Below, one piece after another: positions 1-64,000 of a DNA stretch of 64,000 nucleotides. Positions within the stretch are counted from its first letter, which is position 1. Each line of letters begins with the position of its first letter. Below the pieces are notes generated by a model. It saw only the letters and a program-made list of their open reading frames with translations. It was not told the origin of the DNA and searched no databases. The DNA is from Nitrospirota bacterium. Lineage in GTDB: Bacteria; Nitrospirota; Thermodesulfovibrionia; Thermodesulfovibrionales; UBA9159. Location of the stretch: contig JAJYIF010000002.1 of NCBI GenBank assembly GCA_021790195.1, positions 1 through 64,000 on the forward strand, in the 5' to 3' direction. The position numbers and the translations under genes were made by a program.

Positions 1-95
1 GCCGCCTCCGGCAACGATATGCCCCCATCTACCACCATCTTTACTGCTTCCTCTCGAAACTCCTTCGTATACCGTCCCTGCGGAATACCTTTCAT
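1..95 (-). CDS. IS3-family transposase OrfA, N-terminal fragment (runs off the left edge)
   Basis: The 31 visible residues begin MKGIPQGRYTKEF and continue with EEAVKMVVDGG, the opening of the helix-turn-helix of IS3/IS911-type OrfA proteins, which bind the element ends. The ATG at 95 has the Shine-Dalgarno GGAGG a few bases upstream. The rest of OrfA and any OrfB lie outside the window. The family is recognised from the N-terminus only, so subgroup is not assigned. Confidence 0.7.
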   Translation of the reverse strand, partial: MKGIPQGRYTKEFREEAVKMVVDGGISLPEA

Positions 96-158
96 TTTGA
101 CACCTCCGTCCTTTTACTTTATCTGACTTTGGTGTCCACTTTTTCTATCCTACCCCAG
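1..158 (-). mobile_element. End of an IS3/IS911-type insertion sequence, cut by the window edge
   Basis: The minus strand carries the start of a transposase preceded by a short untranslated end that includes the sequence GATAGAAAAAGTGGACACC, the kind of terminus I associate with IS3-like elements. The outer boundary near 158 is inferred: just beyond it the plus strand resumes as a gene tail with no start codon. Only one end is in the window, so inverted repeats and target duplication cannot be checked. Confidence 0.6.
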
Positions 159-159
159 G

Positions 160-244
160 CCTGCGCTCAAAAGAAGAAGAGAAGCGCAAGTTCCTTGAAT
201 TGGCTGATCGGTTAAGTAAGTCAAGATACACGAAAGAAACTTAG
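160..244 (+). pseudogene. 3' tail of an unknown gene truncated by the IS element
   Basis: An open frame without a start codon encodes about 27 residues rich in Lys, Glu and Arg (RSKEEEKRKFLELADRLSKS and so on), ending in TAG at 242-244. It starts right where the IS end stops, so it reads as the surviving C-terminus of a disrupted gene. The tail overlaps the stop of the convergent permease gene by a few bases. The family cannot be named from so little. Confidence 0.4.
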
Positions 245-1800
245 GCAATGATGCCGGTTCTCTCGGATTCTCCTCCACGGCTATAATAATGGAGGGCGAC
301 CAACAGTATAGATGCAATCAGGTAAGCGAGTGAAAAAGCCCTGGCTGCTCCAAAGCCGAATTTGTTCTGCGCACCTGCCGGCGTTATAACATAGGCATGG
401 ATTACGCCAAAGAACGACAGAACAGCTGCTGTTACTGTCCATAGCGCGGCCCTTAGAAATTGCCTCTCAATCACAAATACCATCATTGCGGACAGAATCA
501 TACCGGTGAGCATGAAACCTTGGCTCAGGGAGATAATGCCATATACATAAAGGTCGCCGCCAAATTTGGGCGCCGCGATATACAAGCTGGAGCCAGCCTT
601 GCGAAGTGCCGTTTCTATGAGCAGCAGCGCCCACGCCGCGAGCGCTGGCATCAGTCCGATCGCCACCGCTACACTGTGTTTCCTTGGCACTTCCTGGAAC
701 GCCTGAGCTGTGATTATGAGCCCGATCCAAAGCAGTATGCCAATCATCACATCTATCGGCACAATCTTGAGTACCAAGTTAACTCCTCCGATCAGGCAGA
801 GCATCGTGATTACACCGCCATTCAATATCGAGTAGGCCCACCTAGCCCCCATAGCCTTCCAGCCCGGATGACCAATGTAAATCGTGGTAGGAAATGGGTT
901 ACCCAAGCACGCCGCCACAATAGATCCGAGGCCATTGACCAAGAGGGACGACCGTGTATCATACCGATCGCCGGCCGCTTCCGCACTTTCAAGGTTCTGG
1001 AGCGAACCGACTACATTAAACAGCGCCATCGGGAATATAACGGAAAAATACTTCCATCCCTGACCGTTAACCAGGAAAACAAACATGTCAGAAAAAGTGG
1101 TCTTTGGAATGTGGATAGTAAACTGGTAGGGCGCCTGTAACGGTTGAAAATAAGGATAACCAAACCATCTGAGAATCCACCCCGCGGCAACACCCAGCGC
1201 CACCGCGATGAATCCTCCCGGAAGTCCCAGCGGCAATTTGATCTGCCCTCCATAGACGATGATCACTAACAGCGCAGGAACGAGTGCTATTGCTGGCATA
1301 GCGAAGATCTGGAAGACGAAACCCATGGATATGAATGTGATGGCGATGCCAGCCAGAGAAGACAGCAACGCAGCCCTCGGTGTATGCCTGCGGACCCAGT
1401 CGCCAAAAAAGGCCCCCACACATTCCAGGACAGCACTGGCGAGACACGCAAACAGGCCGGCTTGCCAGGCAATTGTCGGATTCTTCGTTTCAAAATATAT
1501 GGGGGCAATGATTAGAAAAACGTAGGCAATGAGGCTGACAGTGTTGATGCCGTATGGCAACGCGGTGACATCAGTCCGTCCAGTCTTGACGGCCAATTTT
1601 CTTGCTTGCCATGCGTAGAACATGTTGCCAAACAATATGGACAGTGCTGCTCCTGGAAGAATCCTTCCGAAAACAATATCGGACGGCATGCCGCACACTT
1701 TCTCTAAGAGAACAGCGATCAGCATCAACTGCAAAAGATTGTCAATGAACAGCCCGAAGAATCCGTCAATGTCTCCACGAACAACTCCCCCGACTTTCAT
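241..1800 (-). CDS. NCS2/AzgA-like xanthine-uracil type permease
   Basis: 519-residue, very hydrophobic inner-membrane protein with about 12-14 transmembrane segments. The N-terminus GDIDGFFGLFIDNLLQLM and the central motif SLQNLESAEAAGDRYDTR are typical of the nucleobase:cation symporter-2 fold, in which this loop holds substrate-binding residues. The likely role is proton- or sodium-driven uptake of a purine, pyrimidine or related compound; the substrate cannot be read from sequence. It stands alone, with a truncated gene and an IS downstream and a 327-bp gap upstream. The ATG at 1800 gives a normal family length. Confidence 0.75.
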   Translation of the reverse strand: MKVGGVVRGDIDGFFGLFIDNLLQLMLIAVLLEKVCGMPSDIVFGRILPGAALSILFGNMFYAWQARKLAVKTGRTDVTALPYGINTVSLIAYVFLIIAPIYFETKNPTIAWQAGLFACLASAVLECVGAFFGDWVRRHTPRAALLSSLAGIAITFISMGFVFQIFAMPAIALVPALLVIIVYGGQIKLPLGLPGGFIAVALGVAAGWILRWFGYPYFQPLQAPYQFTIHIPKTTFSDMFVFLVNGQGWKYFSVIFPMALFNVVGSLQNLESAEAAGDRYDTRSSLLVNGLGSIVAACLGNPFPTTIYIGHPGWKAMGARWAYSILNGGVITMLCLIGGVNLVLKIVPIDVMIGILLWIGLIITAQAFQEVPRKHSVAVAIGLMPALAAWALLLIETALRKAGSSLYIAAPKFGGDLYVYGIISLSQGFMLTGMILSAMMVFVIERQFLRAALWTVTAAVLSFFGVIHAYVITPAGAQNKFGFGAARAFSLAYLIASILLVALHYYSRGGESERTGIIA

Positions 1801-2127
1801 ATACAGCGCCTCCTCACCAACGTAAACGGCTATTTATAACTTGCTCATAATATCAAATTGTCTTAGGGTCGTCAATTCACACGCGAGCATCAAAACGTTG
1901 AGAAATGACGGTTATTTTCGAAAATCAACAGTCTCGCTTAAGTGGTAGGGGCGAGGACTATCAGGTGGAAGCGAGAATCGAAAAAAGCCTGTGCGGATTC
2001 CCGATTACTAATCCATGGGCTATCGCGGAAGAGCAGACCGCATTTGCAATCGGCACATGCTCTTGCAGACACATTGCTACACACAACGGGTCAGCCTGGC
2101 GGTCGAGACAGAAATCAGACGCGCCTC
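1801..2127. other. Intergenic region with one copy of a short hairpin-plus-20-mer repeat
   Basis: No convincing gene. At about 1915-1948 there is a small palindrome (TTTTCGAAAA) followed by CAACAGTCTCGCTTAAGTGG. A near-identical 20-mer, 18 of 20 bases, again after a small hairpin, lies at 17599-17618. The rest lacks a ribosome-binding site or codon-like pattern. Confidence 0.4.
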
Positions 2128-2922
2128 TCACGTTTCTACTCTTCCCGGTTCTTCGTGTCCGCAGCTATAGCACATCCACTTCGACTCTTTAAGGATGAAG
2201 TTTATTTCACCCCCGCACATGGGGCACCTCTTTAACCATTCCGTCTCCTGCTCTGCCGGGATCTCCCCTATCTTGAATTCCTCCTCGGAGCGGATTTCAT
2301 CCCTCTCGTGCTCGTCAACCTCGATGGTATACGGGTGTGCCGATAACTGGGGCGAAACCTTTTCAGTAGCAGTCTCTTCTATCTTCTTCTTGAGCTCTCT
2401 TATCTCCGTCGCAGAATCAGCGAAGACTTTCCTCACTGCTTCCTCGACGAGTTTTCTCTCCCTTTCCCGGGCTGCCAAGCCGCGGAGGATCTCCCGCTCT
2501 TCTTTCTCAAGCTCCGCTATCCTTACGCGCAGTTTAGTCAGCTCGCTCTTGGTCTCCTGCAACCTGGAGTCCATATCGGTTAGTTCATCGCGAAAGCCGG
2601 TCAGGGCGGATAAGGCCCCCTTCTCAAGTCTTCTTAGTTCCTCCAGCTGATTGTCCACGGCCCCAAGGATGTCCTGGCGACTTACTCCTGAAGTTGTATG
2701 CAAAGCCCTGATGGCGACATTATAACGCTGCTTCTCTTTCGGAAGGACTTCCTGAAAAGACTCGACAAGCTCAAGGAATTTGTCTAACGTCTTGTCCCCT
2801 GCTGAGATTTCCTTCTTTATCTCATCACGAAGAAGGACAAGGTCCGGCCCCTGTCCTTCCTTCACCTTCGCAAGAAGACCGGAAAGCAATCCCCTCATAT
2901 CATATTGCTCGTCAGTGCTCAT
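2128..2922 (-). CDS. Coiled-coil protein with C-terminal zinc ribbon, function unknown
   Basis: 264 residues. Residues about 85-185 are a charged coiled coil (long runs of Glu, Lys, Arg and Leu in heptads, including LRVRIAELEKEEREILRGL). The C-terminus carries a CPMCGG ... CYSCG pair about 20 residues apart, a rubredoxin-like zinc ribbon. There is no signal peptide or membrane segment, so it is probably cytoplasmic. It is monocistronic, divergent from the PilZ gene to its right. I do not recognise the family; scaffold or nucleic-acid binding would both fit. Confidence 0.7.
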   Translation of the reverse strand: MSTDEQYDMRGLLSGLLAKVKEGQGPDLVLLRDEIKKEISAGDKTLDKFLELVESFQEVLPKEKQRYNVAIRALHTTSGVSRQDILGAVDNQLEELRRLEKGALSALTGFRDELTDMDSRLQETKSELTKLRVRIAELEKEEREILRGLAARERERKLVEEAVRKVFADSATEIRELKKKIEETATEKVSPQLSAHPYTIEVDEHERDEIRSEEEFKIGEIPAEQETEWLKRCPMCGGEINFILKESKWMCYSCGHEEPGRVET

Positions 2923-3261
2923 ACTGGCTCTTGTATATTAATACCAATATGACGGCGGCGATGAGAGCTCATTATTAGAGATATTATGGCCGATGCTTGA
3001 GCCTGAGTATTGTCTTCCCCCTCCGGCGTCATGGCTTTACAACTATTGTGTGTGCCATGGATTGATATTAGCAGATGATCAGGGCTTTAACAATAAGTTT
3101 TTTGTGTGGATAGGAAAAATCCATTTAGCTGAAAGCGCGCGGCCCTTCATGGCGGCTTAACTGAAAAAAGCCTTGGCCGGGACAGACCTAACGGTAAGTC
3201 ATGCGATTTCACTTTCTTCTTCAATTAATACTGTCATAAGAATTTCTTGAGTGGAAAAGGA
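2923..3261. other. Intergenic region between divergent genes
   Basis: No open frame with a plausible start was seen. The right end leads into the sigma-70 promoter of the PilZ gene. No RNA gene or repeat recognised. Confidence 0.4.
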
Positions 3262-3290
3262 TTGACAACCGCACGAAAGTGCGTTAGATT
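3262..3290 (+). promoter_or_regulatory. Sigma-70 promoter of the PilZ gene with an inverted repeat in the spacer
   Basis: TTGACA (3262-3267), a 17-bp spacer, and TAGATT (3285-3290). The spacer contains a perfect inverted repeat CGCAC-GAAA-GTGCG (3270-3283), placed where a bound regulator would block RNA polymerase. The downstream ATG is at 3336. Confidence 0.55.
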
Positions 3291-3335
3291 TTCCTCTATA
3301 GGGTCTGACGTTCAAGAATGGTTAAGGAGGGAGCC

Positions 3336-3848
3336 ATGGCAAACATGGGACCGGAAGCAAATGCGTCAGTCGGAAGCGGTATATTCCTGTGCCCGAAATG
3401 CGGTAAAAAATCTGATACGGCAACTTTCAAAGACCCCGCCTCTTCCTGTCCTTTCTGCGGTTCTGAGGCGAATGCAAAGAACAACAGAAGGAGAGAAGAA
3501 CGGGTCAAGAAGGAAATTGAAACTGTCCTGGAATATCGGGGAGAGTGCGTAGAGGCGTGCTCCAAGGACCTCTCGAAAGGCGGGCTGTGCGTCAAGACTT
3601 CGGGCGAATTCATCGGGGCAACCGGCGAAAGTCTGGGCCTCTTCATGGGGCCTCACCGCTTTCTTGCGAGGGTGATGTGGGTGGACAAGCTTCTCAATAT
3701 GTCTACGGTGGGCCTTCAATGGAAGTCCCGGCTGGTGAACAGGCTCAAGCAGGCATTTTTCTCGGCCGCATCAGCGGGAGGATTTTTCTACCTGGTCTTT
3801 ATGTCGTGTCTCCTGATCATCCTGCTATATTTTACTTTCCTTAAATGA
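3336..3848 (+). CDS. Zinc-ribbon / PilZ-domain membrane protein, putative c-di-GMP effector
   Basis: 170 residues. The start at 3336 is chosen because AAGGAGGG lies 5 bases upstream; an ATG at 3318 has no such site. In order: a zinc ribbon (CPKCG ... CPFCG), a PilZ-like core with the two c-di-GMP signatures RRREER (RxxxR) and DLSKGG (DxSxxG), then one C-terminal transmembrane helix followed by only a few residues. PilZ domains bind cyclic di-GMP and switch motility, polysaccharide or pilus functions. The membrane anchor and the zinc ribbon beside the PilZ core are unusual. PilZ is assigned from motifs only. Confidence 0.65.
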   Translation: MANMGPEANASVGSGIFLCPKCGKKSDTATFKDPASSCPFCGSEANAKNNRRREERVKKEIETVLEYRGECVEACSKDLSKGGLCVKTSGEFIGATGESLGLFMGPHRFLARVMWVDKLLNMSTVGLQWKSRLVNRLKQAFFSAASAGGFFYLVFMSCLLIILLYFTFLK

Positions 3849-4001
3849 CGAGCGGCGAAAGAGCTGTTCGTGCGGCGCCGGTTACATCTCTACGCTGATT
3901 TCAGGGCGGCCTGGTAACACCGCGCAATATACTCCTTGACCATGCAGGATGCGCCTTTCCTGCGAAGATGATCCGCGATCTGATTTGTCCGTTTCCCTGT
4001 C

Positions 4002-4505
4002 CTAAGTGCGCTGCTTCAAATCCAGGGACAGGACCCTCATATCGCCATCGTCCTTCTGAACGTCCTCAAACCCGAGACTTCTCCAGAAGGACAGAGAGAC
4101 AAGGTTGTCCGGTTTTACCCTCGCAATTATCTTATTCACGGGCAGGCGCTGTCTTAGTGCCCCGACAAACAGGGCGAAGGCGCCCTTGCCGTAGCCGCGT
4201 CCTCTGTTCGGAGGCGGGAATATAACGAGAGTAACTTCGCCCGCTTCGCCGGACCTTAGATTGTAAAGGCCGAGGAAGCCGATGCGGGTCGATGCAATCT
4301 CTATGCAGTAGAGATATTCGTATGTCTTCTTCATCCACCACCATATCTGGAACCATGATCGTGCGACGGGCCTGCGGGCCCCGCTCGTATCGAGGATGTC
4401 TTTGTCCCTCATTATCTCGCCGAGGAATGGTCCGTCTAAAAGTCCCGCACGTCTCAGCCTCAGCCCGTCCGGGGCAGGATAGTCCGTGATCTTGCGCGGC
4501 ATCAT
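4002..4505 (-). CDS. GNAT-family N-acetyltransferase
   Basis: 167 residues with the acetyl-CoA pyrophosphate-binding motif A as NRGRGYGKGA, preceded by the beta-strand EVTLVIFPP and followed by a motif-B-like region ending SFWRSLGFEDV. This matches small-molecule or RimJ/RimL-like acetyltransferases that transfer an acetyl group from acetyl-CoA to an amine. The acceptor is unknown. It is monocistronic. About 110 bp downstream of its stop hold short open frames that I could not assign. Confidence 0.8.
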   Translation of the reverse strand: MMPRKITDYPAPDGLRLRRAGLLDGPFLGEIMRDKDILDTSGARRPVARSWFQIWWWMKKTYEYLYCIEIASTRIGFLGLYNLRSGEAGEVTLVIFPPPNRGRGYGKGAFALFVGALRQRLPVNKIIARVKPDNLVSLSFWRSLGFEDVQKDDGDMRVLSLDLKQRT

Positions 4506-4627
4506 TTAGAGAAATGGTATCACAGAAAAGGCGGTTTTCAAATATGGGGAGAACAGGGCGAGGAAAGGCTTTCCGCCTCTCCTGCTCATTCGGGAAATCG
4601 GCGGCAGACCCTCATGCGTTGTTCCGA

Positions 4628-5482
4628 TCAGGACCTGACTACCAATACCGGACAGGGCGCGTGTCCGATGACTCTTTCGGCAACGCTCCCCATGAGAAGC
4701 CGTCTCAGCCCCGTCCTGCCGTGGGAGCTGACAATTATGACGTTGGCGCCCTGGGTCTTTGCGAGATCGGTTATCACCTGGTAAGCCTCTCCTTCTGCGA
4801 CAAAGGTCTCAGTCTTTATCCCGTGCGGTTCGGCCCGGTCTTTGATGTCTTTTACAAAACCTTTCGCCTTTCCGATAATGTCCCCGACTGCATCGGGCGC
4901 CTCGGCATAGAACTCGGAGGGTACGTCCACTACAGAGACGATCTTCAGCTCTCCCCCGTATGACTTCGCGAAATCGATGGCGCGTTCAGCTGAGACCCTG
5001 CTGTAGCGGGAGCCGTCGGTTGCCACAAGTATCTTCTGCCAGCCGACCTGAGAATTCTTCGGCACAACGAGAACGTCCCTCTGGCTGTGGCCGATGACCC
5101 TTGCCGTAACGCTGCCTACAAGGGTCCTTTCAAAACGGCCCATTCCGCGCCTTCCCATGATAATCAGGTCGCAATTCTCAGCCTCGGAGAGATCCACGAT
5201 CCTCTCGTAGATCTCGCCTTCCTCGCAGACGGTCTTTATGAGCGCCCGGTCTTCTCCTGCCATCTTTTCGGCTCGCGAAAGGGCCTCTTCGCACGGCTTC
5301 TTCAGAGATGCCATCAAATTGCCAATCGCAACGAAGGAGAGGTCTCCGGAATACCTCGGCACGACAGATACCACCGTTATCCAGCTCCTCTCGTTGCTGG
5401 CCAATTTGAAGGATTCCCTCAGGGCGTGCATACTCGAATCCGAGCCGTCGACGGCAACGAGCATCTTCCGGTATCTGCCCAT
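4628..5482 (-). CDS. Tandem universal stress protein (two UspA domains)
   Basis: 284 residues. The ATG at 5482 is preferred over an upstream GTG because it sits 2 bases after the stop of the preceding gene and begins right at the domain (GRYRKMLVAVDGSDSS). Domain 1 and domain 2 each have the UspA strand DGS and an ATP-loop GRRGMGRFERTLVGS or SHGRTGLRRLLMGS followed by a Val-rich last strand (GxxGx9GS ATP-binding pattern). It is the last gene of a five-gene operon with a TSUP permease and smaller Usp-like proteins, so its stress role is probably tied to that transporter. Confidence 0.9.
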   Translation of the reverse strand: MGRYRKMLVAVDGSDSSMHALRESFKLASNERSWITVVSVVPRYSGDLSFVAIGNLMASLKKPCEEALSRAEKMAGEDRALIKTVCEEGEIYERIVDLSEAENCDLIIMGRRGMGRFERTLVGSVTARVIGHSQRDVLVVPKNSQVGWQKILVATDGSRYSRVSAERAIDFAKSYGGELKIVSVVDVPSEFYAEAPDAVGDIIGKAKGFVKDIKDRAEPHGIKTETFVAEGEAYQVITDLAKTQGANVIIVSSHGRTGLRRLLMGSVAERVIGHAPCPVLVVRS

Positions 5483-5484
5483 GA

Positions 5485-6576
5485 TTATATCTCGCTGTGT
5501 TCTACGGTTTCCCGTGCGGCCAGCGCGCGTTCTGCCCGGCATCCCTGCCACATGGCACTGAGGACGATAAACGCGCCGAGCGCCAATGCTAAGATCATTA
5601 TCGCAAAGCTGGTGTTCTTGAGCACTTTGATAGTCCCTTCATTTAAAGTCTGGATCAGGTTCAGCTGCGACATATATACCGGGACCATGAGTCCGCGGCT
5701 GAAGAGCACCGTTACCATGATGACGCCCATGACGAGCTTTATCATGAACGGCTTTACATAGGTGGTCCCTATGGCGCCAAGCTGGATGCCGAAAAGAGAC
5801 CCGGCAAGGATGATCATGGCAAGTCTGATGTCGACGAGACCGTGCATGGCATATTTGAAGGAACCCCCGAGTCCCATGACGAAGGCGATGACGAGTTCCG
5901 ACGCGGACGCCATCAGACTCGGCGCACCTAGAACATATATCATCGACGGTACGCCTATAAAGCCCCCGACTGCTATCGTGGCGGCAAGCATTCCGGTGGC
6001 GAACCCGAGAGGGATGGTAAACAGTACGGAAACCCTGGCGTTGAGCGCCTTGAAATAGACCATTGTCCCGGGGATATTTATGGACTGCACCCAGCGCGCC
6101 AGTTTTGTGACTTTTTCTTCCTCATGCAAGTTTCCCGATTTGTAAGACTTCAGGGCGTCTCTGAGGACAAAGGTCCCCACTACAGCCAGTATCACAACGA
6201 ACGCGACGCTGACGTAAAGGTTCGATCCAGCGTCCCCGAAGGCCCTTTTGATGTCTTCCTGTATGTGGGCGCCGTAGAGGACGCCCGCCTCAGCGGATAT
6301 GCCGAGCACTACGCCCAGCTTTACGTCGACCTGTCCGTACTTCGCCCGTTTGAGCGCGCCGATAAGGGCCTTGGGAAACTTATGGCACATATTGCTTGCC
6401 ACTGCTACGAGCCCCGGCACCCCCATGCTCATCATGGCGGGCGTGAGAACAAAGGCGCCGCCCGAGCCGATGAAACCGCTCACGAGCCCTCCTACGAACC
6501 CTACGAGAAAGAGATAGATTATGTTTGCGGCATCGAGATTGATGAAGTTTGAAACCTGACTCATGACGTCGTGCAT
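5485..6576 (-). CDS. TSUP (TauE/SafE) family anion permease
   Basis: 363 residues with about 8-9 transmembrane helices in two repeats; the first repeat has the family signature GFVGGLVSGFIGSGGAFVLTP and the second GMLAATIAVGGFIGVPSM. Family members move sulfite, sulfoacetate, taurine-derived sulfonates or other small organic anions. A soluble loop of about 50 residues separates the halves. It lies one base after the upstream small membrane protein and 2 bases before the tandem Usp gene. Sulfur anion transport is plausible but not shown. Confidence 0.85.
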   Translation of the reverse strand: MHDVMSQVSNFINLDAANIIYLFLVGFVGGLVSGFIGSGGAFVLTPAMMSMGVPGLVAVASNMCHKFPKALIGALKRAKYGQVDVKLGVVLGISAEAGVLYGAHIQEDIKRAFGDAGSNLYVSVAFVVILAVVGTFVLRDALKSYKSGNLHEEEKVTKLARWVQSINIPGTMVYFKALNARVSVLFTIPLGFATGMLAATIAVGGFIGVPSMIYVLGAPSLMASASELVIAFVMGLGGSFKYAMHGLVDIRLAMIILAGSLFGIQLGAIGTTYVKPFMIKLVMGVIMVTVLFSRGLMVPVYMSQLNLIQTLNEGTIKVLKNTSFAIMILALALGAFIVLSAMWQGCRAERALAARETVEHSEI

Positions 6577-6577
6577 G

Positions 6578-6823
6578 TCATTTTACCTCCTTCTTCTTTT
6601 TCGCGGCCTCGATGCCGAGGACGGTCCAGAAGTTGCCGGTGAAACTGCCGTGGACGTAAGAAAACAAAAAAGCGGTGATTATCGGTAATATTGCGTATAA
6701 TCCCCCCTTGCCCACATGGGCATTGATGATGTCCTGCTTCATCAGGAGCGCAGCGTACAGTGCTATGGAAATGATCCCCATGACAATGAGACTACCGACG
6801 GGCTTCTTCCTTTTGCTTCCCAT
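6578..6823 (-). CDS. Small two-helix membrane protein, TSUP-operon partner
   Basis: 81 residues. The start at 6823 follows AAAAGGAGGAGAAA, a strong ribosome-binding site. A basic N-terminus (GSKRKKP) is followed by one transmembrane helix, a short loop, a second helix and a Lys-rich tail (AAKKKKEVK), so both ends are probably cytoplasmic. It is directly upstream of the TSUP permease (1-base gap), which suggests an accessory subunit. I know of no named function. Confidence 0.75.
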   Translation of the reverse strand: MGSKRKKPVGSLIVMGIISIALYAALLMKQDIINAHVGKGGLYAILPIITAFLFSYVHGSFTGNFWTVLGIEAAKKKKEVK

Positions 6824-6873
6824 TTTCTCCTCCTTTTCATTGCGGCGCTGACAGCGCCGGTTTATCGTTCCTT

Positions 6874-7344
6874 CTAAACGCTGTCTGTAACCACAACCAG
6901 CGGGCACTTGAGGTTTTCCCACGCATCGGAAAGCCCTTTGCCTTTTCCCTTGCAATCCACGTCCAGACTTTCCGAGGACTCCGTGACTGCGAAAACTATC
7001 TCCTTCTTTAACGTTGTGTAGTCGATTATGTCCTGCTTCAGACAACCGCTCTTCCTGATCAGCCTATAGTCGATGCCGCTCTCTTTCAGCTCCGACAGAC
7101 ACTGACCGAGAAGAGGCTCTTCGGCTTCGGAAGGAGAGATGTAAAGGACGTCCAAACCGGCCTTGATACGCCTGCACGTGTTCGCCGCGTATCTGAATGT
7201 CTTTCTGTCCATCTGCCCTGTCCTCACCGCCAGGAGAATACGCCTTTCCTCTTTGAGGATGTTCCTCGCCGTATCGAACTCGCCTTCTTCCGCAAAGGAG
7301 ACTGCAGACATTATCTCTTCGATTCTCTTTTGCAGTCTTCCCAT
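6874..7344 (-). CDS. UspA-like protein with N-terminal helical extension
   Basis: 156 residues. Residues 1-50 are helical and contain SFAEEGEFDTARNILKEE. From about 60 on there is an alpha/beta fold (GLDVLYISP ... EIVFAVTESSESLDVDCKG ... CPLVVVTDSV) resembling a universal stress protein, but without the GxxGx9GS ATP loop, so it may not bind ATP. The N-terminal segment is homologous to the 57-residue protein encoded just upstream. Co-transcribed with the TSUP permease. Confidence 0.65.
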   Translation of the reverse strand: MGRLQKRIEEIMSAVSFAEEGEFDTARNILKEERRILLAVRTGQMDRKTFRYAANTCRRIKAGLDVLYISPSEAEEPLLGQCLSELKESGIDYRLIRKSGCLKQDIIDYTTLKKEIVFAVTESSESLDVDCKGKGKGLSDAWENLKCPLVVVTDSV

Positions 7345-7353
7345 GACCTGCTG

Positions 7354-7527
7354 CTACCTCTTTGCGCCGGGTGCGCTGAGCCGCTCCGCCTTGCCGGCTG
7401 TCTTGGTATCGCGCCTGTTGTCGTGCGGCTTTTCTCTGAGTATCTCCCTTGCAGTGCCGAACTCGCCGGCCTCCGCGAAGGTAATGGCCGAGAACAACCT
7501 GTCCCATTTCTCGCTAAAGCTTTTCAT
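7354..7527 (-). CDS. 57-residue protein, paralogue of the N-terminus of the next gene
   Basis: ATG at 7527 with AAGGAG 8 bases upstream, TAG at 7354-7356. The protein starts MKSFSEKWDRLFSAITFAEA and continues GEFGTAREILRE, closely matching residues 1-35 of the following gene (SFAEEGEFDTARNILKEE), then ends in a basic, disordered tail. It is the first gene of the TSUP operon, 9 bases before the next start. It is either a free-standing version of the helical domain or what is left of a duplicated gene; its good ribosome-binding site favours a real small protein. Confidence 0.65.
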   Translation of the reverse strand: MKSFSEKWDRLFSAITFAEAGEFGTAREILREKPHDNRRDTKTAGKAERLSAPGAKR

Positions 7528-7929
7528 ATCCGTTTCTCCTTATGGTTTTGATGTTCTCTCATCTCTTATATATCAGCTTTCGTGCCAGCCCAGGTGCCTC
7601 GAAAGTCATTGATATTGCAAGAGATATGGTGAGATCATATCTGCAGTAGCCGTCCAGAATGATGCAGGTTGCAACGGCCGCGTTCTTATTGCACCGGAAT
7701 AGTGGTCCAGAGATATCTGTTGCGTGGTTTGGCCGCCCGTGCTTTAAAATGTTGCACTATGCACTAGCAGGTATCATGATGAAACAAATGGCGTATAAGT
7801 GAGGGGACGGGCAGACATTTGGTCCTGGTCGCTTGCTTCTCAGGGAGGGGAGTGCGTGTTAGAATGAGCTTGACTGGGGGCCGCTGATTTATGTAAGGCT
7901 CCTCAAGTGATTCAGGAGGGCGTATTGTC
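7528..7929. other. Divergent intergenic region
   Basis: It separates the TSUP operon (left, minus) from the kinase/regulator operon (right, plus). A partial sigma-54-like match lies at 7572-7587 on the minus strand but lacks a key -12 base. No gene, RNA or repeat recognised. Confidence 0.35.
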
Positions 7930-8376
7930 ATGCCGCATGCGGGATTGATGGATGAAAGGGCGCTCGGACCCGAGGCCGGTCCCTTTATGAGGGCACGACT
8001 CCATGTCAGGGGCGGTAAGAGGAGGCTTCGTCAGGGAAAGGTCCCGGAGGGGATCGTAACTATTTATGATGCCCTGATAGCAGCGATGGAGTGGTATTTT
8101 GCATCCCCCGAGCGGAGGAGCCGGCTCATAATCAGCAAAGAAGACGACCTGACGGACGATAAGGTTCTTTTCGAGATACTGACCCGGTCCGGGGTTCTCG
8201 ATGGTTCATTCGACTATAACGCGTTTAATGACGTGGTCGAGCAGATCCTCTATCATGATTTGAAGGAGATCGAATACGAAGAGATGTTGCAGGGGATTGA
8301 GACGGTCATGGTTCAACTCGGCATCATGCCCTTTGACGAATCAAAGCTGCCTCCGGAAGACCCTTCTACTTTTTAG
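7930..8376 (+). CDS. Conserved-looking protein of unknown function upstream of a histidine kinase
   Basis: 148 residues, soluble and acidic. AGGAGGG lies about 10 bases before the ATG. Residues about 30-60 (GKRRLRQGKVPEGIVTIYDAL) and the following helices have a tetratricopeptide- or HEPN-like look but no diagnostic motif. The C-terminus is acidic with Pro (DESKLPPEDPSTF). It is followed after about 140 bp by a histidine kinase and its regulator on the same strand, so a role in that signalling unit is possible. Confidence 0.65.
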   Translation: MPHAGLMDERALGPEAGPFMRARLHVRGGKRRLRQGKVPEGIVTIYDALIAAMEWYFASPERRSRLIISKEDDLTDDKVLFEILTRSGVLDGSFDYNAFNDVVEQILYHDLKEIEYEEMLQGIETVMVQLGIMPFDESKLPPEDPSTF

Positions 8377-8519
8377 CAGCCTGTTGGCTTTTCGAAATCC
8401 GTAGAAAGTTTCCGCGCAAAGAGAACCAGACTTCTTTTGCTTCCTTCCATCAGAGTTTCTGCGACCCCTTCGGTTAATTGTGGCTGTTGCACTACTATCG
8501 GAGATCGTTGCTTTTTGCA

Positions 8520-10052
8520 ATGACGGCTGTTAAAATTAGAATTGTGAAGTGCCAGTCGAGTATAAGACAGAAGATCACCTTCGGGTATTACGGCACGGTG
8601 GCGGTGGTAGTCGGTTTGTCTCTTTTCACTTTTCTGGAGCTGAGGTTTCTCGAAAAGAAGATAATGTTCGGAGAGACCATTTCGGAATTCTTCGATACAA
8701 CACTGGAGATAAGGAGGTTCGAAAAGAATTATATCCTATATGAACAGGAGGCGGACTATATCGAGAACATAAAATACGTCTTGAAGACACGCGAGATCCT
8801 CGATAATAATATCGGCCGGTTCAAGACGGCCGCTTCTGCCGAAGACATATCTGGCTTGCTGAACGACCTCAAGATGTATAAGCAGCTGATGGAGAATTAT
8901 GCATCCTGGCATCACGCCAAGGCCGCGAGGGGGCAGCTGGTCGAAGACCCCCTTCAGAGGGCGGCCCTTGAAGGGCAGATAAGGAAGATCGGCAAGGACA
9001 TTACAGCGAGGGCCGAAGACATTTCGCGGACCGAAAGAAGGAACCTTCAGGTAATACTCTATAAGACGCAGAGAAACCTTATCTTTTCGCTCATCACCCT
9101 TGCCCTCGCAGCCATAGCCGTCGGGCAGGTGCTGACCAGGATGGTCGTGAGGCCCCTGAAATCCATCGAGGTGAGCATGAGAGAGATAGCCGAAGGAAAA
9201 TTCGGCGTGGTTTCGATCCATTCGAAAGACGGGGAGATTGTATCACTCACCAACGCATTCAACACGATGCTTAAGGAGCTCGAACTGAGACAGAAGCACC
9301 TGATCAGGTCCGAGAAGCTAGCCTCCATCGGGACTCTTCTTTCCGGAGTGGCCCATGAGCTGAACAACCCCCTTTCGAATATCTCGTCGTCTTCCCAGAT
9401 ACTTTTTGAGGAGCTGGGTGAGGCCGACATGGAGTGTAAAAAAGAACTGGTTTCTCAAATCGGGGAGCAGACCGAAAGGGCCCGTCTCATTGTCCGCTCC
9501 CTGCTCGAATTTTCAAGGGAGAAGGTCTTCAAGAAAGAGACGTTGCCGCTCCTTAGGACGTTCGAGGAGACGATCCGCTTTGTCAAGGGCCAGATCCCGG
9601 CAAGGGTCGCTGTAAGACTCGACGTCTCGGATGACATTGTCATCTTCGCCGACAAGCAACGCATTCAGCAGGTTTTTCTGAACCTCATCAAGAACGCGGT
9701 CGAGTCCATAGCCGAGGAAGGGGAAGTTGTGATTAAGGCCAGGAAGCACAGGGCGATAGATAAGACCGGAGAGACCGCCGAGCTGTTCAACTACCTCAAA
9801 TATCGCGGCAAGTGTACGATAGAAGGGGACACCGTCGACATTGAGATTGCTGACACCGGCACTGGAATACCTCCGGAGATTCTTGATAGAATATTCGACC
9901 CCTTTTTTACGACGAAGGACGTGGGGAAGGGTTCGGGGCTCGGACTTTTCATAGTGCATGAGATCATAGAAGAGCACGACGGCTGTATCGCGGCCGAGAG
10001 CAGAATCGGCGAAGGCACAAAGTTTTTTATGAGCCTGCCGATAAGGGAGTGA
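8520..10052 (+). CDS. Membrane sensor histidine kinase
   Basis: About 510 residues from the ATG at 8520 (a longer frame from 8478 lacks a better ribosome-binding site). In order: a transmembrane helix near residues 22-38, a helical periplasmic sensor of about 140 residues, a second helix, a HAMP domain, the phosphoacceptor H-box (SGVAHELNNPLSNI), then the catalytic domain with N-box (NLIKNAVES), G1 (DTGTGIPPE), F-box (FDPFFTTK) and G2 (GSGLGLFI). It autophosphorylates on the H-box His and should donate to the NtrC-type regulator 40 bases downstream. The input signal is unknown; the helical sensor resembles four-helix-bundle ligand domains. Confidence 0.92.
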   Translation: MTAVKIRIVKCQSSIRQKITFGYYGTVAVVVGLSLFTFLELRFLEKKIMFGETISEFFDTTLEIRRFEKNYILYEQEADYIENIKYVLKTREILDNNIGRFKTAASAEDISGLLNDLKMYKQLMENYASWHHAKAARGQLVEDPLQRAALEGQIRKIGKDITARAEDISRTERRNLQVILYKTQRNLIFSLITLALAAIAVGQVLTRMVVRPLKSIEVSMREIAEGKFGVVSIHSKDGEIVSLTNAFNTMLKELELRQKHLIRSEKLASIGTLLSGVAHELNNPLSNISSSSQILFEELGEADMECKKELVSQIGEQTERARLIVRSLLEFSREKVFKKETLPLLRTFEETIRFVKGQIPARVAVRLDVSDDIVIFADKQRIQQVFLNLIKNAVESIAEEGEVVIKARKHRAIDKTGETAELFNYLKYRGKCTIEGDTVDIEIADTGTGIPPEILDRIFDPFFTTKDVGKGSGLGLFIVHEIIEEHDGCIAAESRIGEGTKFFMSLPIRE

Positions 10053-10091
10053 TGATGAATTGTCGCACGGAGGCAGTCTTGGAGGCAAAGA

Positions 10092-11462
10092 ATGACAGGT
10101 AGCGGAAGGGTCCTGATCGTTGACGACGAGAAGATCGCGCTCAAGAACCTCGAACACATTATGAAAAAAGAGGGCTATGATGTAGCGGGAACGCAGAGCG
10201 GACAGAACGCGCTGAAGCTTCTTGAGGAGCAGCAATTCGACGTTGTCCTCACAGACCTGAAGATGGAAAAGGTCGACGGCATGCAGATACTGGGGAGATG
10301 CCGGGAGCTTTATCCTGACACCGAAGTGGTTATGATAACCGGCTATGCAACGCTCGAATCCGCGGTCGAGACCATGAAGCACGGGGCCTTTTATTACATC
10401 GCTAAACCTTTCAAGCTGGAAGAGGTGAGAAAGGTTGTGAAAGAGGCGATCGGGAAGGTCAGGCTCAAGATGGAAAACCGGCAGCTCAGGGACCAGGTCG
10501 AGGTATACCAGGGCAAGGTCAAGATCATTACCCAGAATTCAGACATGCAGAGGCTTCTCGATATGGCAAGACAGATAGCCCCGACTGATTGCAATATCAT
10601 CATTACCGGAGAAAGCGGCACAGGAAAGGAACTCTTTGCGAGGTATATTCATTTCAGCAGCAAGCGCTCGGAGAGCCCGTTCTTTGCGATAAACTGCGGG
10701 GCCTTTACCGAGGAACTCCTCGGAAATGAGATCTTCGGGCACGAGAAGGGCGCCTTCACCGGCGCGGCCACCGTGAAGAAGGGGCTGATCGAGATGGCTA
10801 CGGGCGGGACCCTGTTCCTGGACGAGATTACAGAGATGTCCGCTTCCATGCAGGTGAAGCTCCTGAGGGTGATCCAGGAGCGGGAGGTCCTGCGGCTTGG
10901 GGCTACGGTGCCGATTAATGTGGACGTAAGATTTATTGCCGCAACCAACAGGGACATGCAGGACGCCATGAGAACAGGGCTCCTCAGGCAGGACCTCTAT
11001 TTCAGGTTAAACGTGGTCTCCCTTCACATCCCTCCGCTTTCAGAAAGGAAGGACGACATCCCACTGCTGAGTTATTTCTTTCTGAAGAAGTATTCGGCCC
11101 TCATGCAGAAGGAGGTCACCGAGGTCTCCCAGGATGTGATCAGTCTGTTGACGAACTACGACTTTCCGGGAAACGTCAGGGAACTCGAAAACATCATGGA
11201 AAGGGGCGTGGCCCTTTGCGGAGGGAATACGATAGAGGTAAGCCACCTTCCTGAGGACCTGAGGGAGCTGAGCATAAAGACCTTCAGGAAGAAGGAGGGA
11301 AGGATCCCCTCTCTGGAAGAGCAGGAGACGGCCTATATCCAGTGGGTACTGAAAGAGGTCGGCGGCAACAGGACACTAGCCGCACAGATACTCGGCATTG
11401 ACCGCGTCTCCTTGTGGAGGAAATTAAAGAAGCTGGGTTTGGAGGCCGAGGCCAAAGAATGA
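10092..11462 (+). CDS. NtrC-family sigma-54-dependent response regulator
   Basis: 456 residues. Receiver domain (residues 1-120) with DD at 11-12, phosphoacceptor Asp55 (VVLTDLK) and Lys in AKPF. AAA+ domain with Walker A GESGTGKE, the sigma-54 contact loop GAFTGA, Walker B GGTLFLDEI and arginine-finger region. C-terminal Fis-type helix-turn-helix (NRTLAAQILGIDRVSLWRKL). It activates sigma-54 promoters after phosphorylation by the adjacent kinase. Two good sigma-54 promoters elsewhere in the window (before the cytochrome and the pilin genes) are possible targets, though nothing here ties them to this regulator. Confidence 0.95.
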   Translation: MTGSGRVLIVDDEKIALKNLEHIMKKEGYDVAGTQSGQNALKLLEEQQFDVVLTDLKMEKVDGMQILGRCRELYPDTEVVMITGYATLESAVETMKHGAFYYIAKPFKLEEVRKVVKEAIGKVRLKMENRQLRDQVEVYQGKVKIITQNSDMQRLLDMARQIAPTDCNIIITGESGTGKELFARYIHFSSKRSESPFFAINCGAFTEELLGNEIFGHEKGAFTGAATVKKGLIEMATGGTLFLDEITEMSASMQVKLLRVIQEREVLRLGATVPINVDVRFIAATNRDMQDAMRTGLLRQDLYFRLNVVSLHIPPLSERKDDIPLLSYFFLKKYSALMQKEVTEVSQDVISLLTNYDFPGNVRELENIMERGVALCGGNTIEVSHLPEDLRELSIKTFRKKEGRIPSLEEQETAYIQWVLKEVGGNRTLAAQILGIDRVSLWRKLKKLGLEAEAKE

Positions 11463-11484
11463 CAGACTTGCGTCCGCCGCTCTT

Positions 11485-12672
11485 TCAGGGCAAAGCGCTC
11501 AGACCGTTCTTGATCTTCCAGAGGTAATACCGTTCAAAGGCGATTTTCAGCCACTTGTATCTGGCCCCGACTTTCAGGTCCGACTCCTGTCTGGGAGGCA
11601 GCACCGGGGCCGCCTTCATGATCGCTGCAGTATTGCCCATGTCCATGAGGCAGACCACATCTATAGGAACTCCTTCCGGAGGCGTTGATCCGGTAATGTC
11701 CGCCGCGATGCTCGTCGAAGCAGCCTTCGCCATCTTGACGGTCATATAGCCGGTTTTCGGAACACCTGTCGGAACCGGTGTCTGCTCAGGAGGAGCTATT
11801 GCGACGGCAACGCCGACAGCAAAGATGTTTCTATACTTCTTGTGTCTGTAGTTGCCGTCAACCGGTATGAACCCCCTCGGGTTTCCGAGATGCGCTACAG
11901 CTGGTACGCCTTTCATGGCCGGGGCAAACATCGAAAGTTTAAAGGGTATCTTTGTCCCCTCCTTCAGTTTCAACTCGCCAGACGTGATCTCCTCGACTAC
12001 GGCGTTAGTGATGATCCTGATATCGCGTTCCGCAAATTCGTTTTCCATCATCAACTTCGAATTTCTTAATCCGCCTATGCCGAAATGACCTATGAAGGGT
12101 TCAGACGTGACAAAGACAATTGGGACCTTGTGGCGTATTCTTCGCTTGCGCAATTCGGTGTCGATCTCAAACGCGTATTCATACGGCGGTCCGAAACAAC
12201 TAACACCCTGAACAGACCCGGTCACTATAGGTCCGGGATTCTCAAGGAACTTGTTCCATGTCCTGCTCGTTCTTTCCGCCTGGTCAAGGGTGAAGATACA
12301 TTCCGTATGCCCCTTTTCAGGTCCAAGACCGGGGACTTCTTCAAAGGCCAGATAGGGGCCTGTCGCTATTACGAGATAATCATAAGGCACTTCTCCTGAA
12401 GCCGAAACGACCCTGGATGCGTCAGCGTCTACCCCTTTAGCGGTTTCATGGATGAAGGTTATTCCTTTTCTTTCCAAAATAGGCTTGAGAGGCAGGGTTA
12501 TATCTGAGGCCTTTCTGCTCCCCATGGAAACCCAGGGGAGAGAGGGGACAAAAACGAATTTGTCGTCGTCGCAAAGGACCGTTACCTCGGCCCTCTTCCC
12601 AAGCATACGCCTTAATTCGAACGCTGCTGTGAGTCCTCCGAATGAGCCTCCTAAAACAACTATTCTCGCCAT
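11485..12672 (-). CDS. sqr: Sulfide:quinone oxidoreductase-type flavoprotein
   Basis: 395 residues. N-terminal FAD-binding GGSFGGLTAAFEL, a second dinucleotide fold ending in ATGPYLAF, and the three cysteines expected of SQR: Cys125 (HTECIF), Cys159 (GVSCFGPPYE) and Cys341 (VVCLMDMG). SQR oxidises sulfide to polysulfide or persulfide and passes electrons to membrane quinone; the amphipathic C-terminus (WLKIAFERYYLWKIKNG) would bind the membrane. GGGAGGG precedes the ATG. It is the last gene of the ArsR / selenoprotein / DsrEFH operon, which makes it the likely source of sulfane sulfur for those proteins. Confidence 0.85.
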   Translation of the reverse strand: MARIVVLGGSFGGLTAAFELRRMLGKRAEVTVLCDDDKFVFVPSLPWVSMGSRKASDITLPLKPILERKGITFIHETAKGVDADASRVVSASGEVPYDYLVIATGPYLAFEEVPGLGPEKGHTECIFTLDQAERTSRTWNKFLENPGPIVTGSVQGVSCFGPPYEYAFEIDTELRKRRIRHKVPIVFVTSEPFIGHFGIGGLRNSKLMMENEFAERDIRIITNAVVEEITSGELKLKEGTKIPFKLSMFAPAMKGVPAVAHLGNPRGFIPVDGNYRHKKYRNIFAVGVAVAIAPPEQTPVPTGVPKTGYMTVKMAKAASTSIAADITGSTPPEGVPIDVVCLMDMGNTAAIMKAAPVLPPRQESDLKVGARYKWLKIAFERYYLWKIKNGLSALP

Positions 12673-12713
12673 CGCTGCCCTCCCTGGTCTTCGTTCTCAT
12701 TGTTTTTGTTTTG

Positions 12714-13001
12714 TTAGAACATGCCAAGCACTTTGTCTGACCGGGCCATCAGGTCTATCAGCCCGCCGTAGTCTATGTTCTTTACTCTTTCCTCCAGGTC
12801 GCCGGCCGCAAGGCCCCTCAATTTCTTGTCGTCGGCCAGTACAAATGCAGAGCCGCTGAAATTCTCGAGGTTGTCCTTCTGGGCGAAATAGGCCCCGTTT
12901 TGAAGAAGAACAATGTCGGCGCCCATTCTCTCTGCCAGCGTTACACCCCTTTTCCCCTCTGTAGTATTCGGAGCGCTTCTAATAATAACTAACATTTTCA
13001 C
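12714..13001 (-). CDS. DsrH/TusB-family sulfur-relay protein, cysteine-free
   Basis: 95 residues with the DsrH/TusB fold (MKMLVIIRSAP ... ADIVLLQNGAYFA) and a typical length. In DsrEFH and TusBCD complexes the H/B subunit is structural or holds one Cys. Here no cysteine is present at all, so this copy cannot carry a persulfide and should be structural. It lies 21 bases after the DsrF-like gene and 41 bases before SQR. Confidence 0.75.
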   Translation of the reverse strand: MKMLVIIRSAPNTTEGKRGVTLAERMGADIVLLQNGAYFAQKDNLENFSGSAFVLADDKKLRGLAAGDLEERVKNIDYGGLIDLMARSDKVLGMF

Positions 13002-13022
13002 CTCCGTAATTGTCTCGTTTCT

Positions 13023-13376
13023 CTAAAAGATCATCGTCGAGTCGGCTTTCTTGAGGAGCTGAGCTATTTCGTCTATGCTCGCAACCCTGACCCCATCAAC
13101 AATGTCCCCTTCACTGATATTGTTTTCCATAAGGGAAGACTGCTCAACCAGGACCTCCACATCCATATCTATACAATCCTTTAAGGCCGCTCCGAGGTTC
13201 GTAAAGCCGGTCCCGGTTTCGTCCTGCCCCTTTTTTGCAAGCAATGCCCCTCCGTCCGTCATTATCAGGGAGACTTTGAACTCGCCGGAGACACCGCCCA
13301 GGGCATGTCTTACTGCCTCTGCCGCATTGATGTCTCCATAGGGCGGCTTACGCAGAATCATCGCAATATGTTCCAT
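13023..13376 (-). CDS. DsrF/TusC-like DsrE-family protein lacking the active-site cysteine
   Basis: 117 residues of DsrE-family fold (MEHIAMILRKPPYGD ... GVSGEFKVSLIMTDGGALLA). At the site where DsrE-type proteins have a CxxC or Cys, this protein reads VEVLVEQSSLMENN, with no cysteine; its only Cys is in ALKDCIDMDV. It is therefore probably a structural partner of the DsrE-like subunit. Its ribosome-binding site AGGAGG overlaps the TAG stop of the DsrE gene, showing tight translational coupling. Confidence 0.8.
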   Translation of the reverse strand: MEHIAMILRKPPYGDINAAEAVRHALGGVSGEFKVSLIMTDGGALLAKKGQDETGTGFTNLGAALKDCIDMDVEVLVEQSSLMENNISEGDIVDGVRVASIDEIAQLLKKADSTMIF

Positions 13377-13387
13377 TTTATTTCCTC

Positions 13388-13744
13388 CTATGCCCCGATA
13401 TTGAGCCAGATGTCGCTTTCACCCATGGTCCTGAACAGACCCTTCAGCGACCCAACTTCGACACCGTTGAGATAATCATCCTTCGCCGCACGGCGAAAGT
13501 TCAGACAGCCGCCTCAGAGATAGACCTTTAATCCCTTGGTGATGAGTTGCGAGAACTCCTCTTCCGCATTCAGTATCCCCTTTGCCTTCTGCCCTTTCAG
13601 AAAACAATACACCCCGTCCGCCGATGCTATAAGATTCACCGTGTGTCCCTTGTTCAGCGCGGAGTCTGCAATGCGGACGGCGGTTTCCGTGTTCTCATAC
13701 GAATAGGGTGAAGTTGATACAAAGAGGGTAAATGTCTTGCCCAT
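13388..13744 (-). CDS. Selenoprotein DsrE: in-frame UGA at codon 77, UxxC motif
   Basis: Read through one UGA (13514-13516), the frame gives 118 residues, the normal DsrE length, and ends in a TAG that touches the ribosome-binding site of the next gene. Read to the UGA it gives only 76 residues and stops exactly at the active site. Around it the protein reads KGLKVYL-U-GGCLNFRR, where DsrE relatives have CxxC, so selenocysteine would replace the first Cys of a redox or persulfide site (U77, C80). A hairpin matching a bacterial SECIS begins 15 bases after the UGA. AAAGGAGGA precedes the ATG. DsrE-like selenoproteins are a known class. Function here: sulfur or selenium transfer, inferred. Confidence 0.85.
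13480..13516 (-). promoter_or_regulatory. Bacterial SECIS-like element of the DsrE gene
   Basis: After the UGA come 14 bases, then the stem CUUUCGCC, the loop GUGC and the complementary strand GGCGAAGG: 8 pairs (one G-U) closing a 4-base loop that starts with G. The loop lies 22 bases from the UGA, inside the 16-37 base window usual for SelB-binding bacterial SECIS hairpins. Confidence 0.75.
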
Positions 13745-13761
13745 ATGCGTGGTCCTCCTTT

Positions 13762-14028
13762 CTATGGTAAATGCTCTGACTTACACATCTCCTGCAGAAT
13801 TATTGATTCAAGACCCTGCAGTGTTATATCGCCGCCCTTGCAGACGACCACGTCGTCTATTGCTACAGCGGGAAGTATGTTAATGAATCGCCGCTCTATA
13901 AAGGACATTTCTGACTTCTTGATTGTCTCTGTTTGGAATGTGTATTTATGTGAAAGGTCCATTACCATGGACTGAATGTTGATTCATGTCGCCCCCGGAG
14001 GATCATTGAGATATGATTTTATTATCAT
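13762..14028 (-). CDS. Thioredoxin-like selenoprotein (in-frame UGA at codon 15), SaoT-like
   Basis: From the ATG at 14028 the frame runs 88 residues through one UGA (13984-13986). The protein starts MIIKSYLNDPPGAT-U-INIQ and continues to a thioredoxin-like second half (NILPAVAIDDVVVCKGGDIT, with the cis-Pro-type LPA). Selenocysteine sits after the first beta-strand, where thioredoxin-like proteins have their active Cys. Initiation at the internal ATG (13968) would lose that strand and has no ribosome-binding site. A 6-bp hairpin with loop GGUA follows at SECIS distance. It recalls the thioredoxin-like (seleno)protein family named SaoT in databases; that match is from memory. It starts 4 bases after the arsR stop. 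Confidence 0.75.
13957..13986 (-). promoter_or_regulatory. Bacterial SECIS-like element of the thioredoxin-like gene
   Basis: Eleven bases after the UGA comes a perfect 6-bp stem GUCCAU / AUGGAC closing the loop GGUA. The loop is 17 bases from the UGA and starts with GG, as expected for a SelB-recognised hairpin. The stem is shorter than in the DsrE gene. Confidence 0.6.
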
Positions 14029-14032
14029 AGGT

Positions 14033-14407
14033 TCATTTTCCCACCGCGGCTTTTGCGTTCCTTACGCCGGGATATTTCCCTTTCTTTGTAATAGGACAGC
14101 ACGCAGGCGCGGGTAGCTTTTCGTGATAATCCTTTTTCAGAACGGTGAGAAGCTCAGGAATCATGGGATCAACCAGGAAGTAACATTTCAGCCTGCCGTC
14201 GACGTAATAATCAATGATTCCATATCGTCTCAGGAGTTGCAGGTGCTGCGATACATTCGGCTGGCTTATTTCCAGGAACCCCTCCAAATCACTCACGCAC
14301 TTCACCCCTTGCGCAAGTTCCCCGAGCAGCTTTATGCGGACAGGGTGGGCAATGACCTTCAGAAGTTCTATCTTCTCTGTGTCTGTCCTTTCAGAGAGAG
14401 AAACCAT
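14033..14407 (-). CDS. ArsR-family transcriptional regulator, first gene of the selenoprotein/sulfur operon
   Basis: 124 residues with the winged helix of ArsR/SmtB repressors (LKVIAHPVRIKLLGEL ... LEISQPNVSQHLQLLRR). Cysteines at 37, 75, 103 and 104 could sense a metal(loid), a persulfide or another thiol-reactive signal; Cys37 and Cys75 lie in the DNA-binding half, and CC at 103-104 in the tail. AAGGAGG precedes the ATG. It lies first in the operon under a strong promoter with a palindrome over the start site, so it most likely represses its own operon. Confidence 0.9.
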   Translation of the reverse strand: MVSLSERTDTEKIELLKVIAHPVRIKLLGELAQGVKCVSDLEGFLEISQPNVSQHLQLLRRYGIIDYYVDGRLKCYFLVDPMIPELLTVLKKDYHEKLPAPACCPITKKGKYPGVRNAKAAVGK

Positions 14408-14427
14408 GTGAGCCTCCTTAACATGCT

Positions 14428-14472
14428 AGTATGCTTATACTTCAATATACGGATAAAAGAATGCTTTGTCAA
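14428..14472 (-). promoter_or_regulatory. Sigma-70 promoter and operator of the ArsR/selenoprotein operon
   Basis: On the minus strand: TTGACA (14467-14472), a 17-bp spacer and TATATT (14444-14449), close to consensus. Just downstream, over the expected start site, lies a perfect inverted repeat AGTAT-AAGC-ATACT (14428-14441), a good candidate for the ArsR operator. The arsR ATG follows at 14407. Confidence 0.75.
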
Positions 14473-14564
14473 GAAGAATCTTAAGGGTTGTAGAACATAA
14501 ATGGGGGCAGCGCCCGGTTTCGATTAACACAATCAGAAGATGATTGCATCGGCCTGCGCTTCAC

Positions 14565-14593
14565 TTTACATTAATGTTTCTTTGCGCTATTCT
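14565..14593 (+). promoter_or_regulatory. Sigma-70 promoter of the OmpA-like gene
   Basis: TTTACA (14565-14570), a 17-bp spacer, TATTCT (14588-14593), 30 bases before the ATG at 14623. GAGGGGGA serves as ribosome-binding site. Confidence 0.5.
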
Positions 14594-14622
14594 TAAGCAT
14601 CTTTTTATATGAGGGGGAATCA

Positions 14623-15483
14623 ATGATGAAGAATGCTATGGCAGTGATCATCAGTCTGTTCTTTGTGCTGGCAGGTTTCGGTCTCTCCGCAGGCGCTGAC
14701 CACGATAGACAAGGGAGCAAGGACCACCCGCTGCTTTCGAGGATGCCCAATTTCCATATATCTGATTATAAAGAGACTGAATTTGACAGCTATAAATTCA
14801 TTGTAGACCAGAACAAGAAACCGGTGCCGGTCAATATCGAGGGCCATAAGTACTATATCCGATATGAGCTCGACAGAGGCGCCGCCAAGCCCGGGAACCT
14901 CAAGATTGTCAGGAACGTCGAAAATGCGCTCAAGAATATCGGCGGCAAGGTCCTCGTTGATGTGGCCGGCCAATGGGGTGTTTTCCGGTCTTCGACTATC
15001 ATGGTTCAGAAGGGAAGCAAAGAAACATGGATCAATGTAAAAGCAACGGACGCCTCTTATGAGCTGACGATCGTGGAAAAGGAAGCCATGCAGCAGGAGG
15101 TGGCGGCCAATGCCGAGGCAATGGGCAATGACATCAATACTACCGGCCATGTTTCTGTCTACGGAATATACTTTGATACAGGCAAGTCGGAGGTTAAGCC
15201 GGAGTCGGACGCCGCTATCTCGGAGATCGCAAAACTTCTCAAGAACAACGACGCGCTGAAGATATACGTCGTCGGACATACAGACAACGTGGGCTCCTTT
15301 GATTCCAATATGAAACTGTCAAAAGACCGCGCGGATGCCGTGGTAAAGGCCCTGTCCGGCAAATACGGGATAGCCGCAGCGCGGTTGAGGCCTCATGGCG
15401 TCGCCTCTCTTTCACCGGTTGCGTCGAACGACACAGAAGACGGAAAGGCGAAGAACAGGCGGGTAGAACTGGTCAAGCAGTAG
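14623..15483 (+). CDS. OmpA-family periplasmic/outer-membrane protein
   Basis: 286 residues with an N-terminal signal peptide (about 1-25, cleavage near LSAGA). The middle region (about 40-165) has no repeat or barrel pattern that I recognise. The C-terminus, from about residue 180, is an OmpA/MotB peptidoglycan-binding domain (YGIYFDTGKSEVKPESD ... VVGHTDNVGSFDSN ... LSKDRADAVVKAL ... KNRRVELV). It probably links the outer membrane to the cell wall. Monocistronic. Confidence 0.9.
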   Translation: MMKNAMAVIISLFFVLAGFGLSAGADHDRQGSKDHPLLSRMPNFHISDYKETEFDSYKFIVDQNKKPVPVNIEGHKYYIRYELDRGAAKPGNLKIVRNVENALKNIGGKVLVDVAGQWGVFRSSTIMVQKGSKETWINVKATDASYELTIVEKEAMQQEVAANAEAMGNDINTTGHVSVYGIYFDTGKSEVKPESDAAISEIAKLLKNNDALKIYVVGHTDNVGSFDSNMKLSKDRADAVVKALSGKYGIAAARLRPHGVASLSPVASNDTEDGKAKNRRVELVKQ

Positions 15484-15569
15484 TAACAGAAAAAGTTCGA
15501 AAAGATATTCAGCCCCGAGGAAGAAGCATAATATAAAGCTTTAGGGCGGAAGAGCGGGTCAGGCAACCT

Positions 15570-16895
15570 TTAGAGAAGAATCTCAACTGACTTGTTGCCG
15601 GACAGCTGCTTAAACGAAATGCTCCTTTCTTTAGAATCCCACGTCATTGGGCCTCCGGTGTATGGATTCCCCAAATCACTTGCGTGGATATCCAAGAACT
15701 GTTGTGTCCTTTCTGACGAAATATTTTCCTGGTGAATTAGAACTTTCAGTAAAGCAAGCCTTCGGAGTCCCTCCAAGTTGTATCCTCTCTCGATATATAT
15801 TGAAGTGTCTACGCCCTGAGCGATTACTGATAGAATCTCACCTGCAGGATTGTAAAGGAAAGGAATGCCAACCCGGGCCTTTTTATCCCGTTTGAGGTTT
15901 TTTACCTTGATGGCAAATTCCTTAGGCGGTAGCTCAGCTAAGTGAATGTGATCCTGCGAGTTAGCATACATCCGATTATTAAAGGCATTTTGCTTGAAGA
16001 ATAGGCGATCAATTCTTGATGCCTCCAGATGGTAAGTTAATTCCATTCCCTTTTGGGAGTGTCGAAATTCACCCAAGATTGCTTTGGACTGAGATATTTC
16101 GCCCTTGTCAAATGGCCTCAGGATACCCCGCAATAGTTCACCTTCCTCCGTCTTGAGGGGACTATCTGCCCCTATCTCTGCGGCGAGCAACATGTCAAGA
16201 TGCAGATATTGAAAAGCGATGAGCTTTGAGATTAGCGTCATAGAATTACTCGCAATTAGACGCCAGAATTCTATATCCTTCTTCAAGCGGATCAGCGCCC
16301 CTTTTACATCGCCGTGGCTGGCCTTAACTGCAATTGCAAGGCGATTCATTTCCTGCGAATTCCCGAATGCCCAAGGCGGCGAGGGAGCGTAATAGCCTAA
16401 GTCTAATGGCTCGATATATCGCGGATACTTGCTGAGTGACTCATATCGTCCGAGTAATTCAGCATTGTTCTTTAAGAGAACATCAATTTCTTTCTGGTGT
16501 GCCGCTGCGTATGGGAGCATCCCTTGGTCCTTTGTGCCGTAAAACGACGGGAGCCGTCCTTTAAATGAAAGCCCTGACTTATCATTAAGCGACTCTTGAA
16601 GAATATTGACATATTCTATACGGAATTCTTTTGCGCTCTTCCCCGGCCGGAGTAAGTTCTTCACCCTCAGCATCCTTTTTTCCCCCTGTGCAAATGGAGA
16701 TATCTCCGCTGGACAGTTGAAACCTAAGAAGGCAATCCAAGCGTTACCCGGTTGAATGACCTCAGGCATAGGACGTGACATGTCCTTCACCATTTCAGGG
16801 TTTGGCTTTTCATCGTACAGAGCAAGCCCTGTAAAAAGGAGCAGATAAAAGAGGATAACTGCAACCTTTATCTTCGTTATTTTAGAAATCGTCAT
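15570..16895 (-). CDS. Membrane-anchored protein of unknown function
   Basis: 441 residues. A single N-terminal helix (AVILFYLLLFTGLALY) acts as uncleaved anchor or signal; the rest is soluble, mostly helical, and should lie in the periplasm. No catalytic motif or repeat recognised. It follows a Yip1-like membrane protein on the same strand after 18 bases, so the two are probably co-transcribed. Confidence 0.7.
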   Translation of the reverse strand: MTISKITKIKVAVILFYLLLFTGLALYDEKPNPEMVKDMSRPMPEVIQPGNAWIAFLGFNCPAEISPFAQGEKRMLRVKNLLRPGKSAKEFRIEYVNILQESLNDKSGLSFKGRLPSFYGTKDQGMLPYAAAHQKEIDVLLKNNAELLGRYESLSKYPRYIEPLDLGYYAPSPPWAFGNSQEMNRLAIAVKASHGDVKGALIRLKKDIEFWRLIASNSMTLISKLIAFQYLHLDMLLAAEIGADSPLKTEEGELLRGILRPFDKGEISQSKAILGEFRHSQKGMELTYHLEASRIDRLFFKQNAFNNRMYANSQDHIHLAELPPKEFAIKVKNLKRDKKARVGIPFLYNPAGEILSVIAQGVDTSIYIERGYNLEGLRRLALLKVLIHQENISSERTQQFLDIHASDLGNPYTGGPMTWDSKERSISFKQLSGNKSVEILL

Positions 16896-16913
16896 CGTAT
16901 TTCCGTCACCAGT

Positions 16914-17513
16914 CTAGTGCAGTATGCAACTCAAACTGTCGCCTGAATAGTACCTCGTGAGGAGCGAAAGGATTCCCACCCCGCCCCCTATCACAATGAG
17001 AAATAAAATAAACGTAAGAACTATGTCAAAGGCGCCTCTCTTCCGTGTGAATTGTTGAACAGCGACGATATTAGAGCAGTAGTTTCTTATAGCAAAGCAA
17101 GCCATTATAAGCGAGGGGATTGCCAAAATAATGGTAGTTGTAATTCCGGGCTTTTTGAACGGCATCAGAATAAAACTATACAACAGTGCTGCAAAGCCGA
17201 TCGGTAGAAAGGACCATGCGAAGATGCGGTAGATATCGTCGAGCGTTGCCTTTCCTCTCAGGCGCGCTCCTGCAGTAAATTCGAGCCGTGGGTAAAGCGA
17301 GGAAATAACGAATCCTGCGAGCGGCCCAAATAGGACGCCTATAAGTATTACGAGAGACGGTGTAAAGAATGGCAGCATTAACATTGCCAGTGCTGTTGTA
17401 AAAACTATGCCATTTAAGGCGTTAACGACAATAGTTGCAATCTCTGATTGCTGCGCCGCAATCTGACGAACTATGCGAGGTCGGGAAATCAGGGATATTA
17501 CAGGAATGTCCAC
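16914..17513 (-). CDS. Yip1-like multi-helix membrane protein
   Basis: 199 residues with about five transmembrane helices, ending in GGGVGILSLLTRYYSG. The pattern of a soluble start, then helices with a Tyr-rich loop (DDIYRIFAWSFLP) matches bacterial Yip1/YIF1-domain proteins, whose function is unknown. The start is a GTG at 17513 with GGGAGG 8 bases upstream. It is first in a two-gene unit. Confidence 0.6.
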   Translation of the reverse strand: MDIPVISLISRPRIVRQIAAQQSEIATIVVNALNGIVFTTALAMLMLPFFTPSLVILIGVLFGPLAGFVISSLYPRLEFTAGARLRGKATLDDIYRIFAWSFLPIGFAALLYSFILMPFKKPGITTTIILAIPSLIMACFAIRNYCSNIVAVQQFTRKRGAFDIVLTFILFLIVIGGGVGILSLLTRYYSGDSLSCILH

Positions 17514-17830
17514 TCTATGTACCCTCCCATAGAGAAGTCTACATCTTTCATAGAGGGCTTGTAAACTACTTCGTCAACTGCAAGGTTTCCTGCGGAAACC
17601 AACGGTCTCGCTTAAATGGCCGGGTTATCGACTTTCACGTGTAGAGCATTAGCGAACCCGACCCTCGCAAATCAGCTTTTTACCTGTGCAGTACCACATT
17701 CATTTCTTTGTAACCTCTTGCCCCCTTCTATCGTCTAAGTGACTGCATGCTAACGGTGGGAAAGGGTGTCCCAAATGACCCATGTGAGGAGTCTCGACAT
17801 ATATATTGATGAACAACTGAGGAGGACGTT
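17514..17830. other. Intergenic region with second copy of the hairpin-plus-20-mer repeat
   Basis: No gene seen. GGTTTCCTGCGGAAACC forms a hairpin directly followed by CAACGGTCTCGCTTAAATGG (near 17583-17618), matching the copy near 1930. The right part leads to the OmpH gene. Confidence 0.4.
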
Positions 17831-18394
17831 ATGAACGAGAGGACTGGTAGAAGCATTATGGTCGTTACGATCTTGGCAACGATGGTCTCCCTATTCTTTG
17901 CCGCAGGGGAAGCTTCTTCTGCTGATATAACACCGGTGAAGATAGGATATGTTGACCTCAGGGTTGCACTCAACAACTCTGATGCCGGGAAGAAGGCAAA
18001 GGCAGAGTTAGAATCTCTCATAAAAATCAAACAGGCCGCCATAGAGGAGAAAAGCAGGCAGGCCCAAAAGCTGAAGGAAGAGCTCGACAAACAGGCATCA
18101 GGACTCTCAGCCGAGGCGAAAAAGGCCAAGGAGGATGAAATAGCGAGGCTTGTGCGGGATTATCAAAGAATGGTCCAGGATTCCGAGGCCGAGGTGAAAA
18201 AGAAAGAAGACGAAGTTACCGGCTCCATCTTAAAGGGCTTGCGTCAAGTTGTCGAAAAGATAGGGCAAGAAGAGGGATATTCTCTGATTTTCGAAAATGT
18301 GGAGAGCATCATACTCTATGCCGAGAAGGGCTACGATATAACAGAAGAGGTAGTGAAGCGCTATAACGAATCACTGCCGAAGCAGGACAAATGA
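17831..18394 (+). CDS. OmpH/Skp-family periplasmic chaperone
   Basis: 187 residues: a signal peptide (to about 30, ending SSA), a short core strand (VKIGYVDLRVALNNSDAGKKAK), a long charged coiled-coil hairpin (about 60-130), and a return strand (YSLIFENVESIILYAEKGYDIT). This is the Skp/OmpH layout. Skp trimers hold unfolded outer-membrane proteins in the periplasm. Here it is not beside bamA or lpxD, so it may be an extra copy. GAGGAC lies before the ATG. Confidence 0.85.
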   Translation: MNERTGRSIMVVTILATMVSLFFAAGEASSADITPVKIGYVDLRVALNNSDAGKKAKAELESLIKIKQAAIEEKSRQAQKLKEELDKQASGLSAEAKKAKEDEIARLVRDYQRMVQDSEAEVKKKEDEVTGSILKGLRQVVEKIGQEEGYSLIFENVESIILYAEKGYDITEEVVKRYNESLPKQDK

Positions 18395-18526
18395 TCATGT
18401 CTAAGCAGCTCCGTTTCCTGGCCGGCGAGCAAGTCCGCAGCTTCGGGATGCAGTGATCCTTGAAGGGCGGCGTTACTAACTGGTATCTTAGAAAGACGCA
18501 GGCAACCAGGGAAAGGCGGTGACAAT

Positions 18527-18625
18527 TTGAAAGCGGTCCTGTTATTTTGCAGCATGGTTCTCGCCACGGTCACCCATGCGGCGGACCCCGGGTGCCACGT
18601 GGTCATTATCCCTCATTGTTTGTGA
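18527..18625 (+). CDS. Possible 32-residue secreted peptide or degenerate gene start
   Basis: TTG start after AAAGGCGGTG; the product reads like a signal peptide (KAVLLFCSMVLATVTHA) followed by ADPGCHVVIIPHCL and a UGA stop. It ends 14 bases before the dus start. It may be a truncated gene whose signal sequence survives. No homologue recognised and the start codon is weak. Confidence 0.3.
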   Translation: MKAVLLFCSMVLATVTHAADPGCHVVIIPHCL

Positions 18626-18639
18626 GACCTGAACCTGGC

Positions 18640-19656
18640 ATGCAAACACCTCCGCAAGCGATACAAGTTCGCAATCTCAGGATCGCTCCGCCGCTGCTCC
18701 TGGCGCCGATGGCCGGCCTTACACACAGCGCTCTTCGCCAGGTAATGTGCGGCTTCGGCGGGGTCGGCTTGTTATCGACCGAAATGCTTTCGGCAAGGAG
18801 ATTGCCCACCGAAAATCCCCGCGTATCCCCGTGTTTGATCAGGGCCGAGACCGAAAGACCGCTTTCTTATCAGCTCATGACTTCCACTTGCAAAGAGATA
18901 GCCCCGGCCATTGAAAAGCTTCACGCATTCGGGGCCGACGCGGTTGATCTGAACATGGGCTGCCCTTCACCCTCAGTCTGCAGGTTAGGCGCGGGCGCCA
19001 CACTGATGGAACAACCGGACCAGGTCCGCCTTATCCTTGCTGAGGCCAGAAAGCGCACTTTATTGCCGCTGACCGCAAAGATTCGTCTCGGCATCGAACT
19101 CGACCCCGGGAAATTGAAGACTTTCTGCTCCATGCTTGAGGATGAGGGCATTGATATGCTCTCGGTGCACGCTCGGTTCAAACATGAGTCCTTTGCCAGA
19201 AGACCACGCTGGGAACATATCGCCAGGATAAGAGAGCAGCTCAAAATACCGGTTGTCGCGAATGGCGGGATCTTCTCAGTCCAGGACGCGGAAACATGCT
19301 TACGGGTCTCGGGCGCCGACGGCTTGATGCTCGGACGGGGAGCGGTGATAAGACCCTGGCTCTTCGCCGAAATTGCCCGAAATTTATTCGGCGACGATAT
19401 CATGATGCCGACGGTATCGCTGCCGAAAGTTTACTCCGATTTTCTCGCCGGCCTGAAGGAGCGCTACCGACCTGTGTACCGATTGGGCAGGCTGAAGGAA
19501 TTCACCCGCTATTTCGCCAGGAACTATAAATTCGGACACTATTTGACGTCCAAGGTACAGTCCAGCAGCAGTATTGATGAGGCAAGGGAAAGAGCCTGGA
19601 CATTCTTTGAGACCACGGAACGAAGCCGCCCCATGGCAACGAATACAACTGAATAG
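18640..19656 (+). CDS. dus: tRNA-dihydrouridine synthase
   Basis: 338 residues from the ATG at 18640. FMN-dependent TIM barrel of the Dus family: LLLAPMAGLTH at the N-terminus, DLNMGCPSP with the catalytic Cys expected next (PSPSVCRLGAGATLM), KIRLGIE, HARFKHESF, PVVANGGI and DGLMLGRGA. It reduces uridines in the tRNA D-loop with NADPH. Which Dus subtype it is cannot be decided here. The C-terminal helical domain is present. Confidence 0.9.
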   Translation: MQTPPQAIQVRNLRIAPPLLLAPMAGLTHSALRQVMCGFGGVGLLSTEMLSARRLPTENPRVSPCLIRAETERPLSYQLMTSTCKEIAPAIEKLHAFGADAVDLNMGCPSPSVCRLGAGATLMEQPDQVRLILAEARKRTLLPLTAKIRLGIELDPGKLKTFCSMLEDEGIDMLSVHARFKHESFARRPRWEHIARIREQLKIPVVANGGIFSVQDAETCLRVSGADGLMLGRGAVIRPWLFAEIARNLFGDDIMMPTVSLPKVYSDFLAGLKERYRPVYRLGRLKEFTRYFARNYKFGHYLTSKVQSSSSIDEARERAWTFFETTERSRPMATNTTE

Positions 19657-19802
19657 GCATTTATCCGCCTGAACGCTTCCTTTCTCGGGACCACTCTTTC
19701 CGTCGAATAGACCAACCTGGAACTGTGTTTCGGCACTTCCGCGGCATACACTGCGACGTTGATCAGAATGGCCGATACTGAGACGATGAAGAACCTTTTC
19801 AT
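19539..19802 (-). CDS. Possible small secreted protein, antisense to the end of dus
   Basis: 87 residues starting with a convincing signal peptide (MKRFFIVSVSAILINVAVYA) after GAGGTGAC. The 3' half, however, lies antisense to dus, which is unusual for a real gene. It may be a truncated gene that reads on into the dus tail. No homologue recognised. Confidence 0.3.
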   Translation of the reverse strand: MKRFFIVSVSAILINVAVYAAEVPKHSSRLVYSTERVVPRKEAFRRINAYSVVFVAMGRLRSVVSKNVQALSLASSILLLDCTLDVK

Positions 19803-20068
19803 GATGTCACCTCATTACTATATGATCTCGCTCTGTTCACAGTTTGATCTTTCCATCCCGGATTATGGTCAGCAACCTGACGAGGGTCTCCTGCCCTTCC
19901 GACAGATGTCCCTAAATTATACAGCTTTGGTCGCAGGAGTCACGGTAAAATTACCCGAAATTCGCGACACCCGAAGACCATCAAGAACAGTTCTGACATA
20001 CCGGGGGTCGGTCGCTGAGGGCAATCTCTAAGCCTGAAGGACCGGGCGGGCATACCTGTTCGTTAATA

Positions 20069-20449
20069 TCAGTGACCTCCCGATTTCAAAAAGCCGGATG
20101 CGGCAAACGTGAGAACGAGAACTTCGATAATGGCGAAGAGGCCGTAAACGGCGTCTTTCTTCCTTAACAGAATTGGAATAATGCGCACGAAGCACAGGAC
20201 CGTGATACCTCCCACGCCTCCCAAGACGGCCGCGATGCCAAGAAGGAATGTGACTACGAAGAGAACGAGGGGCCAGATCCACCAGGGGTTCGCAGAGGCT
20301 GCTGCTGCCTGAGAAGCCGTTTCCGATGACGCAGATGCCATAGCGATAAATAAATTTAGAAGACATAACACCAGGAGCAAGTCCGGAATTGCGAAACGCG
20401 CTAAGGGCCTTCGGGACCTGCTAAGGACCGTTAACAGTTGACACGTCAA
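20069..20449 (-). CDS. Small membrane protein, possibly a shortened permease
   Basis: 126 residues with a signal-like start and two or three transmembrane helices. The stretch NPWWIWPLVLFVVTFLLGIA followed by AVLGGVGG resembles the opening of some TSUP permeases, but the protein then diverges and ends after one more helix. It is either a small membrane protein of its own or an internally deleted permease. A start at the second Met (MASAS...) is possible. Confidence 0.45.
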   Translation of the reverse strand: MTCQLLTVLSRSRRPLARFAIPDLLLVLCLLNLFIAMASASSETASQAAAASANPWWIWPLVLFVVTFLLGIAAVLGGVGGITVLCFVRIIPILLRKKDAVYGLFAIIEVLVLTFAASGFLKSGGH

Positions 20450-20474
20450 GCCTTATACTGTTTAAATATATCCC

Positions 20475-21389
20475 ATGGTTCAAAAGACAGATAAGATATG
20501 GATGGACGGCCGGTTTGTTGACTGGGAAAACGCCAATGTTCATGTTCTGACCCATTCCCTTCATTATGGTCTTGGCGTTTTCGAAGGTATAAGGTGCTAT
20601 GAGACAGGAAGGGGCCCTGCTATATTCCGGCTCAGGGAGCACGTCGACAGGCTGTTTCTTTCAGCACATATCTTCCTGATGGAAACTCCGTTCAGCGGAG
20701 AGGAGATCAGCAGAGCGGTTATCGAGACGGTCAGGGTCAACGGGGTGAAGGAATGTTACATCCGTCCCCTTATATATATCGGATACGGTGCGATGGGACT
20801 CTATCCAAAAGACAATCCAGTGCAGGTATCAATCGCCGTCTGGCCGTGGGGCGCGTATCTCGGCGAAAAAGGGTTAAACGAAGGGATAAGGGTGAAGGTG
20901 TCTTCTTTTATAAGGGGACATGTGAACTCCAACCTTTCTAGGGGAAAGGTCTGCGGGTATTATGTGGGTTCCCAGCTTGCAAAGAAGGAGGCCATAGACT
21001 GCGGCTATGACGAGGCCCTTCTGCTCGATACCGAGGGATATGTCTCCGAAGGCAGCGGTGAGAACATATTTATAGTAAGAAACGGGGTACTTAAGACAAC
21101 TCCTCTTACTTCCATTTTGGAAGGGATCACGAGGGATAGTGTTATGGAGATGGCGGCCGACGAAGGAATCCCGGTCGTTCAGGAGCGGTTTACCAGGGAC
21201 GAGGTCTATATCGCTGATGAGGCCTTCTTCACCGGAACTGCTGCGGAAGTTACTCCCATACGCGAGATTGACGGAAGGACGATCGGGGAGGGTAGGCCCG
21301 GAAGGATTACCCGGAAACTGCAAGCCATGTTCTTTGATGCGGTGAAAGGAAGGAACGAAAAGTACGGGTCTTGGCTGACTTATGTTTGA
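20475..21389 (+). CDS. ilvE: Branched-chain amino acid aminotransferase
   Basis: 304 residues, fold-type IV PLP enzyme. [18 protein letters not shown] is the N-terminal signature; the catalytic Lys is in [28 protein letters not shown] and [12 protein letters not shown] follow, the latter binding the PLP phosphate. It converts branched 2-oxo acids to Val, Leu and Ile with glutamate. Normal length. A strong terminator follows. Confidence 0.93.
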
Positions 21390-21420
21390 AGTCTGCCGTG
21401 GATCTAAGCGGATAAAATAA

Positions 21421-21450
21421 AAAAAGGCCCGAATTAATTCGGGCCTTTTT
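21421..21450. terminator. Bidirectional terminator between ilvE and the cytochrome gene
   Basis: Perfect palindrome AAGGCCCGAATTAATTCGGGCCTT flanked by A and T runs on both sides, so it can end transcription from both convergent genes. Confidence 0.92.
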
Positions 21451-21462
21451 GTTTCTTGCTAA

Positions 21463-21783
21463 TTACTTCTTATGGCACTTTCCGCAGTTCTTCTCGTCTT
21501 TTGTCGCGAACGCCTTAGTACCGTTATGGCACACTCCGCAGTACTTGCCACTGTTTATTTCCTGCATGGTCATCTTTGGATTGGCGGTCTTGCTCATCTT
21601 CCATATCTTTGTGTGGCAATCAGGGCATTTGAGTCCCTTGCTTGCATGGATCTGACCGCTAAAAGTAACCTTGCCCATCTTGCCGCCAGGAAATTCTACG
21701 GTCTTTCCCGGGGGCACTGCGAACACTGCGCCGACAAGTGCTAATGAAATAGCAACTGTCAACAGAAGGGTTAACTTCTTCAT
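21463..21783 (-). CDS. Triheme c-type cytochrome (c7/class III type)
   Basis: 106 residues with a signal peptide (cleavage near AVFA). Three heme-binding CxxCH motifs: CPDCH (53-57), CGVCH (82-86) and CGKCH (100-104), plus a conserved-looking start GGKMGKVTFSGQIHASKG supplying a distal His. This fits small periplasmic c7-like cytochromes that shuttle low-potential electrons. It has its own sigma-54 promoter and a potential translational switch in its leader. Confidence 0.9.
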   Translation of the reverse strand: MKKLTLLLTVAISLALVGAVFAVPPGKTVEFPGGKMGKVTFSGQIHASKGLKCPDCHTKIWKMSKTANPKMTMQEINSGKYCGVCHNGTKAFATKDEKNCGKCHKK

Positions 21784-21789
21784 CTCTCT

Positions 21790-21828
21790 TCACCTCCTTT
21801 CATAAGGAATTGCTTTCACCGGAGGTGA
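21790..21828 (-). promoter_or_regulatory. Leader with sequence complementary to the Shine-Dalgarno of the cytochrome gene
   Basis: Near the predicted mRNA 5' end lies UCACCUCC (21821-21828), an exact 8-base complement of the ribosome-binding site GGAGGUGA (21790-21797). Pairing would hide the ribosome-binding site. Confidence 0.45.
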
Positions 21829-21833
21829 TAGGT

Positions 21834-21850
21834 AAGCAATATCAGTGCCA
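21834..21850 (-). promoter_or_regulatory. Sigma-54 promoter of the cytochrome gene
   Basis: Minus strand TGGCAC-TGATA-TTGCTT: the -24 and -12 boxes match the RpoN consensus with correct GG-to-GC spacing. It lies 51 bases before the ATG. Confidence 0.8.
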
Positions 21851-21988
21851 CTTTGCAAAGCACAAAATGATTTCGCTCCTATAAGCATTTTCTCGCAGAT
21901 ATCACATATTCCGGCGAAAAGATGTCCCCTGTCCGCCCAGGGGATTTACTATTTAAGGATTGTCCATCCCTTTTTGAGGAATTACGAT

Positions 21989-23134
21989 TTATGATAACAG
22001 TTTCTTGGCTATTGTCAAGACGTCCTCCTTTCTTTTTTGCGGTAACGGCTGGCCGGGCTCTTCTAATAACGTCACCGCGCTACGAATGACCTCATCAGCG
22101 TCTATAGAAAGCATGCATTCAACATTCCGCCTGCAACAAGGAGTATATCCGAACTTCGTGCAGGGGCTGCATGGAAGACGTTTGTTGAGGACCCTGTGCC
22201 TCCTGCCGGGGGGCGCCCACTTTCTTTCTATGCCTGATCCGAAGAGAGAGACGGTGGGTGTCCCTGCCGCATAGGCGATGTGCAATAGGCCCGAGTCGGC
22301 GCTGACCAGCAATTTACACGACTTGAGGAGGGCGGCCACATCTGCAAGATCCGTCCTGCCGGTCATATCCACGGCATTTTTCGCATATTCTTTGATCCTC
22401 TCTGCGTCTCGGCTTTCCGACCGGGACCCAAGTATGACTATCTCGTAACCTTTGTCAGTCAATGCCTTTGCCACTTTGCCGAATCTGTCTCCGCCCCATT
22501 GCCGCTCCGGCACTGACGCACCAGGGAAAACGGCAACTAGGTTCTTCTTTTCTTCTATTTCGGGCGACGGGATAGTAGAGGCATTATCCGGAATTTCCAT
22601 GAAAGGTTTATTCTTGTCAAAGTGAGGGGCTTCTGGAATGAGCGGCCCCATCAGGTGGAAGAAGCTATAGACCTCGTAGTCGTCGTGACTGTAAGGGATG
22701 CGATGAGTGAACAATTTCCTTCTTTCGTTCGTGTCGAAGCCGACCCGTATGGGGGCCCCGGAAAGATAGGCGACTACGGCTGACAGGCGGTGCCACTGTT
22801 CAGTGTCGATGACAATGTCGTACTTCTTTCTGAGCGCTCTGAAAAGATCTATGCCCCTGTCATAAAGATAAATCGTATTTATATTATTCGATAGCCTGAA
22901 TATATCAGCATTTCTTTTTTCGCAGAGGATGTCGATTCCAGAATCCGGGAAAGCTTGCTTCAAGGCCCGGATTGCCGGAAGAAGAAGCACCGCGTCCCCA
23001 ATGCCGCCGGGACGGATAAGGAGTATCTTGTTAAAGAGCGAAATCTCGCTAACGTAACTTTTCCCTCTGAGAAGAGAAGTGAATGTCCGGCCCATAATCT
23101 GGTCCACAAGCTTTATGAGTTTAATCTTGCTCAT
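21989..23134 (-). CDS. Glycosyltransferase family 9 (heptosyltransferase-like)
   Basis: About 381 residues from ATG 23134; a TTG at 23167 with GGAG upstream is an alternative. GT-B fold with ILLIRPGGIGDAVLLLPAIR (N-terminal signature of GT9), VAVFPGASVPERQWGGDRF and the nucleotide-sugar site DSGLLHIAYAAGTPTVSLFG. GT9 enzymes add heptose or other sugars to the LPS core. It is the last gene of a minus-strand surface-glycan run. Confidence 0.88.
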   Translation of the reverse strand: MSKIKLIKLVDQIMGRTFTSLLRGKSYVSEISLFNKILLIRPGGIGDAVLLLPAIRALKQAFPDSGIDILCEKRNADIFRLSNNINTIYLYDRGIDLFRALRKKYDIVIDTEQWHRLSAVVAYLSGAPIRVGFDTNERRKLFTHRIPYSHDDYEVYSFFHLMGPLIPEAPHFDKNKPFMEIPDNASTIPSPEIEEKKNLVAVFPGASVPERQWGGDRFGKVAKALTDKGYEIVILGSRSESRDAERIKEYAKNAVDMTGRTDLADVAALLKSCKLLVSADSGLLHIAYAAGTPTVSLFGSGIERKWAPPGRRHRVLNKRLPCSPCTKFGYTPCCRRNVECMLSIDADEVIRSAVTLLEEPGQPLPQKRKEDVLTIAKKLLS

Positions 23135-23157
23135 GAAAATCAGTTGAGAACGAAGAA

Positions 23158-23988
23158 CTATCGACAAAAAACTCCATCAACGGAAGATTGCCGTCTATTG
23201 TAAGAAGACAATTCCAGTAACTTAAAACCTCTCTTTTGCAAGAAGTCGCCAACTGCAAAAAGATTACCTGCGGAAGATCTGTTGACACTCATTTCAACAA
23301 GAACGTTGTTTGCTCTCTCCAAGAACCTCTGCGCCGAGATAAGAATGTCATATTCACTTCCCTCCGTGTCTATTTTGAGAAGATCACAGCTTTCTATATC
23401 AAGTTCGTCCGCCAAATTATCTAATGTTCTTGTCTGAACAAGAAGACTATTGTCATATTCTTCATTTTCATTTCTTATGTAGGTACTGTGCTGGGAGGAG
23501 ATATTAGAAATATATATTCTTATTGTCCCTATTTCTTTACTGATCGCATAACGGCAGCAATCCTTCGGATCCAGAGCGTTCAGTTGCAAGACTTTAAAAC
23601 AATTATCCACCGGCTCGATGCTTATTATTCTCTTGGCTTTGAGATAATGCTGACAGAAGAAGTTAAACTGTCCCACGTTGGCTCCCACATCAATGATCAC
23701 TGCATCTTCCTTCACCAGATGTTTAAGTCTATAGCTCTCGCAATATACCCTTTGAAGAGACGCCAAACCATAGATATCGCTGTAATAGAATCTCTTATTA
23801 AAAACTCTGACATATGGAGGCTTGTCACTCAACCCTGCAAGTCTATCTCTTATATAAATAATGTATTTCAAAAGAACAAGGCATATTTTGTCTGCAAAAG
23901 TCAACTCCTTAATTAAAAAAAGAAAGACAAAATCCAGTTTCAGTGACCACAAAAGTAATCCAATTGATTTCATAAAACTTGAAGCCAT
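23158..23988 (-). CDS. FkbM-family methyltransferase
   Basis: 276 residues. SAM-binding VIIDVGANVGQFNFF, then the acidic strand end IISIEPV and the FkbM signature DLLKIDTEGSEYDILISA. FkbM enzymes O-methylate sugars or polyketides; in this locus a sugar hydroxyl of the surface polysaccharide is the likely target. An N-terminal hydrophobic stretch (about 10-45) may hold it at the membrane. It may overlap the GT9 gene if that gene uses its TTG start. Confidence 0.85.
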   Translation of the reverse strand: MASSFMKSIGLLLWSLKLDFVFLFLIKELTFADKICLVLLKYIIYIRDRLAGLSDKPPYVRVFNKRFYYSDIYGLASLQRVYCESYRLKHLVKEDAVIIDVGANVGQFNFFCQHYLKAKRIISIEPVDNCFKVLQLNALDPKDCCRYAISKEIGTIRIYISNISSQHSTYIRNENEEYDNSLLVQTRTLDNLADELDIESCDLLKIDTEGSEYDILISAQRFLERANNVLVEMSVNRSSAGNLFAVGDFLQKRGFKLLELSSYNRRQSSVDGVFCR

Positions 23989-24005
23989 AGCTCTTTAGGT
24001 ATTCT

Positions 24006-24917
24006 TTATTTATATATTGGATTATGTTTCCGTTCCGTATCCACGCTGCGCAAAAGTGGAGCAATGAAGAAACCACCGCTTATTTTACCCATTTGTTTCC
24101 ATTTTCCCCAGGGAAAAAACAAGAAAGGCAAGAATCTTAATGCATTTATATAACACAGGAGCCAGACCGGCAGACTATACCTTTCATACATTCTAAGAAA
24201 AGAAAGACCATTACTGATAGGTTTTACCCAGGATGTAAAAAAAAATGGCGGATGGTAATACACAAGTTCGCTTTGACGATAGACAACAGCGCCAATTGCA
24301 TTTAGTCGGATAGAGAGTTCTATATCTTCATATGAGACCATATTATTAAAGCCACCAATTCTTACAAGCACACTCCTTGTGTATGCAATACATGCTGCTC
24401 CAAAAGAGTATCTGGTGAGATAGTCGTATTTATGTCTTAGCAGACAACGATCTGCTTCTCCGGGTATTACTATACAATCAATTTGAGGCATTAGTTGAAA
24501 ACGCTCAGACAGTGAACTCAAAAAGTTCCTTTGCAAAATGAGAGTGTCGTCATCGAGAAAAAGAATATATTTTCCTCTAGAAACCTCCAGTCCCTGATTT
24601 CTGAGTGCGCCAACAGAGCGGATTGGCTGAGAGTTAGAGTTCATTTTTATGATCATGGATGAAGAGTATCTTCTCACGATTTCATGGATCTCCGGATTGG
24701 AGCCATCCTCGACGATTATCACCTCAAAAGATCTAGTATTCATATCCTGCATTGCCAGACATGAGAGAATCCTTTCGATCTCAAATATTCTGCTGTAAGT
24801 GGGTATTATACAGGAGAGAAGTATGTCAGCTTCCAGGGAGATTATAGCGTCTCCTTTAAGGTCAAACGGAAACATCTTGTAGAGAGAACGGAGGATTTTG
24901 GTTCTTAATCCAAACAT
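24006..24917 (-). CDS. Glycosyltransferase family 2
   Basis: 303 residues with the GT-A fold: LLSCIIPTYSRIFEIERIL at the start, FEVIIVEDGSNP, ALRNQGLEVSRGKYILFLDDDT (DXD-type metal site), then SYEDIELSIRL, the region of the catalytic base, and a hydrophobic C-terminal segment. It adds a sugar from a nucleotide donor to a lipid-linked glycan at the inner membrane. Donor and linkage unknown. Confidence 0.9.
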   Translation of the reverse strand: MFGLRTKILRSLYKMFPFDLKGDAIISLEADILLSCIIPTYSRIFEIERILSCLAMQDMNTRSFEVIIVEDGSNPEIHEIVRRYSSSMIIKMNSNSQPIRSVGALRNQGLEVSRGKYILFLDDDTLILQRNFLSSLSERFQLMPQIDCIVIPGEADRCLLRHKYDYLTRYSFGAACIAYTRSVLVRIGGFNNMVSYEDIELSIRLNAIGAVVYRQSELVYYHPPFFFTSWVKPISNGLSFLRMYERYSLPVWLLCYINALRFLPFLFFPWGKWKQMGKISGGFFIAPLLRSVDTERKHNPIYK

Positions 24918-25002
24918 AAGAATTATTCGCCGTGTAAGTACTTATCTGTACAGAATGAATCCGACGCGGCCAAGGCTCTTGCTCGATCCCACCTGTTTCT
25001 TA

Positions 25003-26166
25003 TCATAGGATAATCTGTATTGCCCTTGATTTCAAAAGACTACGATATAACCTTAAATATTGATTGGCTATAATCCCAATGGAAAATTCGTTCTTGACTA
25101 GATCTTCGGCTCTACTCCCTATACTGTGTGCAATATCCTCTTTTTGAAATAGTTCAATCATGCAACGCGCCAAAGACTGGTGATCTTCGCTATCAAAAGT
25201 CATCCCAGTTTCGTTGTGTCTTATCAATTTTAGATTACCACCCGTGGCCGACACAATGCAGGGCAGACCATATGACATCGCTTCCAATAAAGCGTTTGAC
25301 ATCCCTTCCCCTCTGGAAGGTAAAACGAAGATGTCGCTTCTTTGAAGATAAGCGGCGACATCAGACTGTTCCCCAGTGAATAAAACAGTTTCCATCATAC
25401 CGCTAGCATCAGCAAGCTGTTGCAGCATTATCCTTTGAGGTCCGTCACCCACAATAACAAGTAATGCTTGAGGCACATGTTTGATCACATCTTGCCAGGC
25501 TTTAAGCAGTATATCGACGCCTTTTTCCTCAGACAGCCGTCCAACATACGTCGCAATATTTTGATGCCGGACTCCGACTTCATTCATATCATAGAAGTTC
25601 TTTTTGAACTTTTTGCCTTCTCGAATCCTAACGCCGTTATAAATGGTAATTACATTATTTTTAATTCCCTTACTGGATAATTCGCGAGTTATCTCGTCTG
25701 ATACGGAAACTATCACATCCGCCTTCTTTAATAACCGAATTGCCAAAAAACCCATATATCTTGTTTGCCAGAATGCCATATTGCCAGATGAGCCTCCGCC
25801 CGACACCTTCACCAAACTTTTCTTATGAAGTAATTTTGCAGCAATAACTGCCCCTAATGCATACCCAATTGCCTGATGAACATGGATAACGTCGTAAGTT
25901 TCTCCCCTGACGAGCATAAAAGCAAGCAAAATTGCGTTACGTAAGAATCCGACGGGCCACAGCATGATCTTTGAAGAGGCATGGGGCAGTATCCTGTAAA
26001 TCCGTATGCCGTTCATATCTTCACATAAGCGCGTGCCTCTCAGCCATGAAGTTATCACCGAAACCCTGACGCCGAGCGACATAAGCTCTTCGCTCAGCAA
26101 CTTACATTGAATTTCGTTCCCGCCAATGTAGGGATAATAACGATTAATGACCATTACGACTCTCAT
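25003..26166 (-). CDS. Glycosyltransferase family 4
   Basis: 387 residues, GT-B fold. N-terminal acceptor half (INRYYPYIGGNEIQCKLLSE), then the C-terminal donor half: YVGRLSEEKGVDILLKA, VIVGDGPQR and the retaining-enzyme motif PSRGEGMSNALLEAMSYGLP (E(x7)E). Overall this is a classic exopolysaccharide or O-antigen enzyme. Its start lies 1 base from the stop of the next upstream gene, so the two are translationally linked. Confidence 0.92.
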   Translation of the reverse strand: MRVVMVINRYYPYIGGNEIQCKLLSEELMSLGVRVSVITSWLRGTRLCEDMNGIRIYRILPHASSKIMLWPVGFLRNAILLAFMLVRGETYDVIHVHQAIGYALGAVIAAKLLHKKSLVKVSGGGSSGNMAFWQTRYMGFLAIRLLKKADVIVSVSDEITRELSSKGIKNNVITIYNGVRIREGKKFKKNFYDMNEVGVRHQNIATYVGRLSEEKGVDILLKAWQDVIKHVPQALLVIVGDGPQRIMLQQLADASGMMETVLFTGEQSDVAAYLQRSDIFVLPSRGEGMSNALLEAMSYGLPCIVSATGGNLKLIRHNETGMTFDSEDHQSLARCMIELFQKEDIAHSIGSRAEDLVKNEFSIGIIANQYLRLYRSLLKSRAIQIIL

Positions 26167-26167
26167 C

Positions 26168-27190
26168 TTAATGAGATTCCGATATCTCCCTAAGTTTCCG
26201 AATAAATAAAGGAATATAATGGTAAAAAGAATAATCTCTCTCTGCGATCTGTCGCCCTCGTTCCCCTATACGCTCCCTTAAGTCTTTGTCCTCAATGAGC
26301 AATGAGAGTTTGTCGAGCCATTCTTCTTCGGAAGAAGCCAGAAAGCCATTAAGGCCTTCTTTAATCAGCTCTTTATTTATACCGACAGGTGATGCCACAG
26401 CGGGTATGCCCATGGCCATGTATTGCAGTAATTTATAACCCCCTTTGCCCCGCGTCCACTTATTATCCGGGAGCGGCATTATACCAATATCAAATTCTTC
26501 GAGTTCCGGCACTTCAGTCGAGAGTGACCAGTTGACAAATCTTATGGGCACGTCCTTAGTATTAAATCTTCTTGCACCAATGAGTCTGACCTCAACATGC
26601 GAGAATTTCTTCAATAGTTTCTCGAAGCATAACAACATTTTCTCGACATAAGGCGTTGTGGAGAAGCTTCCTATCCAGCCAACTATAACCCGAGCGTTTT
26701 GAGTAATCTTAGGATTCCTCGGTAAATACCGATCTGTATCTATAGGGCCGGTAACCCTGAGGATGTTCTTGCAAGCGGATGAGGCATATGCAGCAGTCTC
26801 CTCATTTGCGAGCGTGACTAGCCCGCTGAGTCTCAACATGCCTTCCAATCTCGGGCGATAAATCTTAATTACTCTTCTTTTTTCCATATCAGAAAATAAG
26901 AAATCATATGTGTATATGGCATCATCAAAATCAAAAACGATGCTCCTATTTAAAAAACTTAAAACCTTTTGATAACTCAGCGGCAATAGGACTTTCTGTA
27001 CAATAACAATATCATAAAATGACGCAAATATTAGGAATCTCGAAAGCGCTAGTATTGTGGCGACCTTAGAGCCACAACTCAGAACCTTACAATGAATTCC
27101 CTTCTCTCGTAGATGGGGCAGAAACTGATAAACCCTGACCCTACTACTAGGAACTGTTTCGCGGCCAAGGGTGAGAAAGAGTATACTCAT
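26168..27190 (-). CDS. GT4-like glycosyltransferase
   Basis: 340 residues. The N-terminus (ILFLTLGRETVPSSRVRVYQ) and C-terminal donor domain (VIVGWIGSFSTTPYVEKML ... FDIGIMPLPDNKWTRGKGGYK ... MGIPAVASPVG) fit the GT-B glycosyltransferase group found in polysaccharide clusters. The E(x7)E motif is replaced by a GGYKLLQYMAMGIP variant, as in several GT4 relatives. It sits between a methyltransferase and a GT4 gene. Confidence 0.82.
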   Translation of the reverse strand: MSILFLTLGRETVPSSRVRVYQFLPHLREKGIHCKVLSCGSKVATILALSRFLIFASFYDIVIVQKVLLPLSYQKVLSFLNRSIVFDFDDAIYTYDFLFSDMEKRRVIKIYRPRLEGMLRLSGLVTLANEETAAYASSACKNILRVTGPIDTDRYLPRNPKITQNARVIVGWIGSFSTTPYVEKMLLCFEKLLKKFSHVEVRLIGARRFNTKDVPIRFVNWSLSTEVPELEEFDIGIMPLPDNKWTRGKGGYKLLQYMAMGIPAVASPVGINKELIKEGLNGFLASSEEEWLDKLSLLIEDKDLRERIGERGRQIAERDYSFYHYIPLFIRKLREISESH

Positions 27191-27194
27191 CTTA

Positions 27195-27818
27195 TCATTT
27201 TATCACTTGCAATTTTATGGATATTGAATGAACAACATTCCACAGAAAGCGCCTTGCGAATAATAGTAAGGGGTAAGTAATGGGCCATAGAAAGAAAACT
27301 TTATTGCTCGCAAAAAGATGAAAAGGAGGCAGATAATCATATTTGACCCCAAGGATTTTAAAGTTCGTATTTATTTTATAGTCGGACCCGTACCATTTGT
27401 CGTCCGTAAAATATCTCAGCATTTCCGGTACTATGATAGCCTTATGCGTGGGGTCTTTATATTGTGTCACTGATTGGTAGTAAGGGACTCTAAACTCAAC
27501 AATAGCGCCATTCTTGCAGACGCGATATATTTCCTTGAACAAGAAGATTGTGTTGGAAATATGTTCGAAAAAGAAATTTGAGAAGACCCCACTGATTGTC
27601 TCGTCGTCAAAAGGTAGACCCTCCTCAATGTTGCAGATAATATCAATACCGTCCAATTTAACGTTGTCAACTCCGATGCAGCCGGGTCTCTTTCGAGTGC
27701 CACATCCAAGATCGACAAAGACTTTGTCGCCAGCCGATTTGTTAATTAGTTCATTCGCTGTATATCTGACCATTTGTAAAATCACGTTCTCTTGAGTCTT
27801 ATGGGAAAGGATCGCCAT
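27195..27818 (-). CDS. SAM-dependent class I methyltransferase
   Basis: About 207 residues from the ATG at 27818; 27851 and 27770 are also possible because this gene overlaps the flippase gene upstream. SAM-binding motif VFVDLGCGTRKRPGCIGVDN, then ICNIEEGLPFDDETISGVFSN and FEHISNTIFLFKEIYRVCK, as in the Methyltransf_11 group. It probably modifies a glycan or lipid intermediate. Confidence 0.78.
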   Translation of the reverse strand: MAILSHKTQENVILQMVRYTANELINKSAGDKVFVDLGCGTRKRPGCIGVDNVKLDGIDIICNIEEGLPFDDETISGVFSNFFFEHISNTIFLFKEIYRVCKNGAIVEFRVPYYQSVTQYKDPTHKAIIVPEMLRYFTDDKWYGSDYKINTNFKILGVKYDYLPPFHLFASNKVFFLWPITYPLLLFARRFLWNVVHSISIKLQVIK

Positions 27819-29392
27819 ATCAATGACGGCTCTTCCAAATGGAAGACGCATTTATTTATAGAAAAATATATAACAAAAGCCGCCGCGCAAAGAACATTTA
27901 CAGCGAGAACACTTCCGTTTTCATAGCGGACTGCAGGATAAATAAGAAGTGCAGAAAATAATGCCGAAACCGCACATTTTACAAAGAAGTGTATTATGGG
28001 GAGCCATATTATTGCCCTTATCTTTCTCCCAAGAATATTTGATGTTGTAAGAATTGTGCAATTGTGATACACAGCATATGCAATCGGGATCGCAAGATAG
28101 GACCAAAAACGAATAGACACGAAGCAGAGAAGAATGTATAACAGCATCATTGCTACTCCTATCATTGCTATTGTTCTGTTGAGTTGGAGTGCATAAAAGC
28201 CTTGCGAAACAATTGTGCCTATTACGCCTGCCGGGAGGGCTAATAAGTATATTGCAAACGCACGGTATACAGAGGTTGTGTCTGCTGCCGTAAAGGCTCC
28301 TCTTTCCAAAAATAATTGGATAATCGGCTTTCCATATATCCCAAGTAATACTACGAAAGGTATGCTCAAAAAAAATACTATTCTGATTCCTTTCGTCATA
28401 ATATCTCCCAGCTCGCTCCATTTCCTCTCGGCCGCATAGGTTGACATCACGGGAAACATGGAAACAGACAAACCAGAGACAATCACGGCGGGGAAAATAT
28501 TCATAAGCTGTGCAGCATATCCTATGTGTGAAATACTGCCTTCCGCGAGTCTTGAAAGAAAGAATCGGTCATACAAAGGAACTGCACGGTACACGATCAT
28601 TCCTAACACCAATGGCGTCATAAGTTTGAGGATTCTCCGTACCCCCGCATGTTTATAATCAAATATGAACGAATAAGGGAAATCCCTTGTTATAGAAAAT
28701 CCGAGGCTAAGCAAAACACACTGTATGACTGCAGCCACAAGTAAAGCAAAAATAATGCTTTCTGTATTCAAGAAACTATGGAAGGAAAAAACAAAAAAAA
28801 TAACGACGAGAGGGCTCAATATCTTATTGAATGAAGGTATTACGAACTTCCCGTTGGAATAATAGATGCTCGCCAGCAGTTCGTTAATCGTCGTAAAAAC
28901 TATTATGGGGAATAACCAGCGCAAGAGTTCGGCAGATCGGTGTACCTTTTCGGGTGTAAAACCTGGCGTTACCACTTTCATAATTGTATTTGCCAAAAGA
29001 ATGCCAACTATGCATAACACTATTGTCGCTGCGGTAGCGAGATTTAAGAAGCTGTTGACTGCATTCCAAATTTCGGATGGGTCGTTTAATCGGTATTCCG
29101 CAAATATAGGTATAAACGTGAAAGTTAATGCACTTGAAAAGATGCTGGTTATAAAGAGCGGCACGGCCGTAGCCGCCAAATACACGTCCATTTCCTTTCC
29201 TGCACCGAACTTGGCGGCGATAACTATATTACTTAGGGTGCCGAGTCCGATGCCCAGTATGTTGAACACTGTAACAATCAATGAGGATTTTGCGACCTGG
29301 CTCAATCGAAAAACTCTCTTTTCAACGAGTCTGAGCACAGCAGCGGCAGGGTACTCATAGAATATGACAATACGATAGGAAGGGTCCCCCAA
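27782..29392 (-). CDS. MurJ/MviN-family lipid-linked glycan flippase
   Basis: Up to 536 residues with about 14 transmembrane helices. SLIVTVFNILGIGLGTLSNI and AKFGAGKEMDVYLAATAVP open the fold; YDRFFLSRLAEGSISHIGYA and FYALQLNRT are typical MOP-superfamily segments. It should flip an undecaprenyl-linked oligosaccharide across the inner membrane for this locus rather than serve as the housekeeping MurJ. The only long start is a TTG at 29392 with no clear ribosome-binding site, so the true start is probably some 20-35 codons further in. Confidence 0.85.
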   Translation of the reverse strand: MGDPSYRIVIFYEYPAAAVLRLVEKRVFRLSQVAKSSLIVTVFNILGIGLGTLSNIVIAAKFGAGKEMDVYLAATAVPLFITSIFSSALTFTFIPIFAEYRLNDPSEIWNAVNSFLNLATAATIVLCIVGILLANTIMKVVTPGFTPEKVHRSAELLRWLFPIIVFTTINELLASIYYSNGKFVIPSFNKILSPLVVIFFVFSFHSFLNTESIIFALLVAAVIQCVLLSLGFSITRDFPYSFIFDYKHAGVRRILKLMTPLVLGMIVYRAVPLYDRFFLSRLAEGSISHIGYAAQLMNIFPAVIVSGLSVSMFPVMSTYAAERKWSELGDIMTKGIRIVFFLSIPFVVLLGIYGKPIIQLFLERGAFTAADTTSVYRAFAIYLLALPAGVIGTIVSQGFYALQLNRTIAMIGVAMMLLYILLCFVSIRFWSYLAIPIAYAVYHNCTILTTSNILGRKIRAIIWLPIIHFFVKCAVSALFSALLIYPAVRYENGSVLAVNVLCAAAFVIYFSINKCVFHLEEPSLIWRSFPIRLKRT

Positions 29393-29475
29393 AATGACCG
29401 GGGTTGTATTATTTTTTTTTGAGCCATTGTTCAGCCGATATTCTAAGAATCATTTTATCACAGTATAGTCTCTCT

Positions 29476-29553
29476 TTATCTCAATATCTTGAAAAACTCG
29501 ATAGCTTTCTTCAAGCCGACTTCCAACGGCACTGTCGGCTCCCTTCCAAGGTT
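29476..29553 (-). pseudogene. C-terminal remnant of an NAD-dependent sugar epimerase/decarboxylase
   Basis: About 25 residues ending PTVPLEVGLKKAIEFFKILR then TAA. They closely match the C-terminus of the UDP-glucuronate decarboxylase at 30848 ([20 protein letters not shown]). No upstream part exists: the toxin-antitoxin remnants start at its edge. It looks like the stump of a second epimerase gene replaced or cut by recombination. Confidence 0.7.
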
Positions 29554-29974
29554 ATAAATCTCCGGCTATCGCCAGCAGGCGCTCGATGCTGTGCGTCTTT
29601 TCCAATTCCCAGCCCTTGCTTAGAAATCTTGCCTTTATCGCCTTTTCAACAGATTGCTGTGCATGATAACAGGTCCCCTTGTAAAAACCCCCTGCCACAA
29701 GATATTCCGAGGTATCCAGTTCCTCCTGCGCCTTTCTAAGCCGGTCCTCTACCGCCTTCTCCATGTATAAGACCTGCCCTTCTTTGTAAACCTGTTCAAG
29801 AAAGGACTCCCTTTGCGGAAATGTTTGATCAAGGTCTGCGCCGACACCCCTCTTTGCCACGGAACCGACAAGCACCACAGAACGCGGCTTAAGCGTCTTG
29901 GCAATGGGGTCAGAGACCTCCTTTGCGTCCCTGAAAGCAACCCTTTCTTTCTCCTGTCTCTCCTGAGTCTCCAT
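29552..29974 (-). pseudogene. Decayed MNT-HEPN fusion: internally deleted nucleotidyltransferase joined to a truncated HEPN domain
   Basis: The 140-residue frame starts like a minimal nucleotidyltransferase (VVLVGSVAKRGVGADLD, the GSxxxGxxxDxD site) but the frame jumps at once to ESFLEQVYKEGQVLYMEKAV, the end of such a domain, so about 60 residues and the second Asp are missing. A HEPN domain follows (AQEELDTSEYLVAGGFYKG ... AQQSVEKAIKARFLSKG) and stops early at AIAGDL, exactly at the junction with the epimerase stump. It may still be translated, but neither domain is complete. Confidence 0.65.
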
Positions 29975-29977
29975 TTT

Positions 29978-30401
29978 CTATTTCAGGCCTAACTTTCTCT
30001 CTACCCTCTTCAGGAAACCTTCGATATCTTCTCTTCCATCATGCAACACCTTATAAACAATTTCATAATCTATCTTTTCATAGTCATGCGCTATGATATT
30101 TCTAAAGCCAGCCATTCTAACAAGCGTATCTGTCAGACTTGCTGAAATGAAACGTTCCTTATTCTAGATATCAAACGCTTCACCTATCGTAGTGGGCTTC
30201 CGGAACCCCTTGTAAGCTATCGCGGCCTCGGCCAGGTCAATAGTGGCCTAGACTGCGACATATAGATAACACTCAACCGCCCCACGGATATCTATATTTT
30301 CTTCGATTTCATCCTTTTTTATAGCTCCTGTATCGCTGGAGAATCTTGAGATATTTCCTTATGGAGCTTATCTTGTTTTCGATTACCTTTATGTTGCTCA
30401 T
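29978..30401 (-). pseudogene. HepT (HEPN toxin) pseudogene with two amber codons and a frameshift
   Basis: Overlaps the mntA stop by ATGA, the usual antitoxin-toxin coupling. The reading starts MSNIKVIENKISSIRKYLKI; a one-base shift in an A6 run is followed by DEIEENIDIRGAVECYLYVA, then a TAG, TIDLAEAAIAYKGFRKPT, a second TAG, and the HEPN core FRNIIAHDYEKIDYEIVYKV with the RxxxxH ribonuclease motif, ending KRVERKLGLK. Both TAG codons are one change from CAG. The toxin should be inactive. Confidence 0.85.
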
Positions 30402-30796
30402 GCAGAAGCTTTTGTCAGACTGTGTCTATCAAGCATTTTATGAAAATCAAAATATTCATTCATGATTCTGGGTTCGAAGATGACCTTAAAAGGTTCTTTG
30501 CTGTATATTAATCGCCCTTCTTTAATGATCAGGTATTTCAGGTCCGGATTGGTTGTCAAATTCAATACCACAACATCTATCCTGTCCGTTTTGAGCAATC
30601 TGGTGATGCCGACCATCGTATCGATCCTGATTTTGTGCATCTTTACCTTGTCCCTAGTGTCACGGTAAAGGGCAAAATCGTAGTCGCTCAGTTCCCCATA
30701 TTCCTGTCTTGATTGGGACCCCCCAAAATAGACAAGCTTTATTTCGGGGAGGGTGCCAAAATAAGCCTTGAGGTTTTGTATGTGTCTCTTATTCAT
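30398..30796 (-). CDS. mntA: MntA-type nucleotidyltransferase antitoxin
   Basis: 132 residues. Minimal nucleotidyltransferase with the GSxxxGxxSDxD site (FGGSQSRQEYGELSDYDFAL), then DRIDVVVLNLTTNPDLKYLI, typical of MntA antitoxins that AMPylate HepT. The frame looks intact although its HepT partner is broken, so it is probably an orphan antitoxin. It sits between two polysaccharide genes. Confidence 0.8.
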   Translation of the reverse strand: MNKRHIQNLKAYFGTLPEIKLVYFGGSQSRQEYGELSDYDFALYRDTRDKVKMHKIRIDTMVGITRLLKTDRIDVVVLNLTTNPDLKYLIIKEGRLIYSKEPFKVIFEPRIMNEYFDFHKMLDRHSLTKASA

Positions 30797-30847
30797 AACT
30801 CAATTCTGTGTTTGCATGGCTAATTGTGAGACGGGCAATATCTCTTT

Positions 30848-31795
30848 TCACTCTAACCCTTTGAAATATTCGATGGCTTTTTTAAGTCCGTCTTCCAGGG
30901 GAACTTTCGGCTTCCAGCCGAGCATTCTTTTGGCCAGCCCGATATCCGGCTGCCGCTGTTTAGGATCGTCCTGCGGTAGGGCAGCAAATACTATTCGTGA
31001 CTTCGAGCTCGTAAGTCTAATCACCTTGTCTGCCAGTTCCAGTATCGTAAACTCGACAGGATTTCCAAGGTTAATGGGTCCGGTAAAATCGTCAGGACTG
31101 TTCATGAGTCTAATTAGGCCGTCGATGAGATCATCCACATAGCAAAAGCTTCTTGTTTGTTTGCCATCTCCGTAAACGGTAATATCCTCATTTCGTAGCG
31201 CTTGCATAATGAAGTTGCTAACGACCCGACCATCGTTAGGGTGCATCCTAGGACCATAAGTATTGAATATTCTTGTCACCTTGATCCTCAGTTTATGCTG
31301 ACGGTGGTAGTCAAAGAATAACGTTTCCGCACAACGTTTTCCTTCGTCATAGCAGGACCTATGCCCAATTGGATTGACATGGCCCCAGTAGGATTCAGGC
31401 TGGGGATGCACCTGCGGATCGCCGTATACTTCGCTGGTTGACGCCTGCAGGATTTTGGCCTTGACACGCTTGGCAAGTCCAAGCATATTGATGCTTCCAT
31501 GAACGGAGGTCTTTGTTGTCTGAACGGGATCAAATTGGTAATGAATGGGAGATGCAGGACAAGCAAGGTTATAGATTTCATCGACCTCCACGTAAAGAGG
31601 GAAACAGATGTCGTGCCGCAATACCTCAAGATAAGGGTTTCCAATCAGATGAGCGATATTCGCCCTTCGACCGGTATAAAAATTGTCGACACAGAGGACT
31701 TCATGGCCTTCGCCCAACAATCTTTCGCACAAATGTGAACCGAGAAATCCAGCGCCGCCGGTAACGAGAATTCTTTTGTTTTTGAAGTTTTTCAT
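30848..31795 (-). CDS. UDP-glucuronate decarboxylase / NAD-dependent sugar epimerase (SDR)
   Basis: 315 residues from the ATG at 31795. Rossmann motif [28 protein letters not shown], active-site YxxxK as [32 protein letters not shown] and [15 protein letters not shown] are typical of UDP-xylose synthase-like enzymes, which turn UDP-glucuronate into UDP-xylose. It would supply a pentose donor for the surface glycan. It directly follows the UbiA-type gene. Confidence 0.9.
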
Positions 31796-31800
31796 CCCTT

Positions 31801-32646
31801 TTAAGTATATCTTATCAGTCCGACAAGCATCAACCATAAGACTATCGTCCCCGCCAACCATTTGTCTTTCGTCATGGCATCAGTGGGGTCGCCAAGACCT
31901 TGTTTTGAAAGGGCAATGTATCTGAAGAGCCCGAAGGTCACGACAGGAACTGTATAAACCAGGCTGTGGAACTGCTCAATGGTATAAAGTGAATAGGCGA
32001 TCAGTGAAGCAGCCGAGGCGATTGTTAGAATTTCATTAAGGGTCGATCTTGAATAATAACCGAGACTTTTTCTGTGCTCTTCAGCCTTCTCATTCAACGT
32101 ATTGACTTCAGCGATCCTTTTGCCTGCGGCGAGAACGAGAGATATCATGAACATCGTGAGCAAAAGCCACTGGGAAACCTTGACGTTGAAAGCTGCGCCG
32201 CCTGCTAACACTCTCAAAACAAATCCCGAAGCTATACAGAATATATCGACTATTGAAATTTCTTTGAGGTATAGAGAATAGGTTATCTGAATCGAGAAAT
32301 AAAACAGGATGAAAAAAAGGAAGACGAGCGAAATCTTGAGGGCTATTATTAATGAAGTTATTCCCAATAAGACGGCAAATATCCACGCATTTTCCTTTCG
32401 AACATTGCCAGAGGCGATAGCCCTTCTCCTCTTCTGGTCGTGAAGTTTGTCATTTTCGATGTCCGAGATATCGTTGAGAATATACCCGGCGCTTGCGCAT
32501 AGCGAAAAGGCGGAAAAGACCGGTAGAGCCAGCCTTATTGTTGACTCGGAAAACAAGGCACCCCCGAAAAAAGGCGCGGCGAAGAGGAAGAGGTTCTTGA
32601 GCCAGTGCTTGGGTCTTAAAAGAGAGACATAAGGTTTAATGGCCAA
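31801..32646 (-). CDS. UbiA-family decaprenyl-phosphate phosphoribosyltransferase-like protein
   Basis: 281 residues, about eight helices. The prenyl-diphosphate/metal site reads [20 protein letters not shown] (NDxxDxxxDxxH), and a second Asp-rich loop lies near residues 160-190 ([20 protein letters not shown]). This layout with PKHWLKN at the start is that of decaprenyl-phosphate phosphoribosyltransferases, which make polyprenyl-phosphoryl-ribose. It overlaps the TMTC-like gene upstream, pointing to a lipid-sugar donor for the neighbouring GT-C enzymes. Confidence 0.85.
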
Positions 32647-34366
32647 TCTCCTTTTCGAGCCGCTGGGCTAACTTCTTCGCTGCAGGCGCAAAAAATTCAT
32701 TGGGAGAGATGACGACGGCCGCAGCAAAATTCGCCTGGGCCTTCTTCTTGTTACCCTGTTGTAAGTACAACTGCCCGAGTCTGTAAGAGTAGTAGCCGCT
32801 CCTATGTATGTTGTTGAGTCGTTCAATATAGTCCATGTCTTCCCGAATGAGTTTGTTGAATCTCTTCGGGTTTTTTTCCTTCATGATCTGAGCTTCAGTC
32901 AGTGTAACAATTCTCGTCAGTATCAAATCTTTGTATTCGCGACTGTCCACATGCTTCAGCAATTTGGCATACCTTGCCTTGGCATCGCTCAATGACCCCT
33001 TCTCCACACTTGTTTGCTCTATAATGTTCATCTCCGGTAACTGGTATATGCCATGTCCCAAACGCTGTCCGATTCTGAATTGTTCTATAGCTTCATCCAT
33101 CATGCCAGCCTTAGCCAATGCCATGCCGTATTCGTTTCTGGCAGCGGCGAAGGTAGGAGACTTTTCAACAGTGTCTTTGAAAAGGGCGAGATCGCTCTGC
33201 CAGATGCGGTTTCGTCCTACGGTGACAAAGCCAGCCGCAAAGATGAGAACGCCGACGATGCCGTATCTGAGCACCGTAAATGTCAATCGATTTAGTGTCA
33301 GTATGACAAAGACCGAAACTCCGAAGCTCGAAATATAGAGGTATCGTTCTCCTAAAGGCGTCCATGCCATTTTTGAAATCGCCACCGGTATTGCCGGTAA
33401 GATGAATAGAACGGATAATAGGATAGGGAAAGATGAAATGTTCCTCTTTCTTATAAGCAAGTATATTATCGATATAAGGACTATGATTCCAAAACAGAGA
33501 TAGAATGTTCCGTTGATCTCTATAATCCCGAAATTCAGAGGGAGAGGTACAAAAAGCTTCTTCACATAGAAACCCAATGCCTTTATGGCGCTACCGGTTT
33601 TTTTGAGAAGATTGCCTTCACGAACAGTCCTTATCTGTATAGACATGCCGGAGTCGGAGAACCCGGAAGCAAGAAAGCGCATCAGAAAATATATGACTAA
33701 GCTTAAAAGGTAAGGCAAGAGAAGCTTCAAGCGCCTTCCTTTAACGACCTCCGGTATAGGCCGTTCGTTCAACAAAAGAAAAAGTGCTATGACTGGAAGA
33801 AGTGCAACCGAGACCTCCTTTGAAAGTAGCGCCAGCAGATAGAACAAGGCGGATATCCAGCACCAGCCGTACTTTCTGAGACTGATCAGGAAGGTCAGGA
33901 GAGATAAGAATACGAACGTCCCTGCCATTAGATCGGTCCTTCCCGAAATCCAGTCGACCGCCTCTGTGTTGATTGGGTGAGCGGCGAAAAGCAAAGCACT
34001 GAACATCGGATGATAACCTTCCGCGTCAATAGCAAAGGTCTTCAATAAAACTTTGACCAAATAATAAACGAGGACAGCATTTAAGGTGTGAAACAGAACA
34101 TTCTCTAAATGCATAAAAGAGGCATCGCACAGCCAAATGAATCTGTCCAGGATAAACGTGAGATACAGAACGGGACGATAATAAAGGATACTTGAATGCG
34201 GCAGAAAAAGAGCTTTCCAGTTTATTGAGGACATATTCATGAGACTCGTTATCATCTTCGAATCGTCGACGCTGCACTCTGCTCCGAATATCGCAGGGTA
34301 ATAAATGCCGAGTGACACGAAAATGACGAAGAGGATCTTTGATTTTTCAGAAATCTTAGTTTCCAC
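32636..34366 (-). CDS. TMTC-like membrane glycosyltransferase with C-terminal TPR
   Basis: 576 residues. About ten transmembrane helices, then tetratricopeptide repeats from about residue 410 (AAARNEYGMALAKAGMMDEA ... YRLGQLYLQQGNKKKAQANF). The loop AAHPINTEAVDWISGRTDL is the hallmark of TMTC proteins, GT-C-fold enzymes that in animals O-mannosylate cadherins from a lipid-linked donor. An acidic pair follows the first helix (SVDDSKM), as GT-C enzymes require. The bacterial substrate is unknown. It overlaps both the ABC ATPase and the UbiA gene by about 11 bases, so all are one operon. A paralogue lies at 38157. Confidence 0.75.
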   Translation of the reverse strand: METKISEKSKILFVIFVSLGIYYPAIFGAECSVDDSKMITSLMNMSSINWKALFLPHSSILYYRPVLYLTFILDRFIWLCDASFMHLENVLFHTLNAVLVYYLVKVLLKTFAIDAEGYHPMFSALLFAAHPINTEAVDWISGRTDLMAGTFVFLSLLTFLISLRKYGWCWISALFYLLALLSKEVSVALLPVIALFLLLNERPIPEVVKGRRLKLLLPYLLSLVIYFLMRFLASGFSDSGMSIQIRTVREGNLLKKTGSAIKALGFYVKKLFVPLPLNFGIIEINGTFYLCFGIIVLISIIYLLIRKRNISSFPILLSVLFILPAIPVAISKMAWTPLGERYLYISSFGVSVFVILTLNRLTFTVLRYGIVGVLIFAAGFVTVGRNRIWQSDLALFKDTVEKSPTFAAARNEYGMALAKAGMMDEAIEQFRIGQRLGHGIYQLPEMNIIEQTSVEKGSLSDAKARYAKLLKHVDSREYKDLILTRIVTLTEAQIMKEKNPKRFNKLIREDMDYIERLNNIHRSGYYSYRLGQLYLQQGNKKKAQANFAAAVVISPNEFFAPAAKKLAQRLEKEIGH

Positions 34367-35279
34367 GCGTCACCTCTTCGAATAATTCATCAAGTCCTCT
34401 TCTGATAGGTTCGATAAGCTGGATTACTGTCACTTTATCCGTTGACGCCTCCGCAAGAAGGGACTGCATATTGCCCTTAGCGACATAATACGATAATGTC
34501 CCCTTTTCGGATCCGATGCGCTCTCCGACAGTCCTGAGCCTATCGACTACGCGATCCGAAAGGCTGTTGAATATTATTCGATAACCCTTGATACCTCTTG
34601 TCATGATGTCCTGTATGGATTCCAAGTGCCTTAGCTCGCCTCTAACGATAATTCCAACCCTGTCGCATATGACCTCGATATCGTGCAATATATGGGTGGA
34701 CATGAAAACACATTTGCCCCTGGCCTTCAAATTAAGGATTATATCTCTCACCAGAATCCTGCCGAGCGGATCAAGCCCGCTCATGGGCTCATCCAGTATG
34801 AGTATTTCCGGATCGTGGATAAGGCACTGCGCAAGCCCTAATCTCTGGACCATGCCCTTTGAATAGCTACGGATGGGTCTTTTTCGGGCGCCGTGAAGAT
34901 CGAGGAGTGTCAGCAGCCTCTCCGATTCACTGATTATGCTCTCGCCTTTCATGTCGAAAGTGTTGCCGACAAAGGACAGGTATTCTTCACCTGTGAGGTA
35001 GTCGTAAAAACTCGGGTTTTCAGGCAGGTATCCAACCATCTTCTTGCAGTTCATGAGGCTGCCATTGGAGCCGCCGATGGAAAAACGTCCGGAACTTGGG
35101 GAAATAAGTCCAGTAAGAAGCCTGATAGTCGTGCTCTTGCCCGCGCCATTGGGACCTAGAAAACCGAAAACTTCACCTTTGAGTATTTCAAGGTTCAGGT
35201 TCTTTAGGGCTTCCACCCTCTTGCCCTTGACACCTCTATATATCTTACCGAGGCTCTCGATCTTTATTGCTGTTTCCAT
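34356..35279 (-). CDS. ABC transporter ATP-binding protein
   Basis: About 307 residues from the ATG at 35279, which has GGAAG 6 bases upstream. Walker A GPNGAGKST, Q-loop region GYLPENPSFYDYLTGEEYL, signature SYSKGMVQRLGLAQ, Walker B ILILDEP and H-loop MSTHILHD. The C-terminal extension of about 90 residues resembles ABC-2 exporters such as NatA or NosF. It pairs with the permease at 36120 and belongs to the pilin locus. Confidence 0.93.
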   Translation of the reverse strand: METAIKIESLGKIYRGVKGKRVEALKNLNLEILKGEVFGFLGPNGAGKSTTIRLLTGLISPSSGRFSIGGSNGSLMNCKKMVGYLPENPSFYDYLTGEEYLSFVGNTFDMKGESIISESERLLTLLDLHGARKRPIRSYSKGMVQRLGLAQCLIHDPEILILDEPMSGLDPLGRILVRDIILNLKARGKCVFMSTHILHDIEVICDRVGIIVRGELRHLESIQDIMTRGIKGYRIIFNSLSDRVVDRLRTVGERIGSEKGTLSYYVAKGNMQSLLAEASTDKVTVIQLIEPIRRGLDELFEEVTRGN

Positions 35280-36123
35280 GTATTCTTCCATAGGCAAATT
35301 TCGATGTAGTCCTTATCTTGCCTTTTTCATCTAAATAAAACTTTCCGCCATACGGATCTTTCGGTAATTCACGTATTACGCCTGTACCTACCATCTCTTG
35401 AATGCTCAAGGGTTTTCGATGGTAGATTTGCACAAATCTCTCTACCCCTTTTTCCAGAAAATCAACTCGTTCCAAGGCTTTAAGTCTTATCTCAAGGGTT
35501 CTTTTTACCTTTTCATTCCACGTTTTCGCGATCATGAACTTGATAAAAGAGATCCCAATCCGAGTTTCATTAGATTCATAGAAGAACCGTGCGGCCAAAT
35601 TAGTTAGCAAAGGTTCACCAGTCATTCTCGCAGCCTGTTCCATGTATTGCGAGGCCTTCTTATAATCCTTCAAGAAATAGAAATGGTTGAATCCAAGGAA
35701 AAAAGGCAGATAAAAATCCCAAGTCCGGAACTTAAGCCCCCTCTCCAGTAACGCATCCACTTCTCTTATGCGTCCGATCTCCCAGGTGAATGCAGCCTCG
35801 GCAAAATAGTAAGCATCAATATTATAAGGATCGACATATGTCGAGACATCCAAGAAGCGGTACATGTCCGCATAATCGACTTGCGTCGGAAGCTGCCGCT
35901 TGAACGGGTCTATCCGTTCCCCGAAATACAGGAGCACCTTAAAGAAGAGCCATTCGCTCAAGAGCGACTTATGATCAAGCGAGGATATTTTTACGATGCC
36001 TCTTGAAGGAAGATAGCCGAGCTTTTCTTGAATGATCCTCGACGAAAGAATCGCCGAGATTCTCGTATAAATAGGAATTATTAGAAGAGTGGCGATGACA
36101 AGGACCGCGACAATCCTGTTCAT
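35245..36123 (-). CDS. Membrane-anchored helical-repeat protein in the pilin/ABC operon
   Basis: 292 residues: an N-terminal membrane helix (AVLVIATLLIIPIYT), then helical TPR-like repeats (WEIGRIREVDALLERGLKF, KKASQYMEQAARMTG), and a C-terminal segment DPYGGKFYLDEKGKIRTTSK that recalls pseudopilin-type globular tails. It lies between the two ABC genes, overlapping the permease by 4 bases and the ATPase by about 35. Role unknown; assembly or export of the pilin complex is plausible. Confidence 0.7.
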   Translation of the reverse strand: MNRIVAVLVIATLLIIPIYTRISAILSSRIIQEKLGYLPSRGIVKISSLDHKSLLSEWLFFKVLLYFGERIDPFKRQLPTQVDYADMYRFLDVSTYVDPYNIDAYYFAEAAFTWEIGRIREVDALLERGLKFRTWDFYLPFFLGFNHFYFLKDYKKASQYMEQAARMTGEPLLTNLAARFFYESNETRIGISFIKFMIAKTWNEKVKRTLEIRLKALERVDFLEKGVERFVQIYHRKPLSIQEMVGTGVIRELPKDPYGGKFYLDEKGKIRTTSKFAYGRIHGNSNKDREPR

Positions 36124-36971
36124 GCTATCTCTCTTCTTCTGAAGACCAAGAGGGAGGCAGATAAGATAATTAGTATATATAAGACTGCATATAGAAAAAT
36201 GAATGAAAGATCGCTGAACGACATCCGGAGGCTGTATATTGCCTTGGCTTTGAGATCAAAAGCGGTCAAATTGGGAAAAATATAATACACCGCCTTCGAT
36301 ATGTAAATACTGAATCTTGGCAGTTTCTGACCATAAGGGCTTGCAATATACTCGGCAACCGACTGTGTCACATTGCCGATGATATAAACCGAAACTGTCG
36401 AGAACAGCGGAAGAAATACGGTTGTTGAAAAGGACGAAAAAAAAACAGCAAACGATGCAAGGATCAGGAGTTCCAAGTATTCAAAGAACACCGCTGCAAC
36501 GTAATTCTCCCATAACATTGGTATCTGTGATTTGTAGGTTGCCGAGGCTATCAATATACCTATAGAAGAAAACAACGAGAGAATCGTTAACCCAATCGCC
36601 AATATTGCCGATAAACCGAGAAACTTTCCGATCAGATACGATCCCCGGGAAATCGGTAGCGGCAGAACCGCATGAACAAACCTTTGTTCCATATCTCTGT
36701 AGATGAGGTGGACACCGAAGAAAACAGTGAGAACCAATGAGACAAAAGAGATGGTCGAAAGCGAAAGGTTTACTGCTACTTCTCTCACTTGCCGCATCGA
36801 AAGTGAGCTTGCCGCAGGAATAACTGCCAGGAATGAGATTACCGAGATGAAAATGAGAGTGATAAAGACCTTGTCCCTTCTGCCGCCAGTCAAAGTGACT
36901 TTCGCTATACCGAAGGCTTGATTGGGAAATAGATTTCTGCACCTCAGCAACTGTATATATCCTCGTGGCAA
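36120..36971 (-). CDS. ABC-2-type transporter permease
   Basis: Up to 283 residues with six helices. GVHLIYRDMEQRFVHAVLPLP followed by SRGSYLIGKFLG is typical of NosY/ABC-2 permeases. The partner ATPase is two genes downstream. The only long start is a TTG at 36971, so the exact N-terminus is uncertain. It is the first gene after the pilin pair and the long hairpin. Confidence 0.85.
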   Translation of the reverse strand: MPRGYIQLLRCRNLFPNQAFGIAKVTLTGGRRDKVFITLIFISVISFLAVIPAASSLSMRQVREVAVNLSLSTISFVSLVLTVFFGVHLIYRDMEQRFVHAVLPLPISRGSYLIGKFLGLSAILAIGLTILSLFSSIGILIASATYKSQIPMLWENYVAAVFFEYLELLILASFAVFFSSFSTTVFLPLFSTVSVYIIGNVTQSVAEYIASPYGQKLPRFSIYISKAVYYIFPNLTAFDLKAKAIYSLRMSFSDLSFIFLYAVLYILIILSASLLVFRRREIA

Positions 36972-37062
36972 GAATTGGCTATGAAGCGGCTGAAATCCGT
37001 ATAGGACTCCACATTATGCATCTTTATTTGATACGCGTAATCTTTCTATCTTCACCTATACT

Positions 37063-37107
37063 TAGTCCATAAGAGGAGGGGCGATAAACCCCTCCTCTTA
37101 TGGACTA
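37063..37107. terminator. Long perfect hairpin between pilA-C and the ABC operon
   Basis: TAGTCCATAAGAGGAGGGG and its exact complement enclose a 7-base loop: a 19-bp stem without mismatch. No U-run follows on the minus strand, so it may act as an mRNA stabiliser or partial terminator that lets the pilin messages outnumber the downstream ABC genes. Confidence 0.7.
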
Positions 37108-37123
37108 ATAAATTACATTACAA

Positions 37124-37456
37124 TTACAGCGACTTCCAAGGGGAAGCATAGATGGACGTTGAAGCCGTTGCCCCCGCTGTAGTAGGAGCTATAGCGGTAC
37201 CATCTTGATACCATATCTTGCTATCTCCGGATGACGTTGCATAGGTTCTGGATCCAGTTTGGTGGTATGAGGCAATTGAATAGCTTATCCCATTGGTGCC
37301 GTTCAGGTACTGAACATAGACATGGTTGGAAGAAGTGAATACCATCGTTGTAGTGCTTCCGAGTGTCTGGGTCCCGGTAGCAAACCCGCTTGCAAAGGCT
37401 ATAGCGGCGACCGCCAAAAGAGACATAGTAACCATAATTATTAGTAGTTTCTTCAT
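37124..37456 (-). CDS. PilA-C-like secreted pilin subunit
   Basis: 110 residues with a normal signal peptide (to about ASG at 24) rather than a prepilin leader. The mature part is Ser/Thr/Tyr-rich beta-strand sequence (TTTMVFTSSNHVYVQYLNGT ... SYHQTGSRTYATSSGDSKIW). Its length, composition and place just downstream of a short pilin match the PilA-C partner that forms pili with PilA-N in Geobacter. The family match is from memory. AGGAGGATC precedes the ATG. Confidence 0.75.
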   Translation of the reverse strand: MKKLLIIMVTMSLLAVAAIAFASGFATGTQTLGSTTTMVFTSSNHVYVQYLNGTNGISYSIASYHQTGSRTYATSSGDSKIWYQDGTAIAPTTAGATASTSIYASPWKSL

Positions 37457-37480
37457 AATCTGATCCTCCTCTCCGATTTC

Positions 37481-37705
37481 TTAATACGGATACACCTGGT
37501 TATCGGCGAACACCGACTCCAGCTGTGTTTTCATGTTTCTTAAATCACTTTCCGCTGCCGCATTATATGATTTTACCCTGTACGCTGCAAACTGGGGAAT
37601 TGCAATCGCGGCAAGAATGGCAATAATTGCCACGACTACGAGAAGCTCGATAAGGGTAAAACCCTTTTGATCTCCTCTCCTCATTTTCCCGATTGTCTTC
37701 AACAT
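37481..37705 (-). CDS. pilA: Short type IV pilin PilA-N (e-pilin type)
   Basis: 74 residues from the ATG at 37705 (GAAGGAGGAA upstream): a 15-residue leader ending QKG, then the mature protein FTLIELLVVVAIIAILAAIA, with Glu5, continuing IPQFAAYRVKSYNAAAESDL and stopping after only 59 mature residues. Aromatic residues fall at 1, 24, 27, 32, 51 and 57 (plus 59), the same places as in the conductive-pilus pilin of Geobacter sulfurreducens. The usual globular pilin domain is absent, its role presumably taken by the PilA-C gene 24 bases downstream. Whether the filament conducts is an inference. Confidence 0.92.
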   Translation of the reverse strand: MLKTIGKMRRGDQKGFTLIELLVVVAIIAILAAIAIPQFAAYRVKSYNAAAESDLRNMKTQLESVFADNQVYPY

Positions 37706-37748
37706 GTTTCCTCCTTCTTCACTGTAAATTGTCCCGGGCAATATGCCT

Positions 37749-37931
37749 CTACCTCATGAATAAAACACGGCGGAATGGCTCTTCGCTTAGGAGCCAGTCC
37801 ATTTGTGCTGAGGAGCCGGATGCCCACATAGCACCACCTCCCTTATCCTCAGCTACTATTGACGGGTCCATCCTGAATATCATTTCATATTGATCTTTTT
37901 CGGGAGCATCATGAACCCCGTCATGGTCCAT
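37749..37931 (-). CDS. 60-residue protein leading the pilin operon, with a perfect extended ribosome-binding site
   Basis: Starts MDHDGVHDAPEKDQYEMIFR; acidic at first, with WASGSSAQMDWLLSE near the end and a basic tail. AAAGGAGGTGATC, a 13-base complement of the 16S rRNA 3' end, lies before the ATG. It is the first frame after the sigma-54 promoter, 43 bases before the pilA start. No homologue recognised. It may be a small regulator or chaperone of pilin. Confidence 0.55.
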   Translation of the reverse strand: MDHDGVHDAPEKDQYEMIFRMDPSIVAEDKGGGAMWASGSSAQMDWLLSEEPFRRVLFMR

Positions 37932-37982
37932 TCTCTTGATCACCTCCTTTGTCTAAGATAGACGCTTATAAGTCTATAATAA

Positions 37983-37998
37983 AGCAGATTCTATGCCA
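37983..37998 (-). promoter_or_regulatory. Sigma-54 promoter of the pilin operon
   Basis: Minus strand TGGCATAGAATCTGCT: GG and GC boxes at the right spacing, one mismatch to TGGCAYRN4TTGCW. It lies about 52 bases before the first small gene and about 280 before pilA. PilA genes are RpoN-dependent in Geobacter and many other bacteria. Confidence 0.7.
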
Positions 37999-38156
37999 GA
38001 ATTATAGTCTAAATCTCTTCAAAAAACATCTTAGATTCGTTAAGAAATTTCTATGATATAGATGAAGGAAAATAGCAAGAGTGACAGATTTTGTCAATAG
38101 TGATATTATATTTTGTCTCACATATTTAAGGAGTCAAAAGAAAAAGTCTGGTAATT

Positions 38157-39857
38157 CTAGTCTCTTCTTAAGTAAGTTCGAAACTCGGAGGCCGCCTTAT
38201 CAAATTGACCTGTTTTCATATATGCATATCCGAGATAGTAATGAGCATACTGGAAGTTCGGTTGCAATATAATAGTCACTTTGAACTTGCGGATTGCCCT
38301 GCTAACATCACCTTGCGCCATATAAATACGTCCGAGATTGAAGTGGATGTGAGCAAATACGGGCTGATGTTCCCACAAGGCAAGTGACAAGGCCTCATAT
38401 TTTAATCGTTTATTCTTTCTTGCGAGCCCCTCGCCATTTGAATCATGTACTCCATAATAATTTATGTTTCTTGTGTAAGACGATGGATTTGGATAAAGAG
38501 CGGTCTCGAACTCTTTCCGCGCATCCTCAAGCTTGCCCTGACTATAGAATATTGTCCCTTTATAATAGTGGGTCACGCTGGAATCCGGTGCGTCTTTCGC
38601 CATTTGTGAAAAAAAGGTCATGTTATCAGCCCATGTCTGACTCGACGACATAGTAAGCCCCGCAAAAGCAATCACTATAACGGAAAAAGCTGTCACCAGA
38701 CGTCTTCTTGCATTGGTGTCGCCAAATCTCATAGTTATGCCGGATACGAATAATGAAAAAAGCATTGCCGGCACGTACAAGAATCTTTCTGCGATGTATC
38801 CTTTGTCAACTCCAAGCGGAAAAGAGTTCACATTTACAATAACGGGCGCGAGCAGAATGAAAGGAGAAAGAAGAAGGAATAGCATAGTCCGGTCCTTTCT
38901 CAGATTAAATGCAAGAAATAAAAGTATTGCAATTATCGGCAATGATAGCAGGACTTTAGGATGCAGAATAGAGGAATACACCCGAGCGGGATAGAACGCG
39001 TGCAGAGGATAGGGCAAAATTAAAAGTCTCACATAATCAAGAAATGCCGCAGCCATGGCGAGAAGCTCCGGTAATGACTTCTGGGGCAAATCCATTCCCA
39101 GTGACGGTCCAACGACAATCAGCCTCAGGACAAAGTAGATCCCAAGGATTAGCATGTACGGCATTATTACGCCGATCCCTTTTTTTAGTCCACTCTTATT
39201 GATCAAGAGGATACACAACGCGAAGGGCAACATCACTGCCGATTCTTTCGAAAGTAAGGCGACGGAGAAAGTAAGCCAGGAGAGGAACTCTCTCTCCTTT
39301 ATGAAAAAGAAGACAGCGAGGATCATGAATAAACCAAACACGTTTTCGTTCAAAGCGACTCGGCCCAGAGGCTCACTATTCACGGGGTGGACCGCAAAGA
39401 GAGCGGCCGCAATCAGCGAGATTGTTTTGTCATTTCTAAAAAGCAGCAAGCCGATATGGTAAACAAATATCACATTGAGGAAATGGAATAAGATATTTGT
39501 CAGATGAAACCCCACTGGGTTTAAGCCCCAAACCTTATAATCGCATACATAAAGCAACTCCAATATCGGCCGGTAATAATGGAAATTGAATGTTTGATTA
39601 ATGCGACCAGGAACAGCCCCGAGGGGTTTCATGAACAACGACGGTAGTTCCTTTAAGGAAAGGTCAATTCTTGGATTGTTGACTATAAGGATGCTGTCGT
39701 CATCACCTAAGAAACCGTTCTTCAAAGAATTAGCCGTCACAAGCACCACAAGGGCAAGAAGGATGATATAGGGATTCGTTAGAGCGGTCTTTAAATCTGT
39801 TTTCAGTTTCGTCCGATCCATTTCTAATCTTACACTTTTCGCAATCTGTTCTTCCAT
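38157..39857 (-). CDS. Second TMTC-like membrane glycosyltransferase with TPR
   Basis: 566 residues, same architecture as the gene at 32636: a GT-C-type membrane half (LFAVHPVNSEPLGRVALNEN is the TMTC-like loop; GDDDSILIVNN after the first helix gives the acidic pair) and C-terminal TPRs (HYYKGTIFYSQGKLEDARKE ... HYYLGYAYMKTGQFDKAASE). The loop differs from the canonical GR-D pattern, so substrate may differ. It lies upstream of the pilin operon on the same strand. With its paralogue it brackets the pilin/ABC genes. Confidence 0.72.
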   Translation of the reverse strand: MEEQIAKSVRLEMDRTKLKTDLKTALTNPYIILLALVVLVTANSLKNGFLGDDDSILIVNNPRIDLSLKELPSLFMKPLGAVPGRINQTFNFHYYRPILELLYVCDYKVWGLNPVGFHLTNILFHFLNVIFVYHIGLLLFRNDKTISLIAAALFAVHPVNSEPLGRVALNENVFGLFMILAVFFFIKEREFLSWLTFSVALLSKESAVMLPFALCILLINKSGLKKGIGVIMPYMLILGIYFVLRLIVVGPSLGMDLPQKSLPELLAMAAAFLDYVRLLILPYPLHAFYPARVYSSILHPKVLLSLPIIAILLFLAFNLRKDRTMLFLLLSPFILLAPVIVNVNSFPLGVDKGYIAERFLYVPAMLFSLFVSGITMRFGDTNARRRLVTAFSVIVIAFAGLTMSSSQTWADNMTFFSQMAKDAPDSSVTHYYKGTIFYSQGKLEDARKEFETALYPNPSSYTRNINYYGVHDSNGEGLARKNKRLKYEALSLALWEHQPVFAHIHFNLGRIYMAQGDVSRAIRKFKVTIILQPNFQYAHYYLGYAYMKTGQFDKAASEFRTYLRRD

Positions 39858-40024
39858 ATTCTTTTACAAAAAAGGTCTTGACAATGAAGCGATTATCAAA
39901 TAATAATAACATCTTATAAATTCATAAATTTTTTTGTGTTATTCGACTTTATTTAGATGTGTTATCTTTTATATCCCCGTAGAATAATTGAAGGGAATAA
40001 CAGAGTGAAAGGAGTCTCCGGAAA

Positions 40025-40882
40025 ATGCTTATAATCGGCGAGAAGTTGAGCATCATCGCAAAGAGGGTGAGAGAGGCCATGATGAAGAAGGACAAAGGGC
40101 CGATCCAGGAGATAGCAGTAAGGCAATGGAAGGAAGGCTCGGGCATGATCGATGCGAATATAGGCCCTGCCGAAGACGGGGGCGAGGAATTGATGCAGTG
40201 GATGGTCACGACCATTCAGGAGGTGGTCCCTCTTCCCATATGTCTCGACACGACGAATTTCAAGGCTATAGAGGCCGGCCTGAAGGTCCATAATAATGAG
40301 TGGGGCAGACCGCTCATTAACTCCACATCGAATGACCCGGAGAGGTTCCCGATTCTTGAACTCGGAGCAAAATACAACTCGCAGGTGATTGGTCTTACCG
40401 TTGGAAAAGGCGGCCTCCCGGCGGATGCTGAGGAGCGCGCAGGTATTGCAGCGGAGATCATGGCGCGGGCCATGGAATACGGTGTTTCCCTTGAGGACCT
40501 CTTTCTCGACCCCCTTGTGCTCCAAATAGCCACATCGCAGGACCACGCGCGACACGTCATCAAGGCGATCAGCATGTTCCAGGAGATGAACGACCCCCCG
40601 ATGAAGACGGTTGTAGGTCTTAGCAACATATCCAACGGATGCCCGAAGACACTGCGGCCCATTCTTAACAAATATTATTTCATATTGCTGGCTGACGCCG
40701 GTCTGACTGCGGCCATTGCCGACGCCCATGAGATGGCAGAGGCATTGAATGACAAGGCCCTGGTTGCGGATGTGCTGGCGGGGAAACAGCTCAGTGATAC
40801 TAACAAGATGAGCGAGATAAGCAAAACACTTGATGTGATAATGGGCAGGACTCTTTACGCCCACTCATATTTGGAGATGTAA
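40025..40882 (+). CDS. acsE: Methyltetrahydrofolate:corrinoid/iron-sulfur protein methyltransferase
   Basis: 285 residues, pterin-binding TIM barrel: GEKLSIIAKRVREAM, MIDANIGPAEDGGEELMQWM, LPICLDTTNFKAIEAGL, PLINSTSNDPERF, DPLVLQIATSQDH and VGLSNISNGCP, all typical of AcsE. It moves the methyl group of 5-methyl-THF to the cobalt of the AcsCD protein. It is first in the acs cluster; AAAGGAG lies before the ATG. Confidence 0.93.
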   Translation: MLIIGEKLSIIAKRVREAMMKKDKGPIQEIAVRQWKEGSGMIDANIGPAEDGGEELMQWMVTTIQEVVPLPICLDTTNFKAIEAGLKVHNNEWGRPLINSTSNDPERFPILELGAKYNSQVIGLTVGKGGLPADAEERAGIAAEIMARAMEYGVSLEDLFLDPLVLQIATSQDHARHVIKAISMFQEMNDPPMKTVVGLSNISNGCPKTLRPILNKYYFILLADAGLTAAIADAHEMAEALNDKALVADVLAGKQLSDTNKMSEISKTLDVIMGRTLYAHSYLEM

Positions 40883-40986
40883 GAAGCCGTCAACGGTCGG
40901 CCGTCGGCTGTCGTCAGTCAGCTGAAGAAGATTACTGGACTGATGACTGGAGACCGGAGACTGGTGACTAAATAACGGAGGTTGAT
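40883..40986. repeat. Low-complexity spacer between acsE and acsD (GTCGG/ACTGG type)
   Basis: The gap contains GTCAACGGTCGGCCGTCGGC-like and GACTGATGACTGGAGACCGG-like short-unit degenerate repeats. They are unlike coding sequence and unlike the repeats in the other acs spacers. Confidence 0.55.
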
Positions 40987-41925
40987 ATGGCATTTGTTGC
41001 ACCAAAAGAGACTTATCCGGGCAAGGTCTTTCAGGTCGGCATAGGGACCGACAAGCAGGCTGTTTTCGGCGGGGAGAACGTCCTCACCTTTCATTCCTTT
41101 GAGGGCAATGTTCCAAATCGTGCCCTCGTGGCTTACGAGATACAGGATATACCGCCTGACGATTGGTCCGAGACGGTAAGGAAAGTTTACGAAGGCGTCT
41201 CGGGTGATCCGGTAACCTGGGCAAAATATTGTCAGGACACCCTGAAGGCGAGGGCGATAGCTCTCAGACTTTTGGGTACGCATCCTGATAGAGAGAACAG
41301 GTCTGCCGAGGACGCAATAAAGACCGTGAAAGATGTACTTTCTGCTATACAGGTGCCTCTGATCGTGCTCGGAAGCAATCATGTTGAGAAAGACTCCTCT
41401 GTTCTCGTTGCCGTTTCGGAGGCCGCGAAGGACAAAAATTGCATCATCGGGAAGGCCCAGGAGGCGAACTATAAGACGATTGCCGCGGCGGCCATGGCAA
41501 ATAACCACAAGCTTATCGCCATGTCGGAGCTCGACATAAACCTCTCGAAGCAATTGAACATTCTCGTGACGCAGATGGGTTTCGATAAGGAGAGGCTTAT
41601 AACCGATCCGATGTGTTCGGCCCTGGGATACGGCCTCGAATACACCTATTCGGTCATGGAGAGAATAAGGCTCGCGGCCCTGACCCAAAATGATACCACC
41701 ATGCAGCCCCCAATGCTCGGAGATGTGGGCATGTATGTATGGAAGGTGAAGGAAACGCAGGCTTCTGAAGCCGACCTTCCGCACTGGGGGACGCTCGAAG
41801 AGAGGGGAATAGCATGGGAGACGGTGACGGCCGGCGCTCTGATCATGGCCGGCGCGGAGTTGCTGATCATGAGGCATCCCAAGGCTGTTGAGGCTGTCGA
41901 GAAATTTGTGGACGAACTTATGTAA
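40987..41925 (+). CDS. acsD: CODH/ACS corrinoid iron-sulfur protein, small (delta) subunit
   Basis: 312 residues, TIM-barrel subunit that holds the corrinoid with AcsC. Recognised by TYPGKVFQVGIGTDKQAVFGG, ALVAYEIQDIPPDDWSETVR, PLIVLGSNHVEKDSSVL, NYKTIAAAAMANNHKLIAMS, TDPMCSALGYGLEYTYSVME and the C-terminal LPHWGTLEERGIAWE ... AGALIMAGAELLIMRHP. It carries no Fe-S cysteines, as expected. GGAGGTTGAT precedes the ATG. Confidence 0.95.
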   Translation: MAFVAPKETYPGKVFQVGIGTDKQAVFGGENVLTFHSFEGNVPNRALVAYEIQDIPPDDWSETVRKVYEGVSGDPVTWAKYCQDTLKARAIALRLLGTHPDRENRSAEDAIKTVKDVLSAIQVPLIVLGSNHVEKDSSVLVAVSEAAKDKNCIIGKAQEANYKTIAAAAMANNHKLIAMSELDINLSKQLNILVTQMGFDKERLITDPMCSALGYGLEYTYSVMERIRLAALTQNDTTMQPPMLGDVGMYVWKVKETQASEADLPHWGTLEERGIAWETVTAGALIMAGAELLIMRHPKAVEAVEKFVDELM

Positions 41926-41957
41926 GGCTAAGGCTAAGGTTAAGGCTAAGGCTAAGG
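41926..41957. repeat. GGCTAA/GGTTAA tandem repeat between acsD and acsC
   Basis: Five 6-base units GGCTAA or GGTTAA in a row follow the acsD stop directly. Confidence 0.9.
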
Positions 41958-42015
41958 GTTGATTTCCTCGACCTGAAGCTTTGTCTCAACCTCTATCAAA
42001 TAGGAGGTTTCAGAA

Positions 42016-43356
42016 ATGGCATTAACTGGCGTTGAGATATTCAAATTGCTTCCCAAGACTAATTGTAAGAAGTGCGGGCACCCGACCTGTCTGGCTTTTG
42101 CTATGAAGCTTGCGCAGAGACAGGCGTCGCTTGACGCGTGTCCGGATGTCTCTGAAGAGGCCAAGAAGATCCTTGGTGAGGCGTCTGCTCCGCCTATAAG
42201 GCCGGTCGTTTTTGGCGCTGGAAGCAAGAGCGTGAAGATGGGAGAAGAGACGGTGCTCTTCAGGCACGAAAAGAAATTCGTGAACCCCTGTGCCATAGCC
42301 GTAGAAGTTAAAGACACGATGGACGACAGCGAGATACAAAAGCTTGCCGACAGCGTTATGCATTCGGAAATCGACAGAGTTGGACAGAAACTCAGGGTCG
42401 ACGCCATCCTGGTAAACAATGCATCGAACGATGCGGCCCGCTTTGAAAATGCCGTGAAAGCGGTGATATCTAAAGCACCCGACGTGGCCTTGATCCTTGC
42501 GACAAACAACCCGTCCGCCGCCGAGGCGGCCGTCAAGCTTGTAGCGGACAAGAAGCCCATTCTTTACGGCGCAGACGATTCGAATGCCGAGGCGATGGCC
42601 GGCATTGCCAAAACCCATAAGGTGCCCCTCGGCGTGACTGCGAAGGGACTCGATGCCCTTTCCGCTCTCACCGAAAAGATCAAGGCGCTAGGCGTCGAGG
42701 ATTTGGTCATAGATTCGGGCGCAAGGAGCGCAAAAGAGATTTTAGAGGCTAATACGTTGACGAGACGCGCCGCCATAAAAAAGAATTTCAAGTCCCTCGG
42801 CTATCCAGTGATAACTTTTGCGCAAAGGGACGATCATATGCTCGAAGCCCTTGTGGCTATGCTGGGGATCGCGAAGTATTCGTCCATCGTCGTCGTGAGC
42901 AGTATAGAAAAATGGAAGAACCTCGCTCTCTTCACGTTGAGGCAGAATATTTACACAGACCCGCAGGTGCCGATGCAGGTGGAGCAGAAGATATACAAGA
43001 TCGGGGAGCCGGCCGCTGATTCTCCTTTTATGATCACGACGAATTTCTCGCTCACATATTTCATAGTCTCGGGCGAGGTGGAAAACAGCAAGGTGCCGTG
43101 CAGACTGGCCGTCATGGACAGCGAAGGCTTATCGGTTCTGACCGCATGGGCTGCGGGTAAATTCACGGCCTCCAAGATTGCCCAGTTTATACAGGAGAGC
43201 GGCATCGAGAATGAGATCAGGAAGAAGGAACTGATCATACCCGGATATGTGGCGATACTGAGCGGAGCGATAGAGGACAAGCTTCCCGGCTGGAAGGTAA
43301 CGGTGGGCCCAAGGGAAGCGAACGGGATCCCGGCCTTTCTGAAGTCGCGGGCGTAA
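42016..43356 (+). CDS. acsC: CODH/ACS corrinoid iron-sulfur protein, large (gamma) subunit
   Basis: 446 residues. The N-terminal [4Fe-4S] domain has Cys17, Cys20, Cys25 and Cys42 (NCKKCGHPTCLAFAMKLAQ ... DACP). A TIM barrel and a C-terminal corrinoid-binding domain follow (PFMITTNFSLTYFIVSGEVE ... LIIPGYVAILSGAIEDKLP). It carries the methyl group on cobalt to acetyl-CoA synthase; the Fe-S cluster reactivates oxidised Co. Normal length. Confidence 0.95.
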   Translation: MALTGVEIFKLLPKTNCKKCGHPTCLAFAMKLAQRQASLDACPDVSEEAKKILGEASAPPIRPVVFGAGSKSVKMGEETVLFRHEKKFVNPCAIAVEVKDTMDDSEIQKLADSVMHSEIDRVGQKLRVDAILVNNASNDAARFENAVKAVISKAPDVALILATNNPSAAEAAVKLVADKKPILYGADDSNAEAMAGIAKTHKVPLGVTAKGLDALSALTEKIKALGVEDLVIDSGARSAKEILEANTLTRRAAIKKNFKSLGYPVITFAQRDDHMLEALVAMLGIAKYSSIVVVSSIEKWKNLALFTLRQNIYTDPQVPMQVEQKIYKIGEPAADSPFMITTNFSLTYFIVSGEVENSKVPCRLAVMDSEGLSVLTAWAAGKFTASKIAQFIQESGIENEIRKKELIIPGYVAILSGAIEDKLPGWKVTVGPREANGIPAFLKSRA

Positions 43357-43373
43357 CGTATTAAGGACATTGT

Positions 43374-43576
43374 AACCACAGACCTGCCTGCCGGCAGGCA
43401 GGGAAACACGGAGGCGCAGAGAGGGAAGTCGAGACCAAGAAAGAATTGATCCAAACGAGCGCGAAGCAATTTGAGGTCATAACGAGATCAGAACAAAGAT
43501 GCTCAGTTCTTTGCCATTATTAATTGTCTATAGTAATGTTTTTCTCTCGGTGTCCCAGTGCCTCTGTGGTTAAGGG
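43374..43576. repeat. Inverted-repeat element with CACAGAGG-type ends and an internal 20-bp palindrome
   Basis: The left arm AACCACAGA... and the right arm ...TGCCTCTGTGGTT are inverted copies. The left arm is interrupted by the perfect palindrome CCTGCCTGCCGGCAGGCAGG (43383-43402). A second element of the same build lies at 50496-50625. No frame inside looks coding. It fills the acsC-acsB spacer. Confidence 0.8.
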
Positions 43577-43670
43577 GTTCTTCAGGATTGCGACCCGCAT
43601 AGAGGATGGTAAATTGATTTAAGCACTTGGCATTGTATAAAATAAAATATTCAAAAATGAGGAGGTCAGG

Positions 43671-45869
43671 ATGTCCAAGTTCATAGCAACCGCCGCCATC
43701 AGAGGCGCTCGAAAACTCGTAGCGCAAGCCGAAGAAATGCTCGAAAAGGCGATAGCCGAGAAAGGCAAGGATCTCGCCTTTGAATTCCCGGATACTGCCT
43801 TTTATCTCCCCATGGTTTACGCAATGACCGCCTTCCCGGTTAAGACGCTTGGAGACATGAGGGTTGCACTCGGTTATGCAAAAGAACTCTTGCATGACGA
43901 ACCGGAGGAGCACATATGGAAGCCCTATCTTGGCGAGGCCCTGGACTCGGGTATGGCCACATTATTCGCTGAGGAGGTCATACTTGCATTACGGTATGTT
44001 TATGGACTCGAACCGTGCAAGGATCCCGAGACGGGTTACGTATATAACGGCTTCATCTCCGACACCATCCAGAGGAACCTCGGCATCCAGCTTGTGGACG
44101 GCACTATGCCGGGATTCGCGGCCATCATCGGCGCGGCCCCGACCGACGACATCGCAGTGAACATCGTGAGGGAGCTTCAGGAAAAGAATATTCTGACCTT
44201 CCTTTCCGGACAGTCAAACGGCGACAGTGTTACCAAACAGCTCCTTAGAAAGGGCGTCGAGCTCGGATGGGATTCGAGAATCGTCCCTCTCGGTCCGGAC
44301 ACGGAGCATACGCTCTATGCACTCGACTGGGCGATAAGGGCCTCTCTTATCTTCGGCGGGAAGAAGCCGGCCGACTTCAAGGGACATCTTAAATATCAGA
44401 AAGACAGGGTATTTGCCTTTGCGATAGTTCTCGGTCCGCTGGACGACATAAAGTGGACGACCGGGGCCGGGGCCATCAACATGGGCTTCCCCGCCATCGG
44501 AGATACGGACGTGCCGGTCATCCATCCGACCGGCGTTTGTACATATGAAGAAGTCGACAAGGAATTAGACCATACGAAGATCGTCCAGAAGGCGATAGAG
44601 ATGAGGGGACTCAAGATTACGGTTGAAAAACCGCCCATCCCCGTTTCTTATGGCCCGGCTTTTGAGGGCGAGCGTATCAGGAAGGAAGACACCTTCATCG
44701 AATTCGGCGGACAGAGGACCCCTGCCTTTGAGTGGGTCAGGATGAGGGAGATGGAGGAGATCGAGGACAACAAGATCGTCGTCGTCGGCGATAAATGGCA
44801 GGAGAGATACGAGAAGGGCGGGCAACTGCCGCTGGGCATTTTGATCGAGGTCGCCGGCAGGAAGATGCAGAAGGATTTTGAGTCCGTCATCGAAAGAAAA
44901 ATACACTCCAATATCAATGAGGCCCAGGGCGTCTGGCATATGGGCCAGCGCGACATAAATTGGATCAGAATAAGCAATAACGCAAAGAAAGAAGGGTTCA
45001 CCCTGGAGCATCTCGGTTTATTGAACGCGACCATGACCCATCACAGGTTCCGCTCGATTGTGGACAAGGTCCAGGTGACCCTTTTCATCGACGAGCAGGA
45101 TGTCAAAAAGCATCTCGAAGAAGCGAGGGCGGCTTATAAGGAGCGCGACCAGAGGCTCGGAAGCCTTACGGACGAGGCCGTGGACACCTTCTATTCATGT
45201 CTCCTCTGTCAGTCTTTCGCTCCCAGTCACGTCTGCGTTATAACTCCCGAAAGACTCGGTCTTTGCGGCGCTTATAACTGGCTGGACGGAAAGGCGGCGT
45301 TCGAGATCGATCCCACAGGCGGAAACCAGCCCATACCCAAGGGTGAATGCCTGGATTCGAAGTACGGACGCTATACCGGCGCCGACGAGTATCTTAAGAA
45401 GGCAACGGGTGGGGCCGTTGAAACGCTCAACCTTTACACAATTATGGAAAACCCCATGACCTCGTGCGGATGCTTTGAATGCATCATCGCTATTATCCCG
45501 GAGGCCAACGGGGTGATGATAGTCCATAGAGGTCATACGGGAATGACCCCCATCGGCATGAAGTTCTCGACCCTTGCCGGCACGGTAGGCGGCGGCGCTC
45601 AGACGCCGGGCTTCATGGGGGTCGGCGTCAATTTCATCGCCAGCAAGAAGTTCCTTTTCGGCGACGGCGGTATCAAGAGGATTGTCTGGATGCCGAAGTC
45701 GCTGAAGGAGAGGATCGCAGAGGACTTCAAGAAGAGGGCTGAAGAGGCCGGGGTCCCCGATCTCCTCGACAAGATCGCCGATGAGACGATCTGCGAGGAT
45801 TCGGAGAAACTCCTTGAACATCTTACAAATGTGGGTCATCCCGCATTGTCGATGGACCCGATACTGTGA
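43671..45869 (+). CDS. acsB: Acetyl-CoA synthase (CODH/ACS beta subunit)
   Basis: 732 residues. The A-cluster ligands are all present: Cys510, Cys513, Cys522 and Cys532 (SCLLCQSF ... HVCVIT ... LGLCGAYN), and the CGC motif Cys599/Cys601 (TSCGCFEC), each at a constant +4 offset from the Moorella numbering. The enzyme joins the methyl group, CO and CoA to acetyl-CoA at a Ni-Ni-[4Fe-4S] centre. AGGAGG precedes the ATG. It forms a complex with CooS encoded next. Confidence 0.97.
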   Translation: MSKFIATAAIRGARKLVAQAEEMLEKAIAEKGKDLAFEFPDTAFYLPMVYAMTAFPVKTLGDMRVALGYAKELLHDEPEEHIWKPYLGEALDSGMATLFAEEVILALRYVYGLEPCKDPETGYVYNGFISDTIQRNLGIQLVDGTMPGFAAIIGAAPTDDIAVNIVRELQEKNILTFLSGQSNGDSVTKQLLRKGVELGWDSRIVPLGPDTEHTLYALDWAIRASLIFGGKKPADFKGHLKYQKDRVFAFAIVLGPLDDIKWTTGAGAINMGFPAIGDTDVPVIHPTGVCTYEEVDKELDHTKIVQKAIEMRGLKITVEKPPIPVSYGPAFEGERIRKEDTFIEFGGQRTPAFEWVRMREMEEIEDNKIVVVGDKWQERYEKGGQLPLGILIEVAGRKMQKDFESVIERKIHSNINEAQGVWHMGQRDINWIRISNNAKKEGFTLEHLGLLNATMTHHRFRSIVDKVQVTLFIDEQDVKKHLEEARAAYKERDQRLGSLTDEAVDTFYSCLLCQSFAPSHVCVITPERLGLCGAYNWLDGKAAFEIDPTGGNQPIPKGECLDSKYGRYTGADEYLKKATGGAVETLNLYTIMENPMTSCGCFECIIAIIPEANGVMIVHRGHTGMTPIGMKFSTLAGTVGGGAQTPGFMGVGVNFIASKKFLFGDGGIKRIVWMPKSLKERIAEDFKKRAEEAGVPDLLDKIADETICEDSEKLLEHLTNVGHPALSMDPIL

Positions 45870-45878
45870 TACGGGGCA

Positions 45879-45937
45879 GAGGTTGAGGTTAAGCATGAAT
45901 CTTAATCCCTTCCTCAACCTGGACCTCAATCTTGACC
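45879..45937. repeat. GAGGTTGAGGTTAAG inverted low-complexity spacer between acsB and cooS
   Basis: GAGGTTGAGGTTAAG is followed by CTTAATCCCTTCCTCAACCT and GGACCTCAATCTTGACC, giving imperfect inverted arms made of 6-base-like units. Its unit differs from those in the other acs spacers. Confidence 0.65.
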
Positions 45938-45961
45938 TAATTATGAGAATTGGAGGATAAA

Positions 45962-47965
45962 ATGGCCGAAGAAAGAAAGGAAGCAAAGACTGGAAGCGCA
46001 AACCCGGCATCCGAAAAGATGCATGAATGGGGTGTTGAACATAAAATAGATACGTGTTTCGAGCGTGCGCAGAAGATGAAGCCCTGTCCGATCGGACATG
46101 CCGGGGCCTGCTGCAAGCATTGTCACATGGGACCTTGCAGGCTTGTGGGTAAGAACGCTGAAGAAGAGATCACCGGCGTTTGCGGCGCGTCTCTGGCTAC
46201 GGTGTCCGCCAGGAACCTTTTGAGGATGTGCGCTGCTGGGACTTCCGCGCATTCGGACCATGCAAGGGGAATGGTCGAAACACTCCTTGCCGTTGCCAAC
46301 GGAGAGGCGAAAGATTTTAAGATCACCGATGTGAGGAAGCTTTATAGGGTGGCCGGCATACTTAATATCGAATTCGAGGGTAGGGCGGTGCTCGATGTTG
46401 CGCGCGATGTTGCCAATACTCTGCTTGAAGACTTCGGAAGGCAGCACGGCGGGCAGCTGAACTATACGAAGAGGGCGCCGAAGAAGACCCAGGAACGCTG
46501 GAAGAAGTGGGGCATTGCGCCGCGCGGTATTGACCGCGAAGTGGTCGAGACGATGCATCGCACCGCAATAGGCGTAGACCATGACCCTGACCACCTCCTG
46601 CTCCAGGGATTGCGGACCTCTCTGGCCGACGGCTGGGGCGGCTGCATGATCTCGACCGATATTACCGACATCCTTTTTGGAACTCCCAGCCCGCAGAAAG
46701 GGAGGATGAGTCTCGGCATTTTTAAGGAGGACGAGGTGAACTTTATCGTTCACGGGCATGAGCCGCTTTTTGCGGAAATGATGGTTGAGGTGTCCTCCGA
46801 TCCCGAGATGCTCGCCTATGCGAAGTCCAAGGGAGCAAAGGGCATAAACCTCGGGGGCATGTGCTGCACCGCAAACGAAGTCCTTATGAGGCACGGCATA
46901 GCCTCAGCCGGAGGATTCACGAACCAGGAGCTCGGTATTATGTCGGGGCTCGTGGACGCGATCTCTGTCGACGTGCAATGCATAATGCCCGCGATTGTGG
47001 AAGTATCCAAGAAATTCCATACCAAGGTCATCACAACGAACCCGAAGGCCAAGATACCGGGCGCAATGCATATTGAATTCGACGAGCACCGTGCGAAAGA
47101 GATAGCAAAGGAAGTGATGAAGGTTGCTATAGACAATTTCCCGAACCGCAAGACTATGGGAGGCCGCGTAAGCGAGGAATTCCCCGCGGTCGTCGGCTTT
47201 TCCCATGAATATATCGAGTATATGCAGGGCGGCAGATGGAGGGCTTCTTTCAGACCTCTGAACGACGCCATCATGGCCGGAAGGGTCCGCGGGGTTGTCG
47301 GGCTTGCCGGCTGCGATAATCCGAGGGTCCCCTCGACGGGAATCCACAGATTCCTTGCCACCGAACTGATAAAGAAGGACGTGCTGATCGTTTCTACCGG
47401 CTGCGGGTCTGCGGCCTGCGGGACATCGGGCTATCTTACTCCCGAGATGGCCCTGGAAAACGCCGGTCCGGGCCTGAGAGAGGTGTGTGAAGCCATTGGA
47501 ATACCGCCGATCCTCCACCTTGGATCGTGTGTGGACAACTCGAGAATCCTCACTATAGCAAGCGCCATGGCGGAAGAGGGCGGTCTCTCCGACGAGATAG
47601 GCGGCATGCCGGCCGTGGGTATCGCCCCGGAATGGATGTCTGAAAAGGCGATTGCGATAGGCATGTACTTTGCCGCCTCGGGAGTGCCTGTGATCTTTGG
47701 AGGGGAGTCCCCCGTTTCCGCGAGCAAGGAAGTCACGAGGATCATGACGGAGGTCTGGTTCGAGAGGTTCAGGGGAGCGCTCCACTTTGAGCCCGATCCG
47801 GAGAAGATCCTTGCGCTTGCACTTGACTATATAGACAAGGCGAGGGCCGCTCTGAAGCTCAGGAAATATGAGCCGGGCAAGTTCGCCACCGAGAAGATCC
47901 TTATGGATATGGCCGCGCGCCGGGAACTCGAAAAGGCCGCCAAGCCGCACATAGGAATATATTAG
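45962..47965 (+). CDS. cooS: Anaerobic carbon-monoxide dehydrogenase catalytic subunit
   Basis: 667 residues from the ATG at 45962 (TTGGAGGATAAA upstream). N-terminal B/D-cluster cysteines (CPIGHAGACCKHCHMGPCR), catalytic His (FIVHGHEPLF), and C-cluster ligand regions INLGGMCCTANEVLMRHG, GLAGCDNPR, STGCGSAACG and LGSCVDNSRI, plus the Lys in SASKEV. It interconverts CO2 and CO at a Ni-Fe-S centre and feeds CO to AcsB. Also called AcsA when part of CODH/ACS, as here. Confidence 0.96.
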   Translation: MAEERKEAKTGSANPASEKMHEWGVEHKIDTCFERAQKMKPCPIGHAGACCKHCHMGPCRLVGKNAEEEITGVCGASLATVSARNLLRMCAAGTSAHSDHARGMVETLLAVANGEAKDFKITDVRKLYRVAGILNIEFEGRAVLDVARDVANTLLEDFGRQHGGQLNYTKRAPKKTQERWKKWGIAPRGIDREVVETMHRTAIGVDHDPDHLLLQGLRTSLADGWGGCMISTDITDILFGTPSPQKGRMSLGIFKEDEVNFIVHGHEPLFAEMMVEVSSDPEMLAYAKSKGAKGINLGGMCCTANEVLMRHGIASAGGFTNQELGIMSGLVDAISVDVQCIMPAIVEVSKKFHTKVITTNPKAKIPGAMHIEFDEHRAKEIAKEVMKVAIDNFPNRKTMGGRVSEEFPAVVGFSHEYIEYMQGGRWRASFRPLNDAIMAGRVRGVVGLAGCDNPRVPSTGIHRFLATELIKKDVLIVSTGCGSAACGTSGYLTPEMALENAGPGLREVCEAIGIPPILHLGSCVDNSRILTIASAMAEEGGLSDEIGGMPAVGIAPEWMSEKAIAIGMYFAASGVPVIFGGESPVSASKEVTRIMTEVWFERFRGALHFEPDPEKILALALDYIDKARAALKLRKYEPGKFATEKILMDMAARRELEKAAKPHIGIY

Positions 47966-47995
47966 ACAACGAAAGTCAGATTCAGAAGTCAGAAA

Positions 47996-48034
47996 GAAGA
48001 AGCCCGCCGCAAATTGCGGCGGGCTTCTTCTTTT
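47996..48034. terminator. Bidirectional terminator between cooS and nfnB
   Basis: GAAGAAGCCCGCCGC / GCGGCGGGCTTCTTC, 15 bp, around a 5-base loop, followed by TTTT. It ends both the acs operon and the convergent nfn genes. The preceding spacer has GTCAGATTCAGAAGTCAGA, another short-unit repeat. Confidence 0.92.
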
Positions 48035-48066
48035 CGTATCTGCGTTATGGATAACGCATCACGGTT

Positions 48067-49521
48067 TCATTGCCATGGCGCTTCGCCCTTAAGGAACTTA
48101 TCGATGTCCGCCGCTGCGCGCTTTCCCGCGCCCATAGCGCTGATGACTGTGGCCGCGCCTGTGACTACGTCCCCACCGGCCCACACCCGCATCTTTCTTG
48201 TCCTTCCCGTCTCCGGGTCGGCCACGGCGGTGCCGTGTTTTGTCCTTTCGAGTCCTTCGGCCTCAACGAAGACCAGCGGGTTAGGGCTCGTGCCGAGGGC
48301 CATTATAACTGTATCGACCTCCATCTCGAATTCAGAACCCTCGATCGGGACCGGGCTTCTGCGTCCGGACTTGTCGGGCTCCCCGAGCCTCATGCGAATA
48401 CAGCGCATCCCTTTGACATTGCCTTTCTCATCGCCCAATATTTCAACGGGATTTGTGAGGAAGTCGAATATAACACCTTCCTCTCCCGCATGGTGGAATT
48501 CCTCTTCCCTTGCCGGGACTTCGTCTCTGGAGCGTCGATACACCATGTGGACTTCACCGGGTAGCTCGTTGGTTTTCCGTGAATGAAGGGTCTGGAGGCG
48601 GAGGCTGCATCTGACGGCGTCCATGGCCACGTTTCCAGCTCCTATTACCGCAACTTTCCTTCCCACCTTGACAGGCGTATCATATTGAGGGAATAAATAT
48701 CCCTTCATGAGATTGACACGCGTCAGGAACTCGTTTGCCGACATCACCCCGTTGAGGTTTATACCAGGTATCCTCATGAAAGAGGGTAGGCCGGCGCCGG
48801 TCCCGAGGAAAACCGCATCATAGTCATTAAGGAGTTCATCGAGAGTGAATGTGCGGCCTATGACATGATCTATCTTTATATCTATGCCGAGGCATTCGAC
48901 CGCATAATTGATCTCTCCGTAAACAACCCTCTTGGGCAGACGGAATTCAGGGATGCCGTACACCAGCACCCCTCCTGGGCCGTGCAGGGACTCAAAGAGG
49001 GTGACCTTATGGCCTTCCCTTCCGAGGTCTACGGCGCAGGTGAGCCCGGAAGGGCCGGAACCCACGACTGCCGCATTCTTGCCGGTTGGAGCGGCTTTGG
49101 CAAGGGGACAGGTGCGGTGGGCCAGCTCAAAGTCACCGACAAACCTTTCAAGCCTACCGATCGCAACCGGTTCGCCCTTTTTCCCGAGTATGCAATTGCC
49201 TTCACATTGCGTCTCCTGGGGACAGACCCTTCCGCAGATGGCCGGAAGGTTGTTCTTCACCTTCATCCACTCGACAGCCTTGACCATGTCGCCTTCCCTG
49301 AGAGCCTTGATGAACTGCGGGATCAGGACCCCCACGGGACATCCCTGAACGCATTTGGGGTCTTTGCACTGCAAGCACCGCTCGGCCTCTTTTTTTGCCG
49401 TCGCTTCAGAGTATCCGAGGGCTACCTCATCGTAATTTCTCCTGCGAACAAGCGGGTCCTGGTTCGGCATGTCATGCCGCTTTATCTTCATCCGCTCTTT
49501 CTGATTCAACTCCGCCATCAC
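48067..49521 (-). CDS. nfnB: NfnB / glutamate-synthase-small-subunit-like NADPH oxidoreductase
   Basis: 484 residues. N-terminal Fe-S region (CLQCKDPKCVQGCPVG ... CGRVCPQETQCEGNC), then FAD site AAVVGSGPSGLTCAVDLGREG and NADPH site VAVIGAGNVAMDAVRCSLR. With the following subunit it forms NfnAB, which bifurcates electrons between NADH, NADPH and ferredoxin. The pair order and the 4-base overlap support Nfn rather than glutamate synthase (GltD). SudA (sulfide dehydrogenase) is a homologous alternative name. Confidence 0.9.
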   Translation of the reverse strand: MMAELNQKERMKIKRHDMPNQDPLVRRRNYDEVALGYSEATAKKEAERCLQCKDPKCVQGCPVGVLIPQFIKALREGDMVKAVEWMKVKNNLPAICGRVCPQETQCEGNCILGKKGEPVAIGRLERFVGDFELAHRTCPLAKAAPTGKNAAVVGSGPSGLTCAVDLGREGHKVTLFESLHGPGGVLVYGIPEFRLPKRVVYGEINYAVECLGIDIKIDHVIGRTFTLDELLNDYDAVFLGTGAGLPSFMRIPGINLNGVMSANEFLTRVNLMKGYLFPQYDTPVKVGRKVAVIGAGNVAMDAVRCSLRLQTLHSRKTNELPGEVHMVYRRSRDEVPAREEEFHHAGEEGVIFDFLTNPVEILGDEKGNVKGMRCIRMRLGEPDKSGRRSPVPIEGSEFEMEVDTVIMALGTSPNPLVFVEAEGLERTKHGTAVADPETGRTRKMRVWAGGDVVTGAATVISAMGAGKRAAADIDKFLKGEAPWQ

Positions 49522-50381
49522 TTACCTCCCTCTTCCGGCGCCCCTTCTAGCCTGCACTTATGCTGCCAATGCTCCACGGCAGCCCGTTCCTCCTTGCGGT
49601 AGAACTGAAGACGCGACAAAAGGCTGTCCCAGTTCACCTTATGCGCATCGAATTCCGGGCCGTCAACGCAGACAAAGCGTGCCCCGTCTTCAAGCAGCAC
49701 CCTGCAGCCGCCGCACATGCCGGTGCCGTCAATCATGATGGTGTTAAGGCTGACGGTCGTGGGCACGTTGTACGGCGCTGTGGCAAGAGAAACAAACTTC
49801 ATCATTATAGCGGGACCGATGGCCCACACCCGCGCGACCTTCTTGTCCGCATTTTCGATTAGCTCCTTGAGGGGTTCGGTTACGAGTGACCTCCTGCCGT
49901 AAGAGCCGTCATCGGTGCAGACTATCAGCTCATCAGAAACGGCCCTCATCCTGTCTTCCCAGAAGAGAAGGTCTTTGTTACGGGAGCCGATGATCGATAT
50001 TACGCTGTTGCCCGCCTCCTTCAGCGAACGGGCTATTGGATAGATCGGGGCGATGCCGACGCCGCCGCCTACACAGACCACGGTCCCGTAATTCTCAATT
50101 TCCGTGGGATGACCCAGTGGGCCGGCAAAGGAGGATATCTCCTGACCCGTCTCCATCCTGCCAAGCTGCATCGTGGACTTTCCAACTTCTTGAAATATTA
50201 TGGTAATAGTGCCCGCATCCCTGTCATAATCCGCAATGGTGAGAGGGATCCTCTCGCCGAACTCGTTTATTCGCACGATAATGAATTGCCCCGCCTTTGC
50301 CTTCCTGGCGACATGGGGCGCATGGATCACCATGAGCTTTATGATGTCGCTGAGGACCTCTTTTTTCAGGATCTTATACAA
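49518..50381 (-). CDS. nfnA: NfnA ferredoxin-NAD(P)H oxidoreductase subunit
   Basis: 287 residues from a TTG at 50381. This start is chosen because GGGGAGG lies 8 bases upstream and the protein then opens YKILKKEVLSDIIKLMV, the family's usual N-terminus; an ATG further up has no such site. FAD region RIPLTIADYD, NAD-binding CVGGGVGIAPIYPIAR, and the [2Fe-2S] cysteines DGTGMCGGCRV ... FVCVDGPEFD. Partner of NfnB; it binds NAD(H). Confidence 0.9.
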   Translation of the reverse strand: MYKILKKEVLSDIIKLMVIHAPHVARKAKAGQFIIVRINEFGERIPLTIADYDRDAGTITIIFQEVGKSTMQLGRMETGQEISSFAGPLGHPTEIENYGTVVCVGGGVGIAPIYPIARSLKEAGNSVISIIGSRNKDLLFWEDRMRAVSDELIVCTDDGSYGRRSLVTEPLKELIENADKKVARVWAIGPAIMMKFVSLATAPYNVPTTVSLNTIMIDGTGMCGGCRVLLEDGARFVCVDGPEFDAHKVNWDSLLSRLQFYRKEERAAVEHWQHKCRLEGAPEEGGK

Positions 50382-50495
50382 AGCCGTATCCTCCCCGAAT
50401 GTGAATTGTTGTCGGATGCCTATAATCAAATAAAATACTTATTTACAATAACATATAGTAAGCCGGTCAGTCTATTTGAGACGCCATAATGTACC

Positions 50496-50625
50496 ACCCA
50501 AAACACGGAAACCACAGACCTGCCTGCCGGCAGGCAGGGGCACAGAAACATAAAGAATGATTTCTGAAAAAATAGATTCACCTCTTTTCCTTAGTTTCTT
50601 TTTGTTCCGTGCCTCTGTGGTTAAT
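50496..50625. repeat. Second CACAGAGG inverted-repeat element with the same 20-bp palindrome
   Basis: AACCACAGA then CCTGCCTGCCGGCAGGCAGG (50519-50538) and GGCACAGAAACA on the left; TTCCGTGCCTCTGTGGTTAA on the right, inverted. Same build as 43374-43576 but shorter inside. It fills the gap between nfnA and argS. Confidence 0.8.
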
Positions 50626-50689
50626 GATGAAGCTTGGAGACGCATCCAGCATTGACTTAAATGAGCGCGCGGTTTAAACTTTATTGCTC

Positions 50690-52327
50690 ATGGAAAGATA
50701 CGCGAAAGAAATTGTGGAGAAAGCCGTGCGAAGTCTCGGGGCAGGGCAGGTCGATATCGAATTCGAAGTGCCGAGGGAGGAGTTCGGCGACCTTGCCACT
50801 CCCGTCGCGATGGCCCTGTCAAAGCTGTTGAGGAAGGCCCCGAGAAAGGTTGCCGAGGAGATTGTGGGCGCGATAGAAGAAAAGGAGGTATTTGAAAGGA
50901 TAGATATCGCAGGCCCCGGTTACATAAACTTCGCGTTCTCTAAGAAATATCTAATTTCCCTGACGAAGGAGCTCATCTCGCTAAAGGAGAAGTTTATAAG
51001 AAGGGATACCGGCAAGGGTATGAGGGTGCAGGTCGAGTTCGTGAGCGCGAACCCCACGGGTCCTTTGCACCTTGGCCACGGGCGGGGCGCTGCCGTGGGC
51101 GCTGCCCTTTCCAATCTGCTCGAGGCGGCGGGATATTCGGTCGAAAGGGAGTATTACATTAACGATGCCGGCAGACAGGTGAAGCTTCTGGGGCTTTCCG
51201 TCTTTGCAAAATATCAGCAGCAGCTCGGCCTCGAGTACCCTTTCCCGGAAGACGGATACAGGGGCGCTTACGTGGAGGACCTGGCCGGAAAGATCGTTGC
51301 CGGGCACGGCAGCAGGTACTCCGAGATGAGCTTCCAGGAAGCCCAGGATTTCTTCACCGATTTCTCGTACAAGGAGATGCTCCTCGAGATCGAGAAAGAC
51401 CTGAAGGATTTCGGGATCGTGTTCAACACCTGGCAAAGTGAAAGGGAACTTTATGCGAAACATGAAATTGAAAAGGCCATAGATGACCTTATGCTGCGGG
51501 GGCGCACTTATGATAAGGACGGCGCTCTGTGGTTCAAGGCGACTGATTTCGGCGACGATAAAGACAGGGTAATAAGGAAGAGCGACGGGGAGCTCACATA
51601 TTTTGCATCTGACATCGCATATCACAGGAAGAAGATAGAAAAGGGGTTTGCAGAGATAATCGACATCTGGGGCGCCGACCACCACGGCTATATATCGCGG
51701 CTCAAGGCCGTGATACAGGCCCTTGGATACGGCCCGGAGCATCTGACCGTCCTGCTTGTTCAGATGGTGTCCCTCCTGAGAGGGGGAAAGCCCGTCCAGA
51801 TGTCCAAGAGGGCGGGCGAGTTTGTCACTCTTCGCGAGGTGATGGATGAGGTGGGAAGCGACACAGCGAAGTTCATCTTTCTCACGAGACGGCCCGACAG
51901 CCATCTCGAATTCGATCTGGAAGTGGCAAAGGAGCAGTCGGCAGAGAATCCCGTTTTTTATGTCCAGTATGCCAACGCGCGGATCAACAGTATCTTCAAG
52001 AATGCCAAGGAGAAAGGGATCGATGTCTCAGGTCTCGAAGGTTCTGATTTTAGTCTTCTTTCCGCAGGCGAAGAGATGAGGATATTAAAGAAGCTCCTGG
52101 CCTATCCGAGGGTATTCGAGTCCGCTGCAGTGTCGCATGAGCCTCACAGGATAACTTTCTATCTCCAGGAGCTTACCGGGCTCTTTCATCCGTATTACAA
52201 TAAGTACCGGATCGTCACAGACGAAACCGAACTCACGAGGGCCAGGCTTGCTCTTTGCGAGGGTGTTAGGATAGTGCTGAAGGATGGTCTCGGAATACTC
52301 GGCCTGACTGCGCCGGAAAAAATGTAA
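50690..52327 (+). CDS. argS: Arginyl-tRNA synthetase
   Basis: 545 residues. Class I synthetase: HIGH box as FVSANPTGPLHLGHGRGAAVG, KMSKS-like QMSKRAGEFVTL, WGADHHGYISRLKA, the N-terminal tRNA-binding domain, and the C-terminal DALR anticodon domain (ARINSIF ... LQELTGLFHPYYNKYRI). It charges tRNA-Arg with arginine. The ATG at 50690 is preferred over a TTG two codons upstream. Confidence 0.97.
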   Translation: MERYAKEIVEKAVRSLGAGQVDIEFEVPREEFGDLATPVAMALSKLLRKAPRKVAEEIVGAIEEKEVFERIDIAGPGYINFAFSKKYLISLTKELISLKEKFIRRDTGKGMRVQVEFVSANPTGPLHLGHGRGAAVGAALSNLLEAAGYSVEREYYINDAGRQVKLLGLSVFAKYQQQLGLEYPFPEDGYRGAYVEDLAGKIVAGHGSRYSEMSFQEAQDFFTDFSYKEMLLEIEKDLKDFGIVFNTWQSERELYAKHEIEKAIDDLMLRGRTYDKDGALWFKATDFGDDKDRVIRKSDGELTYFASDIAYHRKKIEKGFAEIIDIWGADHHGYISRLKAVIQALGYGPEHLTVLLVQMVSLLRGGKPVQMSKRAGEFVTLREVMDEVGSDTAKFIFLTRRPDSHLEFDLEVAKEQSAENPVFYVQYANARINSIFKNAKEKGIDVSGLEGSDFSLLSAGEEMRILKKLLAYPRVFESAAVSHEPHRITFYLQELTGLFHPYYNKYRIVTDETELTRARLALCEGVRIVLKDGLGILGLTAPEKM

Positions 52328-52356
52328 TTAAGCCCCGGCTTATTGCTGGGCCCAGG

Positions 52357-54195
52357 CTAAAGGTCGACTTTAGTTATCACCCCGTGGAGCTTCTTATAGG
52401 GAAAGTTGTAGAACTGTATGAACGTCGGGGTGATCCGTTTGATCAGGGAAAAGGTCTTCCACATCAGATTTCTTGAGGCGATGTCCTCAAGACCGTAAAG
52501 CACGGTCCTCTCCTCGATTCCGGCATCTTTGAGGAGCTCTTCGACGTCTATTACCTCCATATAGCCCATCTGTATTTCAAAAACCCTCAGTCCTTTTGTT
52601 ATATCTTCCCTGAAAAAACCCGTGACGCCGAAGGGGTCGTCCCGCTTCAGGATAGACAGCAATATGTTTTGCTCGTAAATAATGCCGTGGTAGAACATCG
52701 TCTGAACGATATAGGGAGGCACCTCCTTCGCGTCTTTTATCAGGAAGAGGGCCGTTCCTTTGATAACGGCGGAAGTCCCATGCACCATATTGAACTTGCG
52801 AACGAATTCCTCGATCGGCATGAAGTGCATTCTTTTGTAAAGCTTTTTCTGGCCCTCTGTGTAAAGCAGTATCATGACAAACGGAATGGAGGCAAGGATA
52901 AGCGACCAATAGCCCCCAAAAGGGATCTTGTGCAAGTTCGCCCCGAGGAAGCAGACATCGACCGCGGTAACGAAAATGGAAAGGACCATAAGCAGAGGTT
53001 TTTTGCTCAGATGAAATATCCATGTCATCATTATGCCGGTAAAGGTCATGGTGCCTGTGACCGCAAGTCCGTATGCCGCGGCGAGGCGGCTCGATTCGGT
53101 GAACTCAACCATTATGAACAGCACAGCGAAAAGGAGAAACCAGTTCACGGACGGGATGTATATCTGCGACTTGCGCTCGACAGAGGTGTAATCGACTTTG
53201 AAGATCGGCATAATCCGCGTGGTAATGCCCTGGTATACAATGGAGAACATGCCGCTGATCATCGCCTGCGACGCTATGACGGTAGCCGCAATGCTGGTCA
53301 CGAGAAACGGCACATACAGTTGTCTGGCCTGGTGAAATACCATCTCGAACAGTACGTTCTTCGAGCCGGGATGCGTCATAAGGAACGCTGCCTGGCCGAG
53401 ATAGTTTATGGACAGACAGACAAACACGCCTGTCCATGACTTCCTTATGGGCGCGGAGCCGAGGTGACCCATGTCGGCGTACAGGGCCTCACCTCCCGTG
53501 GCGCAGAGGATTATCTCTCCGAGGACAAAATATCCCTGCCAGCCGTTCTCAGCCAGAAAACGTATGCCGTGCCAAGGGTTTATTGCGGTCAATACCTGCG
53601 GGGACTTCACTATAGACATCATTCCGAAAAGGGCTATGGAGGAAAACCAGACAACCATGATAGGACCGAAGCTGAAAGCCACCTTCTCTGTGCCCTTGCG
53701 CTGATATGAGAACAGTATGACTGCTATAAGCGCAGAGACAAGGACTATGCTCGCCTTCGAAATGTTTTCAAGTCCGGGAATGAGGGCCGAGCCCTCGACC
53801 GCGCTGAGAATACTAATCGCAGGGGTGATGACCCCGTCGCCCATCAAAAGCGAGACTGCCAGAAACGAGAGGACCGTAATGACGGTTTTCCGCTTCTTGG
53901 TCTTAAGCAGTGATACGAGTATCTCCCTGAGCACAATTGTGCCTCCTTCACCTCTTCTGCTGAGGGTCATCGCCAAAAAGTCGTACTGAAGAAAGACGAG
54001 GACCACAAGGGTCCAGATGATCAGAGAGGCCACGCCGAGGATGTTGTCGTAAGTAGGCTTCAGGAGCAGGAATATAACGGTGACCGTGTATATAGGGCTC
54101 GTGCCTATATCGCCGAATACCAGCCCGAGCGCCTTTACAATGCCCGATATCCCACGCTCGGGGGAGGCTGATTTCTGGAGATCGTTTTTTCTCAT
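52357..54195 (-). CDS. kup: KUP-family potassium uptake protein
   Basis: 612 residues from the ATG at 54195. GLVFGDIGTSPIYTV is the KUP signature; about 12 helices follow (GDGVITPAISILSAVEGS, ATGGEALYADMGHLG), then a soluble C-terminal domain of about 170 residues. It takes up K+ with protons. A further upstream ATG (54237) would add 14 hydrophobic residues. Convergent with argS. Confidence 0.95.
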   Translation of the reverse strand: MRKNDLQKSASPERGISGIVKALGLVFGDIGTSPIYTVTVIFLLLKPTYDNILGVASLIIWTLVVLVFLQYDFLAMTLSRRGEGGTIVLREILVSLLKTKKRKTVITVLSFLAVSLLMGDGVITPAISILSAVEGSALIPGLENISKASIVLVSALIAVILFSYQRKGTEKVAFSFGPIMVVWFSSIALFGMMSIVKSPQVLTAINPWHGIRFLAENGWQGYFVLGEIILCATGGEALYADMGHLGSAPIRKSWTGVFVCLSINYLGQAAFLMTHPGSKNVLFEMVFHQARQLYVPFLVTSIAATVIASQAMISGMFSIVYQGITTRIMPIFKVDYTSVERKSQIYIPSVNWFLLFAVLFIMVEFTESSRLAAAYGLAVTGTMTFTGIMMTWIFHLSKKPLLMVLSIFVTAVDVCFLGANLHKIPFGGYWSLILASIPFVMILLYTEGQKKLYKRMHFMPIEEFVRKFNMVHGTSAVIKGTALFLIKDAKEVPPYIVQTMFYHGIIYEQNILLSILKRDDPFGVTGFFREDITKGLRVFEIQMGYMEVIDVEELLKDAGIEERTVLYGLEDIASRNLMWKTFSLIKRITPTFIQFYNFPYKKLHGVITKVDL

Positions 54196-54398
54196 AATGA
54201 GATGAAACACGACAAAAAAGTGTATCAGATATATCACAGGTCAGTAATAAATAGCAACATGCCTCATCCGGAATGCATGGTGAAGCCGCCCAGGCTGCTT
54301 TTGGGTTGCATAAGGACTGCTCCCATGATATGATGATTTTGTCATTGCATTCAGAGAACCGGAGGAGGGGCGGTATCGGATGAAAGGAGGACAAAGAC

Positions 54399-54674
54399 AT
54401 GGGTATTCGCGAGGAAATCGTGAAAGTGGCGTATGAGTTATATGAAAAGAGGGGAAGGGCTGACGGGCATCATGTTGACGACTGGCTGGAAGCGGAGAAG
54501 ATCGTGCTGGCGAGACGCGCAGGCAAGAAAGAGGTTGGGGTGAAGCGGGCGGAGCCTGCCATCAGCAAGGCATCTGCGAAGTTGCCGAAAGAGGAGAAAT
54601 CTAAATCAACGTCTAAGTTTTCTTCGAAAAAGAAAGTTGCCGTCAGGAGGACCCCCTCAGAAAAGACGTTGTGA
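54399..54674 (+). CDS. DUF2934-type small protein with Lys-rich tail
   Basis: 91 residues. The first 45 (EEIVKVAYELYEKRGRADGH, then HVDDWLEAEKIV) match the DUF2934 pattern. The rest is a low-complexity Lys/Ser/Ala tail that could bind nucleic acid. GGAGGAC lies before the ATG. Its stop overlaps the next GTG start (GTGA type), so it is coupled to amrS. Function unknown. Confidence 0.8.
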   Translation: MGIREEIVKVAYELYEKRGRADGHHVDDWLEAEKIVLARRAGKKEVGVKRAEPAISKASAKLPKEEKSKSTSKFSSKKKVAVRRTPSEKTL

Positions 54675-55681
54675 GAGAGGCCAGGTTCTATGAGCCGATC
54701 GGGGACGGAAAGGTAAAGTGCTTTTTATGCGCGCAATATTGCACTATATCTCCGGGCAAGAGGGGCATCTGCGCAGTAAGGGAGAACAGGGAGGGAACGC
54801 TCTATAGCCTTGTCTACGGCAGGGTCATCGCAAGACATATAGATCCTATAGAAAAAAAACCGCTTTTTCATTTTCATCCCGGATCGACTTCTTATTCCAT
54901 AGCGACCGTGGGCTGTAACTTCAAGTGCCTGCACTGCCAGAACTACGAAATATCCCAGTATCCCAAGAAGCATTCCGATATCCCCGGGGAGGACATGACA
55001 CCCGATCAGGTGGTGAGGGAAGCTGAGATTGCCGGGTGCAAGAGCATCTCATACACTTACACCGAGCCGACCGTCTTTATGGAGTTTGCGTACGATTGCG
55101 CAAGGCTCGCCCACGAAAAGGGGATCAGGAATGTCTTTGTCAGCAACGGCTATACAAGTCCCGACGCGGCGAGACTTATCGCCCCTTATCTCGATGGTAA
55201 CAACATAGACCTCAAGGGTGATGATGTCTTTTACAAGAAGGTGGTTGGGGCCAGGCTCCAGCCTGTGCTCGATACAATTAAGCTCATGAAGGAGCTGGGA
55301 GTATGGATCGAGATTACCACCCTTATCATCCCGTCATACAATGATTCCGAGGATTTCCTGAGATGGGTCGCCGAATTCATAAAATCGGTCGATCCCGCTA
55401 TTCCGTGGCACGTGACCCAGTTTTATCCCACATACCAGTTGATGGACAAGCCGAGGACCCCGGTCGCCACCCTTAGAAAGGCGAGGGAGATAGGCATCAG
55501 TGCCGGACTGAAATATGTCTATGAAGGAAATGTGCCGGGCGAGGGAGGCGAGAACACATACTGCCCGTCATGCGGAGAGCCGCTCATTGAGAGGTTCGGC
55601 TTTGCGCTGACCCGGGTCCGGATGGAGGGTTCCAGGTGCTCAAAATGCGGCTCCCCTGTTGATGGGATTGGAATGCCTTGA
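54671..55681 (+). CDS. amrS: AmmeMemoRadiSam system radical SAM enzyme
   Basis: 336 residues from a GTG. N-terminal CFLCAQYCTISPGKRGICAVR, then the radical SAM cluster CNFKCLHCQNYEISQ (CxxxCxxC), and a C-terminal zinc-ribbon-like CPSCGE ... CSKCGSPV. This is the PflA-like AmrS of the AmmeMemoRadiSam trio; the AMMECR1 and MEMO partners are not in the window. Substrate unknown. Confidence 0.92.
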   Translation: MREARFYEPIGDGKVKCFLCAQYCTISPGKRGICAVRENREGTLYSLVYGRVIARHIDPIEKKPLFHFHPGSTSYSIATVGCNFKCLHCQNYEISQYPKKHSDIPGEDMTPDQVVREAEIAGCKSISYTYTEPTVFMEFAYDCARLAHEKGIRNVFVSNGYTSPDAARLIAPYLDGNNIDLKGDDVFYKKVVGARLQPVLDTIKLMKELGVWIEITTLIIPSYNDSEDFLRWVAEFIKSVDPAIPWHVTQFYPTYQLMDKPRTPVATLRKAREIGISAGLKYVYEGNVPGEGGENTYCPSCGEPLIERFGFALTRVRMEGSRCSKCGSPVDGIGMP

Positions 55682-55699
55682 AAGGGTCTTCACTGTCAG

Positions 55700-55727
55700 G
55701 GTGAGGAAATTCTCCTCACCTTTTTTT
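55700..55727 (+). terminator. Terminator after amrS
   Basis: GGTGAGGA-AATTC-TCCTCACC followed by seven T. Typical rho-independent terminator 20 bases after the stop. The next 294 bases hold no feature that I recognise. Confidence 0.92.
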
Positions 55728-56021
55728 GTCCAATAAGAAAAGCAGATTCCGGAGGGGGTAGTGGGGTCATACTGTGTTGACGCTGTAAAATCGTCTTTCA
55801 TCCCCTTTTTCCCGAATGCATTGCCCCGTTAGAATTTTAGTGGATTGGTCTGCAGGTGCAAGCTATGCGGAATCATGCTGCCTCCAATAGTAAGCGAGGA
55901 AGGGACAATTGATATGATGTCAATCATATATGACGTCATGGACTCAAAACTGCTTGTTTGGGGTCGGAACCGGGGGGTGGAAATCATGTCCTAATCTGCG
56001 GGTAAATGTTATACTTTAAAG

Positions 56022-57749
56022 ATGAAAGAATTTCTCACGCTGCGTTTGATCCGTTTTCTCTCTGTGATGCTCGCAATGTCCGTCTTTTCCTGCGCATCTC
56101 AAACCATACGCGCCGGAGGAGGGCCCAGGCCCGCAGCTGAACCACCTGCGGGCGCTTACTATGAATACATTCTCGGATATGAGGCTGAGATGTCGGCGGA
56201 TTGGGAGGATGCGCTCAAACATTACGAAGAGGCGCTCAGACTCGATCCCGATTCGTCTTATATCAAGATCCAGATCAGCTCCATTTACCTGAAACGGGGC
56301 AAGATCAGCGAGGCGATGAAGATCGCTGAAGAGGTTGTGAAGAAGGACCCTGACGACGTCGATGGACTAATGCTGCTCGCCCAGATGTATAACAGTCAGA
56401 AGAAGCTCGACGAGGCCATTTCTCTGTACGAAAAGGTCATCTCCATCGATCCCTCGGAGAGCGATGCGTATCTTCTTGTCGGTGTTTTATACGCCTCAAA
56501 GGAAAGATACGATGACGCCATAAAGGCCCTCGAAGCGCTGCTGAAGCAAAAACCGGACTCCATGATGGCCATGTATTATCTCGGCGCGGTCTACATGGAG
56601 GCGAAGAAGTACGACAAGGCGGAAGACTATTTAAAGAGCGCCATTGAGCTTCGGCCGAGCTTCCAGCCTGCATACTTCAATCTGGGCATTATCTATGAGA
56701 TTAAAGAAGAGTGGGACAAGGCCGGAGCATATTACAGAAAGGCGTCTGAGCTGAATCCGCACGATATGCGGGCGAAAGAGAGACTGAGCCAGATATATCT
56801 GAAGCAAAAGAACGTGAATAAGGCGATTGAGGAACTGAAGGAAGTCGGAGACCAGGACCCTGCGAACGTGGACGTCCATATGAGACTCGGGCTTCTTTAT
56901 CTCGATGAAAAGCAGTATGACAGGGCGCTTGAGGAGTTCAGGCTTGTCATCGAGGCAAAGCCTGCGGATCCGACCCCGAGGTTTTATCTCGGCCTTACGC
57001 TGGAGGAGCTGGATAAATACAACGAGGCCCTGGAAGAGTTCAAGAAGATTGTTTCGATCGACCCGAAGAATGTCAACGCCTTTCTTCATATAGGTCTCAT
57101 TTATGGAAAGATGAAGCAGTATGATGAAGCCGTGAAGGTGTATCGGGAGGTGCTTTCCTTTGACAAGGAGAAGCCGGAGGTTTACCTCTATCTGGGCCTC
57201 ACCTATTCGGAGGCAAAGGAATATAAGAAGGCGGAAGACGCTTTTAAGGAAGGGCTTTCTTTATTTCGCGACAACGAAGATCTTTTGTTCAACCTCGCTG
57301 TCCTGAGTGAAAAGATCAAGAAGTACGATGAAATGGAAAGATACCTCAAGAAGATTATCGAGAAGAACCCTAAACATACGGATGCCCTTAACTATCTCGG
57401 CTATAGTTATGCTGACAGGGGAGTCCATCTCGAAGAGGCGCTGTCACTGATCAACAGGGCACTTCAGCTTAAACCGGACAACGGCTATATAATCGACAGT
57501 CTGGGTTGGGTCTATTTCAGGCTCGGGAAGAATGCAGAGGCCCTTCGCTATTTACAGAAGGCCTCCGAAACGGTAAAGGACGACCCCGTTGTCTACGAGC
57601 ATCTCGGAGATGTGTATTATGCCGAAGGCTCCAAGGAGTCTGCGCTCAAGGCATGGGAGAAGTCGCTTCAATTCAGCGACAAGGAAGAAGACTTAAAGGG
57701 GCGGGTCGAAGAAAAGATAAGAAAGCTCAAGTCCGAGATATCCAAATAG
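56022..57749 (+). CDS. TPR lipoprotein
   Basis: 575 residues. Lipoprotein signal: a hydrophobic helix then lipobox AMSVFSC near residue 24. From about residue 45 to the end roughly 14-15 tetratricopeptide repeats (for example DALKHYEEALRLDPDSSYIK, DALNYLGYSYADRGVHLEEA). Such proteins scaffold outer-membrane or polysaccharide machinery. It is 9 bases before ispE. Confidence 0.9.
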   Translation: MKEFLTLRLIRFLSVMLAMSVFSCASQTIRAGGGPRPAAEPPAGAYYEYILGYEAEMSADWEDALKHYEEALRLDPDSSYIKIQISSIYLKRGKISEAMKIAEEVVKKDPDDVDGLMLLAQMYNSQKKLDEAISLYEKVISIDPSESDAYLLVGVLYASKERYDDAIKALEALLKQKPDSMMAMYYLGAVYMEAKKYDKAEDYLKSAIELRPSFQPAYFNLGIIYEIKEEWDKAGAYYRKASELNPHDMRAKERLSQIYLKQKNVNKAIEELKEVGDQDPANVDVHMRLGLLYLDEKQYDRALEEFRLVIEAKPADPTPRFYLGLTLEELDKYNEALEEFKKIVSIDPKNVNAFLHIGLIYGKMKQYDEAVKVYREVLSFDKEKPEVYLYLGLTYSEAKEYKKAEDAFKEGLSLFRDNEDLLFNLAVLSEKIKKYDEMERYLKKIIEKNPKHTDALNYLGYSYADRGVHLEEALSLINRALQLKPDNGYIIDSLGWVYFRLGKNAEALRYLQKASETVKDDPVVYEHLGDVYYAEGSKESALKAWEKSLQFSDKEEDLKGRVEEKIRKLKSEISK

Positions 57750-57758
57750 CGTCAAGCA

Positions 57759-58628
57759 ATGCTTACCCTCAAGGCCCCTGCTAAGATAAACTGGTTCCTG
57801 AATGTGCTGGGCAAGAGAAATGACGGTTACCACGATATCGTCAGTCTTATGCAATGGGTTGACCTGTACGATTCTCTGGCCATAGATCATTCCGACAAAG
57901 TCGAGGTTGTCACCGAAAGCGGCATAAGGACTGAAGACAACCTGGTCTATAAGGCGGCGATGCTGGTCAGAGAGAAGGCGGGCATCAACTCGGGCGTCCG
58001 GATAGCCCTTAAGAAAGAGGTGCCCATGGCCGCGGGAATGGGCGGCGGAAGCAGCGACGCGGCCTTCACGGTTATGGGTCTGGACAGATATTGGGGGCTT
58101 GATATGGGCATCCAGGAGCTCGCCGGACTCGGGGCGATGCTCGGCTCTGACGTCCCCTTTTTTTTTCATGGCCCTGCATCTGTCATCGGGGGCAGGGGCG
58201 AGATCGTTACGCCCGTAAAGCTCCGGAGGCCCCATGTGCTTTTACTTGTGAAGCCGCCGGTGGAAGTGTCAACGGCGTGGGCATATTCTGAGATAGACAG
58301 GCATTCGTCGTCTTTTTCGCCCGGGGAGGAGTTGACAAAGAAAGACAATAATATTAAACTGTTTTGTCGTGCTCTTGAAGAAGGGGACTTCGCTTTACTG
58401 TCCTCGATCCGGGGAAACGACTTTGAGTCCGTTGCAGTCAGCAAGTATCCCGTAATAGGCGACATTAAACATGGACTTTTGAAGAAGGGGGCTCTTTTCG
58501 CCGCTATGAGCGGGAGCGGACCGACTGTTTTCGGAGTATTTGCCTCCGAGCAGATAGCCAAAGAGGCGATGCGGCAAATGCTGCCAAATTGGTGCAGGGT
58601 TGTAAAGACCGTGGCAAGTGATTGGTGA
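57759..58628 (+). CDS. ispE: 4-diphosphocytidyl-2-C-methyl-D-erythritol kinase
   Basis: 289 residues, GHMP kinase: LKAPAKINWFLNVLGKRNDGY, ATP loop VPMAAGMGGGSSDAAF, LGSDVPFFFHG and C-terminal MSGSGPTVFG. It phosphorylates CDP-methylerythritol in the MEP isoprenoid pathway. The gene order with prs, rplY and pth is common in these phyla. Confidence 0.97.
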   Translation: MLTLKAPAKINWFLNVLGKRNDGYHDIVSLMQWVDLYDSLAIDHSDKVEVVTESGIRTEDNLVYKAAMLVREKAGINSGVRIALKKEVPMAAGMGGGSSDAAFTVMGLDRYWGLDMGIQELAGLGAMLGSDVPFFFHGPASVIGGRGEIVTPVKLRRPHVLLLVKPPVEVSTAWAYSEIDRHSSSFSPGEELTKKDNNIKLFCRALEEGDFALLSSIRGNDFESVAVSKYPVIGDIKHGLLKKGALFAAMSGSGPTVFGVFASEQIAKEAMRQMLPNWCRVVKTVASDW

Positions 58629-58700
58629 CGCGTAATGTGTGATTGGGGCAAGGATGTTTTACACTCTTAATGCCTCGCGCATGACGCATTACGAAGAATT

Positions 58701-58775
58701 TGGGGCGTCGACAAATGGCAAGTCAGGAGACTTTGGATCTCCCATCTGGAGGTTCGAGTCCTCCCGCCCCAGCCA
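58701..58775 (+). tRNA. tRNA-Gln (anticodon TTG)
   Basis: 75 bases including an encoded CCA. Acceptor stem TGGGGCG pairs with CGCCCCA; anticodon loop CTTTGGA; T arm GGAGGTTCGAGTCCTCC. The gap from ispE has a TGACGCGTAATG-like short repeat with an inverted match near 58686. Confidence 0.97.
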
Positions 58776-58840
58776 GTAAACAGTGAGCATTGGATAGAGT
58801 AGGGAGAGATGTTGACACTGATATATATTGGGGAGGTTAG

Positions 58841-59782
58841 ATGCCGGAAGGAATAAAGGTCATAAGCGGAAGCAGTCATATGGCTCTGGCGCAGGAGGTC
58901 GTGGCCAATCTCGGTATATCTGTTTGTGATACCACTGTCACCAACTTCAGCGACGGCGAGATCACGGTCCAGATAAACGAGAATGTGAGAGGTACGGACG
59001 CATTTGTGGTCCAGTCTACCTGTCCCCCGGTCAACGACAATATGATGAAGCTGTTGTTGATAATCGATGCCCTTAAAAGGGCGTCTGCCGGGAGGATAAC
59101 GGCGGTGATGCCGTATTATGGATATGCGCGTCAGGACCGGAAAGTCCAGCCGCGAGTGCCCATATCGTCCAAGCTTGTGGCCGATCTGATAACTGTGGCG
59201 GGCGCCAACAGGGTGCTCTCTGTGGACCTTCACGCAGGACAGATACAAGGTTTTTTCAACATCCCGGTCGATCATCTTTACGCCTCTCCGGTCCTGGCGG
59301 ATTATGTCAGGAGCAGGAATTTCAAAGACCTCGTCATAGTCTCCCCCGACGCCGGCGGCGTGGAGAGGGCGAGGTCATTTGCGAAGAGACTGCAGAGCTC
59401 CCTGGCGATCATTGACAAGAGGCGCGAAAAGGCGAACGTTTCGCAGGTCATGAATGTTATAGGCGACGTGCAGGGCCGGGATGCGCTCATACTGGACGAT
59501 ATGATAGACACTGCCGGGACGACTACGCAGGCTGCGGAGGCGCTCAAGGAAAAGGGCGCCAAGACGGTAGTTGCCGCGTCGACGCACGCGGTCCTTTCAG
59601 GGCCTGCCATCGACAGGGTCAATGCCTCATCTCTCGAAGAGGTGATAGTGACGAACACGATACCGCTTGACAGCAAGAAGGAGAAATGCAAGAAGCTCAC
59701 GGTCTTGAGCATTGCGCCTCTGCTGGCTGAAGCGATAAAGAGGATTCACGAAGAATCTTCTATAAGCTCGCTTTTTGTATGA
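58841..59782 (+). CDS. prs: Ribose-phosphate pyrophosphokinase
   Basis: 313 residues. [55 protein letters not shown] and the PRPP loop [19 protein letters not shown]. It makes PRPP from ribose 5-phosphate and ATP, for nucleotides, His and Trp, and here also for the UbiA-type phosphoribosyltransferase. GGGGAGG precedes the ATG. Confidence 0.97.
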
Positions 59783-59800
59783 ATCTGATAGGAGGAAAGA

Positions 59801-60463
59801 ATGGAAAGGATTACGCTCAACGCTGAGAAAAGAGATAGAACGGGGAAGGGAGTTGCGAGGACCCTGAGAAGAGAGGGGCAGATCCCCGGGGTCCTTTACA
59901 GAGGAGGAAGTTCGCTGCCCATAAAGATAAACAGGAAGGAGCTCTCTACCTTTATGCAGGCCACGGCAGGCGAACAGGTCATGGTGAACCTGCAGTTTTC
60001 CGGCGGTGAAAAGAAGCTGGCCTTGATGAAAGACTATCAGGTGGATCCTGTGGAGGGGGACCTTCTGCATACGGATTTCTTCGAGGTCTCTCTCACGGAA
60101 GAGATCAAGGTCACGGTTTCGATAACTGCCGTGGGCGAGGCGGTCGGCGTCAAGAGGGACGGCGGCATCCTTCAACACGGGGTGAGAGACATCGAGATAC
60201 AGTGCCTGCCCGACAGAGTCCCGGGACACGTAGAAGTGGATGTATCGGGTCTCGAAGCCGGCAAATCAATCCATGTGGGTGATTTGGCCCTTGGTGAAGG
60301 CATTAAGATACTTAGCGATCCGGGAGAACTCATCGCCACCGTCGCGCTGCCTGTGGTCGAAGAGGCGGCGCCTGCCCCTGCTGCGGCTGCTGCTGCGGAG
60401 ACTGCGGAGCCTGAGGTCATCAAGAAGGGCAAGAAGGAAGAGGAAGCGGGAGAGAAAGCCTAA
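59801..60463 (+). CDS. rplY: Ribosomal protein bL25 (CTC family)
   Basis: 220 residues: the L25 domain (LNAEKRDRTGKGVARTLRRE, PGVLYRGG) binds 5S rRNA, and the TL5/CTC C-terminal beta domain follows. The tail is Ala-rich then Lys/Glu-rich. GATAGGAGGA precedes the ATG. Its stop abuts the pth start. Confidence 0.95.
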   Translation: MERITLNAEKRDRTGKGVARTLRREGQIPGVLYRGGSSLPIKINRKELSTFMQATAGEQVMVNLQFSGGEKKLALMKDYQVDPVEGDLLHTDFFEVSLTEEIKVTVSITAVGEAVGVKRDGGILQHGVRDIEIQCLPDRVPGHVEVDVSGLEAGKSIHVGDLALGEGIKILSDPGELIATVALPVVEEAAPAPAAAAAAETAEPEVIKKGKKEEEAGEKA

Positions 60464-61015
60464 TTGTGGGTCGTTGTCGGTCTTGGTAATCCTGGCAGGA
60501 GATATTCGAAAACCAGGCACAATGTCGGCTTCATGGTTGTTGATGAGATAGCTGGACGCAACGAGATAGAACTTAGAGAAAAAGAATCATATTTGTTTGG
60601 AAGAGGCTCCGTCGGGGACACGGAAGTTGTACTCGCGGAGCCTTTGACGTTCATGAACAGAAGCGGGCTTGCGGTGAGGGCTGTTATGTCGAAATACAGC
60701 GTGCAGCCGGAAAACCTTATCGTGGTCCACGATGACATAGACATGGAAACAGGTAAGTTGAAGATACGGGAGAGGGGCTCATCCGGAGGTCACAAGGGAA
60801 TAGAATCCGTCATAGAAAGCACGGGGACGAGAGACTTCATCAGGGTCAAGATCGGCATCGGCAGGGAAGAAGGTGTCGCTGCCGAGGACTATGTCCTGGG
60901 CAAGTTTAGAAAAGACGAAGTGCCGATGATAAAGGAAGCTGTAGTCCGGGCTGCTGACGCCATCGCCGCCATCCTGAAAGAGGGCGCCGGTAAGGCCATG
61001 AATAAATTCAACTGA
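60464..61015 (+). CDS. pth: Peptidyl-tRNA hydrolase
   Basis: 183 residues from a TTG immediately after the rplY stop. VVVGLGNPGRRYSKTRHNVG with the catalytic His, PLTFMNRSGLAV, VVHDDIDMETGKLKIRERGS and SSGGHKGIESVIES are all Pth signatures. It releases peptides from dropped-off peptidyl-tRNA. The rplY-pth pairing is widespread. Confidence 0.96.
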   Translation: MWVVVGLGNPGRRYSKTRHNVGFMVVDEIAGRNEIELREKESYLFGRGSVGDTEVVLAEPLTFMNRSGLAVRAVMSKYSVQPENLIVVHDDIDMETGKLKIRERGSSGGHKGIESVIESTGTRDFIRVKIGIGREEGVAAEDYVLGKFRKDEVPMIKEAVVRAADAIAAILKEGAGKAMNKFN

Positions 61016-61017
61016 GT

Positions 61018-61974
61018 TTAAGTCCGGTCTGTTCTGCCAACGTATTGCTTAATCCGGCCCAATAGCTTCTCTTTTCTGTAATAATACGAATAGAGAAAAA
61101 CCCTCCCGAGACCTTCTGCCTTCATGAGTCTGTAGTATGCTTTGAGATTTAAAAAGAGGGCGCGTTTAGGGATAGTCTCGAGTTTTATCATTTTAACAAT
61201 GCTTGCCTCTTCGTTGAAAGAGCTTCTGTAGGACCCTATGATCCTGGAAGTTTTTGATAAAAGCAGCCAGTCTATCAGGGCATCTTGGATGCCCTCCACA
61301 GTTGATCTTCTCGCAGCTTTCTTACCATAGACTATTACTGCGTCCTTCAAGTTATTTCCGACAAGTTGTTCTTCATTCTTATCGTCCGTAGCAAGAAAGA
61401 ACTTTGTCTTTGGGTTTGTCCTGAGAATATCCCTCATCGTCTTGACAAAAAGCCCGGTTGGGGCGATCGAACTCAAGTTCTTCACCATATAAGAATAATA
61501 ATCGGTTCTTCGGATATGAACCCCGATTACATCATTGTCTTTGAAGTGGCGCTCCCGCATTTTGCTCACAACGCCATCAACGGCACTGATGGGAACCAGA
61601 CTGTTATAGAAGCGGGATTTTGCGTGTCTAAAATCTTCCTCTGTCATTCCCTTTGGCCTGAAGTTGCGAAATGTCCTCATCGCGACGACATCGGATTTGT
61701 TCTGTGCCAACAGCTGGGGTGCATCCCAGTAAAAATCGTGGCTGCCCGTATCGTCGTAGAGATTTACGCCTTTTTGAAAGCTCGAAAAAGGCAGGTGATA
61801 GCGCTCTAATTGATTGACAAACAGATCTTCCCATGAGATGTTGCATTCGTTTTTGGACGGCTCCCAGTTGAGGAGAAGTCGTCTTCCCGTATGGTCAGCC
61901 AGGATCTTCGCCGATGCGATACCCCTTAGGCGGTTCGCCAGACCATACTGAGGATAAAAAACAAGAGCCTTCAT
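61018..61974 (-). CDS. Fucosyltransferase-like (GT11/GT23-related) protein
   Basis: 318 residues. N-terminal FYPQYGLANRLRGIASAKIL and the central motif VIGVHIRRTDYYSYM (HxRRTD) are typical of bacterial and eukaryotic alpha-fucosyltransferases that use GDP-fucose; TKFFLATDDKNEEQLV and IDWLLLSKTSRIIGSYRSSF follow. A sugar of the surface glycan is the likely acceptor. Donor specificity cannot be proved from sequence. Confidence 0.75.
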   Translation of the reverse strand: MKALVFYPQYGLANRLRGIASAKILADHTGRRLLLNWEPSKNECNISWEDLFVNQLERYHLPFSSFQKGVNLYDDTGSHDFYWDAPQLLAQNKSDVVAMRTFRNFRPKGMTEEDFRHAKSRFYNSLVPISAVDGVVSKMRERHFKDNDVIGVHIRRTDYYSYMVKNLSSIAPTGLFVKTMRDILRTNPKTKFFLATDDKNEEQLVGNNLKDAVIVYGKKAARRSTVEGIQDALIDWLLLSKTSRIIGSYRSSFNEEASIVKMIKLETIPKRALFLNLKAYYRLMKAEGLGRVFLYSYYYRKEKLLGRIKQYVGRTDRT

Positions 61975-62121
61975 GTGTCCTTATTCTATCATTTCGTGCA
62001 GTTTGCTGTGTGGTCCCTGACCTCAGGCTGCCTTGCAATTTGAACAAACGGTCTGTTAGCATATGTTGTTCCCGGAGGGATGTGCCAAGAACCTTGGATG
62101 CGGGGACCTCCGGATGAAGAT

Positions 62122-62577
62122 ATGTTTTACCAGGTTAACTTACCTAAGATCGTTTATGAGATAATCGACGGACAGGTCATTATTATCAACTTTGATAATG
62201 GCGCTTACTTTAGTCTGGACGGCACAGGTGCGGATGTGTGGCGCATGATAGAGGGAAGCGCCTCTGCTGAGGAGATCGTTGATTTGATATGCCGGCTATA
62301 TGAGGGTTCGCGCGGAGAGATCGAGCGTTCTGTGAGCGCGTTCCTGTCAAGGCTGGGCGATGAAGGGCTTGTGTTAATGACTGGAGGGCGTTCATCCGGA
62401 AGTCCTGCGGAAGACCTGACAATGTCCGGCGCTGAAAGACCTCTCTTCGAGGCACCGTTGCTGACAAAATATGAGGATATGAAGGACTTGCTCTTATTGG
62501 ATCCTATCCACGAAGTAGACGAAAGCGGCTGGCCGGTTAGCAAGGGTAATTCCTCTGTTGAACGGAAAGTTTGTTGA
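62122..62577 (+). CDS. PqqD-family protein with a conserved-looking C-terminal tail
   Basis: About 151 residues from the ATG at 62122. Residues 1-85 form a PqqD-like winged fold (VYEIIDGQVIIINFDNGAYF, ADVWRMIEGSASAEEIVDLI). PqqD domains bind leader peptides in RiPP pathways. The C-terminus (KYEDMKDLLLLDPIHEVDES then GWPVSK) is unlike the PqqD core and looks like a separate peptide motif. It overlaps the next gene by 20 bases. Confidence 0.75.
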   Translation: MFYQVNLPKIVYEIIDGQVIIINFDNGAYFSLDGTGADVWRMIEGSASAEEIVDLICRLYEGSRGEIERSVSAFLSRLGDEGLVLMTGGRSSGSPAEDLTMSGAERPLFEAPLLTKYEDMKDLLLLDPIHEVDESGWPVSKGNSSVERKVC

Positions 62578-63664
62578 GCCCTCTCGCGCTGCTCGTGCGA
62601 GTGATAGCGCGGCTGAAAATCAAAATAGCCCTCCGGTAACCTATTTCAATAACCTATCAGATTCATACCTGAGTGCGGCGGCTTCGGCGGGAGGGCAGGT
62701 AGAGTATTTTCTCTCCGTTGCAGGCTATACGATCAAACTTTGTTTTGCCGGGCCGGCTCTTGTTCGGCACATCACGCGTGCACTTGAGCATCTCGCGTCG
62801 GATTCGGTGACCAGGACAGACCTTACGGTATGTCTGTGGGACAGCGCCTCCACTTCAGTGAAGATGCTCCCCCCGGAGTGGGGGCCGGGAGATATCGCAG
62901 CCCGGGGTGAGATTAAGGGCTATAACACCGCACGGATCCATACGGCCTATCACCTGGGGGCAGATACCCTGAACATGCTGGATGCCGATAGGAACCTCGC
63001 ACTTTTCTGGACCCGAGATGCCGGGCGTATCCCCTATTACGAGAAGGGCGCCCCTCTTCGGACTATCCTGAACTGGTGGGCGTGCGGGCATAGACTCCAG
63101 CTGGTGCACGCCGCAGCGGTGGGAACAACTGACGGGGGTGTCCTGATTGCGGGGAGGGGCGGTTCAGGCAAATCCACCATTGCGTTAACTTGCATAAATT
63201 CAGGTCTCATTTATGCTGGCGACGATTATGTTGTCATCGAGAACGGGCCTCGTCCCCATGCTTTCAGCCTGTATAGCACGGGAAAGGCTGATACGGAACA
63301 TCTTAAGGATAAACTGCCGGCAATGTTCTCTTGCGTGAGCAATGCCGGCGAGGCGGAGACCGAAAAGGGCCTTATCTTCCTTAATGAGCATTATCCGGAC
63401 AGGATAGCGAAGGGCTTTCCCATTAAGGCGATTTTGCTGCCGCACATAGCGGGCAGAGAGACCAGGCTGCAAAAAGCTTCGCCGGCTGAGGTATTGACGG
63501 CCCTTGCTCCAAGCACATTATTTCAGCTGGCCGGCGCGGATCATGAGGTCTTTAGAAGGCTGAGCGAGCTGGTCAGACAGGTGCCCGGCTACATTATGGA
63601 AATAGGTGCGGAACTGAACAGGATACCTGAAATGGTTTCAGGTCTGATTTCGCGGAAGCAGTGA
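62558..63664 (+). CDS. HPr-kinase-like ATP-binding protein
   Basis: 368 residues from a TTG start. The C-terminal half has a P-loop GGVLIAGRGGSGKSTIALTC preceded by LQLVHAAAVG and followed by LIYAGDDYVVIE, the HPr kinase/PEP-carboxykinase-like core found next to PqqD genes in peptide-modification and polysaccharide clusters. The N-terminal half (about 190 residues) is not recognised. It may phosphorylate a peptide or sugar; substrate unknown. Its stop overlaps the next start (ATGA). Confidence 0.75.
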   Translation: MNGKFVEPSRAARASDSAAENQNSPPVTYFNNLSDSYLSAAASAGGQVEYFLSVAGYTIKLCFAGPALVRHITRALEHLASDSVTRTDLTVCLWDSASTSVKMLPPEWGPGDIAARGEIKGYNTARIHTAYHLGADTLNMLDADRNLALFWTRDAGRIPYYEKGAPLRTILNWWACGHRLQLVHAAAVGTTDGGVLIAGRGGSGKSTIALTCINSGLIYAGDDYVVIENGPRPHAFSLYSTGKADTEHLKDKLPAMFSCVSNAGEAETEKGLIFLNEHYPDRIAKGFPIKAILLPHIAGRETRLQKASPAEVLTALAPSTLFQLAGADHEVFRRLSELVRQVPGYIMEIGAELNRIPEMVSGLISRKQ

Positions 63665-64000
63665 TGGGACCGGACCGACTTTTTGTCAGTGTCATAATGC
63701 CTGTTTACAACGGGGAGGCATTTCTGGCTGATGCGATCCGCAGTGTAATACGGCAGGATTATGGTCCCATGGAGATAATCGTTGTAGACGATGGATCAAC
63801 CGACGGAACGGCGAAGGTCGCAAGGGATTTCGGCGACACTGTGAGGTATTTCTATAAACCCAATGGAGGGCCTCCGACCGCCCGCAACAAGGGACTCGAC
63901 ATGTCGGGGGGAGACGTCATATGTTTTCTGGACGCCGATGACATATGGACCGGGAACAAACTCGAGATTCAACTTGCCCGTCTGGAGTCTGAGCCTTCTG
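63664..64000 (+). CDS. Glycosyltransferase family 2, N-terminal part (runs off the right edge)
   Basis: The 112 visible residues include VSVIMPVYNGEAFLADAIRS, EIIVVDDGSTDGT, TARNKGLDMSGGDVICFLDA and the DADD metal site, a standard GT2 start. It overlaps the HPr-kinase-like gene by ATGA, so PqqD, kinase-like and GT2 genes form one operon. Confidence 0.9.
   Translation, partial: MGPDRLFVSVIMPVYNGEAFLADAIRSVIRQDYGPMEIIVVDDGSTDGTAKVARDFGDTVRYFYKPNGGPPTARNKGLDMSGGDVICFLDADDIWTGNKLEIQLARLESEPS

Follow-up and report, generated by a model that had tools for sequence, protein, structure and literature searches.

A predicted DsrE-like selenoprotein in an apparent DsrEFH-sulfide:quinone reductase operon of Nitrospirota

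DsrE-like proteins with selenocysteine (Sec, U) in a UxxC motif were reported from the Sargasso Sea in 2005 and from D. vulgaris in 2006 and are included in a review of 2026 (PMC1088965, PMC1794560, PMC13188914). The same review also includes the TsoC family (PMC13188914), which has already been named by NCBI. In A. vinosum, Cys78 of DsrE binds sulfur and DsrEFH donates sulfur to DsrC (PMC3397948). The kind of protein considered here is already known, and its Nitrospirota branch and its gene neighbourhood with sulfide:quinone reductase (SQR) are apparently undescribed; a literature search, with most subscription journals outside it, found no DsrE-like selenoproteins in Nitrospirota or together with SQR.

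The window, a stretch of 64,000 nucleotides, belongs to a Nitrospirota genome assembly of 3.3 Mb which is 96% complete. A dsrE frame on its minus strand starts at ATG (13744-13742), meets TGA at codon 77 (13516-13514), stays open for 41 further codons and ends with TAG (13390-13388) within 'ataggaggaaataaaatg', where the TAG lies across the Shine-Dalgarno sequence of the gene that follows. The standard gene call gave 76 aa, and reading the TGA as U turned 13744-13388 into 118 residues with a single U, residue 77, in the motif UGGC (codons 77-80). The original prediction, which named no strand, had described the same 41 additional DsrE-like codons, the TAG over the ribosome-binding site of the next gene and the 76-residue product of a plain call, and the reading of the frame and its standard translation agree with it. 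The cutting of DsrE(Sec) to 76 residues by plain gene calls is a recurrent annotation error.

The full product matched the Pfam DsrE domain (PF02635) over residues 4-112 (2e-17, 63.9 bits, gathering 22.7), and a DsrE domain together with Sec in UxxC, here UGGC, is what defines the known DsrE-like UxxC family. The score against the TusD/DsrE equivalog TIGR03012 was 22.1 bits, below the curated cut-off of 89.25, and among NCBIfam 20.0 matches to E 1 no model naming the protein as a selenoprotein was found. The predicted structural model had a pLDDT of 81 and its best PDB matches were all DsrE-like, namely YchN (Z 14.8), DsrEFH (2hy5, Z 14.2) and TusBCD (2d1p, Z 13.7).

If the UGA were an ordinary stop, the gene would be a pseudogene or its product a truncated protein of 76 residues. 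A mechanical gene call does end there, and in the window 30 of the 101 TGA-ended ORFs stay open for at least 38 further codons. The single-sequence evidence for Sec is modest; the comparative evidence is strong. TGA was found exactly at codon 77 in 49 of 49 distinct Nitrospirota orthologs and never UAA or UAG, and mean pN/pS over all ortholog pairs was 0.155/0.799 before the UGA and 0.130/0.685 after it. The same constraint over 41 further codons in 49 genomes, the absence of any other stop codon and Cys at the site in four orthologs argue against an ordinary stop, which is extremely improbable.

Across the phylum 72 of 295 genomes gave a match, 68 of these 72 with TGA and four without; the named relatives in the comparison were almost all Nitrospirota. 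The four TGA-less orthologs (L113-L116), from one family of the phylum, carry CGTC in place of UGGC. Their genomes hold a full SelB in one case, none in another and only fragments in two, and with SelB status varying in this way the Sec/Cys difference is not simply a matter of machinery loss. The tree of Sec and Cys orthologs had an unsure root and unsure long branches and left Sec versus Cys ancestry unsettled. In addition, a divergent second Sec clade (L042-L046) was observed with about 45% identity, UTGC, adjoining DsrF and DsrH and a different hairpin sequence. One ortholog (G057/L087) showed a frame break just past the UGA (4445-4450), with 8 bases fewer than expected, which is either real decay or an assembly error. 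All that the plasmid search returned were remote DsrE proteins of haloarchaea (about 33%).

The position of Sec77 could be compared with that of Cys in other DsrE proteins. In E. coli YchN, the closest relative with a solved structure (1e-4), CKTC aligned exactly to UxxC, and the second DsrE of the same genome has CEAC at the Sec77 site. The sequence alignment with E. coli TusD ended before the active site, thus the equivalence of Sec77 to Cys78 is drawn from YchN, from the paralog and from the fold.

A hairpin, CUUUCGCC-GUGC-GGCGAAGG (13499-13480), follows the UGA, with G as the first loop position. The published bacterial SECIS model has a loop of 3-9 nt, a stem of 4-16 bp, an MFE of -7.5 or lower, G in the first two loop positions and a distance of 16-37 nt after the UGA (PMC13188914). 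With 8 bp, a 4-nt loop and 22 nt the hairpin lies within this model, and the fold reached -15.1 kcal/mol, a figure which takes in a small second hairpin. Judged from the window by itself, this hairpin stands out only moderately, the fold z being -1.65 and an equal or longer SECIS-type stem following 2.4% of all TGAs; comparison with relatives places it well outside what chance would give. Codons under the hairpin were near-frozen in the orthologs, with CGC for R84 in 49 of 49, CGT for R85 in 46 of 49 and GCG for A87 in 46 of 49; mean codon entropy at the other conserved 4- and 6-fold sites was 1.8-1.9 bits.

Within the close orthologs (A2) alone, the stem hardly varied, few pairs changed on both sides and RNAalifold gave a weak 5-pair consensus. 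In the divergent relatives L118-L121 the residues differ (FRRAAK to FRCITE and similar) and compensatory changes preserve the stem. Once these relatives were included, both the covariation score and the percentage of paired cells exceeded all 500 shuffles (0/500) and all slid controls; the shuffle control ignores relatedness and L118-L121 are related to each other, so this figure calls for caution. The hairpin was absent from the Cys orthologs, where only 47% of cells pair, no better than in slid versions. Rfam gave no match at the DsrE locus at the gathering threshold.

The genes for Sec synthesis and insertion were present in the genome, with SelA (614 bits), SelB (377 bits) and SelD (349 bits) all over cut-off and a tRNA-Sec with anticodon UCA (tca). 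A second tRNA-Sec match over cut-off (C36) was rejected, being a tRNA-Cys according to ARAGORN. The selD gene (L048, G000:C40:63237-64154) contains one in-frame TGA, and SelD itself is probably also a selenoprotein. Among 61 relatives SelB was over cut-off in all 36 UGA-carrying genomes and the two SelB-less genomes did not carry the gene; a UGA kept where Sec machinery is lacking, the observation named against the original prediction, was thus not seen among them, a comparison of low power with SelB in 59 of the 61.

Recoding of another kind, through suppression, near-cognate readthrough or a code with UGA as Trp or Cys, would also open the frame, and residue 77 was identified from sequence alone. 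The complete Sec machinery with its tRNA-Sec(UCA), the Cys and not Trp of the relatives at this site, and the SECIS-type hairpin at the right distance, kept with UGA and absent with Cys, argue against such recoding and make it exceedingly unlikely. Truncation or a pseudogene, a sequencing error and an alternative UGA code were rejected on the basis of the 49 orthologs, the Cys orthologs and the Sec machinery. From UGA conservation, Cys counterparts, the constrained and covarying hairpin and the Sec machinery, the DsrE protein very probably contains selenocysteine at UGA codon 77. The original prediction of a DsrE with Sec in UxxC is in line with all these data: its placing of the UGA at the first Cys of an expected CxxC is borne out by the aligned CKTC of YchN and the four CGTC orthologs, and its 8-bp SECIS-like hairpin at the right distance fits the bacterial SECIS model and covaries.

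Table 1. Coordinates of the predicted features in the window and of the second DsrEFH set elsewhere in the genome
Feature	Position	Strand	Evidence
Predicted DsrE-like selenoprotein CDS, 118 aa, Sec77 in UGGC	13388..13744	minus	frame, Pfam and ortholog comparison
In-frame UGA, codon 77, predicted to be read as selenocysteine	13514..13516	minus	TGA in 49/49 distinct orthologs; Cys codon TGC/TGT in L113-L116
SECIS-like hairpin, 8 bp, GUGC loop starting 22 nt after UGA	13480..13499	minus	fold, synonymous constraint, covariation, absence in Cys orthologs
DsrF/TusC-like subunit	13023..13376	minus	Pfam DsrE 1.5e-15; TIGR03010 3.8e-9, below its cut-off; same order in relatives
DsrH/TusB-like subunit	12714..13001	minus	Pfam DsrH 2.6e-9; TIGR03011 42.0 bits vs cut-off 49.2
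Sulfide:quinone reductase (SQR)	11485..12672	minus	345.7 bits to 3t2y; Cys125, 159, 341 conserved in relatives compared
TsoC selenoprotein (NDPPGATU), thioredoxin-like, UGA 13986-13984	13762..14028	minus	NF045708 57.1 bits vs cut-off 45; UGA and Cys relatives
SECIS-like hairpin of TsoC gene, GUCCAU-GGUA-AUGGAC, loop 17 nt after UGA	13957..13972	minus	
ArsR-family regulator	14033..14407	minus	HTH_5 3.6e-11; NF033788 over cut-off; Cys37, 75, 103, 104 invariant in relatives compared
Second DsrE/F/H set, Cys (CEAC)	L124:15355-16438 (G000:C54)		near dsrAB, dsrC, dsrK

The genes of the window stand in the order ArsR - TsoC - DsrE(Sec) - DsrF - DsrH - SQR (Table 1), the adjacent dsrE, dsrF and dsrH occupying 13744-12714. 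The order DsrE-F-H-SQR was kept in nearly all of the 37 named genomes with a contig long enough; most of these also had the ArsR gene upstream and few had TsoC. Downstream of SQR, several relatives encode a large protein of some 780 residues. DsrE(Sec), DsrF, DsrH and SQR appear to form one operon, and their gene order suggests co-transcription, a complex and regulation. The DsrEFH/SQR operon and the second selenoprotein upstream of it are additional to the original prediction. Across DsrE, DsrF and DsrH, no sulfur or selenium residue other than Sec77 and Cys80 is invariant, and the window copy of DsrH lacks Cys altogether. The structure matched by SQR (3t2y) was deposited as sulfide-quinone reductase. 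SQR was rejected as a selenoprotein, its frame having no stop and the seleno-subtype model giving 109 against a cut-off of 525. The four invariant Cys of the ArsR protein may suit sulfur, persulfide, redox or metal sensing.

For TsoC, the NF045708 score was taken with the UGA read through, and the plain gene call started from an internal ATG and gave 68 aa. A similar hairpin was kept in several of its UGA relatives, and the three relatives with Cys (L092-L094) showed a far weaker fold at the hairpin site.

The genome encodes two DsrEFH sets in parallel, one with Sec and the other with Cys. Contig C54 carries dsrA, dsrB, dsrC and dsrK along with the Cys-type DsrEFH, and the DsrC encoded there ends in C-x10-C.

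Considered as a whole, the DsrE selenoprotein probably serves as the DsrE component in a DsrEFH/TusBCD-like complex which works with SQR in a sulfane-sulfur relay, a role that rests on homology and gene order. Sec77 is somewhat favoured as the sulfane-sulfur carrier, because Cys78 of A. vinosum DsrE binds sulfur and the model has the same fold. UGA codon 77 is very probably decoded as Sec by SelB and tRNA-Sec(UCA), with the hairpin 22 nt downstream serving as SECIS. In such a relay, SQR would oxidise sulfide to sulfane sulfur, which would be accepted by DsrE(Sec); Sec77, in place of the active-site Cys of DsrE, would hold it as a selenosulfide, and the resolving Cys80 would help to release the sulfur to an acceptor such as DsrC.

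The main competing explanation to the sulfur relay gives the UxxC pair a redox role, in which the selenoprotein would be a disulfide, persulfide or peroxide reductase with Sec77 and Cys80 cycling via a selenenylsulfide. UxxC/CxxC motifs are classical in redox proteins, Cys80 never varies, and the adjoining thioredoxin-like TsoC selenoprotein could be a partner. Against this, the neighbours DsrF, DsrH and SQR are kept, as in the sulfur-relay DsrEFH/TusBCD, and the fold is that of sulfurtransferases; a redox enzyme is rather unlikely. The operon might also encode a TusBCD variant for tRNA 2-thiolation or selenation instead of sulfide oxidation, as TusBCD is a close structural relative and the DsrF and DsrH copies match the TusC and TusB models, below cut-off. 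The operon includes SQR, and in the loci read no tRNA-modification gene was recognised beside DsrE(Sec), which makes a tRNA role quite improbable.

Extending the sulfur relay to the phylum is tentative: many Nitrospirota could possibly possess a selenium-dependent relay in which sulfur from SQR would be carried as selenosulfide by DsrE(Sec)FH, with a Cys-based ArsR sensor regulating it and TsoC sometimes assisting, beside a Cys DsrEFH for the dsrAB pathway. The residue that Sec would replace here is the expected sulfur carrier of a relay that has been studied in detail, thus the operon could be a test case for what selenium gains in sulfane-sulfur transfer. Natural Sec/Cys pairs are available, both as Sec and Cys DsrEFH within one genome and as UGA and Cys orthologs within one phylum.

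Among known systems, E. coli YchN (1jx7) is the best solved relative of the DsrE protein by sequence (1e-4) and by structure (Z 14.8), and it differs in having Cys, not Sec. YchN is not known to have DsrF or DsrH partners. With the Tso (three-selenoprotein operon) systems the locus shares TsoC upstream of DsrE(Sec), as identified by the NCBIfam model, and an ArsR-type regulator nearby; however, neither TsoA nor TsoB was seen in the DsrE(Sec) operon, and the score of the ArsR protein against the TsoR model was 34 bits, a long way short of the cut-off of 115. The known DsrE-like selenoproteins (PF02635) resemble the present protein in the DsrE fold family, the one Sec, the UxxC motif and the bacterial SECIS. 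The descriptions consulted place them in marine metagenomes and a deltaproteobacterium and mention no operon, whereas the present clade belongs to Nitrospirota and has a DsrEFH-SQR operon. A. vinosum DsrEFH and E. coli TusBCD likewise consist of three neighbouring DsrE/F/H-type genes of the same fold (2hy5, 2d1p), in which the E/D subunit is expected to bear the catalytic residue. Compared with them, the set of the window has Sec instead of Cys78 and a second Cys in UxxC; A. vinosum DsrH has an essential Cys20 (PMC3397948), whereas the DsrH here is Cys-free. A further difference is that this set is linked to SQR, with a separate Cys DsrEFH located near dsrAB in the same genome.

Follow-up and report, generated by a model that had tools for sequence, protein, structure and literature searches.

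TsoC, a selenoprotein with the motif NEPxGxxU, is listed in PMC13188914, where the original report is cited as Haft & Tolstoy 2025, and the same paper describes a three-selenoprotein operon with TsoA, TsoB and TsoC. The literature that we searched gives TsoC no assigned role and treats it only as a selenoprotein predicted in this operon. SaoT is likewise a small thioredoxin-like selenoprotein, but its motif is UxxC (PMC13188914), as opposed to GxxU in the protein described here. Proteins of the MTH895/ArsE type (TIGR00412; Thioredoxin_3, PF13192; PDB 1ILO) have in common with this protein a short thioredoxin fold, and the DsrE-like selenoprotein (PF02635, UxxC) shares a UGGC motif in a DsrE-fold protein with its neighbour. 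Neither the TsoC family nor the DsrE-like selenoprotein is new, and the method by which they are found is known too.

We analysed a stretch of 64,000 nucleotides from a Nitrospirota genome (contig JAJYIF010000002.1), hereafter the window, which holds a TsoC-like gene just ahead of a DsrE-like gene with its own selenocysteine (Sec). The original Tso report aside, we found in the literature searched no mention of the divergent branch to which the TsoC-like gene belongs, of where its SECIS hairpin lies, of its Cys forms or of its place ahead of Sec-DsrE. The occurrence of this branch before Sec-DsrE in an ArsR-DsrEFH-SQR operon gives TsoC a testable role in sulfur (or selenium) metabolism.

A divergent branch of TsoC

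The protein scores 57.2 bits against the NCBIfam profile for TsoC (NF045708; cut-off 45), and it shares with TsoC, besides a score above the cut-off, the [D/E]PxGxxU motif, a thioredoxin-like fold and the same kind of ArsR neighbour. Its NDPPGATU differs from NEPxGxxU by a single mismatch, D for E, and both residues are common in the branch. The tree has three clades, made of the high-scoring TsoC proteins (support 99/95), the window's branch (clade 2; 86/77) and a branch with YVNDPMGKRU (clade 3). In the genome scan, members of the window's branch scored 46-58 bits versus 106-136 for the high-scoring ones, which also differ from it in having NEPxG where the window has NDPPG; the partner here is Sec-DsrE. 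No match to TsoA was found anywhere in the window's genome, and the best match to TsoB there reached 75 bits for a cut-off of 805. With TsoA and a true TsoB missing from the genome, this is not the three-selenoprotein operon of PMC13188914. The adjoining ArsR scores 34.1 bits against the TsoR profile (NF045707; cut-off 115), and the ArsR proteins that adjoin high-scoring TsoC genes in two genomes (G041 and G084) are of the same kind as the window's.

The first-pass annotation, made from the DNA letters and predicted reading frames, had suggested SaoT among the families to compare, an identity that did not hold: the protein had no hit to the SaoT profile (NF040730) with E values allowed up to 0.1, and the family is TsoC. 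The protein also falls under the cut-offs of the MTH895/ArsE profiles (22.6 versus 62 bits for TIGR00412 and 23.6 versus 24.8 for PF13192); its Sec lies on the second active Cys of these proteins, but it lacks their first active-site Cys.

The in-frame UGA and its hairpin

The gene occupies positions 13762..14028 of the minus strand, a strand that the first-pass annotation had left unnamed, and its translation from 14028 to 13762 reads MIIKSYLNDPPGATU(15)INIQSMVMDLSHKYTFQTETIKKSEMSFIERRFINILPAVAIDDVVVCKGGDITLQGLESIILQEMCKSEHLP, with INIQ directly after U15. This frame of 88 residues contains one in-frame TGA, at codon 15 (13984..13986, minus strand), and terminates at a TAG. Its ATG, at 14028, is separated by 4 nt from the stop codon that ends the ArsR gene upstream, a spacing that suggests translational coupling. 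Gene calling that takes the UGA as a stop yields a truncated frame of 68 aa (13762..13968, minus strand), whose ATG sits inside the hairpin described below and is preceded by ACATTCAGTCC-ATG, with no Shine-Dalgarno sequence. The first-pass annotation had described this mis-call correctly, and the case shows how routine annotation truncates such genes.

Relatives of the protein were found in 14 of 101 related genomes by protein search; the NCBIfam TsoC profile yielded 19, and an alignment search across the phylum (396 genomes) yielded 50, the weaker of these including other branches. The sole relative among named genomes was in a Nitrospiraceae MAG, and a plasmid search gave no match. Relatives can be aligned from residue 1 in about 30 Nitrospirota genomes. 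The alignment begins at residue 1 in all full-length copies that were read, and it takes in the segment upstream of residue 21 on which the first-pass annotation had made its case depend. N8, P10, G12, residue 15 and P53 are invariant in an alignment of 18 sequences. Across 35 full-length genes, codon 15 is TGA in 27 and TGC or TGT in eight; neither TAA nor TAG was found there in any of the 35. Every full-length homologue thus has either Sec or Cys at this position, as had been anticipated.

The codon is followed, at 13957..13972 of the minus strand, by a hairpin (GTCCAT-GGTA-ATGGAC, read from 13972 to 13957) with a stem of 6 bp and a GGUA loop. The first-pass annotation had pointed to such a SECIS-like structure 11 bases after the UGA, and the sequence agrees, with the hairpin starting 11 nt and its loop 17 nt after the codon. 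The hairpin alone has an energy of -7.0 kcal/mol and the 51-nt fold one of -9.3, for a limit of -7.5 set on the 51-nt fold. It falls within the published bSECIS limits (spacing of 16-37 nt, loop of 3-9 nt, stem of 4-16 bp, early G in the loop; PMC13188914). Taken by itself, the hairpin of the window is unremarkable, since the encoded peptide already favours it: an equal stem and a GG loop appear in 34% of synonymous versions of its coding sequence. Its significance comes from covariation among relatives. The hairpin keeps its place and register in the 13 Sec-type relatives compared from this branch, where 93.6% of cells are paired and four of the six stem pairs have compensatory changes on both sides. 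The covariation score was reached by none of 500 shuffles and was lost when the partners were slid. In the Cys forms the hairpin is missing or weak and unconvincing. The distance from the UGA to the loop differs between subfamilies (17, 24-25 and 21-22 nt) and is near-constant inside each, the window's branch having 17 nt versus 24-25 in high-scoring TsoC.

The window's genome also encodes SelB (377 bits), SelA (614 bits) and SelD (349 bits), the SelD gene itself containing an in-frame TGA, and a tRNA-Sec with anticodon UCA. Judged from these comparisons, we show that the UGA at codon 15 is read through by the host Sec machinery together with the downstream SECIS hairpin. It might instead be a true stop, leaving a pseudogene or the protein of 68 aa, for which an open frame from the internal ATG does exist. 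But the 14 codons ahead of the UGA are conserved, three of their residues without exception, the codon is exchanged for Cys and never for another stop, the stem covaries, and the internal ATG has no ribosome-binding site, all of which makes a stop extremely improbable. We put the probability that the TsoC-like gene encodes a selenoprotein at about 97%, so that the first-pass suggestion of a thioredoxin-like selenoprotein masked by a UGA gains backing from full-length homology, Sec/Cys exchange and covariation.

Two observations touch on these codons. A tRNA-Cys with anticodon GCA and the architecture of tRNA-Sec lies at G000:C36:66663-66753 (L114:3664-3754, plus strand), with 64.3 bits to the Rfam tRNA-Sec; selC*-type tRNA-Cys are known from Nitrospirae (PMC7609411), and this one matches them. 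In another genome (G390; L152:4841-4915) the TsoC-like frame apparently shifts just before the UGA, by a frameshift or an assembly error, in an operon that is otherwise intact.

Fold, active site and Cys forms

The thioredoxin-like nature of the product, proposed from the letters alone, is borne out by structure prediction. AlphaFold2 models built with ten relatives have a pLDDT of 85 and the order E-H-E-H-E-E-H of a thioredoxin-like fold, and the best PDB matches of the predicted model in Foldseek are thioredoxins; a search of PDB with the single protein sequence gave no match. Profile alignment places U15 on the second active Cys of the CxxC of thioredoxin and MTH895, Gly12 on the first, and P53 on the Pro that corresponds to the cis-Pro of thioredoxins. 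The first-pass annotation had put U at a thioredoxin-like active Cys, and this is now narrowed to the second of the two CxxC positions. Because Gly takes the first of them, the active site has one selenol. We infer a cytosolic carrier of thioredoxin fold that has a single active selenol (G12-x-x-U15 and cis-Pro53) and no conserved second Cys.

When Sec and Cys are mapped on the tree, at least two changes are required, and Cys forms are found in both clade 2 and clade 3. Five of the six clade-2 Cys forms (L093, L094, L096, L097 and L098) have additional Cys, as a pair or a cluster, immediately ahead of the cis-Pro. Sec forms do not have them, and they might provide a resolving thiol after the loss of Sec. 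Loss of the Sec machinery finds no support as the cause of the Cys forms, since SelB is above its cut-off in five of the six genomes that have them. Cys homologues are now on hand for comparison with the Sec forms.

The operon and its possible role in sulfur transfer

The TsoC-like gene is the first after ArsR in an operon with the order ArsR–TsoC-like–Sec-DsrE–DsrF–DsrH–SQR-like, all on the minus strand. The ArsR/SmtB-type regulator (14033..14407) has four conserved Cys (C37, C75, C103 and C104), which are invariant; all 16 loci that were aligned, those with high-scoring TsoC among them, have the same kind of ArsR. The DsrE-like selenoprotein (13391..13744; 118 aa; PF02635, 63.9 bits) has Sec at codon 77, in UGGC, aligned with a Cys of E. 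coli YchN. The best stem after its UGA has a loop at 22 nt, and 99 of 500 shuffles reach its covariation score; the peptide there is nearly fixed, too conserved for covariation to be informative, so that the evidence for Sec rests on the same in-frame TGA being kept in all close relatives (58-85% identity). Two such genes do therefore stand side by side, a circumstance that the first-pass annotation had held against chance stops. They are followed by a DsrF-like (TusC-like) gene (13023..13376; PF02635, 57.8 bits; TIGR03010, 36.5 bits), a DsrH-like (TusB-like) gene whose product has no Cys at all (12714..13001; TIGR03011, 42.0 bits; PF04077) and a gene of the FAD/NAD disulfide-oxidoreductase family related to type III sulfide:quinone reductase, SQR (11485..12672; NF049943, 108.9 bits; TIGR03169, 53.9; PF07992, 67.7). 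The last protein lies under every curated NCBIfam cut-off (525 bits for NF049943).

The arrangement ArsR-[slot]-DsrE(Sec)-DsrF-DsrH-SQR recurs across the order. Each of the 34 Sec-DsrE loci examined has the core of DsrE(Sec), DsrF and DsrH, in most cases together with ArsR and SQR. In these 34 loci, the slot between ArsR and DsrE holds a TsoC-like gene in nine, selD in three and most often neither. The TsoC-like genes are accessory, being present in only these nine. The slot contains a clade-2 gene in the window, G002 and G390, both clade-2 and clade-3 kinds plus TauE in G018 and G393, and, in G065, G155, G047 and G029, a clade-3 gene that is either alone or accompanied by a rhodanese-like selenoprotein or TauE; other loci have nothing in the slot. 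Other relatives adjoin SQR, DsrE or a Sulf_transp permease, and three clade-2 members (G005, G159 and G113) have no obvious sulfur neighbours.

Some of these loci include further genes. A rhodanese-like selenoprotein (VxIUMFDKRS) that is probably secreted occurs in three genomes (G047:C47:24292-24726, G029:C99:12497-12925 and G089:C87:27116-27556; L104, L108 and L107), next to TauE or a TsoC-like gene and, in two of these genomes, before Sec-DsrE; there is none in the window. In relatives (L088, L109, L110 and L145) the operon often runs on into a second ArsR, a DsrE2-like gene, an MMPL-family transporter and a LolA-like gene, which are absent downstream of the SQR-like gene of the window.

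These associations suggest that the operon probably handles reactive sulfur, and we lean, by a narrow preference, towards a TsoC-like protein that acts as a selenol sulfur carrier between the SQR-like enzyme and the Sec-DsrE relay. The SQR-like flavoprotein would produce polysulfide or persulfide (sulfane sulfur), which the TsoC-like selenol would pick up or reduce. It would then pass the sulfur to the Sec of DsrE, or regenerate it, in the DsrEFH relay, and ArsR, with its invariant and presumably thiol-sensing Cys, would induce the operon as reactive sulfur rises. Since DsrH of the window lacks Cys, DsrE is probably where the chalcogen is held. A broader and more tentative proposal is a selenium-based sulfur relay, in which two Sec carriers encoded side by side (TsoC-like and Sec-DsrE), or three in those relatives that also have the secreted rhodanese-like selenoprotein, would replace the Cys persulfide steps of the DsrEFH/Tus relay, with the four-cysteine ArsR sensing reactive sulfur. 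An ArsR with four conserved Cys could also control metal(loid) resistance by a thioredoxin-fold selenoprotein like ArsE, in line with the match to TIGR00412, which at 22.6 bits is under the cut-off. This we regard as distinctly less likely, because the annotated neighbours are DsrEFH, SQR, TauE and MMPL, with no arsenate reductase, arsenite pump or metal transporter recognised among them.

The main rival to a role in sulfur transfer is selenium handling, because selD sometimes fills the same slot. The SQR-like and DsrE/TsoC-like proteins would then act on selenide or perselenide, by sensing it, reducing it or bringing it to SelD, or else would keep toxic selenium buffered. The gene for SelD lies between ArsR and Sec-DsrE, instead of a TsoC-like gene, in G030, G048 and G019 (L112, L160 and L164), and adjoins a clade-3 TsoC-like gene in G073; the flavoprotein matches the 'Nterm_to_SelD' family (53.9 bits, under the cut-off), and DsrE has a weak match to YedF, a protein of selenium metabolism. 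Yet selD is missing from most operons, DsrEFH and SQR are families that act in sulfur relays, and permeases of sulfur type (TauE/SafE and Sulf_transp) recur next to relatives, so that we consider selenium handling rather unlikely. The sulfur reading also accommodates the Cys forms, which lie directly upstream of a TauE/SafE permease in six of six genomes; since they keep this pairing, the pathway needs no Sec in the TsoC-like protein.
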